Source: Levilactobacillus zymae (GTDB taxonomy: Bacteria > Bacillota > Bacilli > Lactobacillales > Lactobacillaceae). From it: 64,000 bases of DNA. A program made the position numbers and the translations under genes. The DNA lies in NCBI RefSeq assembly GCF_032190635.1, contig NZ_JAVLAS010000001.1, forward strand, positions 2,356,001 to 2,420,000, given 5' to 3'. The notes beneath the pieces are model-generated. The model saw only the letters and a list, made by a program, of their open reading frames with translations. It ran no database searches and was not told the origin of the DNA. How positions within the stretch are numbered: the stretch's first letter is position 1; each line of letters begins with the position of its first letter. Shown here piece by piece: positions 1 to 64,000 of this stretch.

Positions 1-326
1 GCGGTGAAAAGGCCGACATTACGTTGACTTCCTCCAACAGCTTGAAGACTAAGGGTGATGATTTAGCCGGTTACACCAACTACGCTTACTACCAGAAGAG
101 CGATAGCAACCAGATTGTTTCCGCTACCTCGACGTTAAACAAGAAGTTACTGAACAAGTACAACTACACCAAGACTCAACGGACCAACGTGGCAACTCAC
201 GAAATTGGCCACGCCTTAGGCTTAAGCCACTCCAAGTCCGAAGCCAGTGTGATGTACGCCAGCGAACGGTACGCATCCATTGAACAACAAGACAAGGTTG
301 CCTTACAACAAGCCTACAACAACTAA
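1..326 (+). CDS. Matrixin-like zinc metalloprotease, C-terminal part (5' end outside window)
   Basis: The reading frame is open from the left edge (first full codon at base 3) to a TAA at 324-326, so only the C-terminal ~107 residues are present. It contains the extended zinc-binding motif HEIGHALGLSH (three His ligands and the catalytic Glu), followed about ten residues later by a Met in SVMYAS, which fits the metzincin Met-turn. The segment ADITLTSSNS ahead of it is typical of the matrixin edge strand. Matrixins (family M10) are secreted zinc endopeptidases; in lactobacilli such proteins are usually exported with an N-terminal signal peptide, which cannot be seen here. A strong hairpin terminator follows 35 bases later. 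The substrate is unknown. Confidence 0.85.
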   Translation, partial: GEKADITLTSSNSLKTKGDDLAGYTNYAYYQKSDSNQIVSATSTLNKKLLNKYNYTKTQRTNVATHEIGHALGLSHSKSEASVMYASERYASIEQQDKVALQQAYNN

Positions 327-360
327 GCTTCTTCCCACTTTCTAAAATCCCGAATGTGAA

Positions 361-394
361 CCCCCGTCAGGACCGAATGCCTGCCGGGGGTTTT
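361..394 (+). terminator. Rho-independent terminator of the metalloprotease gene
   Basis: An 11-bp GC-rich stem with one mismatch (CCCCCGTCAGG / CCTGCCGGGGG) is closed by an 8-base loop and followed by TTTT. Confidence 0.85.
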
Positions 395-419
395 AATTTA
401 CCTATTTTTTCAAAAATGC

Positions 420-460
420 AAAAAAGCACCAGCTCCGGGCTAAACCCGTGAGCTGGTGCT
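420..460 (-). terminator. Rho-independent terminator of guaB
   Basis: Read leftward, the arms AGCACCAGCTC and GAGCTGGTGCT pair perfectly with an inner CGGG/CCCG helix and are followed by a run of U. It starts 12 bases after the guaB stop codon. Confidence 0.85.
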
Positions 461-471
461 GGTAGTTAGTT

Positions 472-1635
<1,164 letters not shown>

Positions 1636-1827
1636 TTAGTCTCAGGCTCGGTTAGGAATCCTGGGAGATATTGTTCTCTAATGTACCAGCCAAACCTTGG
1701 TCGGTCAAGGTTTCTCATCGAACTTTCATGGTTTTTCATGAAAATGGGGCAGTTCTCCATATTTTCACTGGAAGTTCCCCCACCTTTGGCCTGACCAGCT
1801 TCCCCGCGTCGCTTCGGTAGTTGGGCA

Positions 1828-3510
1828 CTAACGCTCAGGTCGGCGTCTCCAGCGGATGACGAGTCCGAGTCCGCCGAGCCAGACCACCAACGATACCCAG
1901 CCGCTTACCCGTTGGCTGACCGTCGGGTGGTAGCGGTAAGTCACCCGGTTAATCCCCCGCCGCAGCTGCACGGCGATGACCCGGGTGGCGTCTAACCAGA
2001 AATCCTGGGGACGGCCGTTCACCCACACGCGGTCATCGTAAAAGTAAATCACCGGTAATCTCACGATGCGCGCCGTGCGACTCCGGATACGGTAGCTCAC
2101 ACCCAACGGTTGCACCCGCCGCGACACCACGTGCAGTCCACTTGGTCGTTGACCGTTCGGCTGGGTGTTCATAACCGCCACGGACTTGGTACGAATGGCC
2201 GCCATGGTTGGCGTGGCCGCGGCCGGTAGGTAATCGGCATCCTGGTCAACAGCTTGTTGGGTTGCCGCGTGATAGGTCGTGGCCGTGACGATTTTCGGGC
2301 CGGTCGCGACTTGTCGATAGAGCCGTTGATTAGCGGTCAGACTAAGGCTCACCACGATGACCGTCACCCCAACCAGAAGCCCTAGTTGTTCTCGTAACCG
2401 GCTAGGACGTCCCAGTTGCACCATGCCCTGTGCGCCCGCTAAGGCGATGAAGAAGGTTGCCAGGGTCAAGCAGCGCCAGGGAAATTGCAGCATTCCCAGT
2501 GGACCTTGTAGGAGCCGCCAGGGGAACCATCGGGTCGCCAACCAGACGTTGACCCAGCCCAGAATCAGGAAATAGCGATCGATGCTGCGCAGTCGGCGCC
2601 AAGCCAACACGGCCACCAGACTGGCCAACAGGAGACTTAGTCCTAAGCCCACATGGTCCGACGTGACCCGATTTTGAAGCGTATCGCGTAAGAATTGCCC
2701 CGGTTGGAGCGCACTTTGAGCCAACTGATAGCGCATGACGCCTAAGGACGGCGACCGGTAGAGCTGTTCAGCCAACGGGACCAGAAACGTCGCCGCCAGG
2801 AGGACCGTCGCCCCACCAGCCAGGACGAGGTGCCCCAGTCGGGCCTTTAAGCGGTCGCGGCGCAGGCCCCACAAGCCCAACATGCCCAAGATGGCCAAGC
2901 TGCACAGGACCACCGACAGCACGTGGGTTAAAGCCACTAACGCCATGCCAATGGCCAACCAGAACCATTGCCGATCATCCCCGGCAATCAGGCAGTAGGC
3001 CCCATAAATCACCAAGGGCAGTACCGCGAGCACCAGCCCCTCGGCTAACGCGCCCCGCACGAAGAAGTCCAATAGCCGGTACTGGGCAAACCCATAGATG
3101 ACGGCTAACACGGCCCCGGCCAGCCGACTGTCCAACAACCGCCGACCGACCCAGGCCGTGAGTTCCAGCGTCAAGTCGGTCACCAGTCCTAAGAAGAGGT
3201 AGTAGGCGGTCACCCCGTTCACCACCAAGTGGAGCCAGGCGGCCGGCAGTAACGTCACGGCCGGGTAGAACAGGTTGATGGGATACCCCCACTCGCTAAA
3301 GGCCCCGGTGGTCACCGGCGGCACCGCCCACCACCGACCGGTCGTCGCGATGTAGTGGGTTAACCCCTGCAGGCGGTTCAAGTGAAATTGCAGGTCGTCG
3401 CCAAGATACAGCCGACCGGAGAAGGCCCAGGGCAGTAACCAGATTAGGCTGAGTCCTAGAAACGCCAAGCTTTCTAGCAGCCGCCAGTGTCGCGCTCCCC
3501 AGCGGCTCAT
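1828..3510 (-). CDS. Polytopic membrane protein, PTPS-related/YfhO-like (copy A)
   Basis: A 560-residue protein with about a dozen hydrophobic segments and a soluble C-terminal part ending in one last membrane span. Near the N-terminus the motif GDDLQFHLNRLQGL follows the first span, which is diagnostic of the 6-pyruvoyl-tetrahydropterin synthase-related membrane family; despite the name these are thought to be GT-C-fold surface glycosylation proteins, not pterin enzymes. The start overlaps the stop of the upstream glycosyltransferase by four bases, so the two are translationally coupled. A paralogue (573 codons with its in-frame extension) lies at 6072-7775 in the same arrangement. Substrate unknown; a role in adding sugars to a cell-wall polymer or exported protein is inference. 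Confidence 0.75.
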   Translation of the reverse strand: MSRWGARHWRLLESLAFLGLSLIWLLPWAFSGRLYLGDDLQFHLNRLQGLTHYIATTGRWWAVPPVTTGAFSEWGYPINLFYPAVTLLPAAWLHLVVNGVTAYYLFLGLVTDLTLELTAWVGRRLLDSRLAGAVLAVIYGFAQYRLLDFFVRGALAEGLVLAVLPLVIYGAYCLIAGDDRQWFWLAIGMALVALTHVLSVVLCSLAILGMLGLWGLRRDRLKARLGHLVLAGGATVLLAATFLVPLAEQLYRSPSLGVMRYQLAQSALQPGQFLRDTLQNRVTSDHVGLGLSLLLASLVAVLAWRRLRSIDRYFLILGWVNVWLATRWFPWRLLQGPLGMLQFPWRCLTLATFFIALAGAQGMVQLGRPSRLREQLGLLVGVTVIVVSLSLTANQRLYRQVATGPKIVTATTYHAATQQAVDQDADYLPAAATPTMAAIRTKSVAVMNTQPNGQRPSGLHVVSRRVQPLGVSYRIRSRTARIVRLPVIYFYDDRVWVNGRPQDFWLDATRVIAVQLRRGINRVTYRYHPTVSQRVSGWVSLVVWLGGLGLVIRWRRRPER

Positions 3511-5168
3511 TGGTCCACCTTGCGCTGGAAGAGCCAGTACGTCACGTTAGTGCTCTCAAAGATTTGACTGTGCTTGGCCACTAAGCGGTAATGGCGGTAC
3601 AAGGGACCGGCCAACGTCGCCGTCCCCGGATTGAGGTTCCCCGCCGTGATCCGACCGTCGTTACCCACGTACCCCCGCCAATTCCGGACGGAGCGCCCGT
3701 GCGGCGTGTTCAGGACCACCCACCCCACGCGCTGGTGCTTGATGGCACTGACCTGCTCCCGTAAGATTTGGGGCGCGGCGGCCTGCGGAATGTTGTAGTT
3801 TTGGAAATAATACAACGAAGGCACAGCCCCCGCCGCCGTATAAAAGCCCATGTCGATCGACCCGTAATTCAGTAGGGTTAACCGGTGGTGCTGCGGAGTC
3901 CGGGCACGCATTAGACGCCCAAATTCAACCTGTGCGGGCTGTTGTGGGACCTTCGTTTGACGTTCGGTAATCGACGAATTATTGGGAAAGAGCCGCGACT
4001 TGGTGACGTTACCGTTCACCCCCAACACCAGAAACAGGCTGAGAATCATCACGGCCACGATGCTAAACGGGTCCTCCAAGCGAGGAAGTTGAACCCGATC
4101 AAAAAATAGTTTGGCGAAGTAAATCAGCGGCAGCACGAAGAACGCAAAGTAGATTAATTGGTAGTATTGGTAGACCGTGTCCGTCTGATAGCCGTACAGC
4201 GCTAGCAAATCGGTCGTCACGAAGACCAGTAGATAGAGGGCCTTGGTGAAGGGCTGTTGGAGTAAGTCCGTCTGAAAAATCAGCACGAAGGTTCCCAGGA
4301 TGCCCAAGATGAAGAAGAGGACGTCGCCCATGTAAAACTGGGCCAATAAGACCACCGACTGAATGAGATTGGAGAAGACCGAGACCGACGACGTGAGGTA
4401 GACGTGCGTGTTAAACAGGATGTAAACGTTAATGAAGTCGCCTAACGCCCCGTGGGCCAGGAAGTACACCAGCCAGGGCACCGTGGTCAGCAAAAAGCCG
4501 CCACCACTCCAGAGAACCAGTCTCCCCAAGTGACGCCACTGCCGATGTGCTAGCAGATACCCGCCTAAAATCAGGTAAAAGGCGATCCAGCCCCCCAATA
4601 ACGTGTATTTCGAGAGGAAGACCAGACCCACGAAGGCCCCTTGGAGGGCGAACCAGACGGGCGACACCCGTGCGCCCTTGCGATCGAGTAACACGATCAA
4701 GTAGACCAGAGACAATAACAACGGGATCGTAAAGAATTCCACGGTATCGCCGTAGTCAAAGTACGGGTGGTAGAGGAAAAGGACCGGCGATAATAGCGCC
4801 GTCAAAAACGCCGTTAGCGGCGTCATTCGTAAGCGGAGGGCCAAGTGATGCACCAAGATCATGGCCGCGGCTAAGGTGAGAATTTCCCCCACAAAAATGA
4901 GTAGAAAACTGCGGTTCGAGACCAGGTAGGCTAACCCGTGCCAGAAGTACACGTAGGGTCCCTTTTGCTCGAAAATGTCTTTGTATGGGACGATGCCGTG
5001 CATCATGGCCTTACCGACCGTGAAGAAGGCGTTGTTGTCGGGTGAAACGTCAAAGTAATAGGCCGGTGACGTGTAGGAACAAAACGCCATTAAAAAGGCC
5101 CCCACGATGGCCAACAGGTAGTCGTACTGCGCCGCGTGGCTGCTCAAAACTCGTTTAAGGTGTGTCAA
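3507..5168 (-). CDS. GT-C-type membrane glycosyltransferase (GT39/PMT-like, copy A)
   Basis: A 553-residue polytopic protein with ten or more hydrophobic segments. The first extracytoplasmic loop carries SPDNNAFFTVGKAMMHG and YKDIFEQKGPYVY, the layout of lipid-linked-sugar-dependent glycosyltransferases (ArnT/PMT_2-like) with acidic residues after the first span. The C-terminal portion is soluble and probably faces outside. It is the first gene of a two-gene unit with the PTPS-related protein (4-base overlap). It sits 128 bases downstream of the Ig-like exported protein, with a terminator between. The closest relative in the window is the product of 7820-9472, which keeps the same loop motifs and the same partner. 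No GT-A/flippase pair, usual in three-component teichoic acid glycosylation, is present here. Confidence 0.75.
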   Translation of the reverse strand: MTHLKRVLSSHAAQYDYLLAIVGAFLMAFCSYTSPAYYFDVSPDNNAFFTVGKAMMHGIVPYKDIFEQKGPYVYFWHGLAYLVSNRSFLLIFVGEILTLAAAMILVHHLALRLRMTPLTAFLTALLSPVLFLYHPYFDYGDTVEFFTIPLLLSLVYLIVLLDRKGARVSPVWFALQGAFVGLVFLSKYTLLGGWIAFYLILGGYLLAHRQWRHLGRLVLWSGGGFLLTTVPWLVYFLAHGALGDFINVYILFNTHVYLTSSVSVFSNLIQSVVLLAQFYMGDVLFFILGILGTFVLIFQTDLLQQPFTKALYLLVFVTTDLLALYGYQTDTVYQYYQLIYFAFFVLPLIYFAKLFFDRVQLPRLEDPFSIVAVMILSLFLVLGVNGNVTKSRLFPNNSSITERQTKVPQQPAQVEFGRLMRARTPQHHRLTLLNYGSIDMGFYTAAGAVPSLYYFQNYNIPQAAAPQILREQVSAIKHQRVGWVVLNTPHGRSVRNWRGYVGNDGRITAGNLNPGTATLAGPLYRHYRLVAKHSQIFESTNVTYWLFQRKVDQ

Positions 5169-5237
5169 AAATACTCTCCCCTATCCATCAGATGTCGTGC
5201 CAACGGGTCATGACCGCGGCTGGGTGCCGTCAAGCCA

Positions 5238-5267
5238 CAAAAAAAGCGCGGTCAGTCTGACCACGCT
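5238..5267 (-). terminator. Terminator after the 153-residue Ig-like protein gene
   Basis: Read leftward, AGCG-x-GGTCA pairs with TGACC-x-CGCT and a run of eight U follows. It separates the small exported protein from the glycosyltransferase pair downstream. Confidence 0.8.
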
Positions 5268-5296
5268 CCTGTCGTGCTCGGTTTAGGCGTTAACCC

Positions 5297-5758
5297 TTAC
5301 TTAGCAATCTTAACCGTAACGGTGTAAGTCTTGTAACCCTTTTGTGCAACGGAAGCCTTGAAGGTCTTACCCTTGTGCAACTTCTTAGCTTGCTTCTTGG
5401 TCAACTTAACCGTGAACTTACCGTTCTTCTTAACGCTGTACTTCTTAACGGTTTGCTTCTTGCTGTTCTTCAACGTTACCTTGGAACCCTTGCGGCCCTT
5501 GTTGAAGACAACCTTCTTAGCGTTCTTCCGGTACTTCTTGGCTAACTTGATGCGCTTCTTCGTGGCAACTTTCTTAGCCTTCTTGGTAGCCTTCTTCTTA
5601 GTAACGGCCTTCTTGACCACACTAGAAGAGGTTGCGCCAGAAGCGGAGCCACTAGTTGCAACGGCATTGCTGCCGGCGGCGTTAGCCGTCGTCGCGATCG
5701 TGCCGGCTAAAGTGAAGACAGCCACTAGCCCTAAAACATAACCGAAAATCTTTTTCAT
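5297..5758 (-). CDS. Exported Lys-rich protein with C-terminal Ig-like domain (copy A)
   Basis: The 153-residue product starts with MKKIFGYVLGLV, a signal peptide with probable cleavage after TTANAAG. A Ser/Ala/Thr linker and a very Lys-rich tract (KKAVTKKKATKKAKK) follow. The C-terminal ~75 residues contain FNKGRKGSKVTLKN, KNGKFTVKLTKKQAKKL and VAQKGYKTYTVTV, repeated in three other proteins of this region and resembling small bacterial Ig-like (Big) beta sandwiches. The high positive charge suggests binding to anionic wall polymers (inference). The ribosome site AGGGGG is 8 bases from the ATG. The gene lies immediately upstream of the first glycosyltransferase/PTPS-related pair and has its own terminator. 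No known function. Confidence 0.8.
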   Translation of the reverse strand: MKKIFGYVLGLVAVFTLAGTIATTANAAGSNAVATSGSASGATSSSVVKKAVTKKKATKKAKKVATKKRIKLAKKYRKNAKKVVFNKGRKGSKVTLKNSKKQTVKKYSVKKNGKFTVKLTKKQAKKLHKGKTFKASVAQKGYKTYTVTVKIAK

Positions 5759-6025
5759 GAAATTTTCCCCCTACAGAAAAATATGTAATTTAGACCCCTC
5801 AATTATCGCTAATTTAATGATCCGTTTTTCATTCTAGTTTTCTCAATCACTAGTGTCAAGGGGACATTTTTTAATTAACGAGTTATTTCTATCCTCAATT
5901 ATTAGAATTATCGGAGAGGTGAGTTTTTCGCGGCATGACAAGCTTTCAGCCTTAATTACCCGGCAATGAAATCATCACCAATCCTTAATCCTAGCATTAG
6001 TTAATGCCCAACGGTTTGATTCCCT

Positions 6026-6053
6026 AAAAAAGATCGTTCTTGATTGAACGATC
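6026..6053 (-). terminator. Terminator of the second glycosyltransferase/PTPS-related unit
   Basis: A perfect 8-bp stem GATCGTTC/GAACGATC with a 6-base loop is followed, read leftward, by a run of U. The ~270 bases between it and the start at 5758 are AT-rich, and I see only a probable promoter region there. Confidence 0.8.
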
Positions 6054-6071
6054 CCTGCAACCGGTTCAGTC

Positions 6072-7775
6072 CTAGGCATCCAGTTGCCGTTGACGTCGAT
6101 ACCACCGCCAGCCACCGGTTCCAAGCAAGCCGATCCAGGCTAACGCCGTCAGTACGCCCGTTACGGTTTGCACGGTCGTCTTGCGGTACTCATAACGAAT
6201 CTGACTGGTCCCCGCGTTCACCCGAATGTGCACCACACCGTTGCCATCGAGCGTCGGCGTCTGTTCGTGCCCGTTCACGTAGACGTGATATCCGTAGTAG
6301 TCCAGCTGCGGCAACTTGATGTTTTGCGCAGTCGTACTGCGTAACGTGTAGACTAGGCCGTTAGCAACCGGCCGAACCCCTAATTGTTGCAACGAAGCGG
6401 GCTGTTGCCCGTTAGGTTGGGTATTCATTACCGGAATTGAATGCGTCCGGACCGCCGCCATGGAGACGAGACCCCGTTGGGCCACGTAATCGGTCGTGGT
6501 GTCCTGCGTGGCATTTGCCAAGTAGGTTGCATTGGTGACAACCTTCGCGTTCGTCGGTCCCACTGACCGATAAAGGGTCGTGCTGGCGCTAAAGGATAAG
6601 CCCACGACAATCACCGTCACCGCAGCCACCACGGTTAACCCGCGTTGAAAGGTCGTCGTCCGGGTAATCACCATGATGGCGCGAGCGCCAACCAAGGCCA
6701 GTGGAAAGTCGGCCAAGGCCAAGAACCGCCACGGAAATTGGATACTCCCCAGCAGGCCTTGAAGCAACGGCCACGGAAACAGGTTTGTCGCCAGTAACAC
6801 GAAGATGCCACCCAGTACCAGACAATAGTGATCGAACGGCCGTAACCGCCGCCAGACGACGATCGCCAATCCGCTAGTGACCAGTAGCAAGATCCCAAAG
6901 TTAATGGCGTTAGAGGCTACGGCATCGTTCAGTGAATTCCACAGTAAGTCGCCGAGGTGCGTGGCACTATCGGCCAAGGTATACTGGGCAATTCCCAGCT
7001 TTCCTATGTGCTGCAGCTGTTCGATTAGCGGTCCCAGAAAGCTTAGCGATAGCAACGCCGCCGTGCCCGCAGCAGCCCCTAACCGCAGTGCCCGCGCGGA
7101 AATCTCGCGGCGCCGCAAGCCCCAAAAGCTCAGCATAATGACCACCCCAACGCTGCTCAAGACCAGGGAGACCACGTGCGTCAACGCAATCAGGGCCATC
7201 CCCACGGCCAACCAATACCACTTCCGGTAATCCCCGGCCGCGATGCTGTAAGTCCCGTAGAAAATCAGGGGCAGAAAGGCAAAAACAATCCCTTCGGCCA
7301 ACGAGCCGCGCACGAAGAAATCCAAGAAACGGTACTGGGCAAAGCTATAGATGACGGCGGCTAGGAAGGCCTCGGCGTGATTGGGTAACAACCGGTCAGC
7401 TACCTGGGCGGCAATCCAGAGGGTCACCACGTTCAACAGAACCAAGAAAAGGTAATAGCCGCTGATGCCACTAGCGAGGTTTTGCAACCAGGCAGCCGGC
7501 AACAACGCGGCGGCCGGGTAGAACAGGTTAATGGGATACCCCCAGCCACTAAAGGCCGTGGTCGAAACGGCCGGAATCTGCCACCAGTGACCACTGAGTT
7601 GCATGTCGCGAGCCAGCCCCTGAATGCGATTCAGGTGAAACCCCAGATCGTCTCCCAGGTAGAGCTTGCCAGAAAAGCCCCAGGGCAAAATCCAAATGAC
7701 GCTCAGGACCACAAAACTAAGCAGTTCTAGCTGCCACCGATATTTTGTCACCATTCGTCGAATTAGTTGCATCAT
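6072..7775 (-). CDS. Polytopic membrane protein, PTPS-related/YfhO-like (copy B)
   Basis: Paralogue of the protein at 1828-3510, with the same motif after the first span (GDDLGFHLNRIQGL), the conserved FSGWGYPINLFYPAAALLPAAW loop in part, and a C-terminal soluble domain followed by a last membrane span. I place the start at the ATG at 7775, because GGGGGAG lies 9 bases upstream; an in-frame TTG at 7793 has no ribosome site. It is separated from the upstream glycosyltransferase by ~45 bases, looser than the 4-base overlap in copy A. It ends at its own terminator. The protein is likely membrane-located and acts with the product of 7820-9472; its donor and acceptor are unknown. Confidence 0.75.
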   Translation of the reverse strand: MMQLIRRMVTKYRWQLELLSFVVLSVIWILPWGFSGKLYLGDDLGFHLNRIQGLARDMQLSGHWWQIPAVSTTAFSGWGYPINLFYPAAALLPAAWLQNLASGISGYYLFLVLLNVVTLWIAAQVADRLLPNHAEAFLAAVIYSFAQYRFLDFFVRGSLAEGIVFAFLPLIFYGTYSIAAGDYRKWYWLAVGMALIALTHVVSLVLSSVGVVIMLSFWGLRRREISARALRLGAAAGTAALLSLSFLGPLIEQLQHIGKLGIAQYTLADSATHLGDLLWNSLNDAVASNAINFGILLLVTSGLAIVVWRRLRPFDHYCLVLGGIFVLLATNLFPWPLLQGLLGSIQFPWRFLALADFPLALVGARAIMVITRTTTFQRGLTVVAAVTVIVVGLSFSASTTLYRSVGPTNAKVVTNATYLANATQDTTTDYVAQRGLVSMAAVRTHSIPVMNTQPNGQQPASLQQLGVRPVANGLVYTLRSTTAQNIKLPQLDYYGYHVYVNGHEQTPTLDGNGVVHIRVNAGTSQIRYEYRKTTVQTVTGVLTALAWIGLLGTGGWRWYRRQRQLDA

Positions 7776-7819
7776 ACTACCAGACTCCCCCAACCACTAA
7801 CGTTTCACGGTCACGAACG

Positions 7820-9472
7820 CTATTCCTTACGTTGGAATAACCAGTAGGTGACGTTCATGTTTTCAAAACTCTGCGTATGCTGGGCCACGTACCGATAATT
7901 GCGGTACAGGACCTTACTGATCTGCGCCGTCCCCGGATTCAGGTTGCCATCCGTAATCTGGCCCGGCTTATAGGCGAGGCCCTTCCAGGCTTGCGGTGAC
8001 TTCCCCGCCGGCGTGTTAAAGACCACCCACTCCACTTGCTTATGCCGAATTGCGTTGACCTGCGAGTCGATAATCGTCGGGTCGCTGCGTACCGGAATGT
8101 TGTAATTCTGGAAGTAATACTGGTTAGGCACGGCCCCAGAAGCCGTGTAAAAGCCCATGTCGATCGACCCGTAATTCAACAACGTAAGGTTCTTCCCCGT
8201 GGACTTCGCCCGCATCAGATCACCAAACTCGGTCTGCGCCGGCAATTGTGGTACCTTGGTGTGCCGGTTCGTCACCGACGCGTTATTGGGGAACAACCGT
8301 GAACTCGTAAAGTTATTATTGACTCCCAGAACCAGGAACAGGCTGACTAGGATGGTGGCCAGAATGGTCAGGGCATCGTCGTCACTTTGAATGGTCTGCC
8401 GGTCAAAGAAGAACTTGCAGAAGTAGATGAACGGCAACACGAAGAACGGAAAGTAAACCAGTTGATAGTACTGGAAGACGTTGCCACTACTATAGCCGTA
8501 CAGGGCCAAAATGTCGTTAGCCAAAAAGACCACCAGATACAGGCTTTTGGCGAAAGCGCCCTTCAAGATATCCGTGCGAAAGGTAATCGCCAACGTCCCC
8601 AGTAAGCCCAACACGAAGAAAACGACGCCGGACAAGAAGAACTGGGACAGCAGACTGGTCGATTGTACCAGGTTGGCGAAGAACGACACGGACGACGTCA
8701 GGTACACGTGCGTGTTAAAGAAGAAGTAGACGTAAATAAAGCTCTTGAGGCCGTGGACCGTGGCAAAGTAGAGCACCCACGGCACCGTCGCTAGTAAGAA
8801 CCCCGCCCCGCTCCATAGCACTAGGCGTTTGAGGACGGCCCAATTCCGCTGACGCAGTAAGGTAATCCCCATGAAGAGATAAAAGGCAATCCAGCCGCCT
8901 AAGAGCGTGTATTTCGAGAAGAACTCGATCCCGACAAATAGCCCCTGCGCAAAGAACCACCAGGGACTGACCTGGAAGTGGTGGTCCACCAGTAACATGA
9001 TCAGATAAATCAACGACAGGATGAAGGGCAACGCGAAGAACTCCGCCGTATCCCCGTAATCGTAGTACGGGTGGTAGAGGAATAACGCCGGTGAAAGAAT
9101 GCCGACCAATAAAGCCTGTGGCGTGGTCAACACCCGCTTAGCAATCCGGTACGTCAAGTACATCGAGGCAATTAACGTTGCCGACTCGTAGACGTAAATA
9201 AACACAAAGCTCCGGTGCGAAACCAGGTACGCGATGATGTGTAGGAGGTAGATGTAGGGGCCCTTCTGTTCGAAAATATCCTTATACAGTACCTGACCAT
9301 GCGCCATGGCCTTGCCCACCGTAAAAAAGGCGTTATTATCCGGCGAATAATCGAAATAAAACGCCGGTGACGTGTACGAACAAATCAACATAATAAAGAA
9401 TCCCAGTAACGTGAATAACGTCAGATATTGGAATTCCCGGTTATTCAACTGTGCTTTCAGCTTAGCCAACAC
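7820..9472 (-). CDS. GT-C-type membrane glycosyltransferase (GT39/PMT-like, copy B)
   Basis: A 550-residue paralogue of the 3507-5168 product. It shares SPDNNAFFTVGKAMAHG, YKDIFEQKGPYIY, the LFLYHPYYDYGDTAEF segment and the C-terminal block ending in NVTYWLFQRK, where copy A has the same last residues. The start is a GTG at 9472 with AGGGAGAG about 15 bases upstream; an adjacent TTG is an alternative. The protein is polytopic and most likely transfers a sugar from a polyprenyl carrier on the outer face of the membrane (family knowledge). Together with 6072-7775 it forms a duplicate of the copy A unit. Confidence 0.75.
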   Translation of the reverse strand: MLAKLKAQLNNREFQYLTLFTLLGFFIMLICSYTSPAFYFDYSPDNNAFFTVGKAMAHGQVLYKDIFEQKGPYIYLLHIIAYLVSHRSFVFIYVYESATLIASMYLTYRIAKRVLTTPQALLVGILSPALFLYHPYYDYGDTAEFFALPFILSLIYLIMLLVDHHFQVSPWWFFAQGLFVGIEFFSKYTLLGGWIAFYLFMGITLLRQRNWAVLKRLVLWSGAGFLLATVPWVLYFATVHGLKSFIYVYFFFNTHVYLTSSVSFFANLVQSTSLLSQFFLSGVVFFVLGLLGTLAITFRTDILKGAFAKSLYLVVFLANDILALYGYSSGNVFQYYQLVYFPFFVLPFIYFCKFFFDRQTIQSDDDALTILATILVSLFLVLGVNNNFTSSRLFPNNASVTNRHTKVPQLPAQTEFGDLMRAKSTGKNLTLLNYGSIDMGFYTASGAVPNQYYFQNYNIPVRSDPTIIDSQVNAIRHKQVEWVVFNTPAGKSPQAWKGLAYKPGQITDGNLNPGTAQISKVLYRNYRYVAQHTQSFENMNVTYWLFQRKE

Positions 9473-9620
9473 GCGCGATCACCCATTCTCTCCCTGAGTT
9501 TCGATCCTCATCGGTGGTGCGCGGTGTTGCACCACCATTCGGTTCGCATTATGGGGCAGCCCGTTGGTGGCTTCAACAATTTTAGCGTGAAAGCGGGGCG
9601 ATCACTCGATCACCTTACAA

Positions 9621-10022
9621 TTAATTTTGTGATGGCTCCCCCGCTACCGTATACTTCACGGTGACTGCCGGGCACCGGGTGATCAGTGCCGTGACGTAGA
9701 ACGGTCCGGTGGTCACCGCCGAAAACTGGCGCTTGGAGAGCGGGATGGTCAACTTCCCCGACTGGGTCACGGTACACACGCGAATCACCCGCTGGTGCTG
9801 ATCGCGCAAGACAACCGTCATCCCCCGGCGAGCGTGGTGAAACCGCAACTGCCGTTTTCGCGGCCGGATCGCCCTTAGTCGTAAAGTCGGACTCACCGAC
9901 TGTGGCGCTAACGGTTCGACCGGGGTCACCGGTAAGTGTTTTTTTCGCGGAACAATCACAATGGTCTCTGCGTCCATCGCGGATGTTACCCGCGGCGTGG
10001 TCATCTGAATCAGTTCTCCCAA
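9621..10022 (-). CDS. Divergent Ig-like protein without a signal peptide (copy B partner)
   Basis: 133 residues from a TTG at 10022 that has an excellent ribosome site (AGGAGG, 8 bases away). The C-terminal half aligns by eye with the Ig-like family of this region (RKRQLRFHHARRGMTVVL, SGKLTIPLSKRQF, VTVKYTV). The exported relatives begin MKK[IV][FL]GY with a hydrophobic core, but this one begins MGELIQMTTPR and has no hydrophobic stretch. It occupies the same position relative to copy B of the glycosyltransferase pair as the 153-residue protein does to copy A. Either it is a cytoplasmic or non-classically exported derivative, or a decaying copy that lost its 5' end. Function unknown. Confidence 0.5.
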   Translation of the reverse strand: MGELIQMTTPRVTSAMDAETIVIVPRKKHLPVTPVEPLAPQSVSPTLRLRAIRPRKRQLRFHHARRGMTVVLRDQHQRVIRVCTVTQSGKLTIPLSKRQFSAVTTGPFYVTALITRCPAVTVKYTVAGEPSQN

Positions 10023-10213
10023 TATTAATGCCTCCTGACAAAAATCTCTGATGTACGCTGATTATACGGACCGCCGGCTCACCGAAACAAGTCGGAACCC
10101 TTCGTCCGCCCCAAGTCGCTATGAATCTCGTTGTGAAAAGGGTTTTTCTTGCGTTGCCAGCAAAAAAGGGCCTAGAACAAAAGTCTCAGGCTCTTTAGCG
10201 TCTCCGAATATTT

Positions 10214-10335
10214 GGTGTCGAAACGTGCGCCAAAAGGCAGCTGGTTCCGCTTAACCCCGTAAGCCAAACAATCCAAGTTCAGGATTGTCCGTCTTACGAC
10301 GTTAATGCTCACCAGCTAACCGCCTTTTGTCCCAC
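10214..10335 (+). repeat. Dispersed structured repeat R1, copy 1
   Basis: About 122 bp almost identical at both ends to 60650-60776. The first ~50 bases and a ~25-base block near the end match base for base by eye. The outer arms (GCCAAAAGGCAGCTGGT and ACCAGCTAACCGCCTTTTG) pair, enclosing a second, more variable stem (around 10260-10297). The repeat lies in the 340-bp gap between two leftward genes of the Ig-like family. Confidence 0.8.
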
Positions 10336-10361
10336 TCTCTTCCGTCGTTATTCAATTGGTG

Positions 10362-10916
10362 TTACTTGAAGATCACATACTTCACGGTATAGGTCTTGTA
10401 ACCCTTTTCGGCCACCGTAAAGGTGAAGTACTTGCCGTATTTCGCTAACTTTTCTGCTTCCTTCTTGCTCAGCTTAATGCTGAACTTACCGCTGCGCTTA
10501 ACGTCAAACTTGGTGACGTATTGACCCTTCCGGTTCCGCAACGTCACCTTAGCGCCCTTGCGTCCCTTCTGGAACAAAACGATGCGGCTATCCTTACGAT
10601 AACGCAAACGACCCCGCATCTTCTTGGCGCTGGTAACCACCTTTGCCGGCTTCTTAGCGGGCTTTTGTGGCTTACTGGATTCGGCCGCAGAACTGGAGCT
10701 AGCCGCACTGCTAGAACTAGAAGCCGCTACCGGAACTGCGTTGTCGCCACCACCATCGAAGCTAAACGACGCATCATACGTGTCGGATGACGCACTGCTG
10801 CTGACGCCACTTGCCGCATCGGCTGAAGCACCGTCCGCATGGGCGGAAGTTGCCGCAACCCCCGCTAGTGACAACGCGGCGACTAAAGCGGCAGCATAAC
10901 CTAAAACCTTTTTCAT
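10362..10916 (-). CDS. Exported Ser-rich protein with C-terminal Ig-like domain
   Basis: A 184-residue paralogue of the 153-residue protein at 5297-5758. It has a signal peptide starting MKKVLGYAAALVAAL, with probable cleavage after ATSAHA. A low-complexity linker rich in Ser, Ala and Asp follows, then a Lys/Pro tract, then the Ig-like module with FQKGRKGAKVTLRN, SGKFSIKLSKKEAEKL and VAEKGYKTYTVKY. The Ser-rich linker is an obvious potential site for glycosylation by the neighbouring membrane glycosyltransferases, but that is inference. Ribosome site GGGGGAG precedes the ATG. Most likely located in the cell wall or medium. Confidence 0.8.
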   Translation of the reverse strand: MKKVLGYAAALVAALSLAGVAATSAHADGASADAASGVSSSASSDTYDASFSFDGGGDNAVPVAASSSSSAASSSSAAESSKPQKPAKKPAKVVTSAKKMRGRLRYRKDSRIVLFQKGRKGAKVTLRNRKGQYVTKFDVKRSGKFSIKLSKKEAEKLAKYGKYFTFTVAEKGYKTYTVKYVIFK

Positions 10917-11214
10917 GAAAACTCCCCCTCAGAGTTTAAGACTATAGTCAGTCGTCCCAGGCATTGGCTATCTACAGTCCATTCTAGGAAGGGGGCTGCC
11001 AGAGTCAAGCATTCGCGTTATCCGCCCCTCATCCGCAATGATGCGACCGGCTAAATGGCGGCTAGTTCCCCGTCAGATCAACGTTTCGGCCAGCCGTGAT
11101 GGGGCCATCACCAATGACGGTGAGCTAATTATATCCCCAATTCTTTCAATGGCTTTCAAACTAGTCCGCTTAGCTGTAACTGGTCACCACGATTCAGGGT
11201 GACCGCTACCGTCA
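10917..11214. other. Intergenic gap without a recognisable gene
   Basis: About 300 bases between two leftward genes. Apart from the promoter-proximal region of the 184-residue gene I see no reading frame with a ribosome site and no strong hairpin here. Confidence 0.6.
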
Positions 11215-11243
11215 TAAAAAAGAGTCGGCACTGGGCCGACTCT
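11215..11243 (-). terminator. Terminator of the small lipoprotein gene
   Basis: A perfect 9-bp stem AGAGTCGGC/GCCGACTCT with a 5-base loop is followed, read leftward, by a run of U. Confidence 0.85.
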
Positions 11244-11266
11244 AGATAACCGCATTTACCCCTAGG

Positions 11267-11641
11267 TTATTTGCAGACTGGATTGGAAACCGTGTAAGTC
11301 TTGTAGCCTTTTTGTGCTACAGAATACTTAAAGGTCGAACATTGACTGAGCTTTTTGGCTTGGGCCTTAGTCAGCTTCAAGTTAAAGTTCCCCGTGGTCT
11401 TCACGTCAAACTTCTTGACGCACTGCTTCTTGCCGTTTAAGACCGTTAACTTGGCGTTCTTGCGACCGTTCTGGAATTCCAGTTGCCGAGCGTTCTTGGT
11501 GTAGTTCGTCCGTAATTTCATTTGCTTAGACGTGGCTAAGGTTTTCACGGATGATTTACTACCCTGGGCACTCGTCGACGCGCACCCGCCTAAAGCTAAC
11601 ACAGCAGCGACACCAGCAACATAACCTAAAATCTTTTTCAT
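11267..11641 (-). CDS. Putative lipoprotein with Ig-like domain
   Basis: A 124-residue member of the same local family. It starts MKKILGYVAGVAAVLALGGC, so the signal peptide ends in a lipobox (LGGC) and the Cys is probably lipidated, anchoring the protein to the outer face of the membrane. The rest is one Ig-like module (FQNGRKNAKLTVLN, TGNFNLKLTKAQAKKL, VAQKGYKTYTV). Unlike its relatives it carries three more cysteines (KKQC, LSQC and the last-but-one residue), which could form a disulfide. Ribosome site AGGGGGAG precedes the ATG. Function unknown. Confidence 0.75.
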   Translation of the reverse strand: MKKILGYVAGVAAVLALGGCASTSAQGSKSSVKTLATSKQMKLRTNYTKNARQLEFQNGRKNAKLTVLNGKKQCVKKFDVKTTGNFNLKLTKAQAKKLSQCSTFKYSVAQKGYKTYTVSNPVCK

Positions 11642-11888
11642 AAAGAACTCCCCCTAGAAATAGATCGGTAGTCACCTCTGGCTATCTGCAACCCAGTTTA
11701 GAGTCCCGGTGATTCAGAGTCAAGACAGCCGTCCGGCTCAGATTTTAAGGTGGTCACTCAGGGGCCCCCGTCACGGTTAAATGCCTTCGTTACGGGCTTT
11801 ATCACCCTAACCAGTTAACACAACCGGTTAGTCATACTCACCGTTCGATCTCTAAAAAAGGACGTGAGTTGGCGTCTTGAATGGGACG

Positions 11889-12065
11889 TTAATCGCTGAT
11901 TCCCCCGTGACTCCAGACGCTAGCGCTAGGCATGGTCGTCAGATCCTTGACGTGCTGACTGTGGTAGATCGGGGTAAGGGTGGTATCCGTACTGGCCACC
12001 GCCACAACGCTGACCAACCCTAAAACCAGCACGACACCCGTCACAATTCCAAAAACTTTTTTCAT
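11889..12065 (-). CDS. 58-residue secreted or membrane peptide
   Basis: A short frame with a clear ribosome site (TAGGAG, 8 bases before ATG at 12065) ending in TAA at 11889. The N-terminus MKKVFGIVTGVVLVLGLV is a hydrophobic signal or anchor segment of the same style as its neighbours (MKK[IV][FL]G). The remaining ~33 residues (from about STDTTLTP to SHGGISD) show no Ig-like module. It may be a stub left when a family member lost its C-terminal domain, or a genuine small exported peptide. It is the last gene of the accessory block before the conserved DUF1129-ychF region. Confidence 0.55.
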   Translation of the reverse strand: MKKVFGIVTGVVLVLGLVSVVAVASTDTTLTPIYHSQHVKDLTTMPSASVWSHGGISD

Positions 12066-12220
12066 GAAAAGAACTCCTAACCAATTAATTTATTGATTTT
12101 CTCTCTGCAAGTTTCATTCTATAAGGCCGTAAACCAGCTGTCAAGGGACCTAAATACGGTGGCCATTGTGCACGGAACGGGCATTCTCACCAGCGGTCCG
12201 AGTGTTGAAAGTCGGTGAAA

Positions 12221-12266
12221 ATCAAAAGCAGGCAGCCCCGCCCTCACGGCGCAAACTGCCTGCTTC
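12221..12266 (-). terminator. Terminator of the DUF1129 gene
   Basis: Arms AAGCAGGCAG and CTGCCTGCTT pair across a 20-base loop; read leftward a U-rich tract follows. It lies about 45 bases past the stop. Confidence 0.7.
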
Positions 12267-12311
12267 ATTAGATGATTAGTTAAACTTGATTGTTGTCGGT
12301 CACAACGACGC

Positions 12312-13049
12312 TTACCCGAAGAACCCACCGCGGATGTTATACCGCCGACGGATCCAGATCATCGCGGCAATCGATAATAAGCCGACGATGATGCTTGGCC
12401 ACGGCATCAACACGGGGTTGATGGCTGGTGGCAAGAGTTGGGCGAAGTAGAAGAGCACCATCCACACCGCGAACCCGACCAGAGTCAAGAGGAACCGAAT
12501 CCAGCCGTTGAACCGGTGCTTGATCTTCGGATCGAACAACCGGGGCATGATTGGCAACAGGAACCCTGCGACCAACGCACTGACTAGAATGGCCGTGATG
12601 CCCACGGGACTACTGGTCTTCATCAACTTCGGTGAGAAGAGGTACATCACCCCGAACAACAGCGTGAAGATCATAAAGAACGTCAGCGCGTTGTAGACCA
12701 TGTTTGGCCAGTAATCGGGGCCGCCGAAGACCTTGCCTTCGGCTTCTCGTTGGGGACCTTCCACCACGTACTTGACGCGACTCGCCACGTCACCGTACAG
12801 GTTCTTAGCGGTCTTCCCACTCTTCTGGCCCTCGACTAACTCGTTGACCATGGCTTGCACGGCCGCCGCCTTCTTGTCGGGCGACAGCTTAGTGCTTTCT
12901 AGGGCCTTGTTGAAGCGGAACATGTAATCGGCATTCCGCTTGGTTAGCCCCAGATTATCAAACGCCGTGCGCTCGTTAGTGGCGACGGTGTTGCGATTCT
13001 GATGCACATCCGCATTCCGCGGTCGTGCGTTTGGCTTGTTTTCACTCAT
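12312..13049 (-). CDS. DUF1129 family membrane protein
   Basis: Start placed at the ATG at 13049, preceded by AGAAGG; this leaves 245 residues. The N-terminal half is soluble and charged (RNADYMFRFNKALESTKLSPDKKAAAVQAMVNEL), and the C-terminal half has four or five hydrophobic segments beginning at NALTFFMIFTLLFGVMYLF. This is the layout of DUF1129, a membrane family of unknown function that in lactobacilli sits next to ychF close to the origin. The gene follows ychF by 13 bases and is probably co-transcribed with it. Its own terminator follows. The biochemical role is not known. Confidence 0.8.
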   Translation of the reverse strand: MSENKPNARPRNADVHQNRNTVATNERTAFDNLGLTKRNADYMFRFNKALESTKLSPDKKAAAVQAMVNELVEGQKSGKTAKNLYGDVASRVKYVVEGPQREAEGKVFGGPDYWPNMVYNALTFFMIFTLLFGVMYLFSPKLMKTSSPVGITAILVSALVAGFLLPIMPRLFDPKIKHRFNGWIRFLLTLVGFAVWMVLFYFAQLLPPAINPVLMPWPSIIVGLLSIAAMIWIRRRYNIRGGFFG

Positions 13050-13062
13050 AGTTGAATCCCTT

Positions 13063-14163
13063 CTAAACGTTGAAGCGGAATTCGACAATGTCGCCGTCCG
13101 TCATCACGTAATCCTTACCTTCGACCCGCAGCTTACCGGCTTCCTTGACGGCCGCTTCGGTCTCGTACTTGTCTAAATCAGCAAACGCCATGACTTCGGC
13201 CCGGATGAACCCGCGTTCGAAGTCGGAGTGAATGATTCCGGCGGCTTGGGGAGCCTTGGTACCGGCCTTATAGGTCCAAGCCCGGGTTTCCTTACCCCCG
13301 GCCGTGAAGAACGTTTCCAGACCTAAGAGGTGGTAGGACGCCCGAATCAACCGGTTCAACCCAGGTTCTTCGACGCCTTCCGCTTCCAGGAAGTCCTTCT
13401 TTTCGTCATCGTCGAGTTCGGCGATTTCTTCTTCGGCTTCGGCGGCCACGGCAATGGCTTCGGCGCCTTCCTTGGCGGCGTAATCCTGAATCGTCTTGAA
13501 GTACTTGGAATTTTCGGGGGCGGCCATGTCGTCTTCGGCGATGTTGGCCACGTACAGAACCGGCTTAGAGGTCAGCAGGAACAGGCCCTTGACGATTTTT
13601 TGTTCGTCTTCGTCAAAGTCTAGCGTCCGGACCGCGCCCCCGTTTTCGAGGACCGGCTTGATCTTCTCGAGCACGGCCAGTTCAGCCTTAGCTTCCTTGT
13701 CGCTCCCCTTAGCGGCCCGTTGAACCTTGGCCAGCCGCTTGTTCACGGCATCTAGATCGGACAAGCCCAGTTCCAAGTTAATGGTTTCGATGTCGTCGAT
13801 CGGGTCAACTTTCCCGGTCACGTGGGTGATGTTGTCGTCGTCAAATGCCCGTACCACGTGGACGATGGCGTCCACCTGCCGGATGTTTTCGAGGAATTGG
13901 TTCCCCAAACCTTCACCCTTGCTGGCACCTTTGACGATCCCGGCGATGTCGGTAAATTCAAACGTCGTGGGTACAACCTTCTTGGCGGGAATCAATTCTT
14001 GAATCCGGTCCAAGCGGGCATCCGGTACTTCAACCATCCCGACGTTGGGATCGATCGTGGCGAACGGGTAGTTGGCCATTTCGGCACCGGCATTAGTAAT
14101 CGCGTTAAATAAGGTTGACTTCCCCACGTTAGGTAAGCCAACGATTCCTGCAGTTAATGACAT
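13063..14163 (-). CDS. ychF: Redox-regulated ATPase/GTPase YchF (Obg family)
   Basis: 366 residues, the normal length. The N-terminal G domain has the P-loop GLPNVGKST, switch region DPNVGMVEVPDARLD and DIAGIVKGASKGEGLGNQFL; the centre holds the coiled-coil insertion (residues ~130-210), and the C-terminus is a TGS domain ending YVMTDGDIVEFRFNV. YchF binds ATP in preference to GTP and associates with ribosomes. It lies 5 bases downstream of the DUF951 gene and upstream of DUF1129, in the conserved order of the lactobacillar origin region. Confidence 0.97.
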   Translation of the reverse strand: MSLTAGIVGLPNVGKSTLFNAITNAGAEMANYPFATIDPNVGMVEVPDARLDRIQELIPAKKVVPTTFEFTDIAGIVKGASKGEGLGNQFLENIRQVDAIVHVVRAFDDDNITHVTGKVDPIDDIETINLELGLSDLDAVNKRLAKVQRAAKGSDKEAKAELAVLEKIKPVLENGGAVRTLDFDEDEQKIVKGLFLLTSKPVLYVANIAEDDMAAPENSKYFKTIQDYAAKEGAEAIAVAAEAEEEIAELDDDEKKDFLEAEGVEEPGLNRLIRASYHLLGLETFFTAGGKETRAWTYKAGTKAPQAAGIIHSDFERGFIRAEVMAFADLDKYETEAAVKEAGKLRVEGKDYVMTDGDIVEFRFNV

Positions 14164-14168
14164 TACGC

Positions 14169-14378
14169 TTATTCACTCTTTTCTGAATTTTCGGCATCGG
14201 CCTTGCGAACCAATACCTTCTTTAGTTTCTTCTCGAACTCACGCCGTGACAACATCACCACGTGGCCGCAGTTGGTACACTTGATCTTAATATCCGCGCC
14301 CATCCGGGTAATCTCCCAGCGGTTGGCACCGCATGGGTGGGGCTTCTTCATTTCAACCACATCGCCTAAGTCGTACAT
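14169..14378 (-). CDS. DUF951 small zinc-ribbon-like protein
   Basis: A 69-residue protein, MYDLGDVVEMKKPHPCGANRWEI at the start (quoted in part: PHPCGANRW) and IKCTNCGHVVMLSRREFEKKLKKV in the centre (CTNCGHVVMLSR). The Cys residues at PC and CTNC form a plausible zinc-binding set. DUF951 proteins are nearly always found between parB and ychF in Firmicutes, as here; binding to nucleic acid is suspected but not established. The gene lies 12 bases after parB and 5 before ychF, so it belongs to the same leftward operon. Confidence 0.9.
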   Translation of the reverse strand: MYDLGDVVEMKKPHPCGANRWEITRMGADIKIKCTNCGHVVMLSRREFEKKLKKVLVRKADAENSEKSE

Positions 14379-14390
14379 CGTATCCCTCCG

Positions 14391-15275
14391 TTAGTTCGAT
14401 TGAATGTTCAGCAACGTCAAAATGCGGTTCAGATCATCGTTGGAGAGATATTCGATTTCGATATGTCCCGCGTGATCCTGATGATTATTCTCGTTGATCG
14501 ACACCTGCGTGCCAAAGTGTTCCTGAAGTTGGTTCTCCGTGGAGCGCAAGAACGGTGACTTCTTCTTAGCGGGTTTCTTCGCCGCCTTCTTGGCCGCCCC
14601 GTTGAGCTTGCTGACCTCGGACTCCAAGGCCCGCACGGTCATCCCCTCGGAAACGGCCCGCTTAGCCAGCATCACCAACTTGCTCTTGTCCTTTAAGGAT
14701 AGCAACGTTCGGGCCTGGCCCATCGACAACTGGTTGTGTTGCAGCATGTCCTTGACGGCCTTGGGTAACCCCAATAGCCGCAAGTAGTTGGCAATGTAAG
14801 GCCGACTCTTGCCCAGCCGTTCGGAGACCTGGGCCTGCGTCAAGGTGAGCTTGGTCATCAGGGTATCGTAGGCTTCGGCCTCTTCTAACGGCGTCAGGTC
14901 TTCACGTTGCAGGTTTTCCAGCACCGCGATTTCCATCATTTGTTCTTCGGTCACGTCGCGGATGATGCCGGGAATCGTAACCTTGCCCGCCATCTTGGAG
15001 GCTCTAAACCGGCGTTCGCCCGCCAGAATCTCGTAACGGTTAGCCCGCTTGTCCGGTTGCCGGACGATGATCGGTTGGAAGACCCCGGTCTTTTCGATGG
15101 AAGCCGCTAAATCGGCCAAGCCCTTTTGGTCGAACTTTTGCCGGGGTTGGTACGGGTTGGGCACGATGTCCGCCAGCGTCAAATCGACCACGGTCTCTTC
15201 GCCGGTGTCGACGCCATTTTCAGCGAACAGCGCGTCAATCCCGCGCCCTAAACTTTTCTCTTTCTTACTTGCCAT
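14391..15275 (-). CDS. parB: Chromosome-partitioning protein ParB/Spo0J
   Basis: 294 residues. The N-terminal ParB/Srx CTPase domain has the NPYQPR motif and LAGERRFRASKMAG; the central HTH has LTQAQVSERLGKSRPYIANYLRLL, with LSMGQARTLLSL after it; the C-terminal dimerisation part follows a Lys/Ala-rich linker (AAKKAAKKPAKKK). ParB loads on parS sites near the origin, slides as a CTP-dependent clamp and, with Soj, segregates the origins. Its start overlaps the end of soj by 11 bases. This is the second ParB-family protein of the block; the other (16047-16883) is Noc. Confidence 0.95.
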   Translation of the reverse strand: MASKKEKSLGRGIDALFAENGVDTGEETVVDLTLADIVPNPYQPRQKFDQKGLADLAASIEKTGVFQPIIVRQPDKRANRYEILAGERRFRASKMAGKVTIPGIIRDVTEEQMMEIAVLENLQREDLTPLEEAEAYDTLMTKLTLTQAQVSERLGKSRPYIANYLRLLGLPKAVKDMLQHNQLSMGQARTLLSLKDKSKLVMLAKRAVSEGMTVRALESEVSKLNGAAKKAAKKPAKKKSPFLRSTENQLQEHFGTQVSINENNHQDHAGHIEIEYLSNDDLNRILTLLNIQSN

Positions 15276-16032
15276 GGGCAGCTAGCACTTCCTTTGCGAG
15301 TTCAGTGTACACCTCTGCACCTTTAGATTTCGGTGCGTAATCAATAATCGGCATCCCGTGACTCGGGGCCTCGGCCAGTTGCACGTTCCGGGGAATAATC
15401 GTGTCGTAGACCTTGTTTTGGAAATACTTTTTCACTTCGGCGTTGACCTGCTTGCCCAGGTTGGTCCGGGCATCGTATAAGGTCAACAGAACCCCTTCAA
15501 TCTTCAGGTTACGGTTGAAGTGCTTTTGGACCAGCTTGACCGTGTTTAATAACTGGGTCAGCCCCTCCAACGCGTAGTATTCACTTTGAACCGGAATCAG
15601 GATCGAGTCGGCCGCGGTAAATGCATTGATGGTCAATAACCCCAGCGAAGGCGGGCAATCGATCAGAATGTAATCGTAATCGTCGCGCACTTCGTCGAGG
15701 GCGGCCTTCAGCCGGGTTTCTCTGGCCATCATCGGGGTCAACTCGATCTCGGCGCCGGAAAGCTGAATGGTGGCCGGAACGATGTCTAACCCGGGATGCT
15801 GGGTCGGTAAAATCGTGTCACGAATTGGAATCTCATCAACTAAAACGTTGTAGATTTCTCGTTGGATCGACGCCTTTTGAATACCAACCCCGCTGGTGGC
15901 GTTCCCCTGCGCATCCGTATCGACCAACAGGACCTTTTTCCCGTTCGTGGCCAAAGCGGCGCCTAGGTTCACCCCGGTGGTCGTCTTACCGACGCCCCCC
16001 TTTTGGTTGGCTAATGCGATGATATAGCCCAT
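15265..16032 (-). CDS. soj: Chromosome-partitioning ATPase ParA/Soj
   Basis: About 255 residues, starting at the ATG at 16032, which has GAGGTGG 8 bases upstream; a GTG 12 bases earlier would overlap that ribosome site. It has the deviant Walker A motif KGGVGKTT, the DTDAQGNATSG switch and DCPPSLGLLTINA. Soj is a Walker-type ATPase that binds DNA non-specifically as an ATP dimer, is driven by ParB, and in Bacillus also controls DnaA. It is followed by parB with overlapping frames and preceded by noc. Confidence 0.95.
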   Translation of the reverse strand: MGYIIALANQKGGVGKTTTGVNLGAALATNGKKVLLVDTDAQGNATSGVGIQKASIQREIYNVLVDEIPIRDTILPTQHPGLDIVPATIQLSGAEIELTPMMARETRLKAALDEVRDDYDYILIDCPPSLGLLTINAFTAADSILIPVQSEYYALEGLTQLLNTVKLVQKHFNRNLKIEGVLLTLYDARTNLGKQVNAEVKKYFQNKVYDTIIPRNVQLAEAPSHGMPIIDYAPKSKGAEVYTELAKEVLAAHGK

Positions 16033-16046
16033 ACTTCGTTCCACCT

Positions 16047-16883
16047 CTAGCTTTCTTTTGGAATGTCAATGATAATGCGGTAATGGTCCGCCGTTTCTTC
16101 TTCTTTGGTGGTCAACGGTAGTCCCGCGTCGGTCACCATCTTCACCGACTGGCGAATGGTGTTGACCGCCACGCGAGTATCGCCGTTAACGCCTTGCTTA
16201 GTCACCCTCCGGCGTCGCTTCGTCTTTTGCGGTGCCAGCTTCGCGATCAGCGCTTCGGTTTCCTTAACCGTTAACTGCCGGTCAACGATTTGGTGTAAGA
16301 CGGTCACCTGTTGTTCGGGGGCCACGGCCAATAAGGCGCGACCATGCCGTTCGGTGATTTGGCGGTTCAAGATGGCTTGCCGGACGGGAGCACTGAGCTT
16401 CAGCAGTCGCAGCTTGTTGGCCACGAAACCCTGGCTTTTGCCGATGCCTTGCGCCAACTGGACCTGCGTCAACTGGTTTAACGTCATCAGTTGTTGGTAG
16501 GCCGTGGCCTCTTCGATGGCGGTGAGTTCCTCTCGTTGGAGGTTTTCGATCAACGCCATCGAGGCGGTCTCGTCATCACTGAGGTCTTCGATAATCGCCG
16601 GCACTTCGGTCCACTTGAGCTTAGAAACGGCTCTAAACCGCCGTTCGCCGGCAATGATCTCGTAATGGTCCGGTTCGTATTGGCGTAAGACGATGGGTTG
16701 GAGTAACCCGTGGTCTTGAATCGTCTGGGCCAGCTCCCCGATGGCCGTCGCGTCGAAGCGTTGCCGGGGCTGGAACCGGTTGGCGACGATTTGTGCGACC
16801 GGAATCATCACCACGCTTTGTTTCACGGGATGACTGGGCCGGGCGGCCTTCTCCCGGTTATTTCCAAATAATGAAAATGGCAA
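16047..16883 (-). CDS. noc: Nucleoid occlusion protein Noc (ParB family)
   Basis: 278 residues with a ParB-like N-terminal domain (NRFQPRQRFD, IAGERRFRAVSKL) and an HTH with QLAQGIGKSQGFVANKLRLLKL, the typical Noc wording. It lies directly between rsmG and soj, the standard place of noc in Firmicutes. Noc binds its own sites over the chromosome and, through an amphipathic N-terminus (here MPFSLFGNNREKAAR), to the membrane, and prevents division over unsegregated DNA. The N-terminal PFSLFG segment fits such a helix. Spacing to the neighbours is about 20 bases or less, so it is in the same operon. Confidence 0.93.
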   Translation of the reverse strand: MPFSLFGNNREKAARPSHPVKQSVVMIPVAQIVANRFQPRQRFDATAIGELAQTIQDHGLLQPIVLRQYEPDHYEIIAGERRFRAVSKLKWTEVPAIIEDLSDDETASMALIENLQREELTAIEEATAYQQLMTLNQLTQVQLAQGIGKSQGFVANKLRLLKLSAPVRQAILNRQITERHGRALLAVAPEQQVTVLHQIVDRQLTVKETEALIAKLAPQKTKRRRRVTKQGVNGDTRVAVNTIRQSVKMVTDAGLPLTTKEEETADHYRIIIDIPKES

Positions 16884-16903
16884 AATGGTTTACCTCCATT
16901 CCA

Positions 16904-17632
16904 TTAATCTTCTAACGGTTCTCGGTTAGGCGTCCCGGCCTTCCGAGGATACCGCTTCGGCGTGTGTTTCACCTTATCGATCACCACGATGTGCCGGGGA
17001 TCCTGTGATTCCGGCAACTTAAATTCGTGGTCGGCGGCCAATTGCCCCCCTAAGGTGGTGATGGCCTTGTGACTAACCGCCAATTCGTCGGCGGTCTTGG
17101 CGGCCTTTAAGGCCACAAACTGCCCACCGACCTTGGTCAGCGGTAAGCAGAGTTCGCTGAGCACGGACATCCGGGCCACCGCCCGGGCCGTGACCAGATC
17201 GAAGGCTTCGCGGTTGGCCGCGCGCTTGCCACCAAATTCCTCAGCTCGCGCATGGTGAAACGCCACCCCGGTCAGGTTGAGCTTCGCAGCGAGCTCGTTT
17301 AAAAACGTGATCCGCTTATTCAACGAGTCCACGATGGTCACCTGCAACTGCGGGAAGACGATCTTTAACGGCAAAGACGGAAAGCCCGCCCCGGCCCCCA
17401 CGTCGCAAAGCGTCAGGGGCTGGTCACGTAAGGCTGGCAGATAAAAGGCCGGCGTCAGTGAGTCGTAAAAGTGCTTCAAGTAGACGTCCGGCTCCGCCGT
17501 AATCGTGGTCAGATTCACGTGTTCGTTAGTCGCCACTAAAAATTGATAGTACGTCGCAAACTGCTGCTCCTGTACGGGGGTTAATTCGATCCCCTGAGTA
17601 GCCAGTGCGGCCCGAAATTCTTCTGGATTCAT
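16904..17632 (-). CDS. rsmG: 16S rRNA (guanine-527-N7)-methyltransferase
   Basis: 242 residues. SAM-binding motif [15 protein letters not shown], then [14 protein letters not shown] and a [19 protein letters not shown] segment typical of GidB/RsmG. It methylates G527 of 16S rRNA on the small subunit. The start ATG has GGGAG at good distance. It is the first gene of the leftward rsmG-noc-soj-parB run. Confidence 0.96.
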
Positions 17633-17655
17633 GTTTAATCTCCCAGTCCACTTCT

Positions 17656-17673
17656 GTGAAACAATTGTTTCAC
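17656..17673. promoter_or_regulatory. 18-bp perfect palindrome resembling inverted parS half-sites
   Basis: GTGAAACAATTGTTTCAC lies 24 bases upstream of the rsmG start. It contains both halves of a parS-like sequence (GTGAAACA and TGTTTCAC), but in inverted order relative to the canonical parS palindrome TGTTTCACGTGAAACA. It may be an operator of the partition operon or a degenerate ParB/Noc-related site. Confidence 0.4.
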
Positions 17674-17780
17674 GTTTGCTTATACTTTACCTTACTTATG
17701 AGGGAAACGCAACCGCATCCCCCACCACATCGTTTCCTATTATACCGAAAACTGGGGTCACATGAAACGGCTACCGCCAG

Positions 17781-17826
17781 AAAAAATCAGGGAAACGAGT
17801 GGCCGTAGTGCCCCCGTTCCCCTGAT
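17781..17826 (-). terminator. Terminator of the phosphoesterase gene
   Basis: Read leftward, ATCAGGG-AACG and CGTTTCCCTGAT pair around a loop with further pairing and are followed by a U run. It lies ~30 bases after the stop at 17858. Confidence 0.75.
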
Positions 17827-17857
17827 CAATAATTGTGATATTTCCCCGGTTATGTGC

Positions 17858-18721
17858 CTACCGTGATTCCCCGACTCGTCGCGGCCGCAATAACCGCGGG
17901 CGATGCTTAGTAAAGCCGGTATTGCCCACCGGGATCACCGCTTGCACCTGCGGATCGAACCGCAATGGTCGCACCGTCACGCTGGCGATCCCCCGTTCGA
18001 TGGTAATGACGTTGTAGCTGACTGCCGCGTGAACCGCGTGCCGGTGCGGGTCCCGACAGTCGATATAGGTTGACGCCGCGCCGGCCACGGTCACCGGTAA
18101 CGTGTTGTCCACCAAGTAATTCGCCGCAAAGTGGAGGTGCCCGGCAAAGATCCCCCCGATGTTATGGCCGTGTAAAATCGCCAACAACTCCCGGTTATTC
18201 TGTAATAACGTATAGCGCATCTCCCGGAGCGCGGGCGCATCCAACGGGTGGTGAAGAAAGATAAAGGCCCGGCGGCGGGGCGCCAAGTGTAAGCTCTTGT
18301 TCAACCAATCTAGTTGATCGCGTCCCAGCCAGCCGGCCGAGCGCCGGGTCTCCCACTTCGAATCCAAAAAATAAAAATCCATGTTCTGGTGGTTCTGCTT
18401 ATACGCATAATACGGGCGGGTCGCTTGGCCCAGATAGCCCGCATTAAAGGCGTCACGATTATCCAGGTCACCTAAGATGACCTGGATGGGGGCGCCCAAG
18501 CGCTGACCTTGTTGTGTTAAATATGTCCGTAACCACCGATAGTCCGCCGGGCTCCCCCGCTGAATCAGATCGCCACTAAGGACAATCAAGTCGGGCGAGA
18601 CCGGGTCACGTGCCAGGTCATCGAACACCAGTTGCAGGTTGGCAACTGCCGTGATCCCCGTCGTCGGCAGTGGTGGTGTGAGTTGCACGTCGGACACGTG
18701 AATCACTGTGTATTTGTTCAT
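17858..18721 (-). CDS. Calcineurin-like metallophosphoesterase (CpdA/Icc-like)
   Basis: 287 residues with the metallophosphoesterase motifs in order: HVSDVQL (variant of DxH: here D-V-Q), VLSGDLIQRG (GDxxxxG), LGDLDNRDAF (variant of GNHD, Asn and His replaced), FLHHPLDAP and GHNIGGIFAGHLHFAAN (GHxH). The canonical DxH at the start reads DVQ and the GNHD block reads GDLDN, so two metal ligands differ from cAMP phosphodiesterase consensus. It may be a divergent or partly altered enzyme. Monocistronic, with its own terminator. Confidence 0.75.
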   Translation of the reverse strand: MNKYTVIHVSDVQLTPPLPTTGITAVANLQLVFDDLARDPVSPDLIVLSGDLIQRGSPADYRWLRTYLTQQGQRLGAPIQVILGDLDNRDAFNAGYLGQATRPYYAYKQNHQNMDFYFLDSKWETRRSAGWLGRDQLDWLNKSLHLAPRRRAFIFLHHPLDAPALREMRYTLLQNNRELLAILHGHNIGGIFAGHLHFAANYLVDNTLPVTVAGAASTYIDCRDPHRHAVHAAVSYNVITIERGIASVTVRPLRFDPQVQAVIPVGNTGFTKHRPRLLRPRRVGESR

Positions 18722-18888
18722 CCCCGTTGCCCCTATCGCACTGAAAATTATGACCGCTCGCCTCCGAACAAGCGGCCACCCCTCATCATGTGAGTCTAAG
18801 TCTAGGATAACGACTTAATGTAAATTATTGGTATGGTCTATGTCAACATCATGTAAAGTTTCCGCAAACAACCCGTGAACGCCGAATT

Positions 18889-18934
18889 AAAAAAATCATG
18901 CTCACCCCGCTCTCCTGGCGACATGAACATGATT
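18889..18934 (-). terminator. Terminator after the 33-residue peptide gene
   Basis: Arms AATCATG and CATGATT pair around a GC-rich loop and, read leftward, a run of seven U follows. It ends 14 bases past the peptide's stop codon. Confidence 0.65.
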
Positions 18935-18947
18935 CTAACGACAAAGA

Positions 18948-19049
18948 CTAGCGACGATGGTGGACCGGCTTAGCAAGCCAAAGCATCGGCAACCAGGTCA
19001 AAATTAGTAAGATCAAAGTTTCGGTATCCATCACAGACATACCAAACAT
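18948..19049 (-). CDS. 33-residue hydrophobic membrane peptide
   Basis: A short frame starting at ATG 19049 (alternative in-frame ATGs at 19040 and 19031). It is preceded by AGGGAG and GAGG, and ends at TAG 18948-18950. The product begins MFGMSVMDTETLILLILTWL, has a single hydrophobic span (LILLILTWLPMLWLA) and a basic tail (KPVHHRR). It is followed by its own hairpin terminator and stands alone in a 500-bp gap between two leftward genes. The architecture (one span, basic end, isolated transcript) is that of type I toxin or small membrane regulatory peptides, but no antisense RNA can be shown from sequence alone. Confidence 0.5.
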   Translation of the reverse strand: MFGMSVMDTETLILLILTWLPMLWLAKPVHHRR

Positions 19050-19156
19050 CCTCTTTCTCCCTGATACACTTCCATCATAGCAACCCTATGTCGCGTTTTG
19101 GTATCGTTAGGTTTTCGTTTGTGTAAAGGTTGCTGGTCCCCGGGTCTACTCCAGCC

Positions 19157-19189
19157 AAAAAAGGCTGCGCGAGAAAAACCCGCGCAGCC
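19157..19189 (-). terminator. Terminator of the nucleoside hydrolase gene
   Basis: A perfect 9-bp GC stem GGCTGCGCG/CGCGCAGCC is followed, read leftward, by six U. Confidence 0.9.
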
Positions 19190-19231
19190 CCGAAGTTACC
19201 GCGGCGACTCAGCGTCAGCCCAAACGGTCAC

Positions 19232-20146
19232 TTACATCTTAATGTTCTTAACTTCTTCCATGAACCAGTCGTTGAACGCTTGGTCGTCGATGTCAACGGA
19301 AACCTTAGCGTTGGTCTTGCCGTTGTGGTAAGCCCCCCGGATATCACCGACAGTTTCCCCAATGGCTGGACCCTGAGTAACCACGTCGACCCACATATCT
19401 TCGGTCTTGATGGCTTCTGGGTGCAAGAGGTAGAAGATGGTGTTAACGTCGTGCATCGCACTCCCCTTGTCGTTGTGGTCCCCGTCGTTAATGATGATGT
19501 CGTGTAACATCTGGCCAGCTTCATTCAAGTGTTGCAGCTTTTCGATGTTTTCGTTGGTCAGTAACGCCTTCATCGTGATGTCCAAGCCCACCATGACGAT
19601 CGGGATACCGGACTTGTAGACGATTGCGGCGGCATCTGGGTCGGTAAAGACGTTGAATTCGGCCGCACTGGTCATGTTCCCCTTGCCTAAGGCACCACCC
19701 ATGGCCACGATCCGGTCGATGTGGCTCTTCACTTCTGGGTATTCGGAGAAGAGTAAGGCGATGTTGGTGTACGAACCGGTTGGCACTAAGGTAATCGGGT
19801 CGTTGCTGGCCATGATTTCATCATGTAAGGCTTCCACGGCCGTCTTGTTCAATGGCTTAGGCAAGTCTTCTGGGAAGTCGTAACCTGGCATCCCGGATTC
19901 CCCGTGAATCCGTGCAGCGTCTTCAAAGTCCTTGAACAGTGGTTGTTCGGCACCGGCCGCCACTGGAATGTCTTGGTTGAAGAACCGGACGATCTTCAAG
20001 GCGTTCTTGGTGGTCTTATCAACCGTCACGTTACCGGCCACCGTGGTGATCAACTTCAAGTCAATCTTGGGGTCGTTAATCGCCATGGTTAAGGCAGCAG
20101 CATCGTCAATTCCGGGGTCAGTATCCATTAAAATCTTAATCGTCAT
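19232..20146 (-). CDS. Ribonucleoside hydrolase (IunH/Rih family)
   Basis: 304 residues starting MTIKILMDTDPGIDDAAAL, which holds the calcium-binding DTDPGIDDA signature of inosine-uridine-preferring nucleoside hydrolases. Further conserved elements are GSYTNIALLF, AEFNVFTDPDAAAIV and a C-terminal Asp/His segment (HDVNTIFYLLHP). The enzyme cleaves ribonucleosides to base and ribose in the cytoplasm. A GTAAGCGGTTAC palindrome upstream suggests CcpA control. The NCS2 base permease lies just upstream, so nucleoside breakdown and base transport are linked. Confidence 0.92.
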   Translation of the reverse strand: MTIKILMDTDPGIDDAAALTMAINDPKIDLKLITTVAGNVTVDKTTKNALKIVRFFNQDIPVAAGAEQPLFKDFEDAARIHGESGMPGYDFPEDLPKPLNKTAVEALHDEIMASNDPITLVPTGSYTNIALLFSEYPEVKSHIDRIVAMGGALGKGNMTSAAEFNVFTDPDAAAIVYKSGIPIVMVGLDITMKALLTNENIEKLQHLNEAGQMLHDIIINDGDHNDKGSAMHDVNTIFYLLHPEAIKTEDMWVDVVTQGPAIGETVGDIRGAYHNGKTNAKVSVDIDDQAFNDWFMEEVKNIKM

Positions 20147-20184
20147 TTCTATTTCCTCCTAAAAAGTACTCAAATTTTACAGCT

Positions 20185-20198
20185 CGTAACCGCTTACG
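20185..20198. promoter_or_regulatory. cre-like box upstream of the nucleoside hydrolase
   Basis: CGTAACCGCTTACG differs from the TGTAANCGNTTACA form of the CcpA box only at the two outer bases. It lies 39 bases before the start codon. Confidence 0.5.
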
Positions 20199-20221
20199 TT
20201 TTACCAGGAAAGCACGCCCTA

Positions 20222-21556
20222 CTAGAGCATGGCACTAAAGACCAAGTCCAGTAGGAACAGTACTCCCAGCAGGTAAACTGGCCAGGTCAAGGTTTTCCCC
20301 TTGCCGATGGCGAGTTTCATAATCGGGTAAGCCACAAATCCAAAGGCCAATCCGGTCGAAATACTATTGGTGAATGGAATCAACACAATGATTAAAAACG
20401 CGGGGAACCATTCAGAGAAGTCCGCCATCTGAATGTTGCCAATAGCGGCCATCATCAACGCCCCCGTGATGATGATCACGGGCGCAATCGCTGCGGAAGG
20501 CACGTAGGCCAGCAGTGGCACAAAGATCAGGGACAAGGCAAACAGGACGGCGGCGACTAGCGCCATAATCCCGGTCCGGCCCCCACTTTCGATCCCCGAA
20601 GCACTTTCGGCGGCCGTCACGGTTGGGCTGGTCCCCATAAAGCCGGAGAGGAAGGTGGTGACGGAACTCCCCTCGAAGGTCTTCTTAAACTTCTGCTTGT
20701 TCGGGAGTAACCCTTGCAAGAGTCCCATTGACTCGAACACCAGAATCATGGTCATCGAAAAGGCGGCCAAGATAAACGGCGTGCTAATCAAGTGGGAGAA
20801 GTCGTTTTGGAAAACGATCTTGTGGTATTGCCCCAACCGTGCTAGGTCCACGTTGGGCGTGTCACTATCCTTGACGCCCAAGAAGAACGCCAACAGACTG
20901 GTGGCAATGATTGCAATGAAGAAGTTCCCTTTAATCTTCCGTAGATACAGAACCAGACTCAACACTAAGCCGAACAACGCGAGTAACGGTGTGGGCTTGG
21001 TCAAATCCCCTAACACGATCAACGACGACTTGCCGGCGACAATCAGGCCCGCCTTTTCCAGGCCAATTTCGACCAGGAAGAGCCCAATTCCCGCGGTGAT
21101 CCCACTCTTCAACGATTCGGGAATCGCCTCCGAGAGAACCGTCGACACCTTGGTAAAGGCAATCAGCATATAGGCAAAGCTGGCTACGGCCGCGATTCCT
21201 AAGGCCTCTTGCCAACTGAGGCCCATGTTGACCACAATCGTGTAGGTAAAGAAGGCGTTGACCCCCATCCCGGGCGTCAAGATGATTGGGGCGTTGGACC
21301 AGAAGGCCATAATCAGACACCCAATCACGGACGAGAAGATCGTCGCAAAGACGCTCAGGTCGGTGGGAATCCCCGCATCCTTTAAAATCAGCGGGTTCAC
21401 AATAATAATGTAGGAGATGGCAAAGAAGCCCGTCACGCCCGCAATGATTTCGTTGCGAACGACCTCCTTATCTCGCAGGGCTTCGCGCAGCGTCATATGA
21501 TTGGCCCGTTCAATGGCCGATTCCGCTTGCTGTGCCTGCGCTTGTTGCTTATCCAT
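20222..21556 (-). CDS. NCS2 family purine permease (AzgA/PbuG-like)
   Basis: 444 residues, polytopic. After a soluble N-terminus it has GVTGFFAISYIIIVNP and LTPGMGVNAFFTYTIV, the hallmark of the AzgA-like subgroup of nucleobase transporters, and later GTSPTVTAAESASGIESGGRTG. These proteins import guanine, hypoxanthine or adenine with protons. The likely start is the ATG at 21556; a long leader (~240 bases to nupC) lies upstream and can fold into a three-way junction. The gene sits between a nucleoside hydrolase and nupC, consistent with salvage of bases released from nucleosides. Confidence 0.9.
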   Translation of the reverse strand: MDKQQAQAQQAESAIERANHMTLREALRDKEVVRNEIIAGVTGFFAISYIIIVNPLILKDAGIPTDLSVFATIFSSVIGCLIMAFWSNAPIILTPGMGVNAFFTYTIVVNMGLSWQEALGIAAVASFAYMLIAFTKVSTVLSEAIPESLKSGITAGIGLFLVEIGLEKAGLIVAGKSSLIVLGDLTKPTPLLALFGLVLSLVLYLRKIKGNFFIAIIATSLLAFFLGVKDSDTPNVDLARLGQYHKIVFQNDFSHLISTPFILAAFSMTMILVFESMGLLQGLLPNKQKFKKTFEGSSVTTFLSGFMGTSPTVTAAESASGIESGGRTGIMALVAAVLFALSLIFVPLLAYVPSAAIAPVIIITGALMMAAIGNIQMADFSEWFPAFLIIVLIPFTNSISTGLAFGFVAYPIMKLAIGKGKTLTWPVYLLGVLFLLDLVFSAML

Positions 21557-21639
21557 AGATTTCCCTATCTTTCAATACGCCACAACCCGACGTACAGACT
21601 TCACGGGCTTTGCAACCGAATGGTCTCACGCACCCGGCT

Positions 21640-21705
21640 GGGTTTCACTCCCCTGCTAGGGAGGTCGGCACCCGTACGGCCGATGACGCGCATCAGCCGA
21701 AACCC
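21640..21705 (-). ncRNA. Possible structured 5' leader of the purine permease
   Basis: Read leftward, GGGTTTC and GAAACCC pair and enclose two hairpins: a 9-bp one with a single mismatch (CGGCTGATG/CATCGGCCG) and a 5-bp one (CTCCC/GGGAG). This makes a three-way junction ~85 bases before the permease start. I do not find the conserved core bases of the guanine riboswitch in it. Confidence 0.35.
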
Positions 21706-21737
21706 CGGCGCACTAATGGCACGGGGTCACCTGACAC

Positions 21738-21774
21738 AGATAGCCCAGTGGCCAGGCCCCTGGGCTATCTTTTC
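21738..21774. terminator. Strong hairpin between the permease leader and nupC
   Basis: An 11-bp perfect stem AGATAGCCCAG/CTGGGCTATCT lies 23 bases past the nupC stop. The U tract (TTTT) is on the + side, but no + strand gene precedes it, so it may act as a nupC terminator with a poor U tract. Confidence 0.5.
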
Positions 21775-21796
21775 AAAACAGTTTAACGCACTTTGA

Positions 21797-23053
21797 TTAC
21801 CAAACGAAGATCCCAACGATCCCGGCAGAAAGCAAGGAAACCAGAATCCCGGAAAGTAACATGTAACCAACGTTCTTAGAAATCAAGTCGTTGTTTTCTT
21901 GGTCGACAATCCCCTTGAAACAACCGATAATCATACCAGTCGTGGAGAAGTTGGCGAAGGAAGTTAAGAAGACCGTCAGAATTGCGCGGTAGTGAGCAGA
22001 GAAGGCACCAGTATTGATGGTGGAAGAAATCTTACCCATAACCACGAATTCGTTCGTGACTAACTTAGTCCCCATGTATTGGGCGAAGCCGAAAGCGTCG
22101 TGGACGTTCAGACCCATTAACCAAGCAAATGGGAACATGATGATCCCCAAGATGTGTTCCAGAGACAGCCATGGGTTGAATAAGCCCAACAGCTTGTCGA
22201 TTAAGGCAGCTAAAGCCACGAAGGCGATAACGTTAGCGGCGATGATCAAGATCAGCCGGCCGGCACCCAAGATTGAGTCACCCAAGAAGGAGAAGAATGG
22301 TTCCTTCTTGCCGTCGTCTTCAACACCTTCAGTGGCAGCAGAAGCACTGGAGCCACCGATCTTAGCAATCGTATCTTCTTCAGGAGCCACGTCAACGGGG
22401 TTCAATAAGTTCGTGACGATGATGGCGTTCAAGATGTTAATTGGAACGGCCGTCAGAACGAATTGCCCAGGAACCATTTGGGTATAAGCCCCCAGAATGG
22501 ACGCCGTGATACATGACATGGACATCATGGCCAGCGTTAAGTTCCGTTCCTTACGCATACTCTTTAATTGTAATTGAGAAACGGCTAAGGCTTCGGTGTT
22601 CCCTAAGAACATCATTTCAACGGAGAAGAATGATTCGAACTTAGGTTGACCGGTAATGAAGGAAAGACCACGACCAACCCACTTGATGATCCAAGGTAAG
22701 ACCCCGATATAAGTCAGGATATCGAACATTGGAACAACCAGCAAGATTGGCAGCAATGAACTGGTAATAAAGTTCATCGACTTAGCGGTCCCACCGAATT
22801 CTGGCGTTACCCAGTTAGGTAAGGCGAAGACGATCCCTTGGTAAGCCACTTGGACTAACCAGTTGAATCCGTCGGCAGCACCCTTAACAATGTCTTGCCC
22901 GATACTGAAACTGGTAAAGAACCAAGCTAACACGATGTTAAGAACTAACACGATTCCGACTGAACGCCAGTGAATCTTTTTCTTGTTCTTAGAGAACAGG
23001 AAGGCAATGGCGAGGTAAACGATTACCCCGAGAATATTAATTGCGACTAACAT
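21797..23053 (-). CDS. nupC: Concentrative nucleoside transporter NupC
   Basis: 418 residues. The gate and core regions of the CNT family are recognisable: FFSVEMMFLGNTEALAVSQLQL, SMSCITASILGAYTQMVPG, GLNVHDAFGFAQYMGTKLVTNEF and a C-terminal FANFSTTGMIIGCFKG segment. It imports nucleosides by proton or sodium symport across the cytoplasmic membrane. Ribosome site AGAGG precedes the ATG. It lies between a DeoB-like protein and the NCS2 permease, all on the same strand. Confidence 0.95.
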   Translation of the reverse strand: MLVAINILGVIVYLAIAFLFSKNKKKIHWRSVGIVLVLNIVLAWFFTSFSIGQDIVKGAADGFNWLVQVAYQGIVFALPNWVTPEFGGTAKSMNFITSSLLPILLVVPMFDILTYIGVLPWIIKWVGRGLSFITGQPKFESFFSVEMMFLGNTEALAVSQLQLKSMRKERNLTLAMMSMSCITASILGAYTQMVPGQFVLTAVPINILNAIIVTNLLNPVDVAPEEDTIAKIGGSSASAATEGVEDDGKKEPFFSFLGDSILGAGRLILIIAANVIAFVALAALIDKLLGLFNPWLSLEHILGIIMFPFAWLMGLNVHDAFGFAQYMGTKLVTNEFVVMGKISSTINTGAFSAHYRAILTVFLTSFANFSTTGMIIGCFKGIVDQENNDLISKNVGYMLLSGILVSLLSAGIVGIFVW

Positions 23054-23297
23054 TGGTCAAAATACCTCTTTCCGATATTGTTTAACGCGGTGTGGCGCCC
23101 CACAGCCGACGTTAGGACACGATGTTACTTGCAGAAACTATGTACGCATAATTCCTGTCACGAACGACGCCGTTCAACGGGAAAGCCTAACGGGATTGGT
23201 GAATTGAATAAGTGATATAGCCTGCCGTTAGTCCTTGCGCTTTCTACCGTCATCACGGTTTGGTGCTGCCCCTCACCTCCTTTCAGGGTTGGTCATT

Positions 23298-24125
23298 TTA
23301 AATTTGGGTAATTTCATTTAATAAACTATGTCCAGCACTGGTCGTGGCCACCCCGTAATTCTCGAGGATGGTCGCCCCCACGTCAGCTAAGGTTCGCCGA
23401 ATACCTAAGGCAAAACCGTTCGCCCGTGACGGGGAGTACACCAGTAACGGGAGGTACTCGCGCGTCGGCGTCAAGCCGAAGGTCGGGTCGGCGGCGTGCG
23501 TGGCCGTCACGATCAACAGGTCGTTAGCCCCCAGGTCGTGAACCACCTGGGCGAGATAGTGGTCGGCCGCGCTTAACGCGGTGCCAAACCCCATCAGGTC
23601 CTGATGCTCACCGGCAAAGCGCATCTCCGGTAAGCAGATGTAGGTCAGCCCGGAAGCCGGGTCATTCAACCGCTCGTAGAGAATCCGGAAGCTAGCCTGA
23701 TTACTGCCGACCTGATACCGACTGGCTGGTGTCTGGGTGGCCAGGTAGCTCAGGAAGGGTCCGGCTAAGGTCACCGGATAACCCGCGGTGGTCAACGTGG
23801 TAAAGACGTTCTCCGTACGAATCTCACCGGTGTAATCCCACATCTCGCGCAACCCCGTGGGGCGGCGATTACCTTGTGCCGCCATGTGCAAGCGCCCATA
23901 GAAGCCCAAGGGATGGTCGACCGGGGCGACCCCGGTGACGGGATGGTCAATCCGAATATTGCCCAGGCCTAATTGCCGTAATGTTGGGAGCTTTAGTTGA
24001 CCGGGCCAACTAACAGCGACGTGACCTAAGGTATCGGCACCGACGGATTGAAAGCGGTTGGCATCGGAAGCTTCGCCCAAGCCTAACCCAGCAAAATCAA
24101 TAACGAAAATGCGATGAAAAGCCAC
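23298..24125 (-). CDS. Phosphopentomutase-like protein lacking most metal ligands
   Basis: 275 residues from a GTG at 24125. The N-terminus VIDFAGLGLGEASDA followed by GADTLGH and LPTLRQLGLGNI is clearly that of phosphopentomutase (DeoB, about 390 residues), as is TREYLPLLVYSPS near the end. Several active-site positions are changed. The usual DHGNDPT block reads THAADPT, the TDHTRE block reads TPTRE, and the YGHRRD region reads AGEHQD. The cap-domain region is shortened. The TTGHWEM segment survives as PTGLREM. It therefore probably cannot bind the two manganese ions normally and may be a pseudoenzyme or have another activity. A strong promoter with a cre-like sequence lies upstream, and nupC is the next gene. 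Confidence 0.75.
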   Translation of the reverse strand: MAFHRIFVIDFAGLGLGEASDANRFQSVGADTLGHVAVSWPGQLKLPTLRQLGLGNIRIDHPVTGVAPVDHPLGFYGRLHMAAQGNRRPTGLREMWDYTGEIRTENVFTTLTTAGYPVTLAGPFLSYLATQTPASRYQVGSNQASFRILYERLNDPASGLTYICLPEMRFAGEHQDLMGFGTALSAADHYLAQVVHDLGANDLLIVTATHAADPTFGLTPTREYLPLLVYSPSRANGFALGIRRTLADVGATILENYGVATTSAGHSLLNEITQI

Positions 24126-24189
24126 GTTTACTCACTCCCTCTTCCCCAAACGATTTCTGCGAATCAGATTTGCGATGGGCCTTAGTAAT

Positions 24190-24218
24190 AATATACCTTT
24201 TCGCTAAAGCGCTGTAAA
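24190..24218 (-). promoter_or_regulatory. Promoter of the DeoB-like gene, overlapped by a cre-like sequence
   Basis: Read leftward, TTTACA and TATATT are separated by exactly 17 bases. The bases between and around the -35 (TTACAGCGCTTTAG) resemble a CcpA box. It lies ~65 bases upstream of the GTG start. Confidence 0.65.
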
Positions 24219-24471
24219 TCCCCGATTTAAGAAAATCGTAAAAATCGGATTTTTCCGAACATTATTGCCCTTAACTACTTGTTGGTTAAGGTTGCTCGTC
24301 CCTTAACCCCTTGGGGCTGTAAGGAAAGTTAAAAGGATTTACGTGGCGAGCCAGACGGGTAAAGTGGCCTCAAACACCGGACTAGCTGGTTCAGTACTGA
24401 GCATTTGGGTCGTTCATGTTCGTTTATGTAATGCCGTAAACCACTGGATAACCAGTGCGGTTTGAGGGGTC
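24219..24471. other. Gene-free stretch with several hairpins
   Basis: No reading frame with a ribosome site is seen. The stretch holds the hairpins CCTTAAC/GTTAAGG (near 24270-24292), CACTGG/CCAGTG (near 24442-24457) and a long-range CCTCAAAC/GTTTGAGG pairing (about 24369 with 24461). Confidence 0.5.
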
Positions 24472-24514
24472 AAAAATAGACTTCAAGTTAGGTAAAGAAT
24501 CAACTTGAAGTCTA
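24472..24514 (-). terminator. Terminator of the candidate long RNA
   Basis: Perfect 13-bp stem TAGACTTCAAGTT/AACTTGAAGTCTA with a 12-base loop; read leftward, UUUUU follows directly. Confidence 0.75.
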
Positions 24515-25068
24515 CTCGGTTGTAGAAAGGTAGGTGTGATCCCGGAATTTCCGTCTTGTAATCTTAATAATTCTTAATCGCCTCATACACTCTATTTTTT
24601 CCGACTGAACTGACGCAACCATTTTTCATCCATTTAATTTCTGGCTACCGTTTTCAGTAATAACCTTAACGCCTTCATCGACACTACCCAGTCAACGCTC
24701 TAACGATTCTTCTTGAAATCCTCGCATGATCCTGGCTAATCCGACATCCGAGCTCTAGACGTAACATTGTTTATCCATCTCAGAACAAATTTCACGGTGT
24801 AACTAAATGCTATTCAGTTTTTGGTGAAGTGCCTAAACCCTGAAACTTTACGGTTGTTTCCACTAGAGTTCGTTAGAAGGTTTACCTTATGGTTCTGACG
24901 CCTGATTCTGATACTTAAAGCTGTGACGCTTAAAACGTGATTCTGATACTCGTACAACATAAACCAGACTTACGTCAAAACGGAAATCGGCTTTACGAAA
25001 CTGAAACGTTGTATCAACTAGATCAAGTGGTACTTGTGACTCAACTGGCCACCCCTGATCCTTTCTAC
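24472..25068 (-). ncRNA. Candidate ~600-nt non-coding RNA under catabolite control
   Basis: A consensus-like promoter with a cre box (25075-25103) drives leftward transcription into a region with no credible coding frame, and a perfect 13-bp hairpin followed by a U run closes it at 24472-24514. Inside, a direct repeat (TGATTCTGATAC at about 24903 and 24939, 36 bp apart) can be seen. The region is more AT-rich than its neighbours. I could not assign it to a known large RNA class (it shows no RNase P, tmRNA, 6S or SRP core sequence). Confidence 0.5.
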
Positions 25069-25074
25069 GCCTAT

Positions 25075-25103
25075 AATATACCACGTGTTGTAAGCGGTTG
25101 CAA
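25075..25103 (-). promoter_or_regulatory. Promoter of the candidate long RNA
   Basis: Read leftward, -35 TTGCAA, a 17-base spacer and -10 TATATT. The predicted start of transcription is near 25068. Confidence 0.65.
25088..25103. promoter_or_regulatory. CcpA (cre) box overlapping the -35 of the long RNA promoter
   Basis: TTGTAAGCGGTTGCAA contains TGTAAGCGGTTGCA, which fits the cre consensus TGWNANCGNTNWCA at 13 of 14 positions. Its overlap with the -35 box implies repression by CcpA (inference). Confidence 0.65.
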
Positions 25104-25396
25104 CCAAAATACAAAAAAATTTATCGCCCGTTAAACTCCCCGCTCCCCCCTAATTTTGCACAAAAAAATGCCGCCACCACCTGGGTGTCGACATCAGTTC
25201 GCATAGCCCATAACCACCGGCCACAAGTCTTATAGGTTCTTGTTTGGAGGAAAGGTTCTATAATGCGGACTCGGTCTGATTATAAGTTATCCGCTAAGTA
25301 AGAATTCTTACTACTTATGCGTCGTCTTGAAACGCACACCTTAGTTATACAGCGAAACGCGCAAAATTGCACACGTTTAGCCTACCCATTAGGCGC

Positions 25397-26038
25397 TTAG
25401 TACCACGCCGGCTTGGCACCATCGGTATCGGGCTTGTTGACCCCTAACGATTCGTGGACGTGTTGGCTCGGGGCCTGGACCAATTGGGTCACCACTGCCG
25501 CGATACTCTTCCGGGAAACCTCGGTCCCCTTGAAAGGTTCGCCCTTCTGGGTAGTCTCGTAAGCCACCTCATCGTGGTTCGATAACCAAGCCGGCCGAAT
25601 GATCGTGTAATCTAGCGCCGAGCCCTCGATGACCTTGGCAGCCGCGCTGTAAGTCTCCAGGTAGCCGCCATCCAGCATCTGATGGTTCCACTGACCGAAG
25701 GCACCGGGAACTTCGTCGTAGATTCCCAACGTGGAAATCCAAATCAGCCGTTGCACGTGCGCCTGGCCCATTGCGGTCACCACGGCTTGGGCCTCGGCTT
25801 CAATGTTGTGGCCCGCCAAGTTGGCGTACACCACGTCCACTTGAGCCATGGCCCGGGTGAGGTCGGCCACGTTCGCCGCATCGCCTTCGACAACGGTTAC
25901 CCGGTCGCTAGCGGCATCCGCTAAGCGTTGCGCGTTACGTAAGAAGAGCGTCAGGTGGGCGTCGGTCTGCGCGAGTAACATTGGTACGGCCAACTGGGCG
26001 ATCTTCCCGTGAGCCCCTAAAACTAATACGTTTGTCAT
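25397..26038 (-). CDS. NAD(P)H-binding NmrA-like atypical SDR protein
   Basis: 213 residues with the N-terminal nucleotide-binding motif VLGAHGKIAQLAV (GxxGxxA), DLTRAMAQVDVVYANLAG, the segment IWISTLGIYDEVPGAFG and YTIIRPAWLSNHDE. This is the single-domain NAD(P)-binding family (NmrA/YwnB/HSCARG-like), often stress-related oxidoreductases or redox sensors. Start ATG at 26038. No operon partner; the upstream region is AT-rich with a likely promoter. Substrate unknown. Confidence 0.85.
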   Translation of the reverse strand: MTNVLVLGAHGKIAQLAVPMLLAQTDAHLTLFLRNAQRLADAASDRVTVVEGDAANVADLTRAMAQVDVVYANLAGHNIEAEAQAVVTAMGQAHVQRLIWISTLGIYDEVPGAFGQWNHQMLDGGYLETYSAAAKVIEGSALDYTIIRPAWLSNHDEVAYETTQKGEPFKGTEVSRKSIAAVVTQLVQAPSQHVHESLGVNKPDTDGAKPAWY

Positions 26039-26150
26039 CAGAACAAAACCCCTTTGTCATTGATTTGTTGACTATACTGTAACTCTAGTAATTACATTAT
26101 GCAACCTAAACGACTCAGCAGTTAACCCCCTGCCCCCGTCACGAGGACAC

Positions 26151-26187
26151 AAAAAAGCCAGCCCCAACTTACCGTTGAGCGCTGACC
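26151..26187 (-). terminator. Terminator of the 88-residue hypothetical gene
   Basis: Arms GCCAGCCCCAAC and GTTGAGCGCTGACC pair with small mismatches; read leftward six U follow. Confidence 0.75.
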
Positions 26188-26200
26188 AATTGATTCCAGA

Positions 26201-26467
26201 CTAGATTAACATCAGGGTTACGCCATCGATTGGGGTCAAGCTGTCGCCCATGTCCCCGAAGACCAGGTCGTGGTTAAAGACCGGTGAGGCGAGTTCCGTG
26301 AGGTTCGTTTTCTCGATCACTAGATGATAACGTCCTCGCTTATCCTTGCTTAGTTCGTAGTTGATGAACTCCTGCTCTGGCGCGTAATCCGCGAAGCGTG
26401 CCGCGAAGTGGCCGAGTTGATGAGAGACCACCAAGCGAATACCGTTTTCATCTCTAAAAATATGCAA
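26201..26467 (-). CDS. Hypothetical 88-residue protein
   Basis: Starts at a TTG (26467) with TAGGAG 9 to 10 bases upstream and ends at a well-placed terminator, so it looks like a real gene. The product (MHIFRDENGIRLVVSHQLG at the start) is soluble and acidic, with a repeated pattern of short beta-strand-like segments, and no motif I recognise. Monocistronic between an NmrA-like gene and a gap. Confidence 0.6.
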   Translation of the reverse strand: MHIFRDENGIRLVVSHQLGHFAARFADYAPEQEFINYELSKDKRGRYHLVIEKTNLTELASPVFNHDLVFGDMGDSLTPIDGVTLMLI

Positions 26468-26870
26468 AATTGTTCACTCCTATATTCAATAAACTGACTA
26501 CTGGACGCGCAGGCGATCCGCAGATCCCCCACCGTCGGACTTCCGACTGGCGTCCTGCGGCCAATCACGTGGAAGCTGAGGGGCCCAATGACCCCCAAAA
26601 TTTCACCATGTACGTCGATTGTACCATATTCACCCGCTAAATTTGAAGGGCTCCCTTAAAACTGCCCCGGTTTCGCGAAAAACCACGCGGGACGCTTGCA
26701 TCTGCCCGGTTAAAAATGGTCTAATATTAATAATACGCCGAGAACGGGTCGCGGTTAATCGCCGACTCGTGGTCACCGGGTGGCACCGGTGGCGGACGAC
26801 CGCCCGGCGCCCATTACTAATAATTCCGACAATAATTAATCATTAACTGCCGGTTGGAGGATGAAAAACA
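26468..26870. other. Divergent intergenic region
   Basis: About 400 bases between a leftward and a rightward gene. It should contain both promoters, but I find no convincing -35/-10 pair. A GC-rich stretch with short repeats (ACCGGGTGG and ACCGGTGGC near 26776-26795) is present. Confidence 0.5.
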
Positions 26871-27437
26871 TTGGCGAATACCAAGAATAGTCAGGCGGCC
26901 AAGATCCGTAAGCAGATCATCGCCTGGCTGCAAGATGAAGATAAGATTGAAGTGGTGTCCGAGGAACGGTTCCCCGGCATTCGGGGCATCCGAGCTGTGC
27001 AACTGCGGCAGATGCTAGGCGAGCAGGGTTATCCGCAGACCGCCGTCATGGGCGCAGTCTCCGCGGCCCCGTCCATCGACCACCGAATCCAAAAGGCGGC
27101 CTTAAAGCCGCGCGAGGTCTACTACTACTTCGTGGCCGACGCCGCCGTCAAGCCTAATAAGACGCCCAGCCCGACCACTGCTGCCCCCCGAGTAACCCGC
27201 CACACAACCCCGGGGGTGGGTCTAACCGCTACCCCGGCCTTCCGGGCCCTGCACACCGCCAACGATCAGCTGGATCAGGCCGTCGACGACCTGCTTACCG
27301 CGGCCCAGGCCCAGGCTCCACTCAGCGACCTGGAGATCGACTTTCTGACGGAACTGGCCACCCAGACCGCCAAGCAGGGCGAACTCTTACAGAAATTCGC
27401 GACCCAGGAACGCATCGCCCAGCTGCGGCACCATTAA
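26871..27437 (+). CDS. Hypothetical protein, possible winged-helix N-terminus
   Basis: 188 residues from a TTG at 26871 with GGAGG 10 bases upstream; the ATG at 26861 touches the ribosome site. The first ~75 residues (AAKIRKQIIAWLQDEDKIEVV, VQLRQMLGEQGYPQTAVMGAVSAA) could fold as helices of a small DNA-binding domain. A Thr/Pro-rich linker follows, then a C-terminal helical segment (LDQAVDDLLTAAQAQAPLSDLEIDFLTELATQ in part). I do not recognise a family. GC-rich codon use resembles the neighbours. Confidence 0.6.
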   Translation: MANTKNSQAAKIRKQIIAWLQDEDKIEVVSEERFPGIRGIRAVQLRQMLGEQGYPQTAVMGAVSAAPSIDHRIQKAALKPREVYYYFVADAAVKPNKTPSPTTAAPRVTRHTTPGVGLTATPAFRALHTANDQLDQAVDDLLTAAQAQAPLSDLEIDFLTELATQTAKQGELLQKFATQERIAQLRHH

Positions 27438-27546
27438 GCAGACGACCGGCGGCTCAGCAGCCAGCCAGGACTTAACACCTGACGTGATCGTTTAGCAGGA
27501 AAACGACTTAATCACTTATTTAAATAAAAAAATATTCCGTTTTTTC

Positions 27547-27575
27547 TTGACTTTTCGGCCCATTACCCTTATCCT
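27547..27575 (+). promoter_or_regulatory. Promoter of the DUF2187 gene
   Basis: TTGACT, a 17-base spacer and TATCCT, with an A/T-rich tract upstream, 34 bases before the start codon. Confidence 0.65.
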
Positions 27576-27608
27576 GTTACAAATTACTTTTATGGGGGAC
27601 GATCATTC

Positions 27609-27869
27609 ATGGCTTTACACGAAAATGACCGGGTTTATTGCAAGGAAACGGAACTATTTTCTACGTCATTTTACGGCTCCGTGACCAAGGTTTACGAACA
27701 CGCGGTCTTGGTGAAAGTGGAACCAGAACAACTGAAGAAGAAAGAAACGGACAAGATTGATTCTTTCGGCGATCTCGTGGTCATCCGCCAATCGGAACTC
27801 CAACTGGTGAATGAAAACGGCGAGGCCATCGAAGAACCCGTCGACGAAAAGATTGAAGCTGCCGAATAA
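27609..27869 (+). CDS. DUF2187 family small protein
   Basis: 86 residues. It starts MALHENDRVYCKETELFSTS (first 20 residues) and has YGSVTKVYEHAVLVKV, a small SH3/KOW-like beta-barrel pattern characteristic of DUF2187 in Bacillales and lactobacilli. An acidic tail (EEPVDEKIEAAE) follows. It has a clear promoter, a ribosome site GGGGG ahead of the ATG and a strong bidirectional terminator. Function unknown; such proteins are cytoplasmic. Confidence 0.75.
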   Translation: MALHENDRVYCKETELFSTSFYGSVTKVYEHAVLVKVEPEQLKKKETDKIDSFGDLVVIRQSELQLVNENGEAIEEPVDEKIEAAE

Positions 27870-27883
27870 CCGGCAACGGACAC

Positions 27884-27917
27884 AAAAAAGGCCGAGATTG
27901 CGATCTCGGTCTTTTTT
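27884..27917. terminator. Bidirectional terminator between DUF2187 and marR genes
   Basis: GGCCGAGAT/ATCTCGGTC stem flanked by AAAAAA on one side and TTTTTT on the other; it serves both converging genes. Confidence 0.9.
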
Positions 27918-27934
27918 GATGTCTACCCCCAGCG

Positions 27935-28327
27935 TTAGCCTTGAGCGGGCTTCACGTAGGTGGCCAACTTGGCCATCAACTGCGGGAGTTCGTGGGCTAA
28001 GACCAGGCTCACGTGTTCGTGAATGGCCTCGCCCCGCGGGGTAATCTGAAAGACGTGGTACCGCCGATCGGTCGGCAAGGTTTCGTCTTGAATGTACCCA
28101 CCTTTAAGTAACCGGCTGATTTGAATCGAAATCATGGATTGCCCGACGTGTAACCGCCGTGACAACTCACTCGTGCTGGTCTTTTCCCGAACCAATTCGT
28201 GTAAGATTCGGTATTGTTCAAACGTGACCGCGTCCCCACTGCTCGGTCGTTTGATAAAGGGCCGTAAGATGGAATTCAGTTGGTGAATTCGCTCAATATC
28301 CTTGGCCATTTCATCGTCTTCTGTCAT
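27935..28327 (-). CDS. MarR family transcriptional regulator
   Basis: Start placed at ATG 28327, because GAGGAGG lies 9 bases upstream; this gives about 130 residues. Winged-helix elements are visible: FEQYRILHELV, TSTSELSRRLHVGQSMISIQISRLLKGGYI (recognition helix region) and the wing LPTDRRYHVFQITPRG. MarR proteins are dimeric repressors that bind palindromes and respond to phenolic compounds or oxidation. No clear target gene is adjacent; it converges on DUF2187. Confidence 0.88.
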   Translation of the reverse strand: MTEDDEMAKDIERIHQLNSILRPFIKRPSSGDAVTFEQYRILHELVREKTSTSELSRRLHVGQSMISIQISRLLKGGYIQDETLPTDRRYHVFQITPRGEAIHEHVSLVLAHELPQLMAKLATYVKPAQG

Positions 28328-28547
28328 GCTGCTCTTCCTCCTCATGCCAACCACTCGAGAGTGACGAACTTCCTGGGTGGCCGTCGTAAACATAGTCATC
28401 GCGAATCATCCTAGCCAACAAATTGCTGATTGACTAAGCTGATACTCTTCGTATTGTAACATAGAACAAACGGCTACACTGTAAACAAGTCACGACCGTG
28501 TCAAATATTTAAGGCATGAGCCGCCCTGGAAGCGTTCGTCGAGCGGA

Positions 28548-29342
28548 CTAATCCTCCTCAAGCGGGCCCAAATCATCCAGCGGCCAACTCGCGTTATGGC
28601 GCGCCTCATCAATGATTTCGTTCATCTCGTCGGCGGTCCAAGACACCGGTAACCGCTTCTCTAAGTACAGGACCGTTAAGTATTGCACTCGCCGCCGAAA
28701 TTTTAATAATTCCGGTGGAACTTGCACATTTACTAAATAGTGTGAACCGTACAATTCGTTATTATATTCCCTATTTATTTGTTGAAGACGTCTTATCTTA
28801 TTGGTTAGTTTCCACTTCCCCGTGAGCCGTTCCGCCGAATCCTGAACCAGCACTTCCGGTCCCGGCTTTAACGCCACCATGGCCTGCTTCTCCTGTAACA
28901 GCAGGGTCATGGGATTAATGGTCTGGACGTACCGGCCGTTCAACCAGCTGTACTGACTCTTCTTCTGCTCAATCGGAATGAGTTGCAGGGGCCCGAGGAC
29001 GTACGATAACGGGCGGCGCCCCTGGCTGATATCTGTATACGCTTGCATGTCTTGCCAAGTAACGGGACTAACTTGTTCCAAACGATCAATCAGCGTTATC
29101 GGGGAGACATCGGTACTCACGAAGCCGACGTGGGCGTTCCAAATAATCGTCGCCCCCCGCCGGGAACTGCCACCCGGACAATATTTCAGTAAGATCACGT
29201 GCTCCCAATCTATGGCGAGCTGCCGGTTAGGCACCTGATAGGTGACCACACTGGGTGTCAGCTTCGCCAATGTCAGACTATTTCTGACCTCAATCTCGCG
29301 GCGAAAAGCCGGCGTCAGATTGTTCCAAATCGGTTGTTGCAT
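28548..29342 (-). CDS. Hypothetical protein, 264 residues
   Basis: Start placed at ATG 29342, with AAGGAGG about 12 bases upstream; the longer frame would begin inside the ribosome site. Soluble, with many basic and aromatic residues and no signal peptide or membrane span. I do not recognise the family. A segment C-P-G-G-S-S-R-R-G-A-T recalls the GSS motif of ComK-type competence regulators, but the rest does not follow that pattern, so I do not call it. An AT-rich patch with rarer codons lies around 28730-28800. Confidence 0.6.
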   Translation of the reverse strand: MQQPIWNNLTPAFRREIEVRNSLTLAKLTPSVVTYQVPNRQLAIDWEHVILLKYCPGGSSRRGATIIWNAHVGFVSTDVSPITLIDRLEQVSPVTWQDMQAYTDISQGRRPLSYVLGPLQLIPIEQKKSQYSWLNGRYVQTINPMTLLLQEKQAMVALKPGPEVLVQDSAERLTGKWKLTNKIRRLQQINREYNNELYGSHYLVNVQVPPELLKFRRRVQYLTVLYLEKRLPVSWTADEMNEIIDEARHNASWPLDDLGPLEED

Positions 29343-29694
29343 GAATAGCCGCCCCCTCCTTTTCAGGGCGCACAACTAACGGTCGTTGTGCATTGGCGCC
29401 GAAGTCGTTACCGACCTCAGCCGTTACTCTTACCATGGCTACCATGCCATAAATCACGAACATTAGCAAGAAATTAGCTCACCCTATAGATAAACGTCAT
29501 ATCAAACCATTATTGATATTGACGGTGTTTAACCGTGTTTGGCCGCAATGATTTAAAGCTAAAAAGATGAATTATAAACAAATTAATATAGATAATATTC
29601 GTGATTCTCGCCAAATTCTTAACCTAGTCACAGGAAGTTCTCGGGGTGAACTTGATATACTCAACGTAACGTTAAGTTAGGGAGATGATTGCAG
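29343..29694. other. Divergent intergenic region
   Basis: About 350 bases, AT-rich, between two divergent hypothetical genes. It must hold both promoters. I see no RNA gene and no strong hairpin. Confidence 0.5.
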
Positions 29695-30324
29695 ATGCGT
29701 CACACGATTGGTGAAATCCTCCAGACGATTCGCCACTGTTGCTACCAAGACGATCTCCGGGGATTTAAACACGATCTGATGATGTTTGCCATCCCCGACT
29801 GGTACTACTTCAACCTCGAGAAAAGTCAGGCCTACTACCTGCCCACGGAAAAAGAAGACCTGCTGATGCGCTTCTTCGCCTTAGAACCGGCGAGAATGGC
29901 GCAGTTCCGGACGGCTGACGACCTGCCGCAAGCGGTCAACGAGGCGCTGCTGGACCTAGTCAAGAAGCACGCGTGGGAGTTTCGCCGGATGGGGCTGCCC
30001 TGGCCCGATAGCGCCCAGGTGGCGAAACGGCTGGGAAAACAGCCCGAAGACCCTACGGCGACCTTCCGTTACGCCGACCTTCTGCGCTTCTTACGGGTTA
30101 CGATTCTCCAGAAGCCCGTGGTCTTACTGGCCGACTACTTTGGCCTTCCACCCCTGATCTACTGGCAGATGGAAACCGCCCAGGTGCCGGTGAACGCCGA
30201 GATCATTGCGTGGCTCAAGGAAGTCCTCAATACGGACGACCTGCGGCGCTACACCCACGCCACCGATCTGAAGACCGCGGTCGATCAGGCCTACGATGGT
30301 GGCTTCGTCCTGGAAGAACCTTAG
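29695..30324 (+). CDS. Hypothetical protein, 209 residues
   Basis: Start at ATG 29695, with AGGGAG 10 bases upstream (a TTG two codons earlier is too close). The soluble protein has three parts of similar length, each with a segment such as LRGFKHDLMMFAIPDWYYF, the middle one with LLDLVKKHAWEFRRMGLPWPD, the last with VPVNAEIIAWLKEVLNTDDL. No catalytic motif or DNA-binding motif is obvious. Converges on the MucBP gene across a strong bidirectional terminator. Confidence 0.65.
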   Translation: MRHTIGEILQTIRHCCYQDDLRGFKHDLMMFAIPDWYYFNLEKSQAYYLPTEKEDLLMRFFALEPARMAQFRTADDLPQAVNEALLDLVKKHAWEFRRMGLPWPDSAQVAKRLGKQPEDPTATFRYADLLRFLRVTILQKPVVLLADYFGLPPLIYWQMETAQVPVNAEIIAWLKEVLNTDDLRRYTHATDLKTAVDQAYDGGFVLEEP

Positions 30325-30332
30325 GACACACG

Positions 30333-30377
30333 AAAAGGGCCTCAATCCCGGAATACCGGTGATTGAGGCCCTTTTTT
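30333..30377. terminator. Bidirectional terminator
   Basis: GGGCCTCAATC/GATTGAGGCCC stem, flanked by AAAA and TTTTTT, between the converging genes at 30324 and 30387. Confidence 0.92.
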
Positions 30378-30386
30378 AACGGTCAA

Positions 30387-31097
30387 TTAACGTGCTTGGC
30401 GTTGGCGTCTTACCCCGTAGGCCACGGTCGCGGTGCTGATCAATAAGATCAGTCCGCCCACGCCTAATAGATCCAGGCGCGACTGTTCGTCGGTCTGGGG
30501 TAAACGGTCCGTGGTAGCCGCGGCACCGCTCCGGCGAACCGGATACTTGCCTAAGACCTCCACGCCCTTCGTGGGTTCACTAATTCGCGCTGCGGTTGGC
30601 GTAGTCGTGGCCGCGGCCCGCGTTGTGGGTTCGGTTCGCGGCGTTGACGTCCGTTCGGCTGCAGCTGGCGCCGTGGTTCGGTCGGTTGGCTTGGTCGCCG
30701 GGGCCGTCTTCGCTGTCGGCGCTGATTTGGCCGCTGGTGTGGTTGCGGCGGTCTTTAAGCGTTCGTAAATCATGGTCACCGTTGCCGACTTCACCGTAAA
30801 CTCGCCGTTGGCTTCCCCGACCACGCGTGCCAGGACGTACCCGGCGATCTTGGCGATGGGCACCCGGTACTGGGTCCCCAAGTTCCCGCTGAGGGTCTGA
30901 TCCGGTGCCAAGCGGTGGCCGGCGCTATCCTGATAGTGAATGGTGACGGGCGCGCCCTGGGTAGCCGGTTCACTCACCGTAGCGGTGGTTTGCAGCGACG
31001 TAGTTCCCGCGGCCGCCTGCGCGTTGGTGACGGTTAGGCCGCTCCCCACGGCTAACCCTACTAATAAAGTAACTTTTAGCCAAAATTGTTTGGTCAT
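30387..31097 (-). CDS. LPXTG-type surface protein with one MucBP domain
   Basis: Start at ATG 31097 (GGGGGAG 8 bases upstream). Order: signal peptide ending near TNAQAAAG; MucBP-like module (VTIHYQDSAGHRLAPDQTLSG ... VGEANGEFTVKSATVTMIYE, in parts); a Pro/Thr/Ala-rich linker of ~90 residues; then the sorting signal LPQTDE, hydrophobic span LDLLGVGGLILLISTATVAYG and basic tail RRQRQAR. LPQTDE is the lactobacillar LPXTG form, so sortase A should anchor it to peptidoglycan. At 236 residues with one MucBP unit it is small for this class. Likely an adhesion or wall-bound protein. Confidence 0.88.
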   Translation of the reverse strand: MTKQFWLKVTLLVGLAVGSGLTVTNAQAAAGTTSLQTTATVSEPATQGAPVTIHYQDSAGHRLAPDQTLSGNLGTQYRVPIAKIAGYVLARVVGEANGEFTVKSATVTMIYERLKTAATTPAAKSAPTAKTAPATKPTDRTTAPAAAERTSTPRTEPTTRAAATTTPTAARISEPTKGVEVLGKYPVRRSGAAATTDRLPQTDEQSRLDLLGVGGLILLISTATVAYGVRRQRQAR

Positions 31098-31236
31098 GAT
31101 GCACACTCCCCCATGAGCATCGATTGCGATACTGCGTTAGTTTCAACTTTAGTGTACCAGCTAGCGGCGACTAGGGATTGGTTTGGTGGGTGAATTAGTG
31201 GGGAAACGAAGGTATGTTTATTAAGGGCGACCACGT

Positions 31237-31275
31237 AAAAAATCGCGCATCAGGGTTATTCCTGATGCACGATTT
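31237..31275 (-). terminator. Terminator of the first S-layer gene
   Basis: AAATCG-GCATCAGG and CCTGATGC-CGATTT pair with one mismatch around a short loop; read leftward a U run follows. Confidence 0.85.
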
Positions 31276-31306
31276 CTTATTAATTAACAAAAGTCAGTTT
31301 GTAAGG

Positions 31307-32599
31307 TTACTTAGCGGCGGTAAAGTCACCGTCAGTCGTCGTAGACGCTACGCTCCCCTTAACGGCCGTGTAGTAAACCTTAGACGAAGAACCGTAAGTC
31401 CCTTGGTCCGCACTCTTCAACGTGTATTGATAAGCAACGTACGTCCCATCAGCGTTCTTAGTAGTCGTCTTGGCCACAATCGTGTCCAACTTATCGGTCT
31501 TCAGTTGTGCTTCGATGTTCGCAGCAGTTGCCGTCGTACCACCAACTTGCTTAAAGAACGTGTCCTTAGCTAAAACAGCCTTGGCCGTATCGTTCCAGTA
31601 AGCTGACAAAGCAGTTTGGGCAGCAGCATCAACATCGTTGTTATAAACCGTTGGCGTCAGCGTTAAATCAGCTTCGGCGTTTTGGTTAACGTAAACCACA
31701 ACCGAACCACCCTTAGCCACAGAGTTAGCCGTACCCAGACTATCATAAGTGTAGCCAGCAGGTAAGTTAGTCGTGTCCTTAGCTAACTTCACGAGATCAG
31801 CATTTTCAACCGTATCGTTCTTAGCAGTCGTTGGCATCGCAACCACCTTGTCGGCAACAGAGGCACCAGTGGCCTTGTTAACGAACTTCAAGGTAATTCC
31901 GTTTTGAGCTTGAACTTCAGCACTTTGAGCTGAAGAAACGGCACCGCTGTAGATCCAACCGTTGATGGATGGGTTAGCAGCGTCTTCAACGTAGTAGTAC
32001 AGTGAACCTTCGCGGGTCTTCGTAGCGGCCTTGGTGATGGTCAAAGTATCCTTAGCAAATGGCGTGGTGTCCTTAACTTGCTTGGAAGCCTTGTATTGAG
32101 TGTACTTCGGTGCGTTCCACGTTACGTTAGCCTTACCAGGCTTAGCGAAGTAAACCTTGGTAGTCGTTGGCATCGTAGCATCCGTCATGGTGTTGGCAGT
32201 CTTGATCCCACCAGAAAAGGCAGAAGTACTCTTCCCACCGTAGATGTAGCCACGGTACTTACCGTTCATGGTAACGACCTTGTAGTAAACGGAACCCTTG
32301 TTGGTCGTCGCAACGGCGTAAGCCCGGAAGTAGTCCGCAGACTTCTTGGAAGTAGCCAGCTTCTTCATGGTCTTCTTGGAAGCCACGACCTTAGCCCCCT
32401 TAACCGTCCCCGGCTTAGAGTAGATAGCGTTAGTTCCCGTGGAAACAACGTTCCGAGTATCCCCGGCGGTCTTTAAAGTCTTAGTAGAAGTCACCTTTGC
32501 GTAGCTCTTGGCACTAGCAGTCGTTGACAGCGTCGTTACGGCACCTAAACTCAGCGCAGCTAAACCAAGGTATAACGTCTTAGTTAAACGTGATTGCAT
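31307..32599 (-). CDS. S-layer protein, L. brevis type (first copy)
   Basis: 430 residues with a signal peptide cleaved after TTASA. The mature N-terminal ~220 residues have two short repeat units with GSVYYKVVTMNGKYRGYIYGG and [14 protein letters not shown] endings, the wall-binding region of L. brevis Slp proteins. The C-terminal part is Thr/Ala/Lys-rich and ends in a segment like VKGSVASTTTDGDFTAAK. Codon use is extremely biased (for example AAG, GTC/GTT and TTC forms), as expected for a very abundant protein. It assembles in the outer lattice. About 80% of the N-terminal residues match the neighbouring copy by eye. Own promoter (TATACT near 32646-32651) and terminator. Confidence 0.9.
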   Translation of the reverse strand: MQSRLTKTLYLGLAALSLGAVTTLSTTASAKSYAKVTSTKTLKTAGDTRNVVSTGTNAIYSKPGTVKGAKVVASKKTMKKLATSKKSADYFRAYAVATTNKGSVYYKVVTMNGKYRGYIYGGKSTSAFSGGIKTANTMTDATMPTTTKVYFAKPGKANVTWNAPKYTQYKASKQVKDTTPFAKDTLTITKAATKTREGSLYYYVEDAANPSINGWIYSGAVSSAQSAEVQAQNGITLKFVNKATGASVADKVVAMPTTAKNDTVENADLVKLAKDTTNLPAGYTYDSLGTANSVAKGGSVVVYVNQNAEADLTLTPTVYNNDVDAAAQTALSAYWNDTAKAVLAKDTFFKQVGGTTATAANIEAQLKTDKLDTIVAKTTTKNADGTYVAYQYTLKSADQGTYGSSSKVYYTAVKGSVASTTTDGDFTAAK

Positions 32600-32740
32600 G
32601 ATGTATTTTCTCCTCTGAAAATTGTAAGTTTATTGAACGGTCTTTAGTATAGCAGAATAATTCCACATTAGGTTAATAATTTTTTGATTACCGTTCAGTA
32701 ATGCGTCAATTATATAAAGCGTACTTAGTTACCTAAAACA

Positions 32741-32772
32741 AAAAGGCCTAATTCGACATGAATTAAGGCCTC
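32741..32772 (-). terminator. Terminator of the second S-layer gene
   Basis: GGCCTTAATTC/GAATTAGGCC stem with a 5-base loop; read leftward UUUUU follows. Confidence 0.85.
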
Positions 32773-32800
32773 TCTGAATTGAAATTATCTAAAAAACTAA

Positions 32801-34318
32801 TTACCCAAAGATAGAGTTACCAGTATTTACAGTAATATTAACTGGTGATTTACTACCATAAATCGTTTCAGCTGTATAGAATAATTGGGCGTCATTGCTA
32901 CCAAAAATCCCCTTATTAGCAGAGGTCAAAGTATACTTAACATATGCAGCGATACCAACCGTATTCGCGGCAGCGGCGGCATTGCTAGCATCACCACTTG
33001 TCTTAACATAGAAAGTTGGCGAATACAAAGTTCCAAGCTTATTATTATTAGCAAAAGCGGTTAAGTCTGACGAACTGTAGCTAGCTCCTTGACTGCCCGA
33101 AAACCCTGCAGTTAAAGTAGGGAACACAACCTGCTTAGCATATTTTTCAGCGGTAATCTTAGAATTATCAGTGGTGGTAGCACCGTTAGTCGTAGTAGTT
33201 GCGGCCTTAATTGCCGTAAGATATTCATTAGACTTAGTTTCATCCATAGAGGTAAGTTTGGTATTAGTTACCGTAGTACCATCAGTCCCTACATTCGTAA
33301 CATATGCTTTAATCGTGTTAGTCACATTCGTACCCTTAGTAACGCTTAAAGTGATCGTGTCACCGGTCTTGGCAGATAGTAATGCTGCCTTATTAGCATT
33401 CGAAGATTTATCGTACGCGTACCCGGTACCTTTTAATTGAGCGTCTACCCAAGTAGCCGTGCCCTCGGCTGCGGTAGTTGCTTTTTCAGTAGTATCAGTA
33501 CCTACAGCAGTACCCACAGCAGTAGCAGGTTCCTTATTAGAATCCGCCTTTAATCCTTGGAGTACGCCGCTTGCAACTACTTTTCCATCGTTAGCAAAAT
33601 TAATTTTCACATCGGTCGCATGATTAAAGGATACCTTAGCATTAGAAGTAACAGCCTTGCTGTAGATCCAACCACTTACAGATGGGTGAGTAGCATCTTC
33701 TACATAGTAGTATAATGAACCTTCACGCGTCTTAGTAGCAGCCTTAGTAACCTTCAAAGAGTCACCAGCAAATGGCGTCGTGTTAGCAACATTCTTGGAA
33801 GCCTTGTATTGCGTGTACTTAGGTGCAGTCCACGTAACGTTGGTCTTACCAGGGTTAGCGAAGTAAACAGTCTTACCGATGTTAGTATCAGTAGTGTTTT
33901 CAGTCGTCGTGTTAGCAGACTTGATACCACCAGCAAAGGCAGTGTCAGACTTACCACCGTAAACGTAACCACGGTACTTACCGTCCATCGTTACAACACG
34001 GTAGTAAACGGAACCACGGTTAGTGGTCTTAACACCGTAAGCACGGAAGTAGTTAGCGGACTTCTTGGATGAAGCTAACGTAGCCATAGTGGCCTTGGAA
34101 GCAACAACCTTAGCACCCTTAACAGTACCTGGCTTAGTGTAAAGTGCGTTAGTACCAGTAGCTTCAACGTTACGAGTAGTAGCGTCGCTCTTCAAAGTAC
34201 TGTATGCACCGGCAGTAGCATAGGATTTAGCTGAAGCAGTGGTTGAAACCGTAGCAACGGCACCAAAGCTTAATGCAGCAAGACCCAAGTAAAGAGATTT
34301 CTTTAAACTTGATTGCAT
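32801..34318 (-). CDS. S-layer protein, L. brevis type (second copy)
   Basis: Start at ATG 34318, with GGAGG 10 bases upstream; 505 residues. Signal peptide ends TTASA. The first ~220 residues of the mature protein parallel the first copy ([58 protein letters not shown]). The C-terminal ~270 residues are unrelated in detail, Thr/Asn-rich and encoded by more AT-rich codons than the first copy or the genome. This pattern fits allelic S-layer genes with a shared anchor and exchangeable outer domain. An IS982 element sits 84 bases upstream of the start codon, within the promoter region. Confidence 0.9.
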
Positions 34319-34366
34319 AATCTTTTTTCCTCCAAACATATTGTATGTAATTTATCAAGCAGGAAT

Positions 34367-34396
34367 AGTATATCATGATATTAGTGATTTTGTTAA
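34367..34396 (-). promoter_or_regulatory. Proximal S-layer promoter (P2) next to the IS
   Basis: Read leftward, TTAACA, an 18-base spacer and TATACT. The -35 box overlaps the target duplication of the IS, whose end lies five bases further upstream. Confidence 0.6.
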
Positions 34397-34401
34397 GAAT
34401 T

Positions 34402-35365
34402 ACCCGTTGTGCTAGTTGAAATGGGACAATTAAAGTACATAAAAAGCCTGGCAGGCTTACACTTTTAAGTATCCTAAACAAAGAAGTGTGAACGATGTCA
34501 AGCCAATGTTATCTTACTCAACCTACAACTATCGTGCAAGCACCTTGGCAACCCTGGGTTGCGGTTGTAACGCCACTATATCAACGTTATGTTTCCTGCA
34601 AAATTCGGCAAAGAAAGAATGCTAATCATGCCAAAATATCAGATGTAACTATCATGGCTTTGATGTGTTGGCAGGTATCACTTGGTATCACTAATCAATG
34701 TGCTTTTTATCGTCTGTTAGTTGGGTTAGGGCTGACTGGTTTGCCGGAACGATCTCGTTTTAATCGACGGTGCACAGCTATGGGCTGTCTGCTCCAAACC
34801 CTGCGGGTTGGTTTAGTTAAACACTGTTTACCATCAGTGACTTACACCATCATAGATAGTTTTCCAATCCCATTATGCCAATCAATTCGTAATCATCGAG
34901 CCAAAGTTTTACGCTCACTTGCTGACATTGGCTATAATGCCACCAAGAAACAATGGTTCTATGGTTTAAAGGGACATTTTCAGGTCACCAATCAAGGCAT
35001 TGTAGTGGCCTATTCAATTTCAGCTGCTTCAATTCATGATATTCGTTTAGTGCCAGAATTGATTGACCAATACGCTTGCTCACATGTTTTGGCCGATGTT
35101 GGCTACCTTAGTCAACCACTAAAAGATCAATTAAAGCAACGACACATTGATTTCTGGACACCCAAACGCCGTAACATGCCCCAATCACGACTGAATAGCA
35201 CCTTATTGAAGCGCCAAAGGCGCATGATCGAAACTTTATTCTCTAAATGGCAGGTTTTATTTCAGGTTGAACATAATCGGGCCCGATGTCTGCGTGGCTT
35301 CAAAAGTCGATTAGAACAACTTTTATTCGTAGATACCTGGCAGCTAATTAACTAGCACAACGGGT
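34402..35365 (+). mobile_element. IS982-family insertion sequence, complete
   Basis: 964 bp. The ends are perfect 16-bp inverted repeats (ACCCGTTGTGCTAGTT at the left, its complement at 35350-35365). An 8-bp direct duplication TAAGAATT flanks them at 34394-34401 and 35366-35373. Contains one intact transposase gene. Ends and duplication show a recent clean insertion. Confidence 0.93.
34495..35355 (+). CDS. IS982 family transposase
   Basis: 286 residues, uninterrupted. DDE elements are visible: TIIDSFPIPLCQS (first Asp), ADVGYLSQPLKDQL (second Asp) and RRMIETLFSKWQV (Glu), with the typical middle block KKQWFYGLKGHFQVTNQGIV. Codon use is AT-richer than the genome, which fits recent arrival. 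It cuts and pastes the element via the terminal repeats. Oriented opposite to the S-layer gene beside it. Confidence 0.92.
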   Translation: MSSQCYLTQPTTIVQAPWQPWVAVVTPLYQRYVSCKIRQRKNANHAKISDVTIMALMCWQVSLGITNQCAFYRLLVGLGLTGLPERSRFNRRCTAMGCLLQTLRVGLVKHCLPSVTYTIIDSFPIPLCQSIRNHRAKVLRSLADIGYNATKKQWFYGLKGHFQVTNQGIVVAYSISAASIHDIRLVPELIDQYACSHVLADVGYLSQPLKDQLKQRHIDFWTPKRRNMPQSRLNSTLLKRQRRMIETLFSKWQVLFQVEHNRARCLRGFKSRLEQLLFVDTWQLIN

Positions 35366-35640
35366 TAAGAATTTTATTCTTCAATCAATAAATCACAATT
35401 CCTACCCCTCAACTACAAGTTCGATTATAGCGATTCCATGACCTATAGACAAGGAATTTGCTTCCTTTGTCGTCCGAATGAAATATTTTCATGGCTTTTG
35501 TAATATTCCTGTTACTTGTAACGCGTTCGTTACTATTATATTTATATTCTGCATTTTCATTAAGTTTAACCCGCCATTAAGGTAAGTCAATTCACTTGCA
35601 TTTCTCCCCCAACGGTTCTAAACTACGGGTATCAAATGAA
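35366..35640. other. Original upstream region of the S-layer gene, now beyond the IS
   Basis: AT-rich sequence continuous with the S-layer leader before the insertion. It holds the distal promoter at 35424-35452 and no gene. Confidence 0.6.
35424..35452 (-). promoter_or_regulatory. Distal S-layer promoter (P1), displaced by the IS
   Basis: Read leftward, TTGTCT, a 17-base spacer and TATAAT. It points at the S-layer gene but the 964-bp IS now lies in between. Confidence 0.6.
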
Positions 35641-35755
35641 AGGGGGTGATGCTTTTTGGCAACGCAATGTAGCCTTAAAGTGATCGCTTCCGCGGAGAAC
35701 GGAAACGATTAATCTCTTTAAGGGATGGCCGGCGAAATGATCTCGTCGGCCTTTT
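35641..35755 (+). ncRNA. Candidate leader peptide with attenuator-like hairpins
   Basis: A ribosome site (AGGGGG) is followed 9 bases later by TTG at 35656 opening an 18-codon frame (MATQCSLKVIASAENGND) that ends at 35712. Its codons lie inside a stem (CCTTAAAG/CTTTAAGG, 35673-35723), and a terminator hairpin with TTTT follows at 35727-35755. The next gene starts at 35902. Confidence 0.35.
35727..35755 (+). terminator. Hairpin terminator upstream of the 76-residue gene
   Basis: GGCCGGCGA/TCGTCGGCC stem with a 7-base loop, then TTTT. Confidence 0.7.
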
Positions 35756-35901
35756 AGTTTGCCTGCGTTTTCCCCCTTCACCGGTCATCCCCACCACTAC
35801 CCTTACTAGCCAACAAAAAGTTAAGGTATCCCTAATATTATCCTTTAAATCGTTGTAACTCCGGCATCATCCTCGTATACTTCAAGGTGGAGGTGAGAGA
35901 G

Positions 35902-36132
35902 ATGCTCACGATTTATGTCGATCCTAAGCAACAGGATCAAGTCGTTCAGTTGTCCGACCAAGACCGTGGTTACTTGACCGTTTCTCGGCAAGCCCACACG
36001 GCACGCTATACCTTCTTCTTTGTTGGTCACCAACACCCGAGCTTTTGGCGCGACGGGAAGTTAACCGATGGCGCCGAAGAGACGGTGCGCACCATCGATG
36101 GGGTCCAACACTACCGTATCGCCTTTCGTTGA
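35902..36132 (+). CDS. Hypothetical 76-residue protein
   Basis: Start at ATG 35902, with GGAGG 9 bases upstream; a GTG at 35887 overlaps that ribosome site. The product is soluble and beta-strand-like (MLTIYVDPKQQDQVVQLSD, GYLTVSRQAHTARYTFFFV, TIDGVQHYRIAFR), with no recognised motif. It follows a leader with a terminator hairpin and is closed by a strong bidirectional terminator. Function unknown. Confidence 0.6.
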   Translation: MLTIYVDPKQQDQVVQLSDQDRGYLTVSRQAHTARYTFFFVGHQHPSFWRDGKLTDGAEETVRTIDGVQHYRIAFR

Positions 36133-36193
36133 TGAGTTGATCTGTCAGGATATGGCCACATCGCCTGAGATATCAGGCCATCAGCGACCAATT

Positions 36194-36235
36194 AAAAATG
36201 GTGTCACTAGTCAGTAGACCGGTGACACCATTTTT
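36194..36235. terminator. Bidirectional terminator
   Basis: ATGGTGTCAC/GTGACACCAT stem with AAAAA before and TTTTT after; it serves the converging genes at 36132 and 36263. Confidence 0.9.
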
Positions 36236-36262
36236 AACTTACCTAGAATTCAATTTAACCGC

Positions 36263-37366
36263 CTAAGCTTGGACGTCGCTCAGCCGAATGATGGGTTTTA
36301 CCACCTCGCCGGACGCGGAATCCGCGAAGGCTTGTTGAATATCCTTAAAGTCATAGAACTTGACCAGCTTATCGAACGGGAACAGTCCCTTGCGGTAGTA
36401 GTCGACCATCTTCGGAATGAAGAGTTGTGGGATGGCATCCCCCTCGATCACGCCCGCCAACTGCTTCGATTCGGCCATAATGTCGGCCATGGCGTTCAAC
36501 TCGAGCGGCCCCCCGATACCCAACAGGACACACTTCCCCGATGGCCGGAGTGCGTGAATCGCATCCAGGATCACCGGTGAGGCCCCCGTCGTGTCGATCG
36601 TGTAGTCGACACCGCCAGGGACCAGTTCCTTGATCCGGGCCACGGCGTCTTCCTTTTGATTGTTAATCACCGCCGTGGCGCCCAGTTCCTTGGCCAGCAC
36701 CAGCCGGTTATCGTGCCGGTTGACCGCGATGATGTGTTCGACGCCGGCGATCTTGGCAGCCATGATGGCGGCTAACCCGACGGCCCCCGCACCGAAGACC
36801 ACTAGTGATTGACCGAATTCCGGCTTGATAAAGTTTAGCACCGTGCCGGCCCCGGTTTGGAACCCACACCCCAGCGGGCCCAGGAGCGCCAAGTCGACGT
36901 CTTCAGGAACCTTGGTCACGCCGTGTTCGTCGACGACCGAGTAGGTGGCAAACGATGATTGGCCAAAGAAGGTCGAGATGGCCTGGCCATCAGTGGTGTG
37001 AATCCGGTTCGTCCCGTCGAACGCCTTACCCCCAAAGTTCAACTGGTTCAGGTTCACGCAGTTACCGGGATGGCCGCTACGACAGTTCGAGCAAACCCCG
37101 TCGTACGAGAACGACAAGACCACGTGGTCACCGGGTTGGACCGTGGTGACGGCCGAACCGACCCGTTCCACAATCCCGGAGCCTTCGTGGCCCAACGCGA
37201 CCGGATACGGCGACAAGCCGGCCTGTTGGCCCTCGGCATCCGTATGGCAGATCCCACTCGCCACAATCTTCACTAAGACTTCGTTGGCTTTCGGATCGTC
37301 TAATTCAGCATCAATAATTTGGAGTGGCGCGCCTTGTTCGGTGGCTACCGCAGTTTTAATCTTCAC
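36263..37366 (-). CDS. Zinc-dependent alcohol dehydrogenase (aryl-alcohol type)
   Basis: Start at GTG 37366, with GGAGG 7 bases upstream; 367 residues, normal for the family. Catalytic zinc region GICHTD and GHEGSGIVE, structural zinc loop CSNCRSGHPGNC, Rossmann motif VFGAGAVGLAAIMAA. In the structural loop the first of the usual four Cys is replaced by Asp or Gly (YDGVCSNC), so that site may be weakened. The wording is that of aryl-alcohol/benzyl alcohol dehydrogenases (XylB-like) and NAD-dependent medium-chain ADHs. Cytoplasmic; likely reduces aldehydes to alcohols. Monocistronic. Confidence 0.87.
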   Translation of the reverse strand: MKIKTAVATEQGAPLQIIDAELDDPKANEVLVKIVASGICHTDAEGQQAGLSPYPVALGHEGSGIVERVGSAVTTVQPGDHVVLSFSYDGVCSNCRSGHPGNCVNLNQLNFGGKAFDGTNRIHTTDGQAISTFFGQSSFATYSVVDEHGVTKVPEDVDLALLGPLGCGFQTGAGTVLNFIKPEFGQSLVVFGAGAVGLAAIMAAKIAGVEHIIAVNRHDNRLVLAKELGATAVINNQKEDAVARIKELVPGGVDYTIDTTGASPVILDAIHALRPSGKCVLLGIGGPLELNAMADIMAESKQLAGVIEGDAIPQLFIPKMVDYYRKGLFPFDKLVKFYDFKDIQQAFADSASGEVVKPIIRLSDVQA

Positions 37367-37473
37367 TTGATGACCTCCAATATCATTTTTTGTGAAATAA
37401 CGAACTATATTATAGCACGTTCCGGCCGGGGTGCCGCTATTTTTTTCGCCCGCCGCCGCAGGGCCTAACCAGC

Positions 37474-37513
37474 AAATGAGCGTTACCCCGATGCTACGGG
37501 ATAACGCTCGTTT
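37474..37513. terminator. Hairpin downstream of the aminotransferase
   Basis: AAATGAGCGTTACCCCG and CGGGATAACGCTCGTTT pair with small mismatches. Weak U tracts on both sides make direction uncertain. Confidence 0.6.
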
Positions 37514-37589
37514 GAAATTGCTAATTCGGTTATCACGCCGGGCCGGCCGCGAAACCCTCACAACCAGCGCGGTTAATCTTTTCCTATTA

Positions 37590-38801
37590 TTAGACCACCG
37601 GATGGGTCGCGTGGATGGCCGCCTTGAGTTCGTCCCCCAATCGCCGCATCCCCGCGTCGATCGCTTGGGGTGCCAAGCCGCTGTAGCTCAGGCGCAACGC
37701 GTTATGCACGTCACGGTTAGGGTAGAAGTTGGTTGCCGGCACGTAGGTGATGTGAGCCTGGGGCTGAATCGTGTGCGTCAGCAGTTCCCCCGCATCCAGG
37801 TCCGCCGGTAACGTGACCCAGTCGAAGAAGCCCCCGGCCGGCCGCGTATATTGGACCTCCTCCGGGAAGTAGGCGGCTAGCGCGTGCACCATGGCGTCGC
37901 GCTGGCGCCGGTAATGCTGCGTGAGGTTTTGGATGTGTTCATCTAGGTCGTTAGCCGTTAAGTACGCCGCAATCGCCGCGTGCACCACGTTATTGGCCTC
38001 CAGGTCCGAGGCCAGCCGCACCTTCAAGATGGCGGCCAACAAGTCCCCGTCGGCCACCAGCCACCCGGTCCGCAAGCCCGGCATCAGGATTTTCGAGAAA
38101 CTCGACAGAAAGATCACCCGGCCCTGGGTATCGAAGCTCTTGATGGCCGGTAGGGGCGCGTGTTCGTACCCCAGGTCGCGGTACGGTGTGTCTTCCAGAA
38201 TCACGAAGTCGTATTGGTTCGCCAGCGCGACCAGCTGTTGACGCTTGGTCGTGCTCATGGTAATCCCCGTCGGATTGTGGTAGTCCGGCACCGTGTAGAG
38301 TAGCTTAATCTTGGGGTGCCGGCGCAACGTGTCCTCCAGGGCGTTCAGATCAATCCCGTCCGTGGTCAACGGCACCGCGTGATACCGGGGTTGGTACAGA
38401 TCGAAGGCCGCCAGGGCCCCGATATAGGCCGGTGTCTCCACCGCCAGTTCGTCCCCGGGATTCAAGAGGGCCTTGGCCACCAGGTCGATCCCCTGTTGGC
38501 CGCCAACCGTTAAGACCACGTTGTCGGCCGTGGTGGTCACTTGTCCCCACTTATGAATCCGGTCGGCCAGTTGTTGGCGCAGGGTCGCGTTCCCCTGCGC
38601 GGTCTGGTACTGAAACAGGCCCGCCCCGGCCTGGTCGATGGCCGTGTTGAAGGCTGCTTGCATCGCGGCGACCGGGAACAGTTGTTGATTCGGACTGCCC
38701 GGGGCAAACGAGATGGCCTGGTCGCTGGTATCGTGGGGGAATAACCCCGCCAGGGCCGAAGACACATCGGGATTAGCGCGTGTCGCCAGTAAATTTTTCA
38801 T
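37590..38801 (-). CDS. PLP-dependent aminotransferase, class I/II (AraT/2-aminoadipate type)
   Basis: 403 residues, MKNLLATRANPD at the start. Cofactor region: LTVGGQQGIDLVAKALLNPGDE, PDYHNPTGITMS, ILEDTPYRDLGYE and the Schiff-base lysine in FLSSFSKILMPGLRTGW. The N-terminal ISFAPGSPNQQLFP and the overall wording resemble MocR-type catalytic domains and aromatic or 2-aminoadipate transaminases without the DNA-binding domain. Substrate likely an aromatic or branched amino acid (inference). Divergent from the LysR-type gene at 38969, which is a likely regulator. Confidence 0.85.
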   Translation of the reverse strand: MKNLLATRANPDVSSALAGLFPHDTSDQAISFAPGSPNQQLFPVAAMQAAFNTAIDQAGAGLFQYQTAQGNATLRQQLADRIHKWGQVTTTADNVVLTVGGQQGIDLVAKALLNPGDELAVETPAYIGALAAFDLYQPRYHAVPLTTDGIDLNALEDTLRRHPKIKLLYTVPDYHNPTGITMSTTKRQQLVALANQYDFVILEDTPYRDLGYEHAPLPAIKSFDTQGRVIFLSSFSKILMPGLRTGWLVADGDLLAAILKVRLASDLEANNVVHAAIAAYLTANDLDEHIQNLTQHYRRQRDAMVHALAAYFPEEVQYTRPAGGFFDWVTLPADLDAGELLTHTIQPQAHITYVPATNFYPNRDVHNALRLSYSGLAPQAIDAGMRRLGDELKAAIHATHPVV

Positions 38802-38968
38802 GATTTAGCTCTCCTTTCGGGCCGGCGAATCCGGTTCAACCGGTCAAACCTCAGAAGTTGACTATCACCCAACTAACTAATATGATAGAATACCTTTGAA
38901 AAAAAGTACAATTCATGTATGCTAAGTTTACGTGAAAGTAATTCATTTTAACCAAGGAGGTGGCCGGC

Positions 38969-39877
38969 TTGCTGCCATTCGCCTACCGCGTTTTTCAAGC
39001 CATCATTCAAGAACACACCTTTTACCGGGCGGCGCAGATCCTAAACGTCACGCCGTCCGCCATCAGCCACTCGGTCAACCAGCTGGAAAAGGAACTGGGC
39101 TTTAGCCTGTTCATCCGGACCCGCTCGGGCGTCGAGCTGACTCCCGACGGCAAGTCCGTTCAACCGCTGATCCAGGCCATCATCAACGCCGAGGAACGGC
39201 TAGAACAGGCCGCGGCCAACATCAAGGGGCTAAACGCCGGGTCCGTGCGTCTGGGCGCCTTCTCGTCCGTGTGCATCAACTGGCTGCCACCCATCATCCA
39301 GAACTTCAAGCAGGACTACCCGGACATCGCCATCAACGTCGAGCAGGCCGACTTCACCGAGATCGCCGCGGCCGTCAAGACCGGGCGGCTCGACCTGGGG
39401 TTCTCCGCGCTGCCGGTCAACGAGAAGCTGACGATCCTGCCGCTGATCAAAGACGAGATCTATTGCATCACCCCGGCCGACTTCATCCCCGCCAACCGAA
39501 CCACGGTGACGGCGGCCGACCTGGTCAAGCAGAACTTCATCCTGCAACGGGGCGACTACGATAAGGACACCAAGGCGGCACTCGACCACTACCGCATCCA
39601 GCCTAACGCTCTGCGCTTCTCCATCGACGACCAGTCGATCCTGGCCATGGTCGAGGCCGGCATGGACATGGGCATCCTACCGGAGTTAGCGCTCCAACGC
39701 ATCAGCGGTGACGTCAACGTTTACCCGTTCGACACGCGCTTCTACCGGACCATCTGCCTGGTGGTCAACAGCGCCCAGGCTAAGGCCCCGTCGACCGCCA
39801 AGATGATCGACGCCATCACCACCTACGTCACCACCAAGTACCCCGAGAAAGTCCTGCGACACCCGGGCGCCGTGTAA
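38969..39877 (+). CDS. LysR family transcriptional regulator
   Basis: Start at TTG 38969, with AAGGAGG 8 bases upstream; 302 residues. N-terminal HTH FYRAAQILNVTPSAISHSVNQLEKELGFSLFIR (in parts) is that of LysR; the C-terminal two-lobed ligand domain follows (VRLGAFSSVCINWLP, DLGFSALP, MVEAGMDMGILPELAL). It lies divergently next to the aminotransferase gene, a standard arrangement for a regulator and its target. GC-rich codon use is noticeably stronger than in the genes around it. Confidence 0.9.
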   Translation: MLPFAYRVFQAIIQEHTFYRAAQILNVTPSAISHSVNQLEKELGFSLFIRTRSGVELTPDGKSVQPLIQAIINAEERLEQAAANIKGLNAGSVRLGAFSSVCINWLPPIIQNFKQDYPDIAINVEQADFTEIAAAVKTGRLDLGFSALPVNEKLTILPLIKDEIYCITPADFIPANRTTVTAADLVKQNFILQRGDYDKDTKAALDHYRIQPNALRFSIDDQSILAMVEAGMDMGILPELALQRISGDVNVYPFDTRFYRTICLVVNSAQAKAPSTAKMIDAITTYVTTKYPEKVLRHPGAV

Positions 39878-39897
39878 CGCTCACGGCTTAGAACGTC

Positions 39898-39940
39898 AAA
39901 GTGACCATGATTCCCAATCCAGGAATCATGGTCACTTTTG
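39898..39940. terminator. Bidirectional terminator
   Basis: AAAGTGACCATGATTCC/GGAATCATGGTCACTTT, a perfect 17-bp stem, between the converging lysR and GH20 genes. Confidence 0.92.
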
Positions 39941-39949
39941 TGTTTTCCC

Positions 39950-41074
39950 TTACTCGTTGCCGTGCTGAAAGTACGTGGTCAAAAATGGCCGGGTCTGCCG
40001 CAAGATCTCGGCCTGGCTGTAAGTCCGGTGGCCGTCCCCCCAGATGGAAAGCGCCGACCCGATATTGAGCCGACTCAGCGCCGGCGTACTGTGGTCCCAA
40101 TTATCCCAGATGGCGTTGGTCCAATGCGCGTCCAGGTCCTTTTGCCAGAAGTCCACGTTGGCCGGTAAAAACATCTTGGGATTGGTAATCAGGTACAGGT
40201 ACGAATAGTTCGCGTTGATGGTCTGAAAACCCGCCGCGTTCAGGTCCAGCAAGCTCGCTCGGCGGGCCCGGCGGCGGGGCACGTCCTGCGGATCATCGGG
40301 CTGGCCGTCGTAGCTCCAGTACAGGACCAGCACGTTATTGTCCAAGCGCGGTAGGTCCGCCCTTAAGATGCCGTCATTCCAGAGCGTTGCGCGCAGGTGG
40401 CGGCGATTTAAATCACGGTTGAGCCCGTTGGTGTACCGCAACATGGTCGGCGACGTGGTGGCCTGGGCCGCGCGATACTCGTCGCCCCCCAGCCCCACGT
40501 GCTGGTTGCGGTACAGCAGGCCGGTGTACTCGTGCAAGAGCCGCTTGACCAGATTCAGGGTCTGCGGGTGGGCCATATCCAATTCCCCGTCCACGGCGAT
40601 CCGGCGGACCAGCTGCCGGTTAGACCGGCTCGACTGGCGCAACAGCTTGATCAACGCCCGGCTATGACCCGGCGTATCGATCTCGGGGATCACCTCGACG
40701 CCACGCTGGTGACCGTACACCACCAGGGTGCGCAGTTGTCGTTTGCTTAAAAACGCCAGCTTGGTCCGGCGGTTATAGTAGGTCTGCCCCCGCTTGATGG
40801 CCCGCTGCGTGGTCTGGCCCAGTAGCCGACTTTCCACCCCGTACCGCGAATCATCCGTGAGGTGCAGCTGCAGGAAGCTGCCACCCCCCGCGTGAATCTG
40901 GTCAATGAACTGCTTGATGGACGCCACCGAGTAATACTGCCGGGCAACGTCTAAGATCAGGCCCTTACTGGGGACCCGTTCGGGCGCTCGCACCGTCGAA
41001 TGACCCGTTAACGGCACCCAGCTCAGTCCGACCACTACGACCACGGCCACAATCCACTTGCCAACTTTGCGCAT
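39950..41074 (-). CDS. Membrane-anchored GH20-family glycosidase
   Basis: Start at ATG 41074, with GGGAGG 11 bases upstream; 374 residues. An N-terminal span (WIVAVVVVVGLSWVPL) serves as signal anchor. The catalytic barrel shows GLILDVARQYYSVASIKQFID, FLQLHLTDDSRYGVES, EVIPEIDTPGHSRAL and the catalytic pair in HVGLGGDEY, which is the GH20 beta-N-acetylhexosaminidase (dispersin-like) pattern. These enzymes hydrolyse terminal GlcNAc residues by substrate-assisted catalysis. A role in wall or exopolysaccharide turnover outside the membrane is inference. Confidence 0.85.
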   Translation of the reverse strand: MRKVGKWIVAVVVVVGLSWVPLTGHSTVRAPERVPSKGLILDVARQYYSVASIKQFIDQIHAGGGSFLQLHLTDDSRYGVESRLLGQTTQRAIKRGQTYYNRRTKLAFLSKRQLRTLVVYGHQRGVEVIPEIDTPGHSRALIKLLRQSSRSNRQLVRRIAVDGELDMAHPQTLNLVKRLLHEYTGLLYRNQHVGLGGDEYRAAQATTSPTMLRYTNGLNRDLNRRHLRATLWNDGILRADLPRLDNNVLVLYWSYDGQPDDPQDVPRRRARRASLLDLNAAGFQTINANYSYLYLITNPKMFLPANVDFWQKDLDAHWTNAIWDNWDHSTPALSRLNIGSALSIWGDGHRTYSQAEILRQTRPFLTTYFQHGNE

Positions 41075-41147
41075 CTTGTCTAACGCCTCCCGAATTTCGA
41101 ATTTCTTCCAGCATACTGGATTTATCACCCTAACTCGGCCGCAACGC

Positions 41148-41180
41148 AAAAAACGCAGGCCCCCAGCTGGGAACCTGCGT
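41148..41180 (-). terminator. Terminator of the sigma factor/DUF1659/DUF2922 cluster
   Basis: ACGCAGG/CCTGCGT stem with an inner CCAGCTGG helix; read leftward six U follow. Confidence 0.85.
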
Positions 41181-41206
41181 CCTTTACGTTGCACGGAAAG
41201 AATAAG

Positions 41207-41431
41207 TTAGGCTTGGGCGGCGGGCAGCGGCGTCTTCGTGGTCTCAACCACGGTCGCGCTCACCGGCGTGGCGTAGAGTTCCACGTCCTGCTTCGCAAAC
41301 AGCTTAGTTGCGGCCATCTTGCCCATCAATTCGAGGGCTTCGTCGGCCGTCAGATCGGCGTTAACGTACTTCAAACGTAAGTTCTTAATCCGATGATCGG
41401 TCCCCTTGAACGTTAACTCTAAAGCTTTCAT
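41207..41431 (-). CDS. DUF2922 small protein
   Basis: 74 residues (MKALELTFKGTDHRIKNLRL at the start), with the DUF2922 pattern of an alternating beta segment followed by a helix (LTADEALELMGKMAATKLF). Small Firmicutes-specific protein of unknown role, almost always paired with DUF1659 and a sigma factor gene, as here. It is 25 bases after the DUF1659 gene, so the two share a transcript. Cytoplasmic by sequence. Confidence 0.8.
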   Translation of the reverse strand: MKALELTFKGTDHRIKNLRLKYVNADLTADEALELMGKMAATKLFAKQDVELYATPVSATVVETTKTPLPAAQA

Positions 41432-41456
41432 AAGTTAATTTCCCCCTCTTAGATCC

Positions 41457-41654
41457 TTAGGCGACGGTGTTTTGCGTCGTAACGTTGGCGCGGATGAACG
41501 GCAGACCCGTCAAACCGGCTAAATAGCCCCCAAACGCTTCGATCTGTTCCGGCTCCGGTGCACTCACCCCGTTGTTCAGAACAATCCGGGCGGGGTGCGT
41601 CGCGTCGGTCCCCAGTAGAAAAGTGATGGATGTTTTTAACCAAGTCTTAGTCAT
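41457..41654 (-). CDS. DUF1659-like small protein
   Basis: Start at ATG 41654 (GAGAGGGG about 8 bases upstream); 65 residues. Sequence MTKTWLKTSITFLLGTDATH (start) then EQIEAFGGYLAGLTGLP; this short strand-helix layout and the DUF2922 neighbour fit DUF1659. Companion of the DUF2922 product; probably coexpressed and possibly interacting (inference). Confidence 0.7.
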   Translation of the reverse strand: MTKTWLKTSITFLLGTDATHPARIVLNNGVSAPEPEQIEAFGGYLAGLTGLPFIRANVTTQNTVA

Positions 41655-41745
41655 TGTTGTGACCCCTCTCAAAGTTATGGTGTGTAAGTCGGCTGGCCAA
41701 CCCTTACACTCTTACTAACGAAATTGCGGGTGGGGTTGTCACCCC

Positions 41746-42297
41746 CTAATTCCAATCCGGCCAAAAATTTTGACGCCGCAGCCGGTTTACCAGCGTCTTG
41801 CGCCACCGTAACACGGTCTGCCGGCTGACCTGACAGCGCCGCGCAATCTCCGCGGCCGTCAGGTGATTGACCAACGTGCCGTTCAGATAGGTCCACTCGC
41901 CCAGCGTCCCCTCCTCGCGAATCAACCGTAACAGGCGCGCCTGATACAAGCGCACCTCCAGGTCTCGTTGGAGGTCGCCGGTGTTGGGTAATTCCGCTAG
42001 CAACGCGGCGTGATCCCCGTCCGCGCGGTACTGATTCTGCCGCCGTTCCTTCCGCAACCGATCCAGGATGGTCCAGTAGATTTTCTGCTGCGCGTAGGCC
42101 AAGAATTGATGGGGCTTTTCCAGCGGATCATCGGGGAAGCGCTGGTACACCTTGAGAAATAAGAGGCGACTTTCCTGCAGGTAATCATCATAGTCCGCGT
42201 GGAGCGGTGAAAGGTGTAACTTCTTCAGCGCGGCGTGGAGAATGACCTCGTGGTCACCCGTAAACAAGAATTTGAAAGCATCCTGTGCGTCTCTCAA
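41746..42297 (-). CDS. Alternative sigma factor (ComX/SigH-like)
   Basis: Start at TTG 42297, preceded by TGAGGA 8 bases away; ~183 residues. A region-2-like part (DDYLQESRLLFLKVYQRFPDDPLEKPHQFLAYAQQKIYWTILDRLRKERR in pieces) is followed by a C-terminal HTH (LTAAEIARRCQVSRQTVLRWRKTLVNRL). This is the arrangement of short group-3/4 type sigma factors, in lactobacilli often called SigH/ComX-like and linked to competence genes in other Gram-positives. Weak conservation and a rare TTG start suggest low expression. Upstream of DUF1659 and DUF2922 on the same strand (gap ~90 bases). Confidence 0.7.
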   Translation of the reverse strand: MRDAQDAFKFLFTGDHEVILHAALKKLHLSPLHADYDDYLQESRLLFLKVYQRFPDDPLEKPHQFLAYAQQKIYWTILDRLRKERRQNQYRADGDHAALLAELPNTGDLQRDLEVRLYQARLLRLIREEGTLGEWTYLNGTLVNHLTAAEIARRCQVSRQTVLRWRKTLVNRLRRQNFWPDWN

Positions 42298-42603
42298 TAT
42301 AAATTCCTCATTTCCAACTAGATTTTGTCCCCTCAAGGGAACAGCTTCTAAGTTATCAAACCGGTCTAGACCCGTCTAATGGCCGTTTTCACCCCCGCCA
42401 CTGGCTGATAGCCGCTCTCAATTTACGGGTCTAATCATAAGAACGGTTTCTTCGCCGGGACGGCTGGGTGCCGGAACCAGTCAATCCGACCCGTTTACCG
42501 TTAATTTTAGCGACAGTTGGGTCGACGGAAATTTTATTTTTTTGACTATTCGTGGTATAAATAGATTGTGAGAAGTTTATCATTAAGAAGGAGTGGGGAT
42601 TTC
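42298..42603. other. Divergent intergenic region with a probable promoter
   Basis: About 300 bases between the sigma factor gene and a rightward secreted protein gene. TTGACT at about 42542 with GGTATAAAT downstream suggests a rightward promoter, though the spacing to TATAAA is too short for a standard pair, so the -35 is uncertain. Confidence 0.4.
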
Positions 42604-43659
42604 ATGCAGTCAACAACCTGGTTACCCTGGCTTACCGCCACGGCAGCCGTTCTTTTCGCCATCGGGGGCTCGGGGACCACGGCGGCCGCCAAGACGTATA
42701 CGCAACACGGCAACGCGCTGGCAAATTACAACGTCGCCAAGTATCGGACGGTCAACAACCGGAATCTATCCGTCAAACGCTATAGTTTTACCGGTCAAGG
42801 GTCAACTTTGACCAGCATTCGGGGTAAACGGGTCGGTTTTAAGACCAACCTGTTATTACCCGACCAAACCGGTTGGCAAAACCCACAGAGTCTGGTCATG
42901 ACCAAGACCGGCAGTACCATGTACGTGCTGAGCACGCAGCATAACGACCGCGGCTTCATCGCCAAGTATAACCTGACCGCCCTACGGAAGTTGGGAGCAA
43001 CCTCGGGCGCGTTAGCTCTGGCCTTCAAGGACCAACGCCAACACACCCTAACGGCCCGGGATAAGGCCATCATCAAGAACGTCAAGGTCGGACCCGAATT
43101 CGCCTGTGGTCACGGCCAATCGCTTGCCCGTAACCCTAAGAACGGCCAACTCTGGTTCGTGGGGGCTACGGCCATCCACAGTAACGTCCAACAGGTCAGC
43201 ACCAAAACCTTAAAACCCGTCAAGCGGATCAACTTTACCCTGAAGAGCACGGTCCCGATGGGCGAAAACCTGACCTTCGACAAACACGGCAACGCCTACT
43301 TCTACACCTATTCCAATGGTGGGTGGGCACCCAAGGGTAGCGTCAAAATCTATCAAGGGAAGATTCACAGTAAATCCGTGCGCTTCCACCTCATCATGCA
43401 GGGGTTGCGCCATAACCCCGGGACCAAGAGTCAGTCGTTAGCGTATAATGCCCAGCGCAACCGGCTATACTTCATCAGCGACGGCAGTATCTCCTCGATC
43501 CCCGTTAGCAAGCTGGGCCACCTCAAGGCCAAAGACGTCGAAGCCACGAACCTGAACGGCCACCGAGAGTTCGAAGGCCTTCAGTTCACCAGTAACGGTG
43601 CGGGTTACCTGCTCACTAACCGTCCCGCCCAGGTGATGCGTACCACCAAGAATTTCTAA
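42604..43659 (+). CDS. Secreted protein, probable beta-propeller
   Basis: Start at ATG 42604 (AAGGAGTGG upstream); 351 residues. Signal peptide ends at about TTAAAK. The remainder has repeated blade-like elements (QNPQSLVMTKTGSTMYVLST, GHGQSLARNPKNGQLWFVG, GENLTFDKHGNAYFYTYS, SQSLAYNAQRNRLYFISD, FEGLQFTSNGAGYLLTNR), each of a hydrophobic strand, a turn and an aromatic strand. No enzyme motif is seen. Similar extracellular proteins are common in lactobacilli and function is unknown. Strong terminator follows. Confidence 0.75.
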   Translation: MQSTTWLPWLTATAAVLFAIGGSGTTAAAKTYTQHGNALANYNVAKYRTVNNRNLSVKRYSFTGQGSTLTSIRGKRVGFKTNLLLPDQTGWQNPQSLVMTKTGSTMYVLSTQHNDRGFIAKYNLTALRKLGATSGALALAFKDQRQHTLTARDKAIIKNVKVGPEFACGHGQSLARNPKNGQLWFVGATAIHSNVQQVSTKTLKPVKRINFTLKSTVPMGENLTFDKHGNAYFYTYSNGGWAPKGSVKIYQGKIHSKSVRFHLIMQGLRHNPGTKSQSLAYNAQRNRLYFISDGSISSIPVSKLGHLKAKDVEATNLNGHREFEGLQFTSNGAGYLLTNRPAQVMRTTKNF

Positions 43660-43680
43660 CCTCATATACGGGTACTACAG

Positions 43681-43710
43681 GAAGCTCCGGTTAACCGGAG
43701 CTTCTTTTTT
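43681..43710 (+). terminator. Terminator of the secreted protein gene
   Basis: GAAGCTCCGG/CCGGAGCTTC stem with a 4-base loop, then TTTTTT. Confidence 0.95.
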
Positions 43711-43719
43711 GACGGTACG

Positions 43720-43766
43720 TCAAAAAGGAACCAAGTTTTCGCATCCCCACGAAAACTTGATTCCTT
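43720..43766 (-). terminator. Terminator-like hairpin facing left
   Basis: A 17-bp stem with one mismatch (AAGGAACCAAGTTTTCG and CGAAAACTTGATTCCTT). Read leftward, UUUUU follows. It has no intact leftward gene before it, which suggests a lost gene or a small RNA. Confidence 0.7.
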
Positions 43767-44600
43767 GACTTAGACGCGACGACCACTAAAGGCTTCACTC
43801 GCCGGTAAGGTCTTCCCGGCCACCATCCCGGTGATGGTGACCAATTGCTAATCAGACGACAAAAGTTGACCGTGCAAAAACTAGTCGTTGCACCCGGGGG
43901 TCGCCCCAGATGAGGGGGAATACTACCCTTAAAGCCGCGATGGTCTCGCTCCTAATTATACGAACATACGTTCAAGATAGCAAGGCTTGTTTGCCGCGTT
44001 CTGACCGCGCGCCCCGCCATCGGCGTAAACGGTGATCCGGTTCTCTCCCGCATCACGGTGGGCCAATTCTCGATGCCCACTGCGCCCACTTTACCGCCTG
44101 AAACGTCATTCGTCAATTCAACTTGCGACCGTTAACTATCGGACCCCCGCTAAACGTTGATTGGTCACGCTTTGCCGGTTCTCAGCAAATTCTTACTTTT
44201 CACCGCCGCAACCCCTTTCGACCACGGCCCCCGCTGTCACGGGCTGTCCCGGACCGCCAGCAACCCCCAGCCGGTCTTAATCCCGCCAACCGCGTTCCCC
44301 AAGAACGGTTTAAACCCCGTACGACCAGCCCCATTTTTCGACAAAAATCACGGCCCTTAATTGTTAAAATAATCTGCCAATCAGTCATCTTTAGGTTGGT
44401 TTTCCGACGCACCCATGGTAGAATTAAGGCTGTAAAGTTAAGTCTTAGTCAGCTTAGCTTCTCAAATTTATGACGAATTCAGCTCGCCCACTGCACCTAT
44501 CTCGTGGGGGAGCTGTTTCCGCTTTGATGGCCGTTTTAGCCAACGTTACGTAATCTCAAAACTGTTACGTTTTTCCAATCTTACCCAACTCTAAGGCAAC
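43767..44600. other. Gene-free region, possible remnants of an SOS-regulated gene
   Basis: About 830 bases with no credible gene. A LexA box sits at 43961-43974 next to a TATAAT, and between it and the hairpin at 43720-43766 only a 25-codon remnant frame (43770-43844, QLVTITGMVAGKTLPASEAF at its start) is left. A 12-bp imperfect stem (CAGCTC-CCCAC/GTGGG-GAGCTG) occurs near 44480-44516. Confidence 0.5.
43954..43974 (-). promoter_or_regulatory. LexA (DinR) box adjoining a -10 element
   Basis: CGAACATACGTTCA fits the Gram-positive SOS box CGAACRNRYGTTYC at 13 of 14 positions; read leftward it is followed by TATAAT. The leftward gene it once controlled is no longer recognisable. Confidence 0.7.
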
Positions 44601-44604
44601 TCAA

Positions 44605-44641
44605 AAATCGTTAACGGCCATCCGGTCGTTAACGATTTTTT
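44605..44641. terminator. Bidirectional terminator after the ABC transporter gene
   Basis: ATCGTTAACG/CGTTAACGAT stem with AAAAA before and TTTTTTT after. Confidence 0.9.
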
Positions 44642-44647
44642 TATGGT

Positions 44648-46573
44648 TTATTCGTATGCTAAGGCTTCGATCGGATCAAGCTTGGCGGCCCGACTCGACG
44701 GTGCCAAGGCGGCTAATAGGCTAATCACAATCGCCACCACGATCCCGAAGATCAGGTAGTTCCCCGTGATGCCAATAATGCTGTAGCCAATATACTTGGT
44801 CGCGACGTTGTTGGCTAAGACCGCCACCAATTCGGTGAAGACCAACGCCAGGATACTGGAGAACAGTCCCAAGAAGAAGGCTTCCGACAAGAACAGGTTC
44901 TTGATGTCGCGGCGCCGAACCCCTAAGGCTCGCAGAATCCCGATTTCCTTGGTTCGTTCGGACACGCTGATGTAGAGCACCACGATGATCATAATTGCGG
45001 AGACTAGCAGCGAGATGCCGGCAATTGCGGCCAGGACGTAGAACGCCAACTGGATATAGGTGTTCAACGTCGATACGGTGGCCCCGGCCCCGGTCAACTG
45101 ATACCGGGCCTTGCCGTTGCTGGTCTTAAGCGCGCGGATCTTGTCCTGCACGCCAGTGACGTGACTGAAGCCAGCAATGTCGACCGTCGCGAAGTTGGCC
45201 CGGAAGGTCAGGTGCTTGCTCTGGTACATCTGCTTGATGGTCTGAAGGTTGGTCTGTAACTGACCACTGCTCCCATCGGTCACCCCGCTGACCGTTAATT
45301 TCTTGGTCATCACGGTCGGAATGTTGTGCTTATCCATGGCCGTTAGGGAAACCTTAACCGTCTTGCCCACCAGCCGATAAGGATGTTGCTTATTGAATTT
45401 CTTGGCGAAATCCTTCGACAACATCACTTCACCGGTCTTGGGGGTGTGACCCTTCTTGACGCTCTTGGCCAACATCTGGTCGGTGACCGTTTGGACGATC
45501 TGCGCCGTCGAACTGGTACCGTTACGTTGGACCTGGGCCCCCTGAGTGTAGAAGCCCAGTTGGACCTTCTTGACGTGGTCGAGCCGCTTTAAGCGCTGCA
45601 CGTCGGCGGTCTTCATCTCAACTTTCTTAGGGTTCTCACTGGTGGTCTTCTGGGCCACCTGAACGGCGGTAGGCTTAATCTGCGAATAGATTTCGTGATT
45701 AATGTAGCCCTTGACCCCGCGACCTAAGCCCAGCATCAGAATCACACTGAAAATCCCGATGGACGCCCCGAAGATGATCAACAGGTTGCGCCCCAAGTTA
45801 TAGCGCATATGTTGTAAGGCCATGCGGACCATCGCCAGAAAGCCCAGGTGCTTCGCGGGCATCTCGGCATGGTCGTTAACCGGAAACGGGTCTTTCAGGT
45901 TCTCGTCGCGGTCGATGACCCCATCGGCCATGTGCACGATCCGCGTCCCGTGGTCGGCAACCTCTTGCGAATGGGTCACACAGATCACCAGTTTGCCGCT
46001 GGCCGCGATGTCGTCCATCAACGCCAGGATTTCCTGGGTGTTCTGCGAATCCAGTGCCCCGGTAGGCTCATCAGCGATGATGATGTCGGGGTCCGAAGCC
46101 AAGGCCCGCGCAATGGCGACCCGTTGCTTCTGCCCCCCCGAAAGTTGGTTGGGGTGCTTATGGCGGTGTTCCTTTAACCCCACCTGATCCAACAACTCGG
46201 TGGCCCGCTCGCGTTGCTCCTTGCGGCTGAGCTTGGTCATCTGTAGCGATACCATCACGTTGTCCAGGATGCTGAGGTGGCTAATCAGGTTAAAGTTCTG
46301 GAAGATAAACCCAATCGTTTGCCGCCGGAAAGTGTCCAGTTGCTTCACGGACGCGTGACGCAGCGACTCACCGTTCAGCAGGACGTCGCCCTCGTACTGG
46401 GCGTCCAACCCACCGATGATGTTCATCAGCGTGGTCTTCCCACCCCCGGACTCGCCCAAGATCGACACAAACTCGCCGCGGTCGAACTTCAGGCTGATTC
46501 CCTTTAAGACGGGAAAGGGTGTTTTATTCATGTAGTAAGACTTGTGAATATCTTTTAGCTCTAAAAAGCTCAT
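44648..46573 (-). CDS. MacB-type ABC transporter, fused ATPase and permease
   Basis: 641 residues. N-terminal ATPase: Walker [11 protein letters not shown]-loop region [11 protein letters not shown], signature [15 protein letters not shown], Walker [14 protein letters not shown]. From about residue 255 a first membrane span is followed by a ~200-residue external domain (MacB core) and three spans at the C-terminus ([57 protein letters not shown]) with [12 protein letters not shown] between, the FtsX signature. Typical mechanotransmission ABC; in Gram-positives such systems export peptides or give resistance to bacitracin-like antimicrobials. No two-component system or periplasmic partner is adjacent. 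Confidence 0.92.
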
Positions 46574-46641
46574 AGGTACAGGTAACCCCCCTTTAATTCA
46601 GTAATATCCTGAACGATAACCTATTTCGGGCTAAAACGCAA

Positions 46642-47304
46642 TTATTTTGCCGGTTTGGTGAACGCCGCGCGCATGGCGCGAATCGCGGTCTGGGGCTGGT
46701 CGTGGCGGGTCAAAAGCGTGATCACCGCCACACCGGCCGCCCCGGTCTGAGCGATGGCCGGTAACGACTCGAGGGTCACCCCGCCGATGGCCACTACTGG
46801 GACCTTGGACTGGGCCACCAGTTGAGCCAGACCGGCCGTCCCAATCACGGGATCGGCATCGTCCTTGGAGACCGTCGGGTAGATGGGACCACTCCCCAAA
46901 TAAGCAATCCCGTCGATCTGGTTAGCCGCAGCGACCTCGGCCGCCGTCGAACACGACAATCCCACGAACATCTGGCGGTCGTCGGTGGCCGCCAAGACTT
47001 GTTGAATGCGCTCGTCGCTCTGACCCACGTGAATGCCATCGGCGTTTAGCTGCAGCGCCATCTCGACGTCATCGTCGACGATGAACGGCACGTTGGCCGC
47101 CCGGCACTGATCGCGCAGGTCGCGGCCTAGCGTCAGCCGTTGTTCGGGCGTCAGCGTGCTGGCCCCCTTGTCGCGAAACTGGTAGGCCGTGATACCGGCC
47201 GCCAGCATGGTGGCCAACACGTCGCGTAAATCTCGGCCGGGCACGTCTTGACTGCCCGCCACAAAGTAGGCCCGGAGCAAGCCGGGTTCAAAAGTTACTG
47301 ACAT
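46642..47304 (-). CDS. thiE: Thiamine-phosphate synthase
   Basis: Start at ATG 47304, which overlaps the thiD stop in TAATG; ~220 residues. TIM-barrel features: YQFRDKGAST, FIVDDDVEMALQLNADGIHVGQ, GLSCSTAAEV and GSGPIYPTVSKDDADPVIG, the phosphate and thiazole-binding region. ThiE couples hydroxymethylpyrimidine diphosphate with hydroxyethylthiazole phosphate to make thiamine phosphate. Last gene of the thiM-thiD-thiE operon controlled by the TPP riboswitch. Confidence 0.96.
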   Translation of the reverse strand: MSVTFEPGLLRAYFVAGSQDVPGRDLRDVLATMLAAGITAYQFRDKGASTLTPEQRLTLGRDLRDQCRAANVPFIVDDDVEMALQLNADGIHVGQSDERIQQVLAATDDRQMFVGLSCSTAAEVAAANQIDGIAYLGSGPIYPTVSKDDADPVIGTAGLAQLVAQSKVPVVAIGGVTLESLPAIAQTGAAGVAVITLLTRHDQPQTAIRAMRAAFTKPAK

Positions 47305-48119
47305 TATAGCGTTCCCCCTTGATTGTAAGCCCAATGGTTCAGCGGTCCGTGGCCGTGGCCAACCTCGATGGGGTGGGCGATGGCCGCGGTGACGTAATCC
47401 TTACCCAAGCGAATCGCCGTCTCGAAGTCGGCGCCCTTCGCTAGCTCGGCCGTGATGCACGACGACAGGGTGTCGCCCGTGCCGTGGGTCCGCACCGTGT
47501 CGATCCGTGGGGCACTCAGCCAAAACGACCGACCGTCTTCAAGCAGGACAAAGTCACTGGCCTGATCCGGCGTGGTCTCGTGACCGCCCTTGATGATCAC
47601 GTTCTTGGCCCCTAAGTTCTGTAGCTCAACCGCCGCGGCCTCCATCTCTTCTTTGCTATCGAGGGGCAGCCCCGTCAGACGCTGGGCCTCCAGTAGGTTG
47701 GGCGTCAAGACGTCGGCTAACGGAATTAATTCGTCACGCACCGTCGCCACGGCGTCGTCGGCGAGTAAGGCCGCGCCGCCCTTGGCAATCATCACGGGAT
47801 CGACCGTCAACGGGCCGAAATGATAGCGTTTGAGATTCTCCACGACCCCGTGGACGTGTTCGGCGTCGGCCAGCATCCCCGTCTTGCAGGCGCGGATCTG
47901 GAAGTCATCGGCCAACGACGCAAACTGCTCGTCGATCAGCCGCTGCGGTAAGGCCAGGAAGTCCTGGACCCCCTTGGTATTTTGCGCCGTCACCGCCACG
48001 ACCACCGCCGTCCCGAAGACGTGGCGTTCCTGCATGGTCTTAAGATCGGCCATCACCCCGGCGCCCCCACCGCTGTCGGTCCCCGCAATGGTTAGCGTTT
48101 GGGGAAATTCATTTGTCAT
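47304..48119 (-). CDS. thiD: Hydroxymethylpyrimidine (phospho)kinase
   Basis: 271 residues. Substrate region TIAGTDSGGGAGVMADLKTM, middle VDPVMIAKGGAALL and ATP-binding GTGDTLSSCITAELAKG at the C-terminal part. ThiD phosphorylates hydroxymethylpyrimidine and its monophosphate in thiamine synthesis and salvage. Ribosome site AAGGATG precedes the ATG. Follows thiM by 20 bases and runs into thiE with overlapping codons. Confidence 0.96.
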   Translation of the reverse strand: MTNEFPQTLTIAGTDSGGGAGVMADLKTMQERHVFGTAVVVAVTAQNTKGVQDFLALPQRLIDEQFASLADDFQIRACKTGMLADAEHVHGVVENLKRYHFGPLTVDPVMIAKGGAALLADDAVATVRDELIPLADVLTPNLLEAQRLTGLPLDSKEEMEAAAVELQNLGAKNVIIKGGHETTPDQASDFVLLEDGRSFWLSAPRIDTVRTHGTGDTLSSCITAELAKGADFETAIRLGKDYVTAAIAHPIEVGHGHGPLNHWAYNQGGTL

Positions 48120-48139
48120 TTGTCTGTCATCCTTTCAGC

Positions 48140-48928
48140 CTATTCGTAGGCCGCCACCGCCTCAATCTGGGCCACGGTGGTCTGCTGCAAGGCGTCCATT
48201 AATTTGATAATAAAGGTGCCGGCTCCCATCTGTGGGTCCGCCTGGGCAACCCGTTGGCCGATGGCCGCAAAGACCAAGTACGCGGTCTGGGCCGCTTCGA
48301 AGTAGTCGTCCTCAATCGCACAGAAGGCCGCCACGATACTGGACAGCATGTCGCCGGACCCCACGTACGTCTGGAACAGCGTGGTCCCATTGATAACCTG
48401 TACGGTGCGCGTCCCATCGGTAATCACGTCGGTCGGACCGGACAGGATCACCGTACACTTTTGCTTCTTGGCGCAGGTCTCGGCAATCGTGGCTAAATCA
48501 CCAGTGCCTTGACCGGCATCGATGCCCTTGGCCTGCCAGTCGATCCCGGCTAAGGCCGCAATCTCACCGGCGTTCCCCCGTAGCACGTCCGGCTGAAAGG
48601 CCCGAAACAGATCTGCGGCCACCTGTGCCCGGTACTTAACGGCCCCCACCGCTACCGGGTCGACCACCAACGGCTTATGATACCGGTTGGCCAGCTGACC
48701 GGTCACCTTGATCTGGTGAACCTGCGGCGTGGTAAAGGCGCCCAGGTTCAAGCAGACCGCCTGCGACATCTGCACCATCTCGTCGGCCTCGTCGACCTCT
48801 TCGGACATGATGGGCGACGCGCCAATCGCGTTGATCCCGTTGGCCACGTCTTGAACCGTCACGAAGTTGGAAATGTTGAACACAATCGGATTTTGACGCC
48901 GTAAATCGTCCAGTAAACTGATTTTCAT
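48140..48928 (-). CDS. thiM: Hydroxyethylthiazole kinase
   Basis: 262 residues. NISNFVTVQDVANGINAIGASPIMSEEVDE in parts at the N-terminus, VVDPVAVGAVKYR, LRGNAGEIAAL and the GSGDMLSSIVAAF anion-hole motif are those of ThiM. It phosphorylates 4-methyl-5-hydroxyethylthiazole recovered from thiamine breakdown or the medium. No thiC or thiG is visible, so this operon serves salvage only (inference from this window). First gene after the riboswitch. Confidence 0.96.
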   Translation of the reverse strand: MKISLLDDLRRQNPIVFNISNFVTVQDVANGINAIGASPIMSEEVDEADEMVQMSQAVCLNLGAFTTPQVHQIKVTGQLANRYHKPLVVDPVAVGAVKYRAQVAADLFRAFQPDVLRGNAGEIAALAGIDWQAKGIDAGQGTGDLATIAETCAKKQKCTVILSGPTDVITDGTRTVQVINGTTLFQTYVGSGDMLSSIVAAFCAIEDDYFEAAQTAYLVFAAIGQRVAQADPQMGAGTFIIKLMDALQQTTVAQIEAVAAYE

Positions 48929-48987
48929 GTTGCAAATACCCCCAAAGATAGTTGTGCTAATCCTAGTGTGCCCCGCTCACCCGGCCG

Positions 48988-49033
48988 AAAAACACCAAAA
49001 CGGCCACCCATTCGTCAAGTGAACGGGTGGCCG
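48988..49033 (-). terminator. Expression-platform terminator of the TPP riboswitch
   Basis: Read leftward, a 15-bp hairpin with one G-U-type mismatch (arms CGGCCACCC and GGGTGGCCG at the ends) is followed by UUUU and a U-rich tail. It lies between aptamer and thiM, so ligand binding should favour termination. Confidence 0.85.
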
Positions 49034-49044
49034 TCGCCAGTCAA

Positions 49045-49140
49045 ACACGTTCCCTTCGCAAGTCTGGACTTGACAGGTTCAAAGGAATTGCGACAAGGTC
49101 ACATCTCAGCCCGCGTGCGGACACTCCTAGTGTTAGTTAT
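49045..49140 (-). ncRNA. TPP riboswitch (THI element) aptamer
   Basis: Read leftward the conserved blocks CTGAGATG, CCTTTGAACCTG and GCGAAGGGAAC follow in the right order and spacing, with the GGGG-C-CTGAGA type P2/P3 region (here GGGCTGAGATG). It senses thiamine diphosphate for thiM-thiD-thiE. Confidence 0.95.
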
Positions 49141-49183
49141 CTTTAGCATAGCATGTTGACGCGTCACGTCAACGATTCTTAGA

Positions 49184-50020
49184 TTAATGGGTGATTCGTT
49201 GGGCCGCTTGACCAGTCAGCCGCCAGATCCGGTCCATGGTCTTATCGGACAAGAACCGCCGGGCTAACAGGATTTGACTCCCGGTGCCGGCGTGGTACCG
49301 GGTCTTAGGCCGCCGGGCCAGGGCCGCGCGGTCAACCAACCGGGCGATAACTTGCGGTTCGCTGGCGTAGCGCTTGGCCGCCGTCAGAATCGCCGCGGCC
49401 ATGGTCGCGGTCTTGGCGTACGGTCCGTCACCCGAGGTCTCGTGGAGGTGGGTCGCCGCGATGTCGGCCCATTCGGATTGAATGCTGCCGGGTTCGATGA
49501 CGGCCACGTGAATGCCGTGGGGCTGGAGTTCTAGCCGTAGCGTGTCCGAGAGACCTTCTAAGGCGAACTTGGACGCCACGTACCAGCTGGCCATGGGTTG
49601 CGCCACCTTGCCGTCAATCGACGTGATGTTGATAATCCGGCCGCTGTGTTGCTGCCGCATCATCGGCAGCACCGACTTGATCAGCCGCGCCGCCCCGAAG
49701 AGGTTCACGTCGAACTGCCCCAGCGCCTGCTTAATGGGTACGTCCTCTAGCGCGCCCAGCAGGCCGAAGCCCGCGTTATTAACTAAAATGTCGATGCGCC
49801 CGGTCTCACTCACAATCCGGTCGACCACTTGTTCCACGCTGTCGGCGTCCGTGACGTCCAACGCCACCGTGGTAATCCCTAAATCGTCTAAATCATTCAT
49901 GCGGTCGACCCGCCGAGCCCCGGCGTATACCGTGACCCCGTTACGATGTAAATTCCGTGCAATGGCGTTGCCAATTCCCGATGACGCACCCGTCACCAGG
50001 GCAACTTTACGATGATGCAT
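49184..50020 (-). CDS. Short-chain dehydrogenase/reductase
   Basis: Start at ATG 50020 (AAGGGGG 8 bases upstream; a TTG two codons earlier overlaps less well); 278 residues. Cofactor motif TGASSGIGNAIARNL, NNAGFG, the Ser in NITSID and the catalytic YVASKFALEG (Tyr-x-x-x-Lys). After it the wording (LRLELQPHGIHVAVIEPGSIQSEW) is that of classical SDRs resembling 17-beta-hydroxysteroid or retinol dehydrogenase-like bacterial enzymes. Substrate unknown; NADP preference is suggested by Arg in GARRVDR. Divergent from rumA-like gene. Confidence 0.88.
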   Translation of the reverse strand: MHHRKVALVTGASSGIGNAIARNLHRNGVTVYAGARRVDRMNDLDDLGITTVALDVTDADSVEQVVDRIVSETGRIDILVNNAGFGLLGALEDVPIKQALGQFDVNLFGAARLIKSVLPMMRQQHSGRIINITSIDGKVAQPMASWYVASKFALEGLSDTLRLELQPHGIHVAVIEPGSIQSEWADIAATHLHETSGDGPYAKTATMAAAILTAAKRYASEPQVIARLVDRAALARRPKTRYHAGTGSQILLARRFLSDKTMDRIWRLTGQAAQRITH

Positions 50021-50093
50021 GGCCAAGCCCCCTTAAATTTTTCGATACCTGGATGTTGGGAAAGACTAAACGCTTCCGGAACAGTCAGCAACG

Positions 50094-50193
50094 GGCTGGA
50101 ACGGAGCGGGCACGGCTTTGAGCCCGAAATTCGGGTCTCAAAGTCCGACCTTTGTCTAAGCCGTCTACTCACTAGTCATGGCTAAATCAGCGG
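50094..50193 (+). repeat. Dispersed structured repeat R2, copy 2 (partial)
   Basis: GGCTGGAACGG onward matches the reverse complement of 56270-56350 with several substitutions. The hairpin CTTTGAG-CCCG/CGGG-CTCAAAG keeps pairing although bases differ from copy 1. The other hairpin is degenerate. The repeat is in the ~345-base divergent gap before rumA. Confidence 0.7.
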
Positions 50194-50365
50194 TCTTCCA
50201 CATAGGTAACTTAATTGTACCCAAAAGCACCCAGACTAGCTATGAAAGCGGCCCCATTTTAATGATTTTTTTAGTCCTGCAGGCGTCCCGCCCCGTCTGG
50301 CGGCAATCTTTGGTATAATGGTCAAGATTAATAGGTTTCAACTGTCACTATATAGGAGAAAATCA

Positions 50366-51811
50366 ATGAGAAATTATCAAAAACGCGACGATTACCGGGA
50401 CAACTACCGCCGGGGCCGCCGCAACGACCACCGGGACACGCCCCAGGTCGAAGTCGAAGAGGGCCAACGTTTTCCGCTGACCATCAAGAAGATGGGGATC
50501 AACGGCGAAGGCATCGGCTACTACAAGCGCATGGCCGTCTTCGTGCCCGGCGCGTTGACCGGTGAAGAAGCCGTGGTGGAAGTCACCAGCATCTCTCACC
50601 GTTACTTGCGGGCCAAGGTCCACCGGATTCGCAAGGCCAGCCCGTACCGCGTCGAACCGCGCGACAGCTACGCCGATCAGGTCGGTGGCTTCGAGCTCGA
50701 ACATTTAGCCTACCCGCAACAACTTGAATTCAAGCGCGACATCGTCCGTCAATCGCTGGAACGCTACCACCCTTATGGTTTCAAGGATTACGATGTCCGT
50801 CCCACGCTGGGGATGGCCGACCCGTACGCCTACCGTAACAAGGCCCAGTTCCAAGTCCGTCAAGCCGCGGATGGCACGGTCCAAGCCGGCCTATACGCCG
50901 AACGCAGTCACGATTTGATCGACCTGCCCACCTGCTCCGTGCAGATGCCCGTCACCATGACCGTGATGCGCGCGTTGGTCAAGATGCTACAAGACTTAGA
51001 AGTCCCGATTTACGACGAAGCCCACAACTCCGGCATCGTCAAAACGCTGGTGGTCCGCGCGGCCGCCAACACCGACGACGTTCAGGTCACCTTCATCACC
51101 AACTCCAAAAAGCTGCCCCACAAGCACCAACTCCTGTTGCGGATGGCCGACGAGCTGCCCCAAGTGACCTCCGTGATGCAAAACATCAACCCGGGCAAGA
51201 CGTCATTGGTCTGGGGCGAGGAGACCCAACACCTGGCCGGTGAAGAAACCATCACCGAAAAGCTGGGCGGCCTGGCCTTCAAGCTTTCCGCCCGAGCCTT
51301 TCTCCAACTCAACCCGGCCCAGACCGAGGTCTTGTACGACCAGGCGAAGAAGGCCCTGGACCTGCAACCCGGTCAAACCGTGGTCGACGCCTACTCCGGG
51401 GTCGGCACCATCGGGCTGTCGTTAGCCGACGTGGCCGCCGAAGTCCGGGGGATGGACGTTATCCCCGAAGCCGTGGCCGACGCCAACGCCAACGCGGCGC
51501 TTAACGGGATCACCAACGCCCACTACGAGGTCGGCACCGCCGAAGATCTCCTACCTAAGTGGGCCGTGGCCGGGTTCCGGCCGGACGCCATCGTGGTCGA
51601 CCCACCCCGCACCGGTCTGGACGGTCACCTGATGGACACCATCTTAGCGATTCACCCGCAAAAGTTGGTCTACATCTCCTGCAACCCCTCGACGCTGGCC
51701 AAGGATTTAGATACGTTGACCGACGATTACCGCGTCGACTACATCCAATCCGTCGACATGATGCCGCAAACGGCCCGCTGCGAAGCGGTCGTCAAGTTGT
51801 CGCAACGATAG
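50366..51811 (+). CDS. 23S rRNA (uracil-5)-methyltransferase RumA/RlmCD-type
   Basis: Start at ATG 50366 (AGGAG upstream); 481 residues. An Arg/Asn/Asp-rich N-terminal tail (NYQKRDDYRDNYRRGRRNDH) precedes the TRAM domain (FPLTIKKMGINGEGIGYYKR). The SAM domain shows DAYSGVGTIGLSLADVA, VVDPPRTGLDG and the catalytic Cys in YISCNPSTLAKDL. It makes m5U in 23S rRNA (position U1939 and, in the RlmCD type, U747). The four-Cys iron-sulfur motif of E. coli RumA is not visible. Confidence 0.93.
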   Translation: MRNYQKRDDYRDNYRRGRRNDHRDTPQVEVEEGQRFPLTIKKMGINGEGIGYYKRMAVFVPGALTGEEAVVEVTSISHRYLRAKVHRIRKASPYRVEPRDSYADQVGGFELEHLAYPQQLEFKRDIVRQSLERYHPYGFKDYDVRPTLGMADPYAYRNKAQFQVRQAADGTVQAGLYAERSHDLIDLPTCSVQMPVTMTVMRALVKMLQDLEVPIYDEAHNSGIVKTLVVRAAANTDDVQVTFITNSKKLPHKHQLLLRMADELPQVTSVMQNINPGKTSLVWGEETQHLAGEETITEKLGGLAFKLSARAFLQLNPAQTEVLYDQAKKALDLQPGQTVVDAYSGVGTIGLSLADVAAEVRGMDVIPEAVADANANAALNGITNAHYEVGTAEDLLPKWAVAGFRPDAIVVDPPRTGLDGHLMDTILAIHPQKLVYISCNPSTLAKDLDTLTDDYRVDYIQSVDMMPQTARCEAVVKLSQR

Positions 51812-51882
51812 AATAATAGGCAACGCACGGCTTTCGTGGTAGACTTTTATTAACGAATTTTGTTAGAAAGTTGGCTAATCTC

Positions 51883-52311
51883 ATGCAAGATCCTTTTAAG
51901 GGCTTTAACGATGACGACAACAATAACAACGGTAACGGCCCTCAAGGACTGCCCTTACCGCCGAATTACGCCACCGTCGTGAACCCGGAAACCGGTAACC
52001 TCCGCATCGCGAAAGTTGGGTTCTCATGGACCATGTTTCTGTTCCACCCGATTCCCACGATTTTCCGCGCGGACTGGTATAACTTTTTGTGTATCGTGGG
52101 GGTTGAACTTGGCGCCATCATGCTATTTAACATGCTAGTGCCGGCTAATCAACAAGTCACCGCAACCAGCGGTCTGGAACTCGGTATCGCCCTGCTCTGG
52201 GGGGCCATCTACAACATGATGTACTACAAGCACCTGTTCAATCAGGGCTTCGTGCCGGCCGACGAGCGCTCGCGCGACCTGCTCACCCGAGCCCACTATT
52301 GGAAACCCTAA
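51883..52311 (+). CDS. Small membrane protein, DUF2628-like
   Basis: Start at ATG 51883 (a TTG at 51871 is possible but no clear ribosome site favours either); ~142 residues. A charged Asn/Asp-rich N-terminus (FNDDDNNNNGN) is followed by three hydrophobic segments (FSWTMFLFHPIPTIF, DWYNFLCIVGVELGAIMLFNML, GLELGIALLWGAIYNMMYY). The FSWTMFLFHPIPTIFRADW segment resembles the DUF2628 pattern of small inner-membrane proteins. Function unknown. Own terminator. Confidence 0.65.
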   Translation: MQDPFKGFNDDDNNNNGNGPQGLPLPPNYATVVNPETGNLRIAKVGFSWTMFLFHPIPTIFRADWYNFLCIVGVELGAIMLFNMLVPANQQVTATSGLELGIALLWGAIYNMMYYKHLFNQGFVPADERSRDLLTRAHYWKP

Positions 52312-52328
52312 TCTCAGCATTTAACGCT

Positions 52329-52357
52329 AAGCCGTTCCTGCCAAGGAGCGGCTTTTT
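52329..52357 (+). terminator. Terminator of the small membrane protein gene
   Basis: AAGCCGTTCCT and AGGAGCGGCTT pair with one mismatch around a 4-base loop; TTTT follows. Confidence 0.85.
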
Positions 52358-52479
52358 AGGTGGGAACTATTCTTCAAGTTTTGCTTAAATGCGTCGTTCA
52401 AAATTGATAAACCCTGTGAACCTTGATATGCTAAGGAAAAACTCAGTTACCCGCTTCGCTGACAAGGAGGATCCTACTC

Positions 52480-53334
52480 ATGTTGACCCAACGGACGTCC
52501 AGTCTCGTGACCCGCGTTTTTAAAGGTATCATCATTGCCCTCGGCTTTATTCTACCCGGCGTTTCCGGTGGCGTGCTCGCCGCCATCCTGGGACTCTACG
52601 AACGCCTGCTGGGCTTCATGGCCCATCCCCGCCAGCGCTGGCGCCAGGACCTGCCGTTCTTTCTACCGGTCGGCATCGGGGGCGTCTTAGGCGTGGCCCT
52701 GCTCTCCGCACCGCTAGCCTACCTGCTGACCCACGCGCAAGTCATTGTCTTGTGGGGCTTCGCCGGAGCCATCGTCGGCACCCTTCCCGCCCTTCTCGCG
52801 ACCGCCACGCAACATTCGCGCCGCGACCTGGTCGATTGGTTGTGGTTCGGGGGCACCCTGTTAGTCGGGGGCCTAGGGCTGTATAACGTCAGCCACCTGG
52901 GGACGCTACCCGCCAACTTCATCGGCTTCGTGGTGGCCGGCGGTCTGATTGCCCTGGGTGTCCTGGTGCCCGGCCTCAGCCCGTCGAACCTGTTGCTGAT
53001 TTTGGGTCTGTTCTCCCCGATGCTCCTGGGGTTCAAGAACCTCGACCTATTGGGCGTCTTCTTGCCCATCGCCATCGGGGGACTGATCACTATGGCCCTG
53101 TTGGCGAAGGGCATCGAATACCTGATTGACCACCATCACTCGCGGGTCTACCACTTCATCATCGGCCTGGTGGTCGCCAGTACCGCACTGATCTTGATTC
53201 CCAACGCCCACGCAGCCGAAAGCATTTCCTACGCCGGGGCCACGCCGCTGACCTGGGGCGCGAGTCTATTAGCCGCCGGAGCCGGGATTGCCCTGGGCTG
53301 GTGGATGAGTCGCCTGGAAGCTAAATATAAATAA
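52480..53334 (+). CDS. DUF368 polytopic membrane protein
   Basis: 284 residues, start ATG with AAGGAGG upstream. At least seven hydrophobic segments; the N-terminal IALGFILPGVSGGVLAAILGLYERLL is the DUF368 hallmark, with LVPGLSPSNLLLILGLFSPM as the second half of an inverted repeat-like arrangement. Recently some DUF368 proteins were reported as polyprenyl-phosphate transporters (PopT), a plausible role here in lipid carrier recycling for wall synthesis; I cannot prove it from the sequence. Monocistronic. Confidence 0.88.
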   Translation: MLTQRTSSLVTRVFKGIIIALGFILPGVSGGVLAAILGLYERLLGFMAHPRQRWRQDLPFFLPVGIGGVLGVALLSAPLAYLLTHAQVIVLWGFAGAIVGTLPALLATATQHSRRDLVDWLWFGGTLLVGGLGLYNVSHLGTLPANFIGFVVAGGLIALGVLVPGLSPSNLLLILGLFSPMLLGFKNLDLLGVFLPIAIGGLITMALLAKGIEYLIDHHHSRVYHFIIGLVVASTALILIPNAHAAESISYAGATPLTWGASLLAAGAGIALGWWMSRLEAKYK

Positions 53335-53338
53335 ACTT

Positions 53339-53378
53339 AAAACGGACGCGATTCTCAGCTGAGGATCACGTCCGTTTC
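53339..53378 (+). terminator. Terminator of the DUF368 gene
   Basis: Long stem AAACGGACG...CGTCCGTTT with an inner CTCAG/CTGAG helix; a short U-rich stretch follows. Confidence 0.75.
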
Positions 53379-53395
53379 GTGCTTTATGAGTCCCC

Positions 53396-53428
53396 AAAAA
53401 GGCCGCTACCCCACGGTAACGGCCTTTT
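53396..53428 (-). terminator. Terminator of the antitoxin-like gene
   Basis: GGCCG-ACC and GGT-CGGCC pair; read leftward five U follow, just past the stop at 53431. Confidence 0.85.
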
Positions 53429-53430
53429 CA

Positions 53431-53700
53431 TTACTCCTGTTTATCCGGTGCCGAATCACTTAAATCGGCATCGTTAGTCAGCCGGTCCATCTTGCGTTGC
53501 AGATCCTGATTCTGGGTCAACGTCGACCAGGCTTCCAAAGTCTGTTGCCAGGCCTGGTACTCGGCCTTCGAGACCATCACGACATTAGCGTGGTGTTGCC
53601 GTTGAACGACCACCGCGCCGTTATGCTGGTTGACCCAATCGGCATAGTGGGCAAAATGTTTGCGCAGCTTCTTGGTTGTTGTATCTTTGATTTGCGTCAT
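53431..53700 (-). CDS. Phd/YefM family antitoxin, orphan
   Basis: 89 residues. N-terminal DNA-binding fold LRKHFAHYADWVNQHNGAVVVQR (in parts), then NVVMVSKAEYQAWQQTLEAW, which is the Phd/YefM signature (VVxxSxxEYxxLxETLxLL). The C-terminal ~30 residues are disordered and acidic, as in antitoxins that wrap a toxin. No RelE, YoeB or Doc gene is adjacent: upstream is glpK, 36 bases away, downstream is a terminator. It may repress a promoter on its own or neutralise a toxin encoded elsewhere. Confidence 0.78.
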   Translation of the reverse strand: MTQIKDTTTKKLRKHFAHYADWVNQHNGAVVVQRQHHANVVMVSKAEYQAWQQTLEAWSTLTQNQDLQRKMDRLTNDADLSDSAPDKQE

Positions 53701-53736
53701 GGTTCCTCCCCCTTCAACGGAATTCCCCCAAATTCG

Positions 53737-55242
53737 TTAGGGCTTAAACGTCCGCGTGGCTTTGACGGCTTGTTGCCACCCGGCATACAAGCGTTGCCGC
53801 CGGGCCTCACCCATGTCGGGCACGAACAGGCGACCATCGGCGTGGATCTGCTCGATCTCATCGAGACTGTCCCAGTAGCCGACCGCCAACCCGGCGGCAA
53901 TCGCGGCCCCCGTCGCCGTGGTTTCTTCGTCGGCCGCTCGTTGGACCGGCGTGTTTAAGATATCGGCCTGGAACTGCATCAAGTAGCGGTTCCGCGACGC
54001 CCCACCGTCGGCCATCAATTCGGAAATCGTGATACCGGTGTCCTGCGTCATGGTGGTTAACACGTCGCGGGTCTGGTAGGCAATCGACTGCAAGGTGGCC
54101 TTGACGAAGTCGTTCCGGTTACTCCCGCGCGTCAGACCAAAGACCGCCCCGCGTGCATCGGGATCCCAATACGGCGCCCCCAACCCGTTAAAGGCCGGGA
54201 CCACGTAGACCTCGTCGTCATCGGTCGAGGCCATGGCGGCCTGCCGCGATTCGGGCACGTTGTCGATGATCTTCAAACTCTCGTGTAGCCAGGCTAACGC
54301 GGTCCCGGCCACCAGGATCGACCCTTCGAGGGCGTAGGTGACCTTGCCGTCCAGCTGATAGGCAATCGTGGTTAGCAGGTTGTGCTTGGACGTTTGCGGT
54401 TCGTGGCCCGTGTTCATCATGGCAAAGGCTCCGTCGCCGTAAGTGTTCTTGACCATCCCCGGCTTAATCGCCAGTTGCCCCAGTAAGGCGGCCGATTGGT
54501 CCCCCATCAGTCCGGCAATCGGCACCTCGACGCCGTAGAACTGGAAGTTCTGGGTGACCCCGTAGACCTCGGAGCTGGATTTCACGGCCGGCAACATGGC
54601 CGCCGGAATGTTCAACCAATTCAAGACGTCGGCGTCCCAGGTCAACTCGTGGATGTTAAACAACATGGTCCGGCTAGCGTTACTGTAGTCGGTCACGTGA
54701 ATCTTACCACCCGATAATTTCCAGGCCAACCAACTATCGACGGTTCCGAAGGCCAACTCACCTTTTTCGGCGCGTTCCTGGGCCCCGGCAACGTGGTCTA
54801 AGATCCACCGAATCTTGGTGGCACTAAAGTAGGCGTCAACCACCAACCCGGTCTTGGCCTGGATCTCGGCACCGTGGTCAGCGGCCAATTGCTTGGCCAA
54901 CGCGGCGGTCTGTTGACTCTGCCAGCCCACGGCCGGATAGATTGGTTCGCCGGTGGCCTTGTCCCAGACAATCGTGGTTTCCCGTTGGCTACTGATCCCG
55001 ATGGCTTGAATGTTCTCCGGGTGAATCGACGCGTCGATCAACGCGCTGGCAATCACCGACAAGACACTGTTCCAGATTTCATTGGCGTCGGATTCGACCC
55101 AACCGGCGTGCGGGTAGGACTGATGGACTTCCTTATACCCCTCAATCACCTTGCGCCCGCTGTGGTCAAAGATAAAGGCCCGCGTACTGCTGGTCCCTTG
55201 GTCAATCGCTAACACGTAGTTCTCCGGCTGCTTTAGTGCCAT
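53737..55242 (-). CDS. glpK: Glycerol kinase
   Basis: Start at ATG 55242 (GGAGGGAG upstream); 501 residues. FGGY-family features [15 protein letters not shown] (ATP site), [52 protein letters not shown] and [17 protein letters not shown]. GlpK phosphorylates glycerol to glycerol 3-phosphate. In many Firmicutes a His in a FHFYG loop (around residue 232) is phosphorylated by HPr; here the aligned residue is Gln234 (NFQFYG), so that activation is probably absent. A cre box lies upstream. No glpF or glpO next to it. Confidence 0.95.
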
Positions 55243-55277
55243 ATGTAAAACTCCCTCCAGTTTCCCGTTCGTCATTT

Positions 55278-55291
55278 CGGAAACGGTTTCA
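55278..55291. promoter_or_regulatory. cre-like box upstream of glpK
   Basis: Read leftward TGAAACCGTTTCCG, matching TGAAARCGYTTWCW at 11 of 14 positions, 36 bases before the glpK start; it suggests CcpA control. Confidence 0.55.
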
Positions 55292-55374
55292 AATTCGCTG
55301 CACTTATCATATCACGAAGTGTGCGTGACTCGGGAAAATTTGTTCTGGCCGACGCAGCCAGCCCACTGACCAAA

Positions 55375-56022
55375 CTAAACGGTCAGGTGCTGTCCCGCCA
55401 GAAACGACGCGGCAAAGTCGCTATCGGTCTTGACCCGCTTACCGAACTCGTCGATCAGCGCGTGAAACTCCTGCCGGTCGCGTAGCCCCAGCGGAAATTG
55501 GGCCAGGACTTGCTTTTGAAACGCGGGGTAGGTCTTCGGCATGGTCGCCCCCAGCCAGCTAAACAAGCGCCGAGCGTAGGTGTCGACCATGAAGGTCCCG
55601 TGATCTAACGTGTACATCAAGATGTAATCGGCGGTCTCGTTGCCGATTCCGGTGATGGCCAGGAGTTCGGCGCGTTCCTGCGCTCCATCCCCCTGCCTGA
55701 GGGCAATCAGATCGTCATCGTGCTCGCCCAACCACGCGGCCAGGCTCAGGATGGCCGCGGCCTTACGGCGGTAAAACCCACTACTTTGAATCAAGGGTGT
55801 AAGGGTCGCTGGCGTCAACGCCCGCAACCGCGCTGGCTCAAAGGCCGTTTCGCGTTTCAGGTTGCGCAGAGCCGGTTCGACGTTACGCCAGTTGGTGTTT
55901 TGTACCAGGATGGCGCCCAGCATGATTTCCACCGGCGTCTCGGCCCAGGGCGTCCCCGGCTTCAACCAGGGTTGTGGCCCCATCGTGCGAGCCATGGTGT
56001 GGTACAGTTCTTCAATGGTCAT
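55375..56022 (-). CDS. HhH-GPD DNA glycosylase (endonuclease III-like)
   Basis: 215 residues with PVEIMLGAILVQNTNWRNV, the helix-hairpin-helix LLAITGIGNETADYILMY and the catalytic Asp in FMVDTYARRL. In endonuclease III the second residue after the hairpin is a Lys that gives AP-lyase activity; here it is Glu (GIGNETAD), and the four C-terminal Cys of the iron-sulfur cluster are missing. It is thus most like monofunctional 3-methyladenine glycosylases of the Nth superfamily (MagIII-type). It removes damaged bases by hydrolysis. Monocistronic. Confidence 0.82.
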   Translation of the reverse strand: MTIEELYHTMARTMGPQPWLKPGTPWAETPVEIMLGAILVQNTNWRNVEPALRNLKRETAFEPARLRALTPATLTPLIQSSGFYRRKAAAILSLAAWLGEHDDDLIALRQGDGAQERAELLAITGIGNETADYILMYTLDHGTFMVDTYARRLFSWLGATMPKTYPAFQKQVLAQFPLGLRDRQEFHALIDEFGKRVKTDSDFAASFLAGQHLTV

Positions 56023-56223
56023 GGTGTATCTCCAATCTATCTCGTAAATATTCGTTTAAAGTGAGCTAGCGATGTGCTTCCCCCGCTAATCATCTACTAC
56101 TAATCGGCATTATTCATCCCTAGCCAAGAAGAAATCAGCTCCCCAAATTTGCCATAAATTTTAGCAATTTACATTTCTAAACGTTAAAGGCTTACCCACG
56201 GGAATGATCCCATCTTGCCTGGA

Positions 56224-56360
56224 GGTCCAGCCCCCACTGGCTCAGGGGTGAAATTTCACTTAGTCGGCGAATTATCCGACTTAGTGAAAGGTCGGCTTTT
56301 GAGACCTGCTTTGGGGCTCAAAACCGTGCCCACCCCGTTCCAGCCGGTGGGGGCTGGGCC
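56224..56360 (+). repeat. Dispersed structured repeat R2, copy 1
   Basis: 137 bp folding as a cloverleaf-like unit: an outer 19-bp imperfect stem (GGTCCAGCCCCCAC / GTGGGGGCTGGGCC), a perfect 14-bp hairpin (TTTCACTTAGTCGG / CCGACTTAGTGAAA at 56254-56289) and a second hairpin (TTTTGAG / CTCAAAA at 56297-56323). Related to 50094-50193 on the other strand. Confidence 0.8.
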
Positions 56361-56386
56361 GGAAGGCAGCCAGTTTAGACTAACGC

Positions 56387-56413
56387 AAAAAGGAGGCCAA
56401 AGTTGGTCTCCTT
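56387..56413 (-). terminator. Terminator of the 83-residue gene
   Basis: AAAGGAG-CC and GG-CTCCTTT pair; read leftward five U follow. Confidence 0.7.
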
Positions 56414-56471
56414 TCCGTGAACCCCTAACGCTTAAGGCCGGTAACCGCTAACAATCGCCGGTAAAACTCGA

Positions 56472-56720
56472 TTACCGCTTGATGGTTAAGCGAATGTCGG
56501 CATCCACGTCTTTAGGATGGAGCTCTTCGTTGTAATCAAAATCCGCACTCTTAAAGTAGTGCTTAATCTCGTCGTTGAGTTCTTCGACGGGCCGCACGTC
56601 CTTATCCAAGCGTTTTAATAAAAGCGTGTATTCCTTAGAGTCTTCATCGACGTTTTCGAAGTGGTATTCAATCGCTTCGGAATTCAAAATTTCTTGAATC
56701 AACTGCCGTTCAGTCATCAT
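56472..56720 (-). CDS. Hypothetical acidic protein, 82 residues
   Basis: Start at ATG 56720 (or 56717), with GCGAGG 5 bases upstream; an upstream in-frame extension has no ribosome site. The product (MMTERQLIQEILNSEAIEYH at the start) is short, acidic and helical, with paired Asp/Glu segments (NVDEDSKEYTLLLKRLDKDV). No recognised motif. Has a terminator; divergent from the YczE-like gene. Confidence 0.6.
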   Translation of the reverse strand: MMTERQLIQEILNSEAIEYHFENVDEDSKEYTLLLKRLDKDVRPVEELNDEIKHYFKSADFDYNEELHPKDVDADIRLTIKR

Positions 56721-56900
56721 TTCTACCTCGCTTATATTTAATTTCGTTACACCTACTATTCTACTATAGTTTTCCGCCAATCATTTGTTAATTATTTTAT
56801 CGTCCCAAACAATTTTACCCGCTAAATCCCGTCAGGGCCTTCCCCTTTCCCGTTTTTTCGGTTAGACTAACAACTAGACTAACTCGAGGAGATGACACTG

Positions 56901-57557
56901 GTGGCAAAAATGCAGGATTTTGGACAACGCATGCGCTTTTTGGCCTTTTCCATCTTCCTGAACTCCGCCGCCAACGCGTTAACCATCTCCACCAACCTGG
57001 GGAGTGCCGTGTGGACCGGATCATCGGTCAACCTAGCCAACTGGATTCACGTGCCGCTGGGGACCACGCTGTTCATCTACGGCATCGTGATTACCCTCCT
57101 AAATCAGCTGTTACTGGGGCGCTTCGATCGGCGCCGCCTGGTATCCAACCTCCTCTACATCATCCCGTTTAGCTACCTGGTCGAGTGGATCGGGTACTTC
57201 TGGGACTGGCTGGGGGTCGGCCAACTGGGGTTAGTGGCCCGCATTATCGTCGACATCATCGGGCTCACCGGGGTGGCGTTCGCCGTGTCGATCTATCAAC
57301 GCTGCAACATCATCATGCACCCCAACGACGACCTGTCCTACATCATCCGCTTCCGGTTTCTCCACGGATCGGCCATCATCGCACAGTGGGCGAGCTATCT
57401 GCCCCCGGTAATCATCATCGCGCTATCCTACTGGGCCACCGGGCAACTGCACGCCATCGGCTTTGGGACCATCTGGGCACTGGTCACGCAAGGCGCCGTG
57501 ATGGGCTGGGCCGACGTTCACGTCTTTTCGCGGTTGAAGCACCACGTCGACGTTTAA
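56901..57557 (+). CDS. YczE/YitT-like membrane protein
   Basis: GTG at 56901 favoured (GAGGAG 9 bases upstream; the ATG at 56892 abuts it); 218 residues. Five to six hydrophobic segments, with SAANALTISTNLGSAVWTGSSVNLANW, an element seen in YczE/YyaS/YitT family proteins, and NIIMHPNDDLSYIIRFRF. The family is of unknown biochemical function. Strong hairpin downstream (57578-57629). Confidence 0.75.
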   Translation: MAKMQDFGQRMRFLAFSIFLNSAANALTISTNLGSAVWTGSSVNLANWIHVPLGTTLFIYGIVITLLNQLLLGRFDRRRLVSNLLYIIPFSYLVEWIGYFWDWLGVGQLGLVARIIVDIIGLTGVAFAVSIYQRCNIIMHPNDDLSYIIRFRFLHGSAIIAQWASYLPPVIIIALSYWATGQLHAIGFGTIWALVTQGAVMGWADVHVFSRLKHHVDV

Positions 57558-57577
57558 GTTAATTGAATGTAACCTAA

Positions 57578-57629
57578 AACAGGCACCGCTACGGATTTCC
57601 GATGAAAAACCCGCAGTGGTGCCTGTTCT
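57578..57629. terminator. Bidirectional terminator
   Basis: Arms AACAGGCACC and GGTGCCTGTT pair with further inner pairing; it lies between the converging genes at 57557 and 57636. Confidence 0.75.
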
Positions 57630-57635
57630 ATTGTC

Positions 57636-58499
57636 TCATTCCTTAACCAGTAATACGATTCCCTCACCGGGGTATTCACCCGCATCGGCCTCGTCATCGC
57701 TGATCGCTAAGACGCCACCGCCCACGTACCAGCCGCGATAGCCAGCCCGTACTTTGGCGGTGTAGCCGACCCGGCTTAAGGCCCGGTCGATGGCCGCCGC
57801 ATCGTACGGTGCCTGGGCCTCGAACGTCACGACCTTGACTGTGCGGTTGGGCACGTTGTTCAACAAGCGCTTGAAGTCGGCCATCCCCGCCGCCGTAGTG
57901 GGATCGTACTCCCCGACCGTGCGATCGTCACCCAGGTTCAGGTAGCTATTCGCCGCCACGTAGACCCGTTGATCGTACCGGGCCGTGGGGAACAGCTACA
58001 TCACGGTCGCGTCCGCGGGATTGACCGCGGCATGTTGCGGACTCTGGTACAACGCGGCTAGGTTCATCCGCGCTAAAGGAACGGTCGCCGGTGCCACGGC
58101 TACGGGCGTCTTAACGGCGTTCGAGCCGCCCTGGATCACCGGGGCGGCCTTCAGATACCCCCGCCAGATCCAGCCACCACTGGTGTAGTCGCCGTTATTA
58201 ACGTGATAGTAAATTAGCTGTCGGTGCGTGGCCTTATCATAGAGCTTCTCGTGTGCGTTGGTGTACCACACCTGGTTCGGTGTCGCGGCGTTAGCCCCGT
58301 AGCGCACCCCCAGATGAGCCGAGTACCGGGCGCCCCGCGTGGCGGTGTAGCTATACTGGCCCATTGAATGGCGCCAGACTAACCGCACGGAACGGCTACG
58401 CGCCGCCGAATAATTGCGTTGACTAGCCGATGCGGTGCTGCCCCCGAATAGTCCTAAGCTCAACCCCAGCGCCAACATCCCCTGAACATAATGTTTCAT
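57636..58499 (-). pseudogene. Secreted protein gene interrupted by one amber codon
   Basis: Codons run in one frame from ATG 58499 (signal peptide MKHYVQGMLALGLSLGLF; cleavage near STASA) to a TAG at 57996-57998, and continue in the same frame after it to a stop at 57636. The upstream part has GARYSAHLGVRYG and VWYTNAHEKLYDKATHRQ, an SH3/SLAP-like surface-attachment repeat; the part after TAG begins LFPTARYDQRVYVAANSYLNLG and has no ribosome site of its own. A single C-to-T change (CAG to TAG) explains it. Full length would be 287 residues. The product should be truncated to 167 residues unless amber suppression occurs. Function of the intact protein unknown. Confidence 0.75.
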
Positions 58500-58656
58500 A
58501 TTGAAAACCCCTTCCTTAAAATTAAGGGTAGCACTTTTAACTGGCAGCAGGTTTCCTTTTTAAACAATTAAGGATATTTCGCAGTAACTCTAGCGAGCGA
58601 TTAGCCAGCCAGCTAAGCGCTGGCCCGGGAAACTAAAAAAACTGGGGGCCATTTAA

Positions 58657-58703
58657 CGACCAAGCGACCACACTTCCTGAATTGGAAGCGTGGTCGCTTG
58701 GTC
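58657..58703. other. Long hairpin downstream of the esterase gene
   Basis: GACCAAGCGACCAC-A-CTTCC and GGAAG-C-GTGGTCGCTTGGTC pair over about 20 bp around a 6-base loop; the U tracts are weak. Likely the esterase terminator. Confidence 0.6.
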
Positions 58704-58746
58704 ATAAATCCTCATCACCTAAAACGGTTAGGTGGCTAAGCCCACC

Positions 58747-59649
58747 CTAATCTTCCGGCAAGGCACCGGTTAAGATGAACTGTTTAATTTCCTTCAACGT
58801 CCGCTTGGTCTCCGGCAACTTACGCCACAGGATGTAGTCATGGAGCATCGACCGCACCGCGTGGGCCGCAAAGTCGGTTCCCGTCGCGTCTTCTAACTTC
58901 TGTACCAAGCGTTGGTCGTCGGCCGACAATAACTCGTTGGTCCCGTAATACAGGAGAATGGGGCCCAGATCATCAAAGTTACCATAAATCGGGCTAACCC
59001 GGGGATCGGTCACCGGATGGTCGCCGGCGTATTCAAACCCAATCTTCTTCAGCGTCGCCAACGTCAGGTACGGATCGTGCTTGGCTGCGGCGGTCAGATC
59101 CGGATTCATCATGCTCAGGTCGGTCCAGGGCGAGATCAGAATCGTTCCGGCCGGCAAGGCTTCTTGATGGACCTTTAACTGCTGCAACAGCGTCAACGCT
59201 AAGCCACCACCCGCCGAGTCCCCCATCAAGAAGAACTGGTCGTCGGGATACTGGGCGTGCAGATACCCGTAGGCATTGCCCGCAAAGCCCAGGGTGTCGT
59301 CAACCGTGGCTTCCGGCACCAACGGATAATCGACGTACGAGATTCGCAGGTTGGCCTCCCGAATCAACGCCGTCATCATCTCGCGGTGACTCGCGGTGCC
59401 CTGCATGGTGTAGGCGCCGCCATGAAATAAGATGATGTGTTGGGGCAACGGGGCGCCGGTCGCGGCGGTCAGGATCCGGCCACCAAAAATTTCTCGTTCC
59501 TTAGTCACGATGTCGGCCGGAAATTTCGCCGGCACCACGGCTAGGTTACGCCGACTGGGCTGTAAAAAAGCCTGTTGGATCTGTTGCTTGAGTTGACTGT
59601 GCTGGGTCTTGAAGAGTAACCATTTCCCACGCAAGCTCACGACTATCAC
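58747..59649 (-). CDS. Alpha/beta-hydrolase, HSL-type esterase
   Basis: GTG at 59649 favoured (AAGGA 9 bases upstream; other GTG codons nearby also possible); about 300 residues. HGGAYTMQ (the oxyanion-hole HGG of the hormone-sensitive lipase group), nucleophile GDSAGGGLAL, Asp in the YYGTNELLSAD region and His in MLHDYILW complete the triad. These enzymes hydrolyse short acyl esters in the cytoplasm. Monocistronic. Confidence 0.85.
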   Translation of the reverse strand: MIVVSLRGKWLLFKTQHSQLKQQIQQAFLQPSRRNLAVVPAKFPADIVTKEREIFGGRILTAATGAPLPQHIILFHGGAYTMQGTASHREMMTALIREANLRISYVDYPLVPEATVDDTLGFAGNAYGYLHAQYPDDQFFLMGDSAGGGLALTLLQQLKVHQEALPAGTILISPWTDLSMMNPDLTAAAKHDPYLTLATLKKIGFEYAGDHPVTDPRVSPIYGNFDDLGPILLYYGTNELLSADDQRLVQKLEDATGTDFAAHAVRSMLHDYILWRKLPETKRTLKEIKQFILTGALPED

Positions 59650-59805
59650 CCTATCTTTTCCTTCGTCAATTTCTCGCACTCTTAGGGATAGTATACAGCG
59701 TTTCGCCCAAAAACGCTTGAAATCTCGAAAGGAATCACTAGGCTATTCCCGCAAAAACCGTTAGAATAGAGCCAGAACAACGCTGATTGAAAGGGTGGTA
59801 AAACA

Positions 59806-60600
59806 ATGACAAACAGTCGGATTTTAAAGGTGACGGGCGGCCTCAACTTCCGCGAACTCGGGGGGTATCCTACCGTCGATGGGCGCACCGTGAAGTGGCA
59901 CAAGTTGGTGCGGACCGCGGGGTTAGATAAGCTCACGACCGCCGACCAAGACTACTTAGCACACTACGGGGTCGTGGCCGACGTGGACTTCCGGTCCAAA
60001 GACGAGCGAACCCAGTCCCCCGACAAGGTCCCGACCGGTGCGACCTATCACTTTTTACCGGTCTTCCCGGACGGCGACGAGACCGACGCTTCGGCCAGCC
60101 AAGCCGACCTGGAACGCCGCTTCTCTAGCGACGGAACGGCCGGCTACCAGCACATGCTGGAAGTCTACCGCAACATGATCACCTTACAGACCGCCCAAAG
60201 TGCTTACCACGACTTTCTGGCCACCCTTTTAGCTAACGAGCAGACCGATCAGGCCGTCCTGTTTCACTGCACCGCCGGTAAGGACCGGACCGGCATGGGC
60301 GCCTTCTTAGCGCTCAGTGCCCTGGGCGTCGACCCCCAAGTCATTCGGCACGACTACCTGCTGACCAACGAAAACGTGGTTCCCATGGTGGACAAGATGT
60401 TAGCCCAGGCTAAAGCCGCCGGTAAAGGGGACGCCTTTATCGCCAACATCCGGGCGCTGTCCACGGTCAATCCGGACTACTTCGATACCGCCATGAAGGT
60501 CATCAACACCCAATACGGCGGGGTCCAAGATTACCTGCGTGACGTCCTCGACTTTTCCCGTAAGGACGTTGAAGCCCTGAAAGAACTCTACCTTGATTAA
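59806..60600 (+). CDS. Tyrosine-protein phosphatase (MptpB/LipA-like)
   Basis: 264 residues, start ATG (AAAGGGTGG upstream). N-terminal FRELGGYPTVDG, then the active-site loop HCTAGKDRTGMG (Cys-x5-Arg) with the general acid region upstream (DVDFRSKDER) and an extended helical insertion. This is the Tyr_phosphatase_3 family that dephosphorylates phosphotyrosine and sometimes phosphoinositides. Its terminator is followed by repeat R1 copy 2. Confidence 0.9.
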   Translation: MTNSRILKVTGGLNFRELGGYPTVDGRTVKWHKLVRTAGLDKLTTADQDYLAHYGVVADVDFRSKDERTQSPDKVPTGATYHFLPVFPDGDETDASASQADLERRFSSDGTAGYQHMLEVYRNMITLQTAQSAYHDFLATLLANEQTDQAVLFHCTAGKDRTGMGAFLALSALGVDPQVIRHDYLLTNENVVPMVDKMLAQAKAAGKGDAFIANIRALSTVNPDYFDTAMKVINTQYGGVQDYLRDVLDFSRKDVEALKELYLD

Positions 60601-60605
60601 GTCAG

Positions 60606-60636
60606 AAGTCTGGGACAATCGTCTCGGACTTTTTTG
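60606..60636 (+). terminator. Terminator of the phosphatase gene
   Basis: AAGTCTGGGAC and GTCTCGGACTT pair with minor mismatches around AATC; TTTTT follows. Confidence 0.85.
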
Positions 60637-60649
60637 TCTTCGAATGGCT

Positions 60650-60776
60650 GGTGTCGAAACGTGCGCCAAAAGGCAGCTGGTTCCGCTTAACCCCGTAAGT
60701 CAGGTAATCCAATTCCAGGATTATCTGACTTACGAACCGTCGTTCATGCTCACCAGCTAACCGCCTTTTGGCCCAC
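60650..60776 (+). repeat. Dispersed structured repeat R1, copy 2
   Basis: About 127 bp. The first ~50 bases (from GGTGTCGAAACGTGCGCC) match 10214-10263 without a difference by eye. The inner stem here is perfect (GTAAGTCAGGTAATCC / GGATTATCTGACTTAC), and the outer arms pair as in copy 1. Confidence 0.8.
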
Positions 60777-60860
60777 TTTTTTCGTGATACTTGGCTTGTG
60801 TCCCACCGCGGCTTCTTCTATAATAACTGGGTATTTGCATAAGCAGAAAGGACGGATCCC

Positions 60861-61808
60861 GTGAAGAAAAAACTAACTTTGGCCCTCCCCTTAGTGGGGG
60901 CGGCCGCAACCGCCTTATTGGCCAGTGAACACCTGTTTAATTTCGCGTTCAAACGGGTCAACTACGTCCCCGAAACCTCCGCGGATAAGCAGAAATACGC
61001 GGACGCCTACTACGCTTACGTCGACTGGTACCAGGCCATCGACAAGCAAACCTGGTACCTGCACGAACACGATGCCAGAAATCGGATGGTCGCCGAATAC
61101 ATCCCCGCTGAGACCGCCAGTGACCGCACGGTAATCATCGGCCACGGCTACAAGGGTAACGGCGAAACCATGGCGAATTTCGCTCAGATGTACCACAACC
61201 TCGGGTTTAACGTGTTGTTACCCGACGACCGGGGTCACGGCGAAAGCGCCGGTAAATACATCAGCTTCGGTTGGCTGGACCGGTTGGATTACCTGCAATG
61301 GATTCAGCAGGTCATCGACCGTAGCGACCGGCCCGTGAAGATTCTCCTGTTCGGCGTGTCGATGGGCGGGGCCACCATGGAGATGTTGTCGGGTGAAAGC
61401 CTCCCGCCACAGGTCAAAGCCATCATCGCCGACTGCGGCTATTCCAGTGTCGAGGCCAAACTGGTCTATTTGCTGAAGCGCCAATATCATTTACCCAAGT
61501 ATCCAATTGAACCGCTGGTCTCCACCATCTCTAAGCGGCGGCTGGGCTACTACTTAAACGACGTGACGGCGACCGGGCAACTCAAGAAAAACACGCGACC
61601 GATCCTGTTCATTCACGGTGAAAAGGACGTGTACGTACCGGTGGGGATGGCCTACGAGAATTACGCGGCGACCCACGCACCTAAGCAGCTGTGGATCGTG
61701 AAAAACGCCTCACACGCGGAGAGTTTCTGGATCAACCCGCAACGTTACCAGCAACGGGTGGTCCACTTCTTGAACACGTATTTCGACCCGCAGCAACCGT
61801 CGGCGTAG
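60861..61808 (+). CDS. Alpha/beta-hydrolase with N-terminal membrane segment
   Basis: 315 residues. MKKKLTLALPLVGAAATALL looks like a signal anchor, so the enzyme is probably extracytoplasmic. Catalytic elements: HGYKGNGETMANF, DDRGHGES, nucleophile LFGVSMGGATME, Asp in HGEKDVYVP and His in NASHAESF. Belongs to the serine aminopeptidase-like hydrolase group (Hydrolase_4-like); substrate unknown. Has its own ribosome site (AAAGGACGGATCC region). Confidence 0.85.
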   Translation: MKKKLTLALPLVGAAATALLASEHLFNFAFKRVNYVPETSADKQKYADAYYAYVDWYQAIDKQTWYLHEHDARNRMVAEYIPAETASDRTVIIGHGYKGNGETMANFAQMYHNLGFNVLLPDDRGHGESAGKYISFGWLDRLDYLQWIQQVIDRSDRPVKILLFGVSMGGATMEMLSGESLPPQVKAIIADCGYSSVEAKLVYLLKRQYHLPKYPIEPLVSTISKRRLGYYLNDVTATGQLKKNTRPILFIHGEKDVYVPVGMAYENYAATHAPKQLWIVKNASHAESFWINPQRYQQRVVHFLNTYFDPQQPSA

Positions 61809-61966
61809 GTCTTAACCAGAATCTAAGGACTTTAGATTTACTTTACCAAATCGTCAAAAAGTCGTCACGGCTTACCCCATTTTCTATTCACAACTCCCGG
61901 GTATAGTTATCATCATAGTAATTCGCCAGTAACGGTTACTAGTCAAAATCTTTATCCAATCCCCTT
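61809..61966. other. Gap before the small RNA candidate
   Basis: About 160 bases with no gene. TATAGT at 61902-61907 is a possible -10 for the downstream RNA, with a weak -35. Confidence 0.35.
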
Positions 61967-62110
61967 TTGAATTCTCTCCCCCTAAGAGAATTCAATTCCT
62001 CGTCAGGTTCTCCTCAAACCTGATGAACTCCTCAAATTTGAGTTTCTCCCCTCATAAGAAACTCACTCCTCATAAAAGTCCCTTCGGCTTCCTCGGCTGA
62101 AGGGATTTTT
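61967..62110 (+). ncRNA. Candidate small RNA with C-rich (anti-Shine-Dalgarno) loops
   Basis: A chain of hairpins: an 11-bp stem TTGAATTCTCT/AGAGAATTCAA with loop CCCCCTA; a 7-bp stem TCAGGTT/AACCTGA with loop CTCCTCA; an 8-bp stem GAGTTTCT/AGAAACTC with loop CCCCTCATA; then a terminator stem TCCCTTC/GAAGGGA whose loop holds TTCCTC, followed by TTTTT. Linkers also carry ATTCCTC, CTCCTCA and CTCCTCAT. All are complementary to AGGAG/GGAGG ribosome sites. No open reading frame is present. Confidence 0.6.
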
Positions 62111-62257
62111 GGTTTACCGCTAGGGTTTATCATAATATTTATAAGTAGTTTAGCTTGCCATTAACTCGCAGCATCCTATAATGGAACCATGAAACGTTGC
62201 ATATAATAAACTATACATCATTGTGATTTTACCCTTTTACAAGGAGGATCCTGTTTT

Positions 62258-64000
62258 ATGCCCGTCAAACGTCCCATTTTCCATGATTTATCGTTCTCTA
62301 ATGCCGGAAAAAGATGGCTTGAAGTCTCCACCCTGGTTCTCAGCCTCAGTCTTGGCACACTAACCGAACCGACGATTGCCCGGGCCGCCAGTAATAGCGC
62401 CCCCCTTTCCCCAACGACCGCGTCAAGTTCAACCGCGACGACCAACCATGCGTCCACCGCGAACTCCAGCGCCCCAACCAAGAATACCGCGACGACGCCG
62501 AACAGCCAGGTCCAGCAAGTCCGCGCGAACACTCGTAAGACTAATTCAAATATTATCCGCAATAGAGAAACGGGAACTACAGCCACACCTAAACTTTCCC
62601 CTCAGGCTCTAGCAGCCCCCGTCGTCACGCTTCCCCGGGCGGCCGCCAGTCAGGCCCCAACCACGCCAACCCCAGCTGCGCCCACCGCGGCCAAGCTGGG
62701 CAACGCTAAAACCTGGATTCCCGACGACACCCTGCGCGTTTGGTTGGAACGGGTCGCTCAGGAACAACTCCGAAAGGTTATAGTTGGTGACGAAGACGAA
62801 GGAAAACCCCTATATCCGGACGTCACAATTACCGACGACAACCTCGCGGACTACGTCGATAAGGTGCCCGCCCTCACCGACGACAATACCCAGATTTTAA
62901 CCCCCGATATTGCCATACCATCGGCCCCCGTCCCGCCAGCCAATGACGGTCCCGACGAGCATGGCGTCTGGCCCCACATTGACTTCCCGGACTACCCCGA
63001 AGTGAAGGTGGGCTTCATCCACGATTTAACCGGGATCGAACAATTCAAAAACATCACCGAATTCTCCCTTCAAAATCCCGAACGCGTCGACCTTACACAG
63101 CTTAAACATCTGTCACTGGCGTTCGCCCCCCACCTCCAGAAGGTCGTCATCCAGTACAGTCCCATGACGGCCGACGGCGAACCCCTAGTGGGCCCGGAAC
63201 TCGGCCTAAACGTCAACGCGCAAGCCTACCTCGACCAGCTACTTCCCCAAAATCCAGAACTGACCGATTTATCCCTAAGCGGGTTAGGTCTGACGGGGGG
63301 CCTGCCCCACTTTGACCAATATCCCCAATTAATGTACGCCAACCTGGTCAGCAATCACCTCAGCGGCCCCATTAACTTTTACCCGGGGTTCGTTCGGGAC
63401 CACGCGGACGTTACCGACGTCCATAACGACATTCACGTTCACCGGCTAGCCGTCACGAACAACGATTTTACCGGCTACTTACCGAGTGGCGACCTCAAAG
63501 GCCAAGTTGACTATGCCCAGAATCACATTCTAACGGCCCTCATAGACACCAGCATCGACGACGATCAGTTCTTTGACATCGGGACGCTTACCACAACGGC
63601 CACCCAGCCTACCCTAAACCTCACGCAACTGATCACGCACAACCTCACCGGTGAGCTCAGGGACCATTCGGCGGGTACGGTGGACGACGACTCCCAAGCC
63701 TTGACTTTAGCCCCCGCTAATGGTTTCCCGTTAACAATTTATCGGTTATCCGGCACTAGACCGAACGACGATATGGACGATGACGCCACGGACGACTTTA
63801 AGGTGACCCAGACGAACGGTGAATACATTGTGACGGTGACGCCCACCACCCCCAACGGGACCTACTGGTTTTCCGTCATCCCCAACGGCGATCCGCGGTC
63901 CGGGTCCAGCTACTCGGCCGATTTGGTGTTTCATTTGAATAATCAATTGATTCCCTCGAAACCTGAACCCACCCCGGAACCTGAACCCCAGCCACAACCT
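62258..64000 (+). CDS. Large surface protein with leucine-rich-repeat-like domain (3' end outside window)
   Basis: The frame is open from ATG 62258 (AAGGAGG upstream) to the window edge, 581 codons. The N-terminus SFSNAGKRWLEVSTLVLSLS is a KxYKxGKxW-like signal peptide. A Ser/Thr/Pro/Ala-rich stretch (residues ~50-140) follows, then from about residue 230 short leucine-rich segments (TGIEQFKNITEFSL, PELTDLSLSGLGLTG, FDQYPQLMYANLVSNHLSG), as in bacterial LRR adhesins. The last visible residues are Pro/Glu repeats (PEPTPEPEPQPQP) typical of a wall-spanning linker. A sortase motif, if present, would lie beyond the window. Likely an adhesin. Confidence 0.85.
   Translation, partial: MPVKRPIFHDLSFSNAGKRWLEVSTLVLSLSLGTLTEPTIARAASNSAPLSPTTASSSTATTNHASTANSSAPTKNTATTPNSQVQQVRANTRKTNSNIIRNRETGTTATPKLSPQALAAPVVTLPRAAASQAPTTPTPAAPTAAKLGNAKTWIPDDTLRVWLERVAQEQLRKVIVGDEDEGKPLYPDVTITDDNLADYVDKVPALTDDNTQILTPDIAIPSAPVPPANDGPDEHGVWPHIDFPDYPEVKVGFIHDLTGIEQFKNITEFSLQNPERVDLTQLKHLSLAFAPHLQKVVIQYSPMTADGEPLVGPELGLNVNAQAYLDQLLPQNPELTDLSLSGLGLTGGLPHFDQYPQLMYANLVSNHLSGPINFYPGFVRDHADVTDVHNDIHVHRLAVTNNDFTGYLPSGDLKGQVDYAQNHILTALIDTSIDDDQFFDIGTLTTTATQPTLNLTQLITHNLTGELRDHSAGTVDDDSQALTLAPANGFPLTIYRLSGTRPNDDMDDDATDDFKVTQTNGEYIVTVTPTTPNGTYWFSVIPNGDPRSGSSYSADLVFHLNNQLIPSKPEPTPEPEPQPQP

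Follow-up and report, generated by a model that had tools for sequence, protein, structure and literature searches.

The described systems closest to the RNA reported here include LhrC of Listeria and the csRNAs of Streptococcus. In the parts of PMC4132741 that deal with it, LhrC is presented as a multicopy, LisRK-controlled RNA with C/U-rich sites in loop, linker and terminator loop. Three of these sites, which bear UCCC, act, the UCCC sites pair with an mRNA, and a promoter element lies upstream of about -53 (same parts of PMC4132741). According to excerpts of PMC3091779, the csRNAs are controlled by CiaR and complementary to ribosome sites, their promoters carry TTTAAG-N5-TTTAAG direct repeats about 10 nt before the -10 hexamer, and CiaH has been reported only from streptococci. 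C-rich motifs that pair with ribosome sites, as proposed for the RNA studied here, are also known from the RsaE- and FsrA-type UCCC sRNAs, as cited in the same parts of PMC4132741. A further family, Ref84 (RF02846), comes from Enterococcus. The lactobacilli, important in food and in the gut, have few characterised regulatory sRNAs.

The RNA compared with these systems lies in the window, the whole stretch of 64,000 nucleotides of Levilactobacillus zymae DNA that was analysed. At its locus, no family of Rfam 15 reached its cut-off. Matches at 61800-62260 to rli36 (20.7 bits, cut-off 50) and to csRNA (RF02379; 19.8 bits, cut-off 57) were taken as noise. The best csRNA match in the same genome was located elsewhere with 24.1 bits, and nine of 14 control genomes also matched. 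The CiaR box NTTAAG-N5-TTTAAG was not found, its position being held by [T/G]TCACA-N9 in all 34 aligned loci. LhrC (RF00616) did not reach its gathering threshold anywhere in the window and had no match at E <=10 in 61800-62260. Among 398 genomes of the class, it gave one sub-cut-off match (locus L275, 44.7 bits against 110), the promoter of which did not look like that of a true LhrC. Ref84 was detected neither in the genome of the window (G000) at E 0.001 nor in 61800-62260 at E <=10, and the Rfam comparison did not link the window RNA to RsaE- or FsrA-type sRNAs. The anatomy of the latter differs as well. Elsewhere in the window, a TPP riboswitch was present at 49033-49138 on the minus strand (58.2 bits). 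A paper on the RNA in lactobacilli was not found in the open-access literature among the matches listed; related RNAs may already be in print in the sRNA survey of L. casei (PMC8220740).

LhrC and the window RNA share C/U-rich sites, multicopy siblings, an upstream promoter element and the mode of action proposed below. The window RNA differs in its larger numbers of hairpins and sites and in having one window-type copy per genome. Complementarity to ribosome sites and a repeat-box promoter near the -10 hexamer are shared with the csRNAs, whereas the box itself is TTCACA and not TTTAAG. Most likely, the RNA resembles LhrC and the csRNAs in action and is a member of neither family.

Structure and extent of the RNA

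The sequence-only reading had described a unit of about 140 nt with C-rich loops in three hairpins and a terminator. These loops were confirmed at 61967-62111, as were the C-rich linkers between the hairpins (Table 1). The hairpin positions stood, but the length had to be revised: a promoter, a 5' hairpin and a leader point to a probable transcript of about 61915-62111. The transcript is predicted to start 7-8 nt past the -10 hexamer and to open with the UAGUAAU/GUUACUA hairpin. All seven pairs of this hairpin were formed in each of the 33 loci that were scored (L028 was left out), the inner pair being U-G, U-A or G-C.

Region 61940-62130 folded with -62.7 kcal/mol (z -7.3) and the complete unit with a z of -9.24; in both cases, none of 200 shuffles folded as well. 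A detector for at least three adjacent hairpins with C-rich loops returned a single cluster from both strands of the 64-kb window, which was this RNA; the same detector missed the RNA in one of 34 loci of the genus. The terminator was absent from the output of a simple terminator scan. An open frame of 25 amino acids starting at 62023 inside the RNA was rejected, as its ATG was present in three of 34 sequences (alignment, by eye).

Table 1. Coordinates of the RNA, its parts and nearby features (window positions, except for the last row)
Feature	Position	Strand	Basis or remark
Upstream alpha/beta-hydrolase gene	60861..61808	+	conserved neighbour, outside the RNA
Conserved upstream region with 11-bp-spaced elements	61830..61869	+	alignment of 34 loci; spacing by eye
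TTCACA box	61887..61892	+	9 nt before -10; script on loci and whole-genome pattern search
-10 hexamer TATAGT	61902..61907	+	same hexamer in 32/33 script-matched loci
Proposed small RNA	61915..62111	+	~197 nt; predicted start 7-8 nt past -10; fold z, 34/35 genomes, covariation
5' hairpin UAGUAAU / GUUACUA	61916..61941	+	pairing scored in 33 loci
Unpaired C-rich leader UCCCC (DNA TCCCC)	61960..61964	+	alignment, fold
Hairpin 1, loop CCCCCUA (DNA CCCCCTA)	61967..61995	+	covariation, fold
Linker 1, UUCCUC	61996..62001	+	least conserved linker; UC common to the foot of hairpin 2
Hairpin 2, loop CUCCUCA (DNA CTCCTCA)	62000..62026	+	covariation, fold
Linker 2, ACUCCUC	62027..62033	+	nearly invariant; alignment
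Hairpin 3, loop CCCCUCAUA (DNA CCCCTCATA)	62039..62065	+	covariation, fold
Linker 3, ACUCCUC	62065..62071	+	nearly invariant; AUGA follows in many relatives
Intrinsic terminator, C-rich loop within TTCCTCG	62073..62111	+	fold; stem covariation in 10/10 pairs
Sigma-70-like site TTGCCA-N16-TATAAT	62155..62182	+	simple promoter scan
C-looped units of locus L140	870-960, 3600-3755, 5455-5592, 5800-5930		L. plantarum EGD-AQ4, by reading

Conservation and neighbouring genes

By DNA search, 34 of the 35 genomes of Levilactobacillus had one copy each of the RNA; the remaining genome is 72% complete. A plasmid search gave no match. The hydrolase of the window was 99% identical to its counterpart in L. 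zymae DSM 19395. The hairpin cluster was located downstream of the hydrolase in 30 of 31 named loci that belonged to Levilactobacillus or had 86-87% of the hydrolase in common with the window, and a second cluster was not present within the flanks of these 31. In the alignment of the 34 loci, the loop and linker motifs CCCCC, CCUCA and ACUCCUC were mostly near-invariant and the stems varied. Mean column identity was 0.94 for the loops of hairpins 1 to 3, 0.84 for their stems and 0.84 for linkers and leader together; the terminator had 0.63 in the stem and 0.70 in the loop. The comparison of loops with stems in relatives, proposed earlier as a check, thus came out in favour of conserved loops.

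The RNAalifold structure lacked hairpin 1 and contained a long-distance pairing of GAG with CUC, and a hand-written structure was therefore used for the covariance model R2. In the structure-fitted alignment of 34 sequences (33 distinct), from which a stricter E-value had excluded two weak matches on the opposite strand before counting, 95.2% of pair cells were formed against 31-46% in slid controls, and 30 of 36 pairs had changed on both sides against 8-15 in the controls; these counts lean towards the structure to which the alignment was fitted and are more safely judged against the slid control. Outside the genus, R2 matched 11 genomes. Matches in L065 and L074 and a second match in G026 (L072) were unconvincing by eye. 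Three loci assigned to Secundilactobacillus, the genus of S. oryzae and S. malefermentans (L063, L064 and L073), had an RNA with other stems and C-rich loops downstream of the hydrolase. A purB-like gene followed in L063 and L064, and the short stretch of L073 had another gene there.

The hydrolase gene preceded the RNA on the same strand in 33 of 34 loci, inside the flank of about 1.5 kb; it was beyond the flank in L019, and the named counterpart of that locus, L123, had it 1.2 kb upstream of the RNA. This constant neighbour is what an RNA derived from the 3' UTR of the hydrolase mRNA, or an elaborate terminator of that mRNA, would have, but such an origin is highly improbable. A stretch of about 85 bp directly 5' of the RNA was conserved among the 34 loci, and extra DNA separated hydrolase and RNA in L017, L019, L020 and L026, where the promoter stayed with the RNA. 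In Lactiplantibacillus-type loci, a related RNA was situated on the opposite side of the hydrolase. Transcription from the upstream gene only, named beforehand as the outcome that would speak against a discrete RNA, was made unlikely by the conserved promoter and the separating DNA. The proposal of a discrete sRNA gene is supported at the level of sequence, with a conserved promoter and a terminator of its own.

Downstream on the same strand, the surface-protein gene starts at 62258, 146 nt past the RNA. The surface-like protein (62258-64000, plus strand, 581 amino acids to the window end) did not match any Pfam family over the part read. Its proximity might suggest a special link to the RNA or a cis-acting leader or attenuator, the latter a reading that is hardly credible. 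The gene was present in the flank of only two of 34 loci and the RNA is therefore not its leader; a special link is not supported for the same reason. The usual neighbour was a convergent purB-like gene (named from sequence), found in the flank of 27 of 34 loci, with other frames between in several. Moreover, the RNA is closed by a strong terminator, after which comes a separate sigma-70-like site (Table 1) that is likely the promoter of the surface-protein gene. From the neighbourhood shared by relatives, it follows that the locus is old, and the surface-protein gene looks like a newcomer to it.

Promoter, sibling units and candidate regulator

The promoter TTCACA-N9-TATAGT spans 61887-61907. 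The combination of [T/G]TCACA-N9 and a -10-like hexamer was present in 34 of 34 loci, 33 identified by script and L028 by eye. The hexamer was TATAGT in 32 and TAATAT in one of the script-matched loci, and TATATT in L028. A good -35 element at the usual distance from TATAGT was not seen by eye. A simple promoter scan preferred an alternative, in which TTCACA serves as -35 and is paired with CATCAT 18 nt downstream, a hexamer less conserved than TATAGT in the alignment of 34 loci. Further upstream in the window, CTTTAG (61830), CTTTAC (61841), CGTCAAAA (61852) and CGTCACGG (61863) form the 11-bp-spaced elements, which are candidate response-regulator sites. A second TCAC element was located 23 bp upstream of the TTCACA box.

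In the 2.89-Mb host genome, TTCACA-N9-TATANT occurred twice, at this RNA and at a unit at C1:2514733. Five Levilactobacillus genomes had 11 matches, ten of which represented two sRNA-like loci per genome; the reversed control had two. The box was located directly 5' of the RNA and its siblings, which assigns the RNA to a set of sRNAs with a common TTCACA-N9-TATA box. The unit at C1:2514733 (L235/L179) comprised a 5' hairpin, had UUUUACUCCUCCAAAGUAA as its most conserved part and preceded a 5'-nucleotidase-like gene (named from sequence). With up to two mismatches, KTCACA-N5-TTCACA-N9-TATANT had 21 matches in the five genomes against four in the control, and 13 of the 21 preceded sRNA-like units by reading. 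A third sRNA-like unit behind the box in the window genome was C1:175284 (L184). It had UCCACCA in a loop, CUAACCA in its linkers and a terminator, and units resembling it were present in G005 (L182) and G031 (L192).

The pattern of the C1:2514733 unit, the box followed by TACTCCTCC 35-65 nt on, was found in 83 of 397 Lactobacillaceae genomes from nine of 40 genera (reversed control 0), among them 22 of the 25 Levilactobacillus genomes. Across the order, 38 of 295 genomes had it (control 0); these came from 15 of 74 genera and included members of two other families. Judged by sequence, the window RNA is tied to its siblings by promoter and motif style and not by alignable sequence. Eight loci scanned with Rfam contained only tRNAs at cut-off. 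In L. plantarum EGD-AQ4 (L140), at least four C-looped sRNA-like units were seen by reading within 6 kb of the hydrolase (Table 1).

Behind the same box in one other family (f5), three of four sibling loci scanned resembled Ref84 below its cut-off of 52 bits: L278 reached 43.7 bits, L283 37.6 bits and L277 36.6 bits, and L276 had no match. An ACUC motif in a loop and an UACUCCUU linker were also in common with Ref84, which has fewer hairpins than the window RNA. L277 was LhrC-like as well (33.3 bits, cut-off 110). The box-bearing Lactobacillaceae siblings L235, L240 and L250 had no Ref84 match. L235 weakly matched CcsR1 (25.1 bits, cut-off 65.3), an RNA with the CCUCCUCCC motif. The search with Ref84 matched 93 of 375 genomes of the order, 52 of them above cut-off, and the window genome was not among them. 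None of the best 30 Ref84 loci had the TTCA[C/T]A-N9-TATA box, yet in G898, G857 and G839 sub-cut-off Ref84 matches coincided with box matches, among the matches listed. Some lineages may therefore have swapped or lost RNA body and promoter. As for copy number, G1058, G1022 and G996, presumed Enterococcaceae, had six to eight Ref84-type matches per genome, and G981 and G962, also presumed Enterococcaceae, had two matches about 200 bases apart.

The box geometry, with N5 between the repeats in siblings and N9 to the -10 hexamer, resembles the spacing of CiaR csRNA promoters and pst promoters and thereby points to an OmpR-family regulator; the box is most likely the binding site of such a response regulator. 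At four of eight pst loci (L269, L272, L273 and L274), TTTACA repeats were 11 and 22 bp apart and the last one was 9 nt before a TATA-like hexamer (by eye), an arrangement that differs from the sRNA box in a single base. Membership of the window RNA in the PhoP (phosphate) regulon, with TTCACA as a variant PhoP box, would account for this shared spacing and for the sibling that precedes the 5'-nucleotidase-like gene. It is rather unlikely, as every one of the 34 window-type promoters had C at position 3 of the box, where the pst boxes read had T. The PhoP reading concerns the regulator and not the mode of action of the RNA. One two-component operon was preceded by a box match with two mismatches in one genome. 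Autoregulation as a lead to the regulator was rejected, since this operon had no box in three Levilactobacillus genomes or, by eye, in another genome of the genus it came from.

Pairing with ribosome sites and proposed function

The loops had been described as complementary to AGGAG-type ribosome sites, which fits both the sequence and the pairing energies. For seven of eight RNA segments, namely the leader and three each of the loops and linkers, pairing was stronger with 47 start regions taken from the window than with 282 coding stretches. These seven reached means of -7.4 to -9.1 kcal/mol against the start regions, which were chosen partly by their Shine-Dalgarno sequence, a choice that favours the result, and of -4.2 to -5.0 kcal/mol against the coding stretches. 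For comparison, the 16S tail reached -11.3 and -6.8, respectively. The eighth segment, the terminator loop, had no preference for start regions (p 0.26). Shuffled segments reached -6.0 to -8.4 against start regions. The true order exceeded the shuffles by 1.5-2.3 sd in the first two loops and in linkers 2 and 3. In the leader, linker 1 and loop 3 the shuffles paired nearly as well, within about one sd, and composition therefore explains much of the preference. The ribosome site of the surface-protein gene, scored separately on a slightly longer stretch, had -12.3 kcal/mol, and the 12 best of the 47 other start regions had -14.6 kcal/mol or lower. The anti-Shine-Dalgarno motifs are short, and therefore no specific target can be named.

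At the sequence level, the RNA has the features of anti-Shine-Dalgarno regulatory sRNAs, namely unpaired conserved sites, structure, promoter and terminator. Conservation pattern and pairing energies together support pairing with ribosome sites as in LhrC. Near-invariant, short, repeated motifs on covarying stems would also be expected of a decoy RNA, the C-rich motifs of which titrate an RNA-binding protein such as a KH-domain protein or ribosomal protein S1. CsrB-type RNAs titrate CsrA in this way via GGA loops. That extended target complementarity was not identified likewise agrees with a decoy. However, this role is distinctly unlikely, as the motifs vary by site (CCCCC, CCUCA and CUCCUC) and yet stay complementary to AGGAGG, and the UCCC sites of LhrC pair with an mRNA (parts of PMC4132741 on LhrC).

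We consider the locus to be probably a stand-alone gene for a trans-acting anti-Shine-Dalgarno sRNA, with transcription, regulator, mRNA pairing and repression deduced from sequence. It would be transcribed from its own promoter, in which the TTCACA box 9 bases before the -10 hexamer replaces the -35 element, aided by the 11-bp-spaced upstream elements and most likely bound by an OmpR-family response regulator. The resulting RNA of about 197 nt would consist of the 5' hairpin, three hairpins and the terminator and expose C-rich sites in the loops of these three hairpins, in three linkers, in the leader and in the loop of the terminator. As apparent copies of the 16S rRNA 3' end, these sites would bind several mRNAs at their G-rich ribosome-binding sites and block the start of translation. 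The window RNA would be one of several sRNA genes behind a common box, three such sRNA-like units being present in the window genome (this RNA, C1:2514733 and C1:175284).

As judged from its conserved features, the locus is a conserved sRNA gene uncatalogued in Rfam, of a known functional kind, with unusually many anti-Shine-Dalgarno sites and a promoter shared with siblings. This suggests that gene control in lactobacilli has a layer not described so far. With somewhat less than even confidence, we extend this to a regulon of mainly sRNAs in much of the Lactobacillales, in which one response regulator would use 11-bp-spaced [T/G]TCACA boxes in place of the -35 element to control several multi-site anti-Shine-Dalgarno RNAs, the three units of the window genome and the four or more C-looped units of L. 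plantarum among them. These bacteria are reported to lack Hfq in the parts of PMC3091779 and PMC4132741 concerned. If true, the regulon would be a stress-controlled broad brake on translation in such bacteria, and the window RNA, with about eight sites per molecule, would be among its most elaborate members, able to hold several mRNAs simultaneously. This arrangement raises the question of how targets are chosen by an RNA whose many anti-Shine-Dalgarno sites are nearly identical. A genus-wide sRNA gene with box-linked siblings in at least three families would offer an entry to post-transcriptional control without Hfq.
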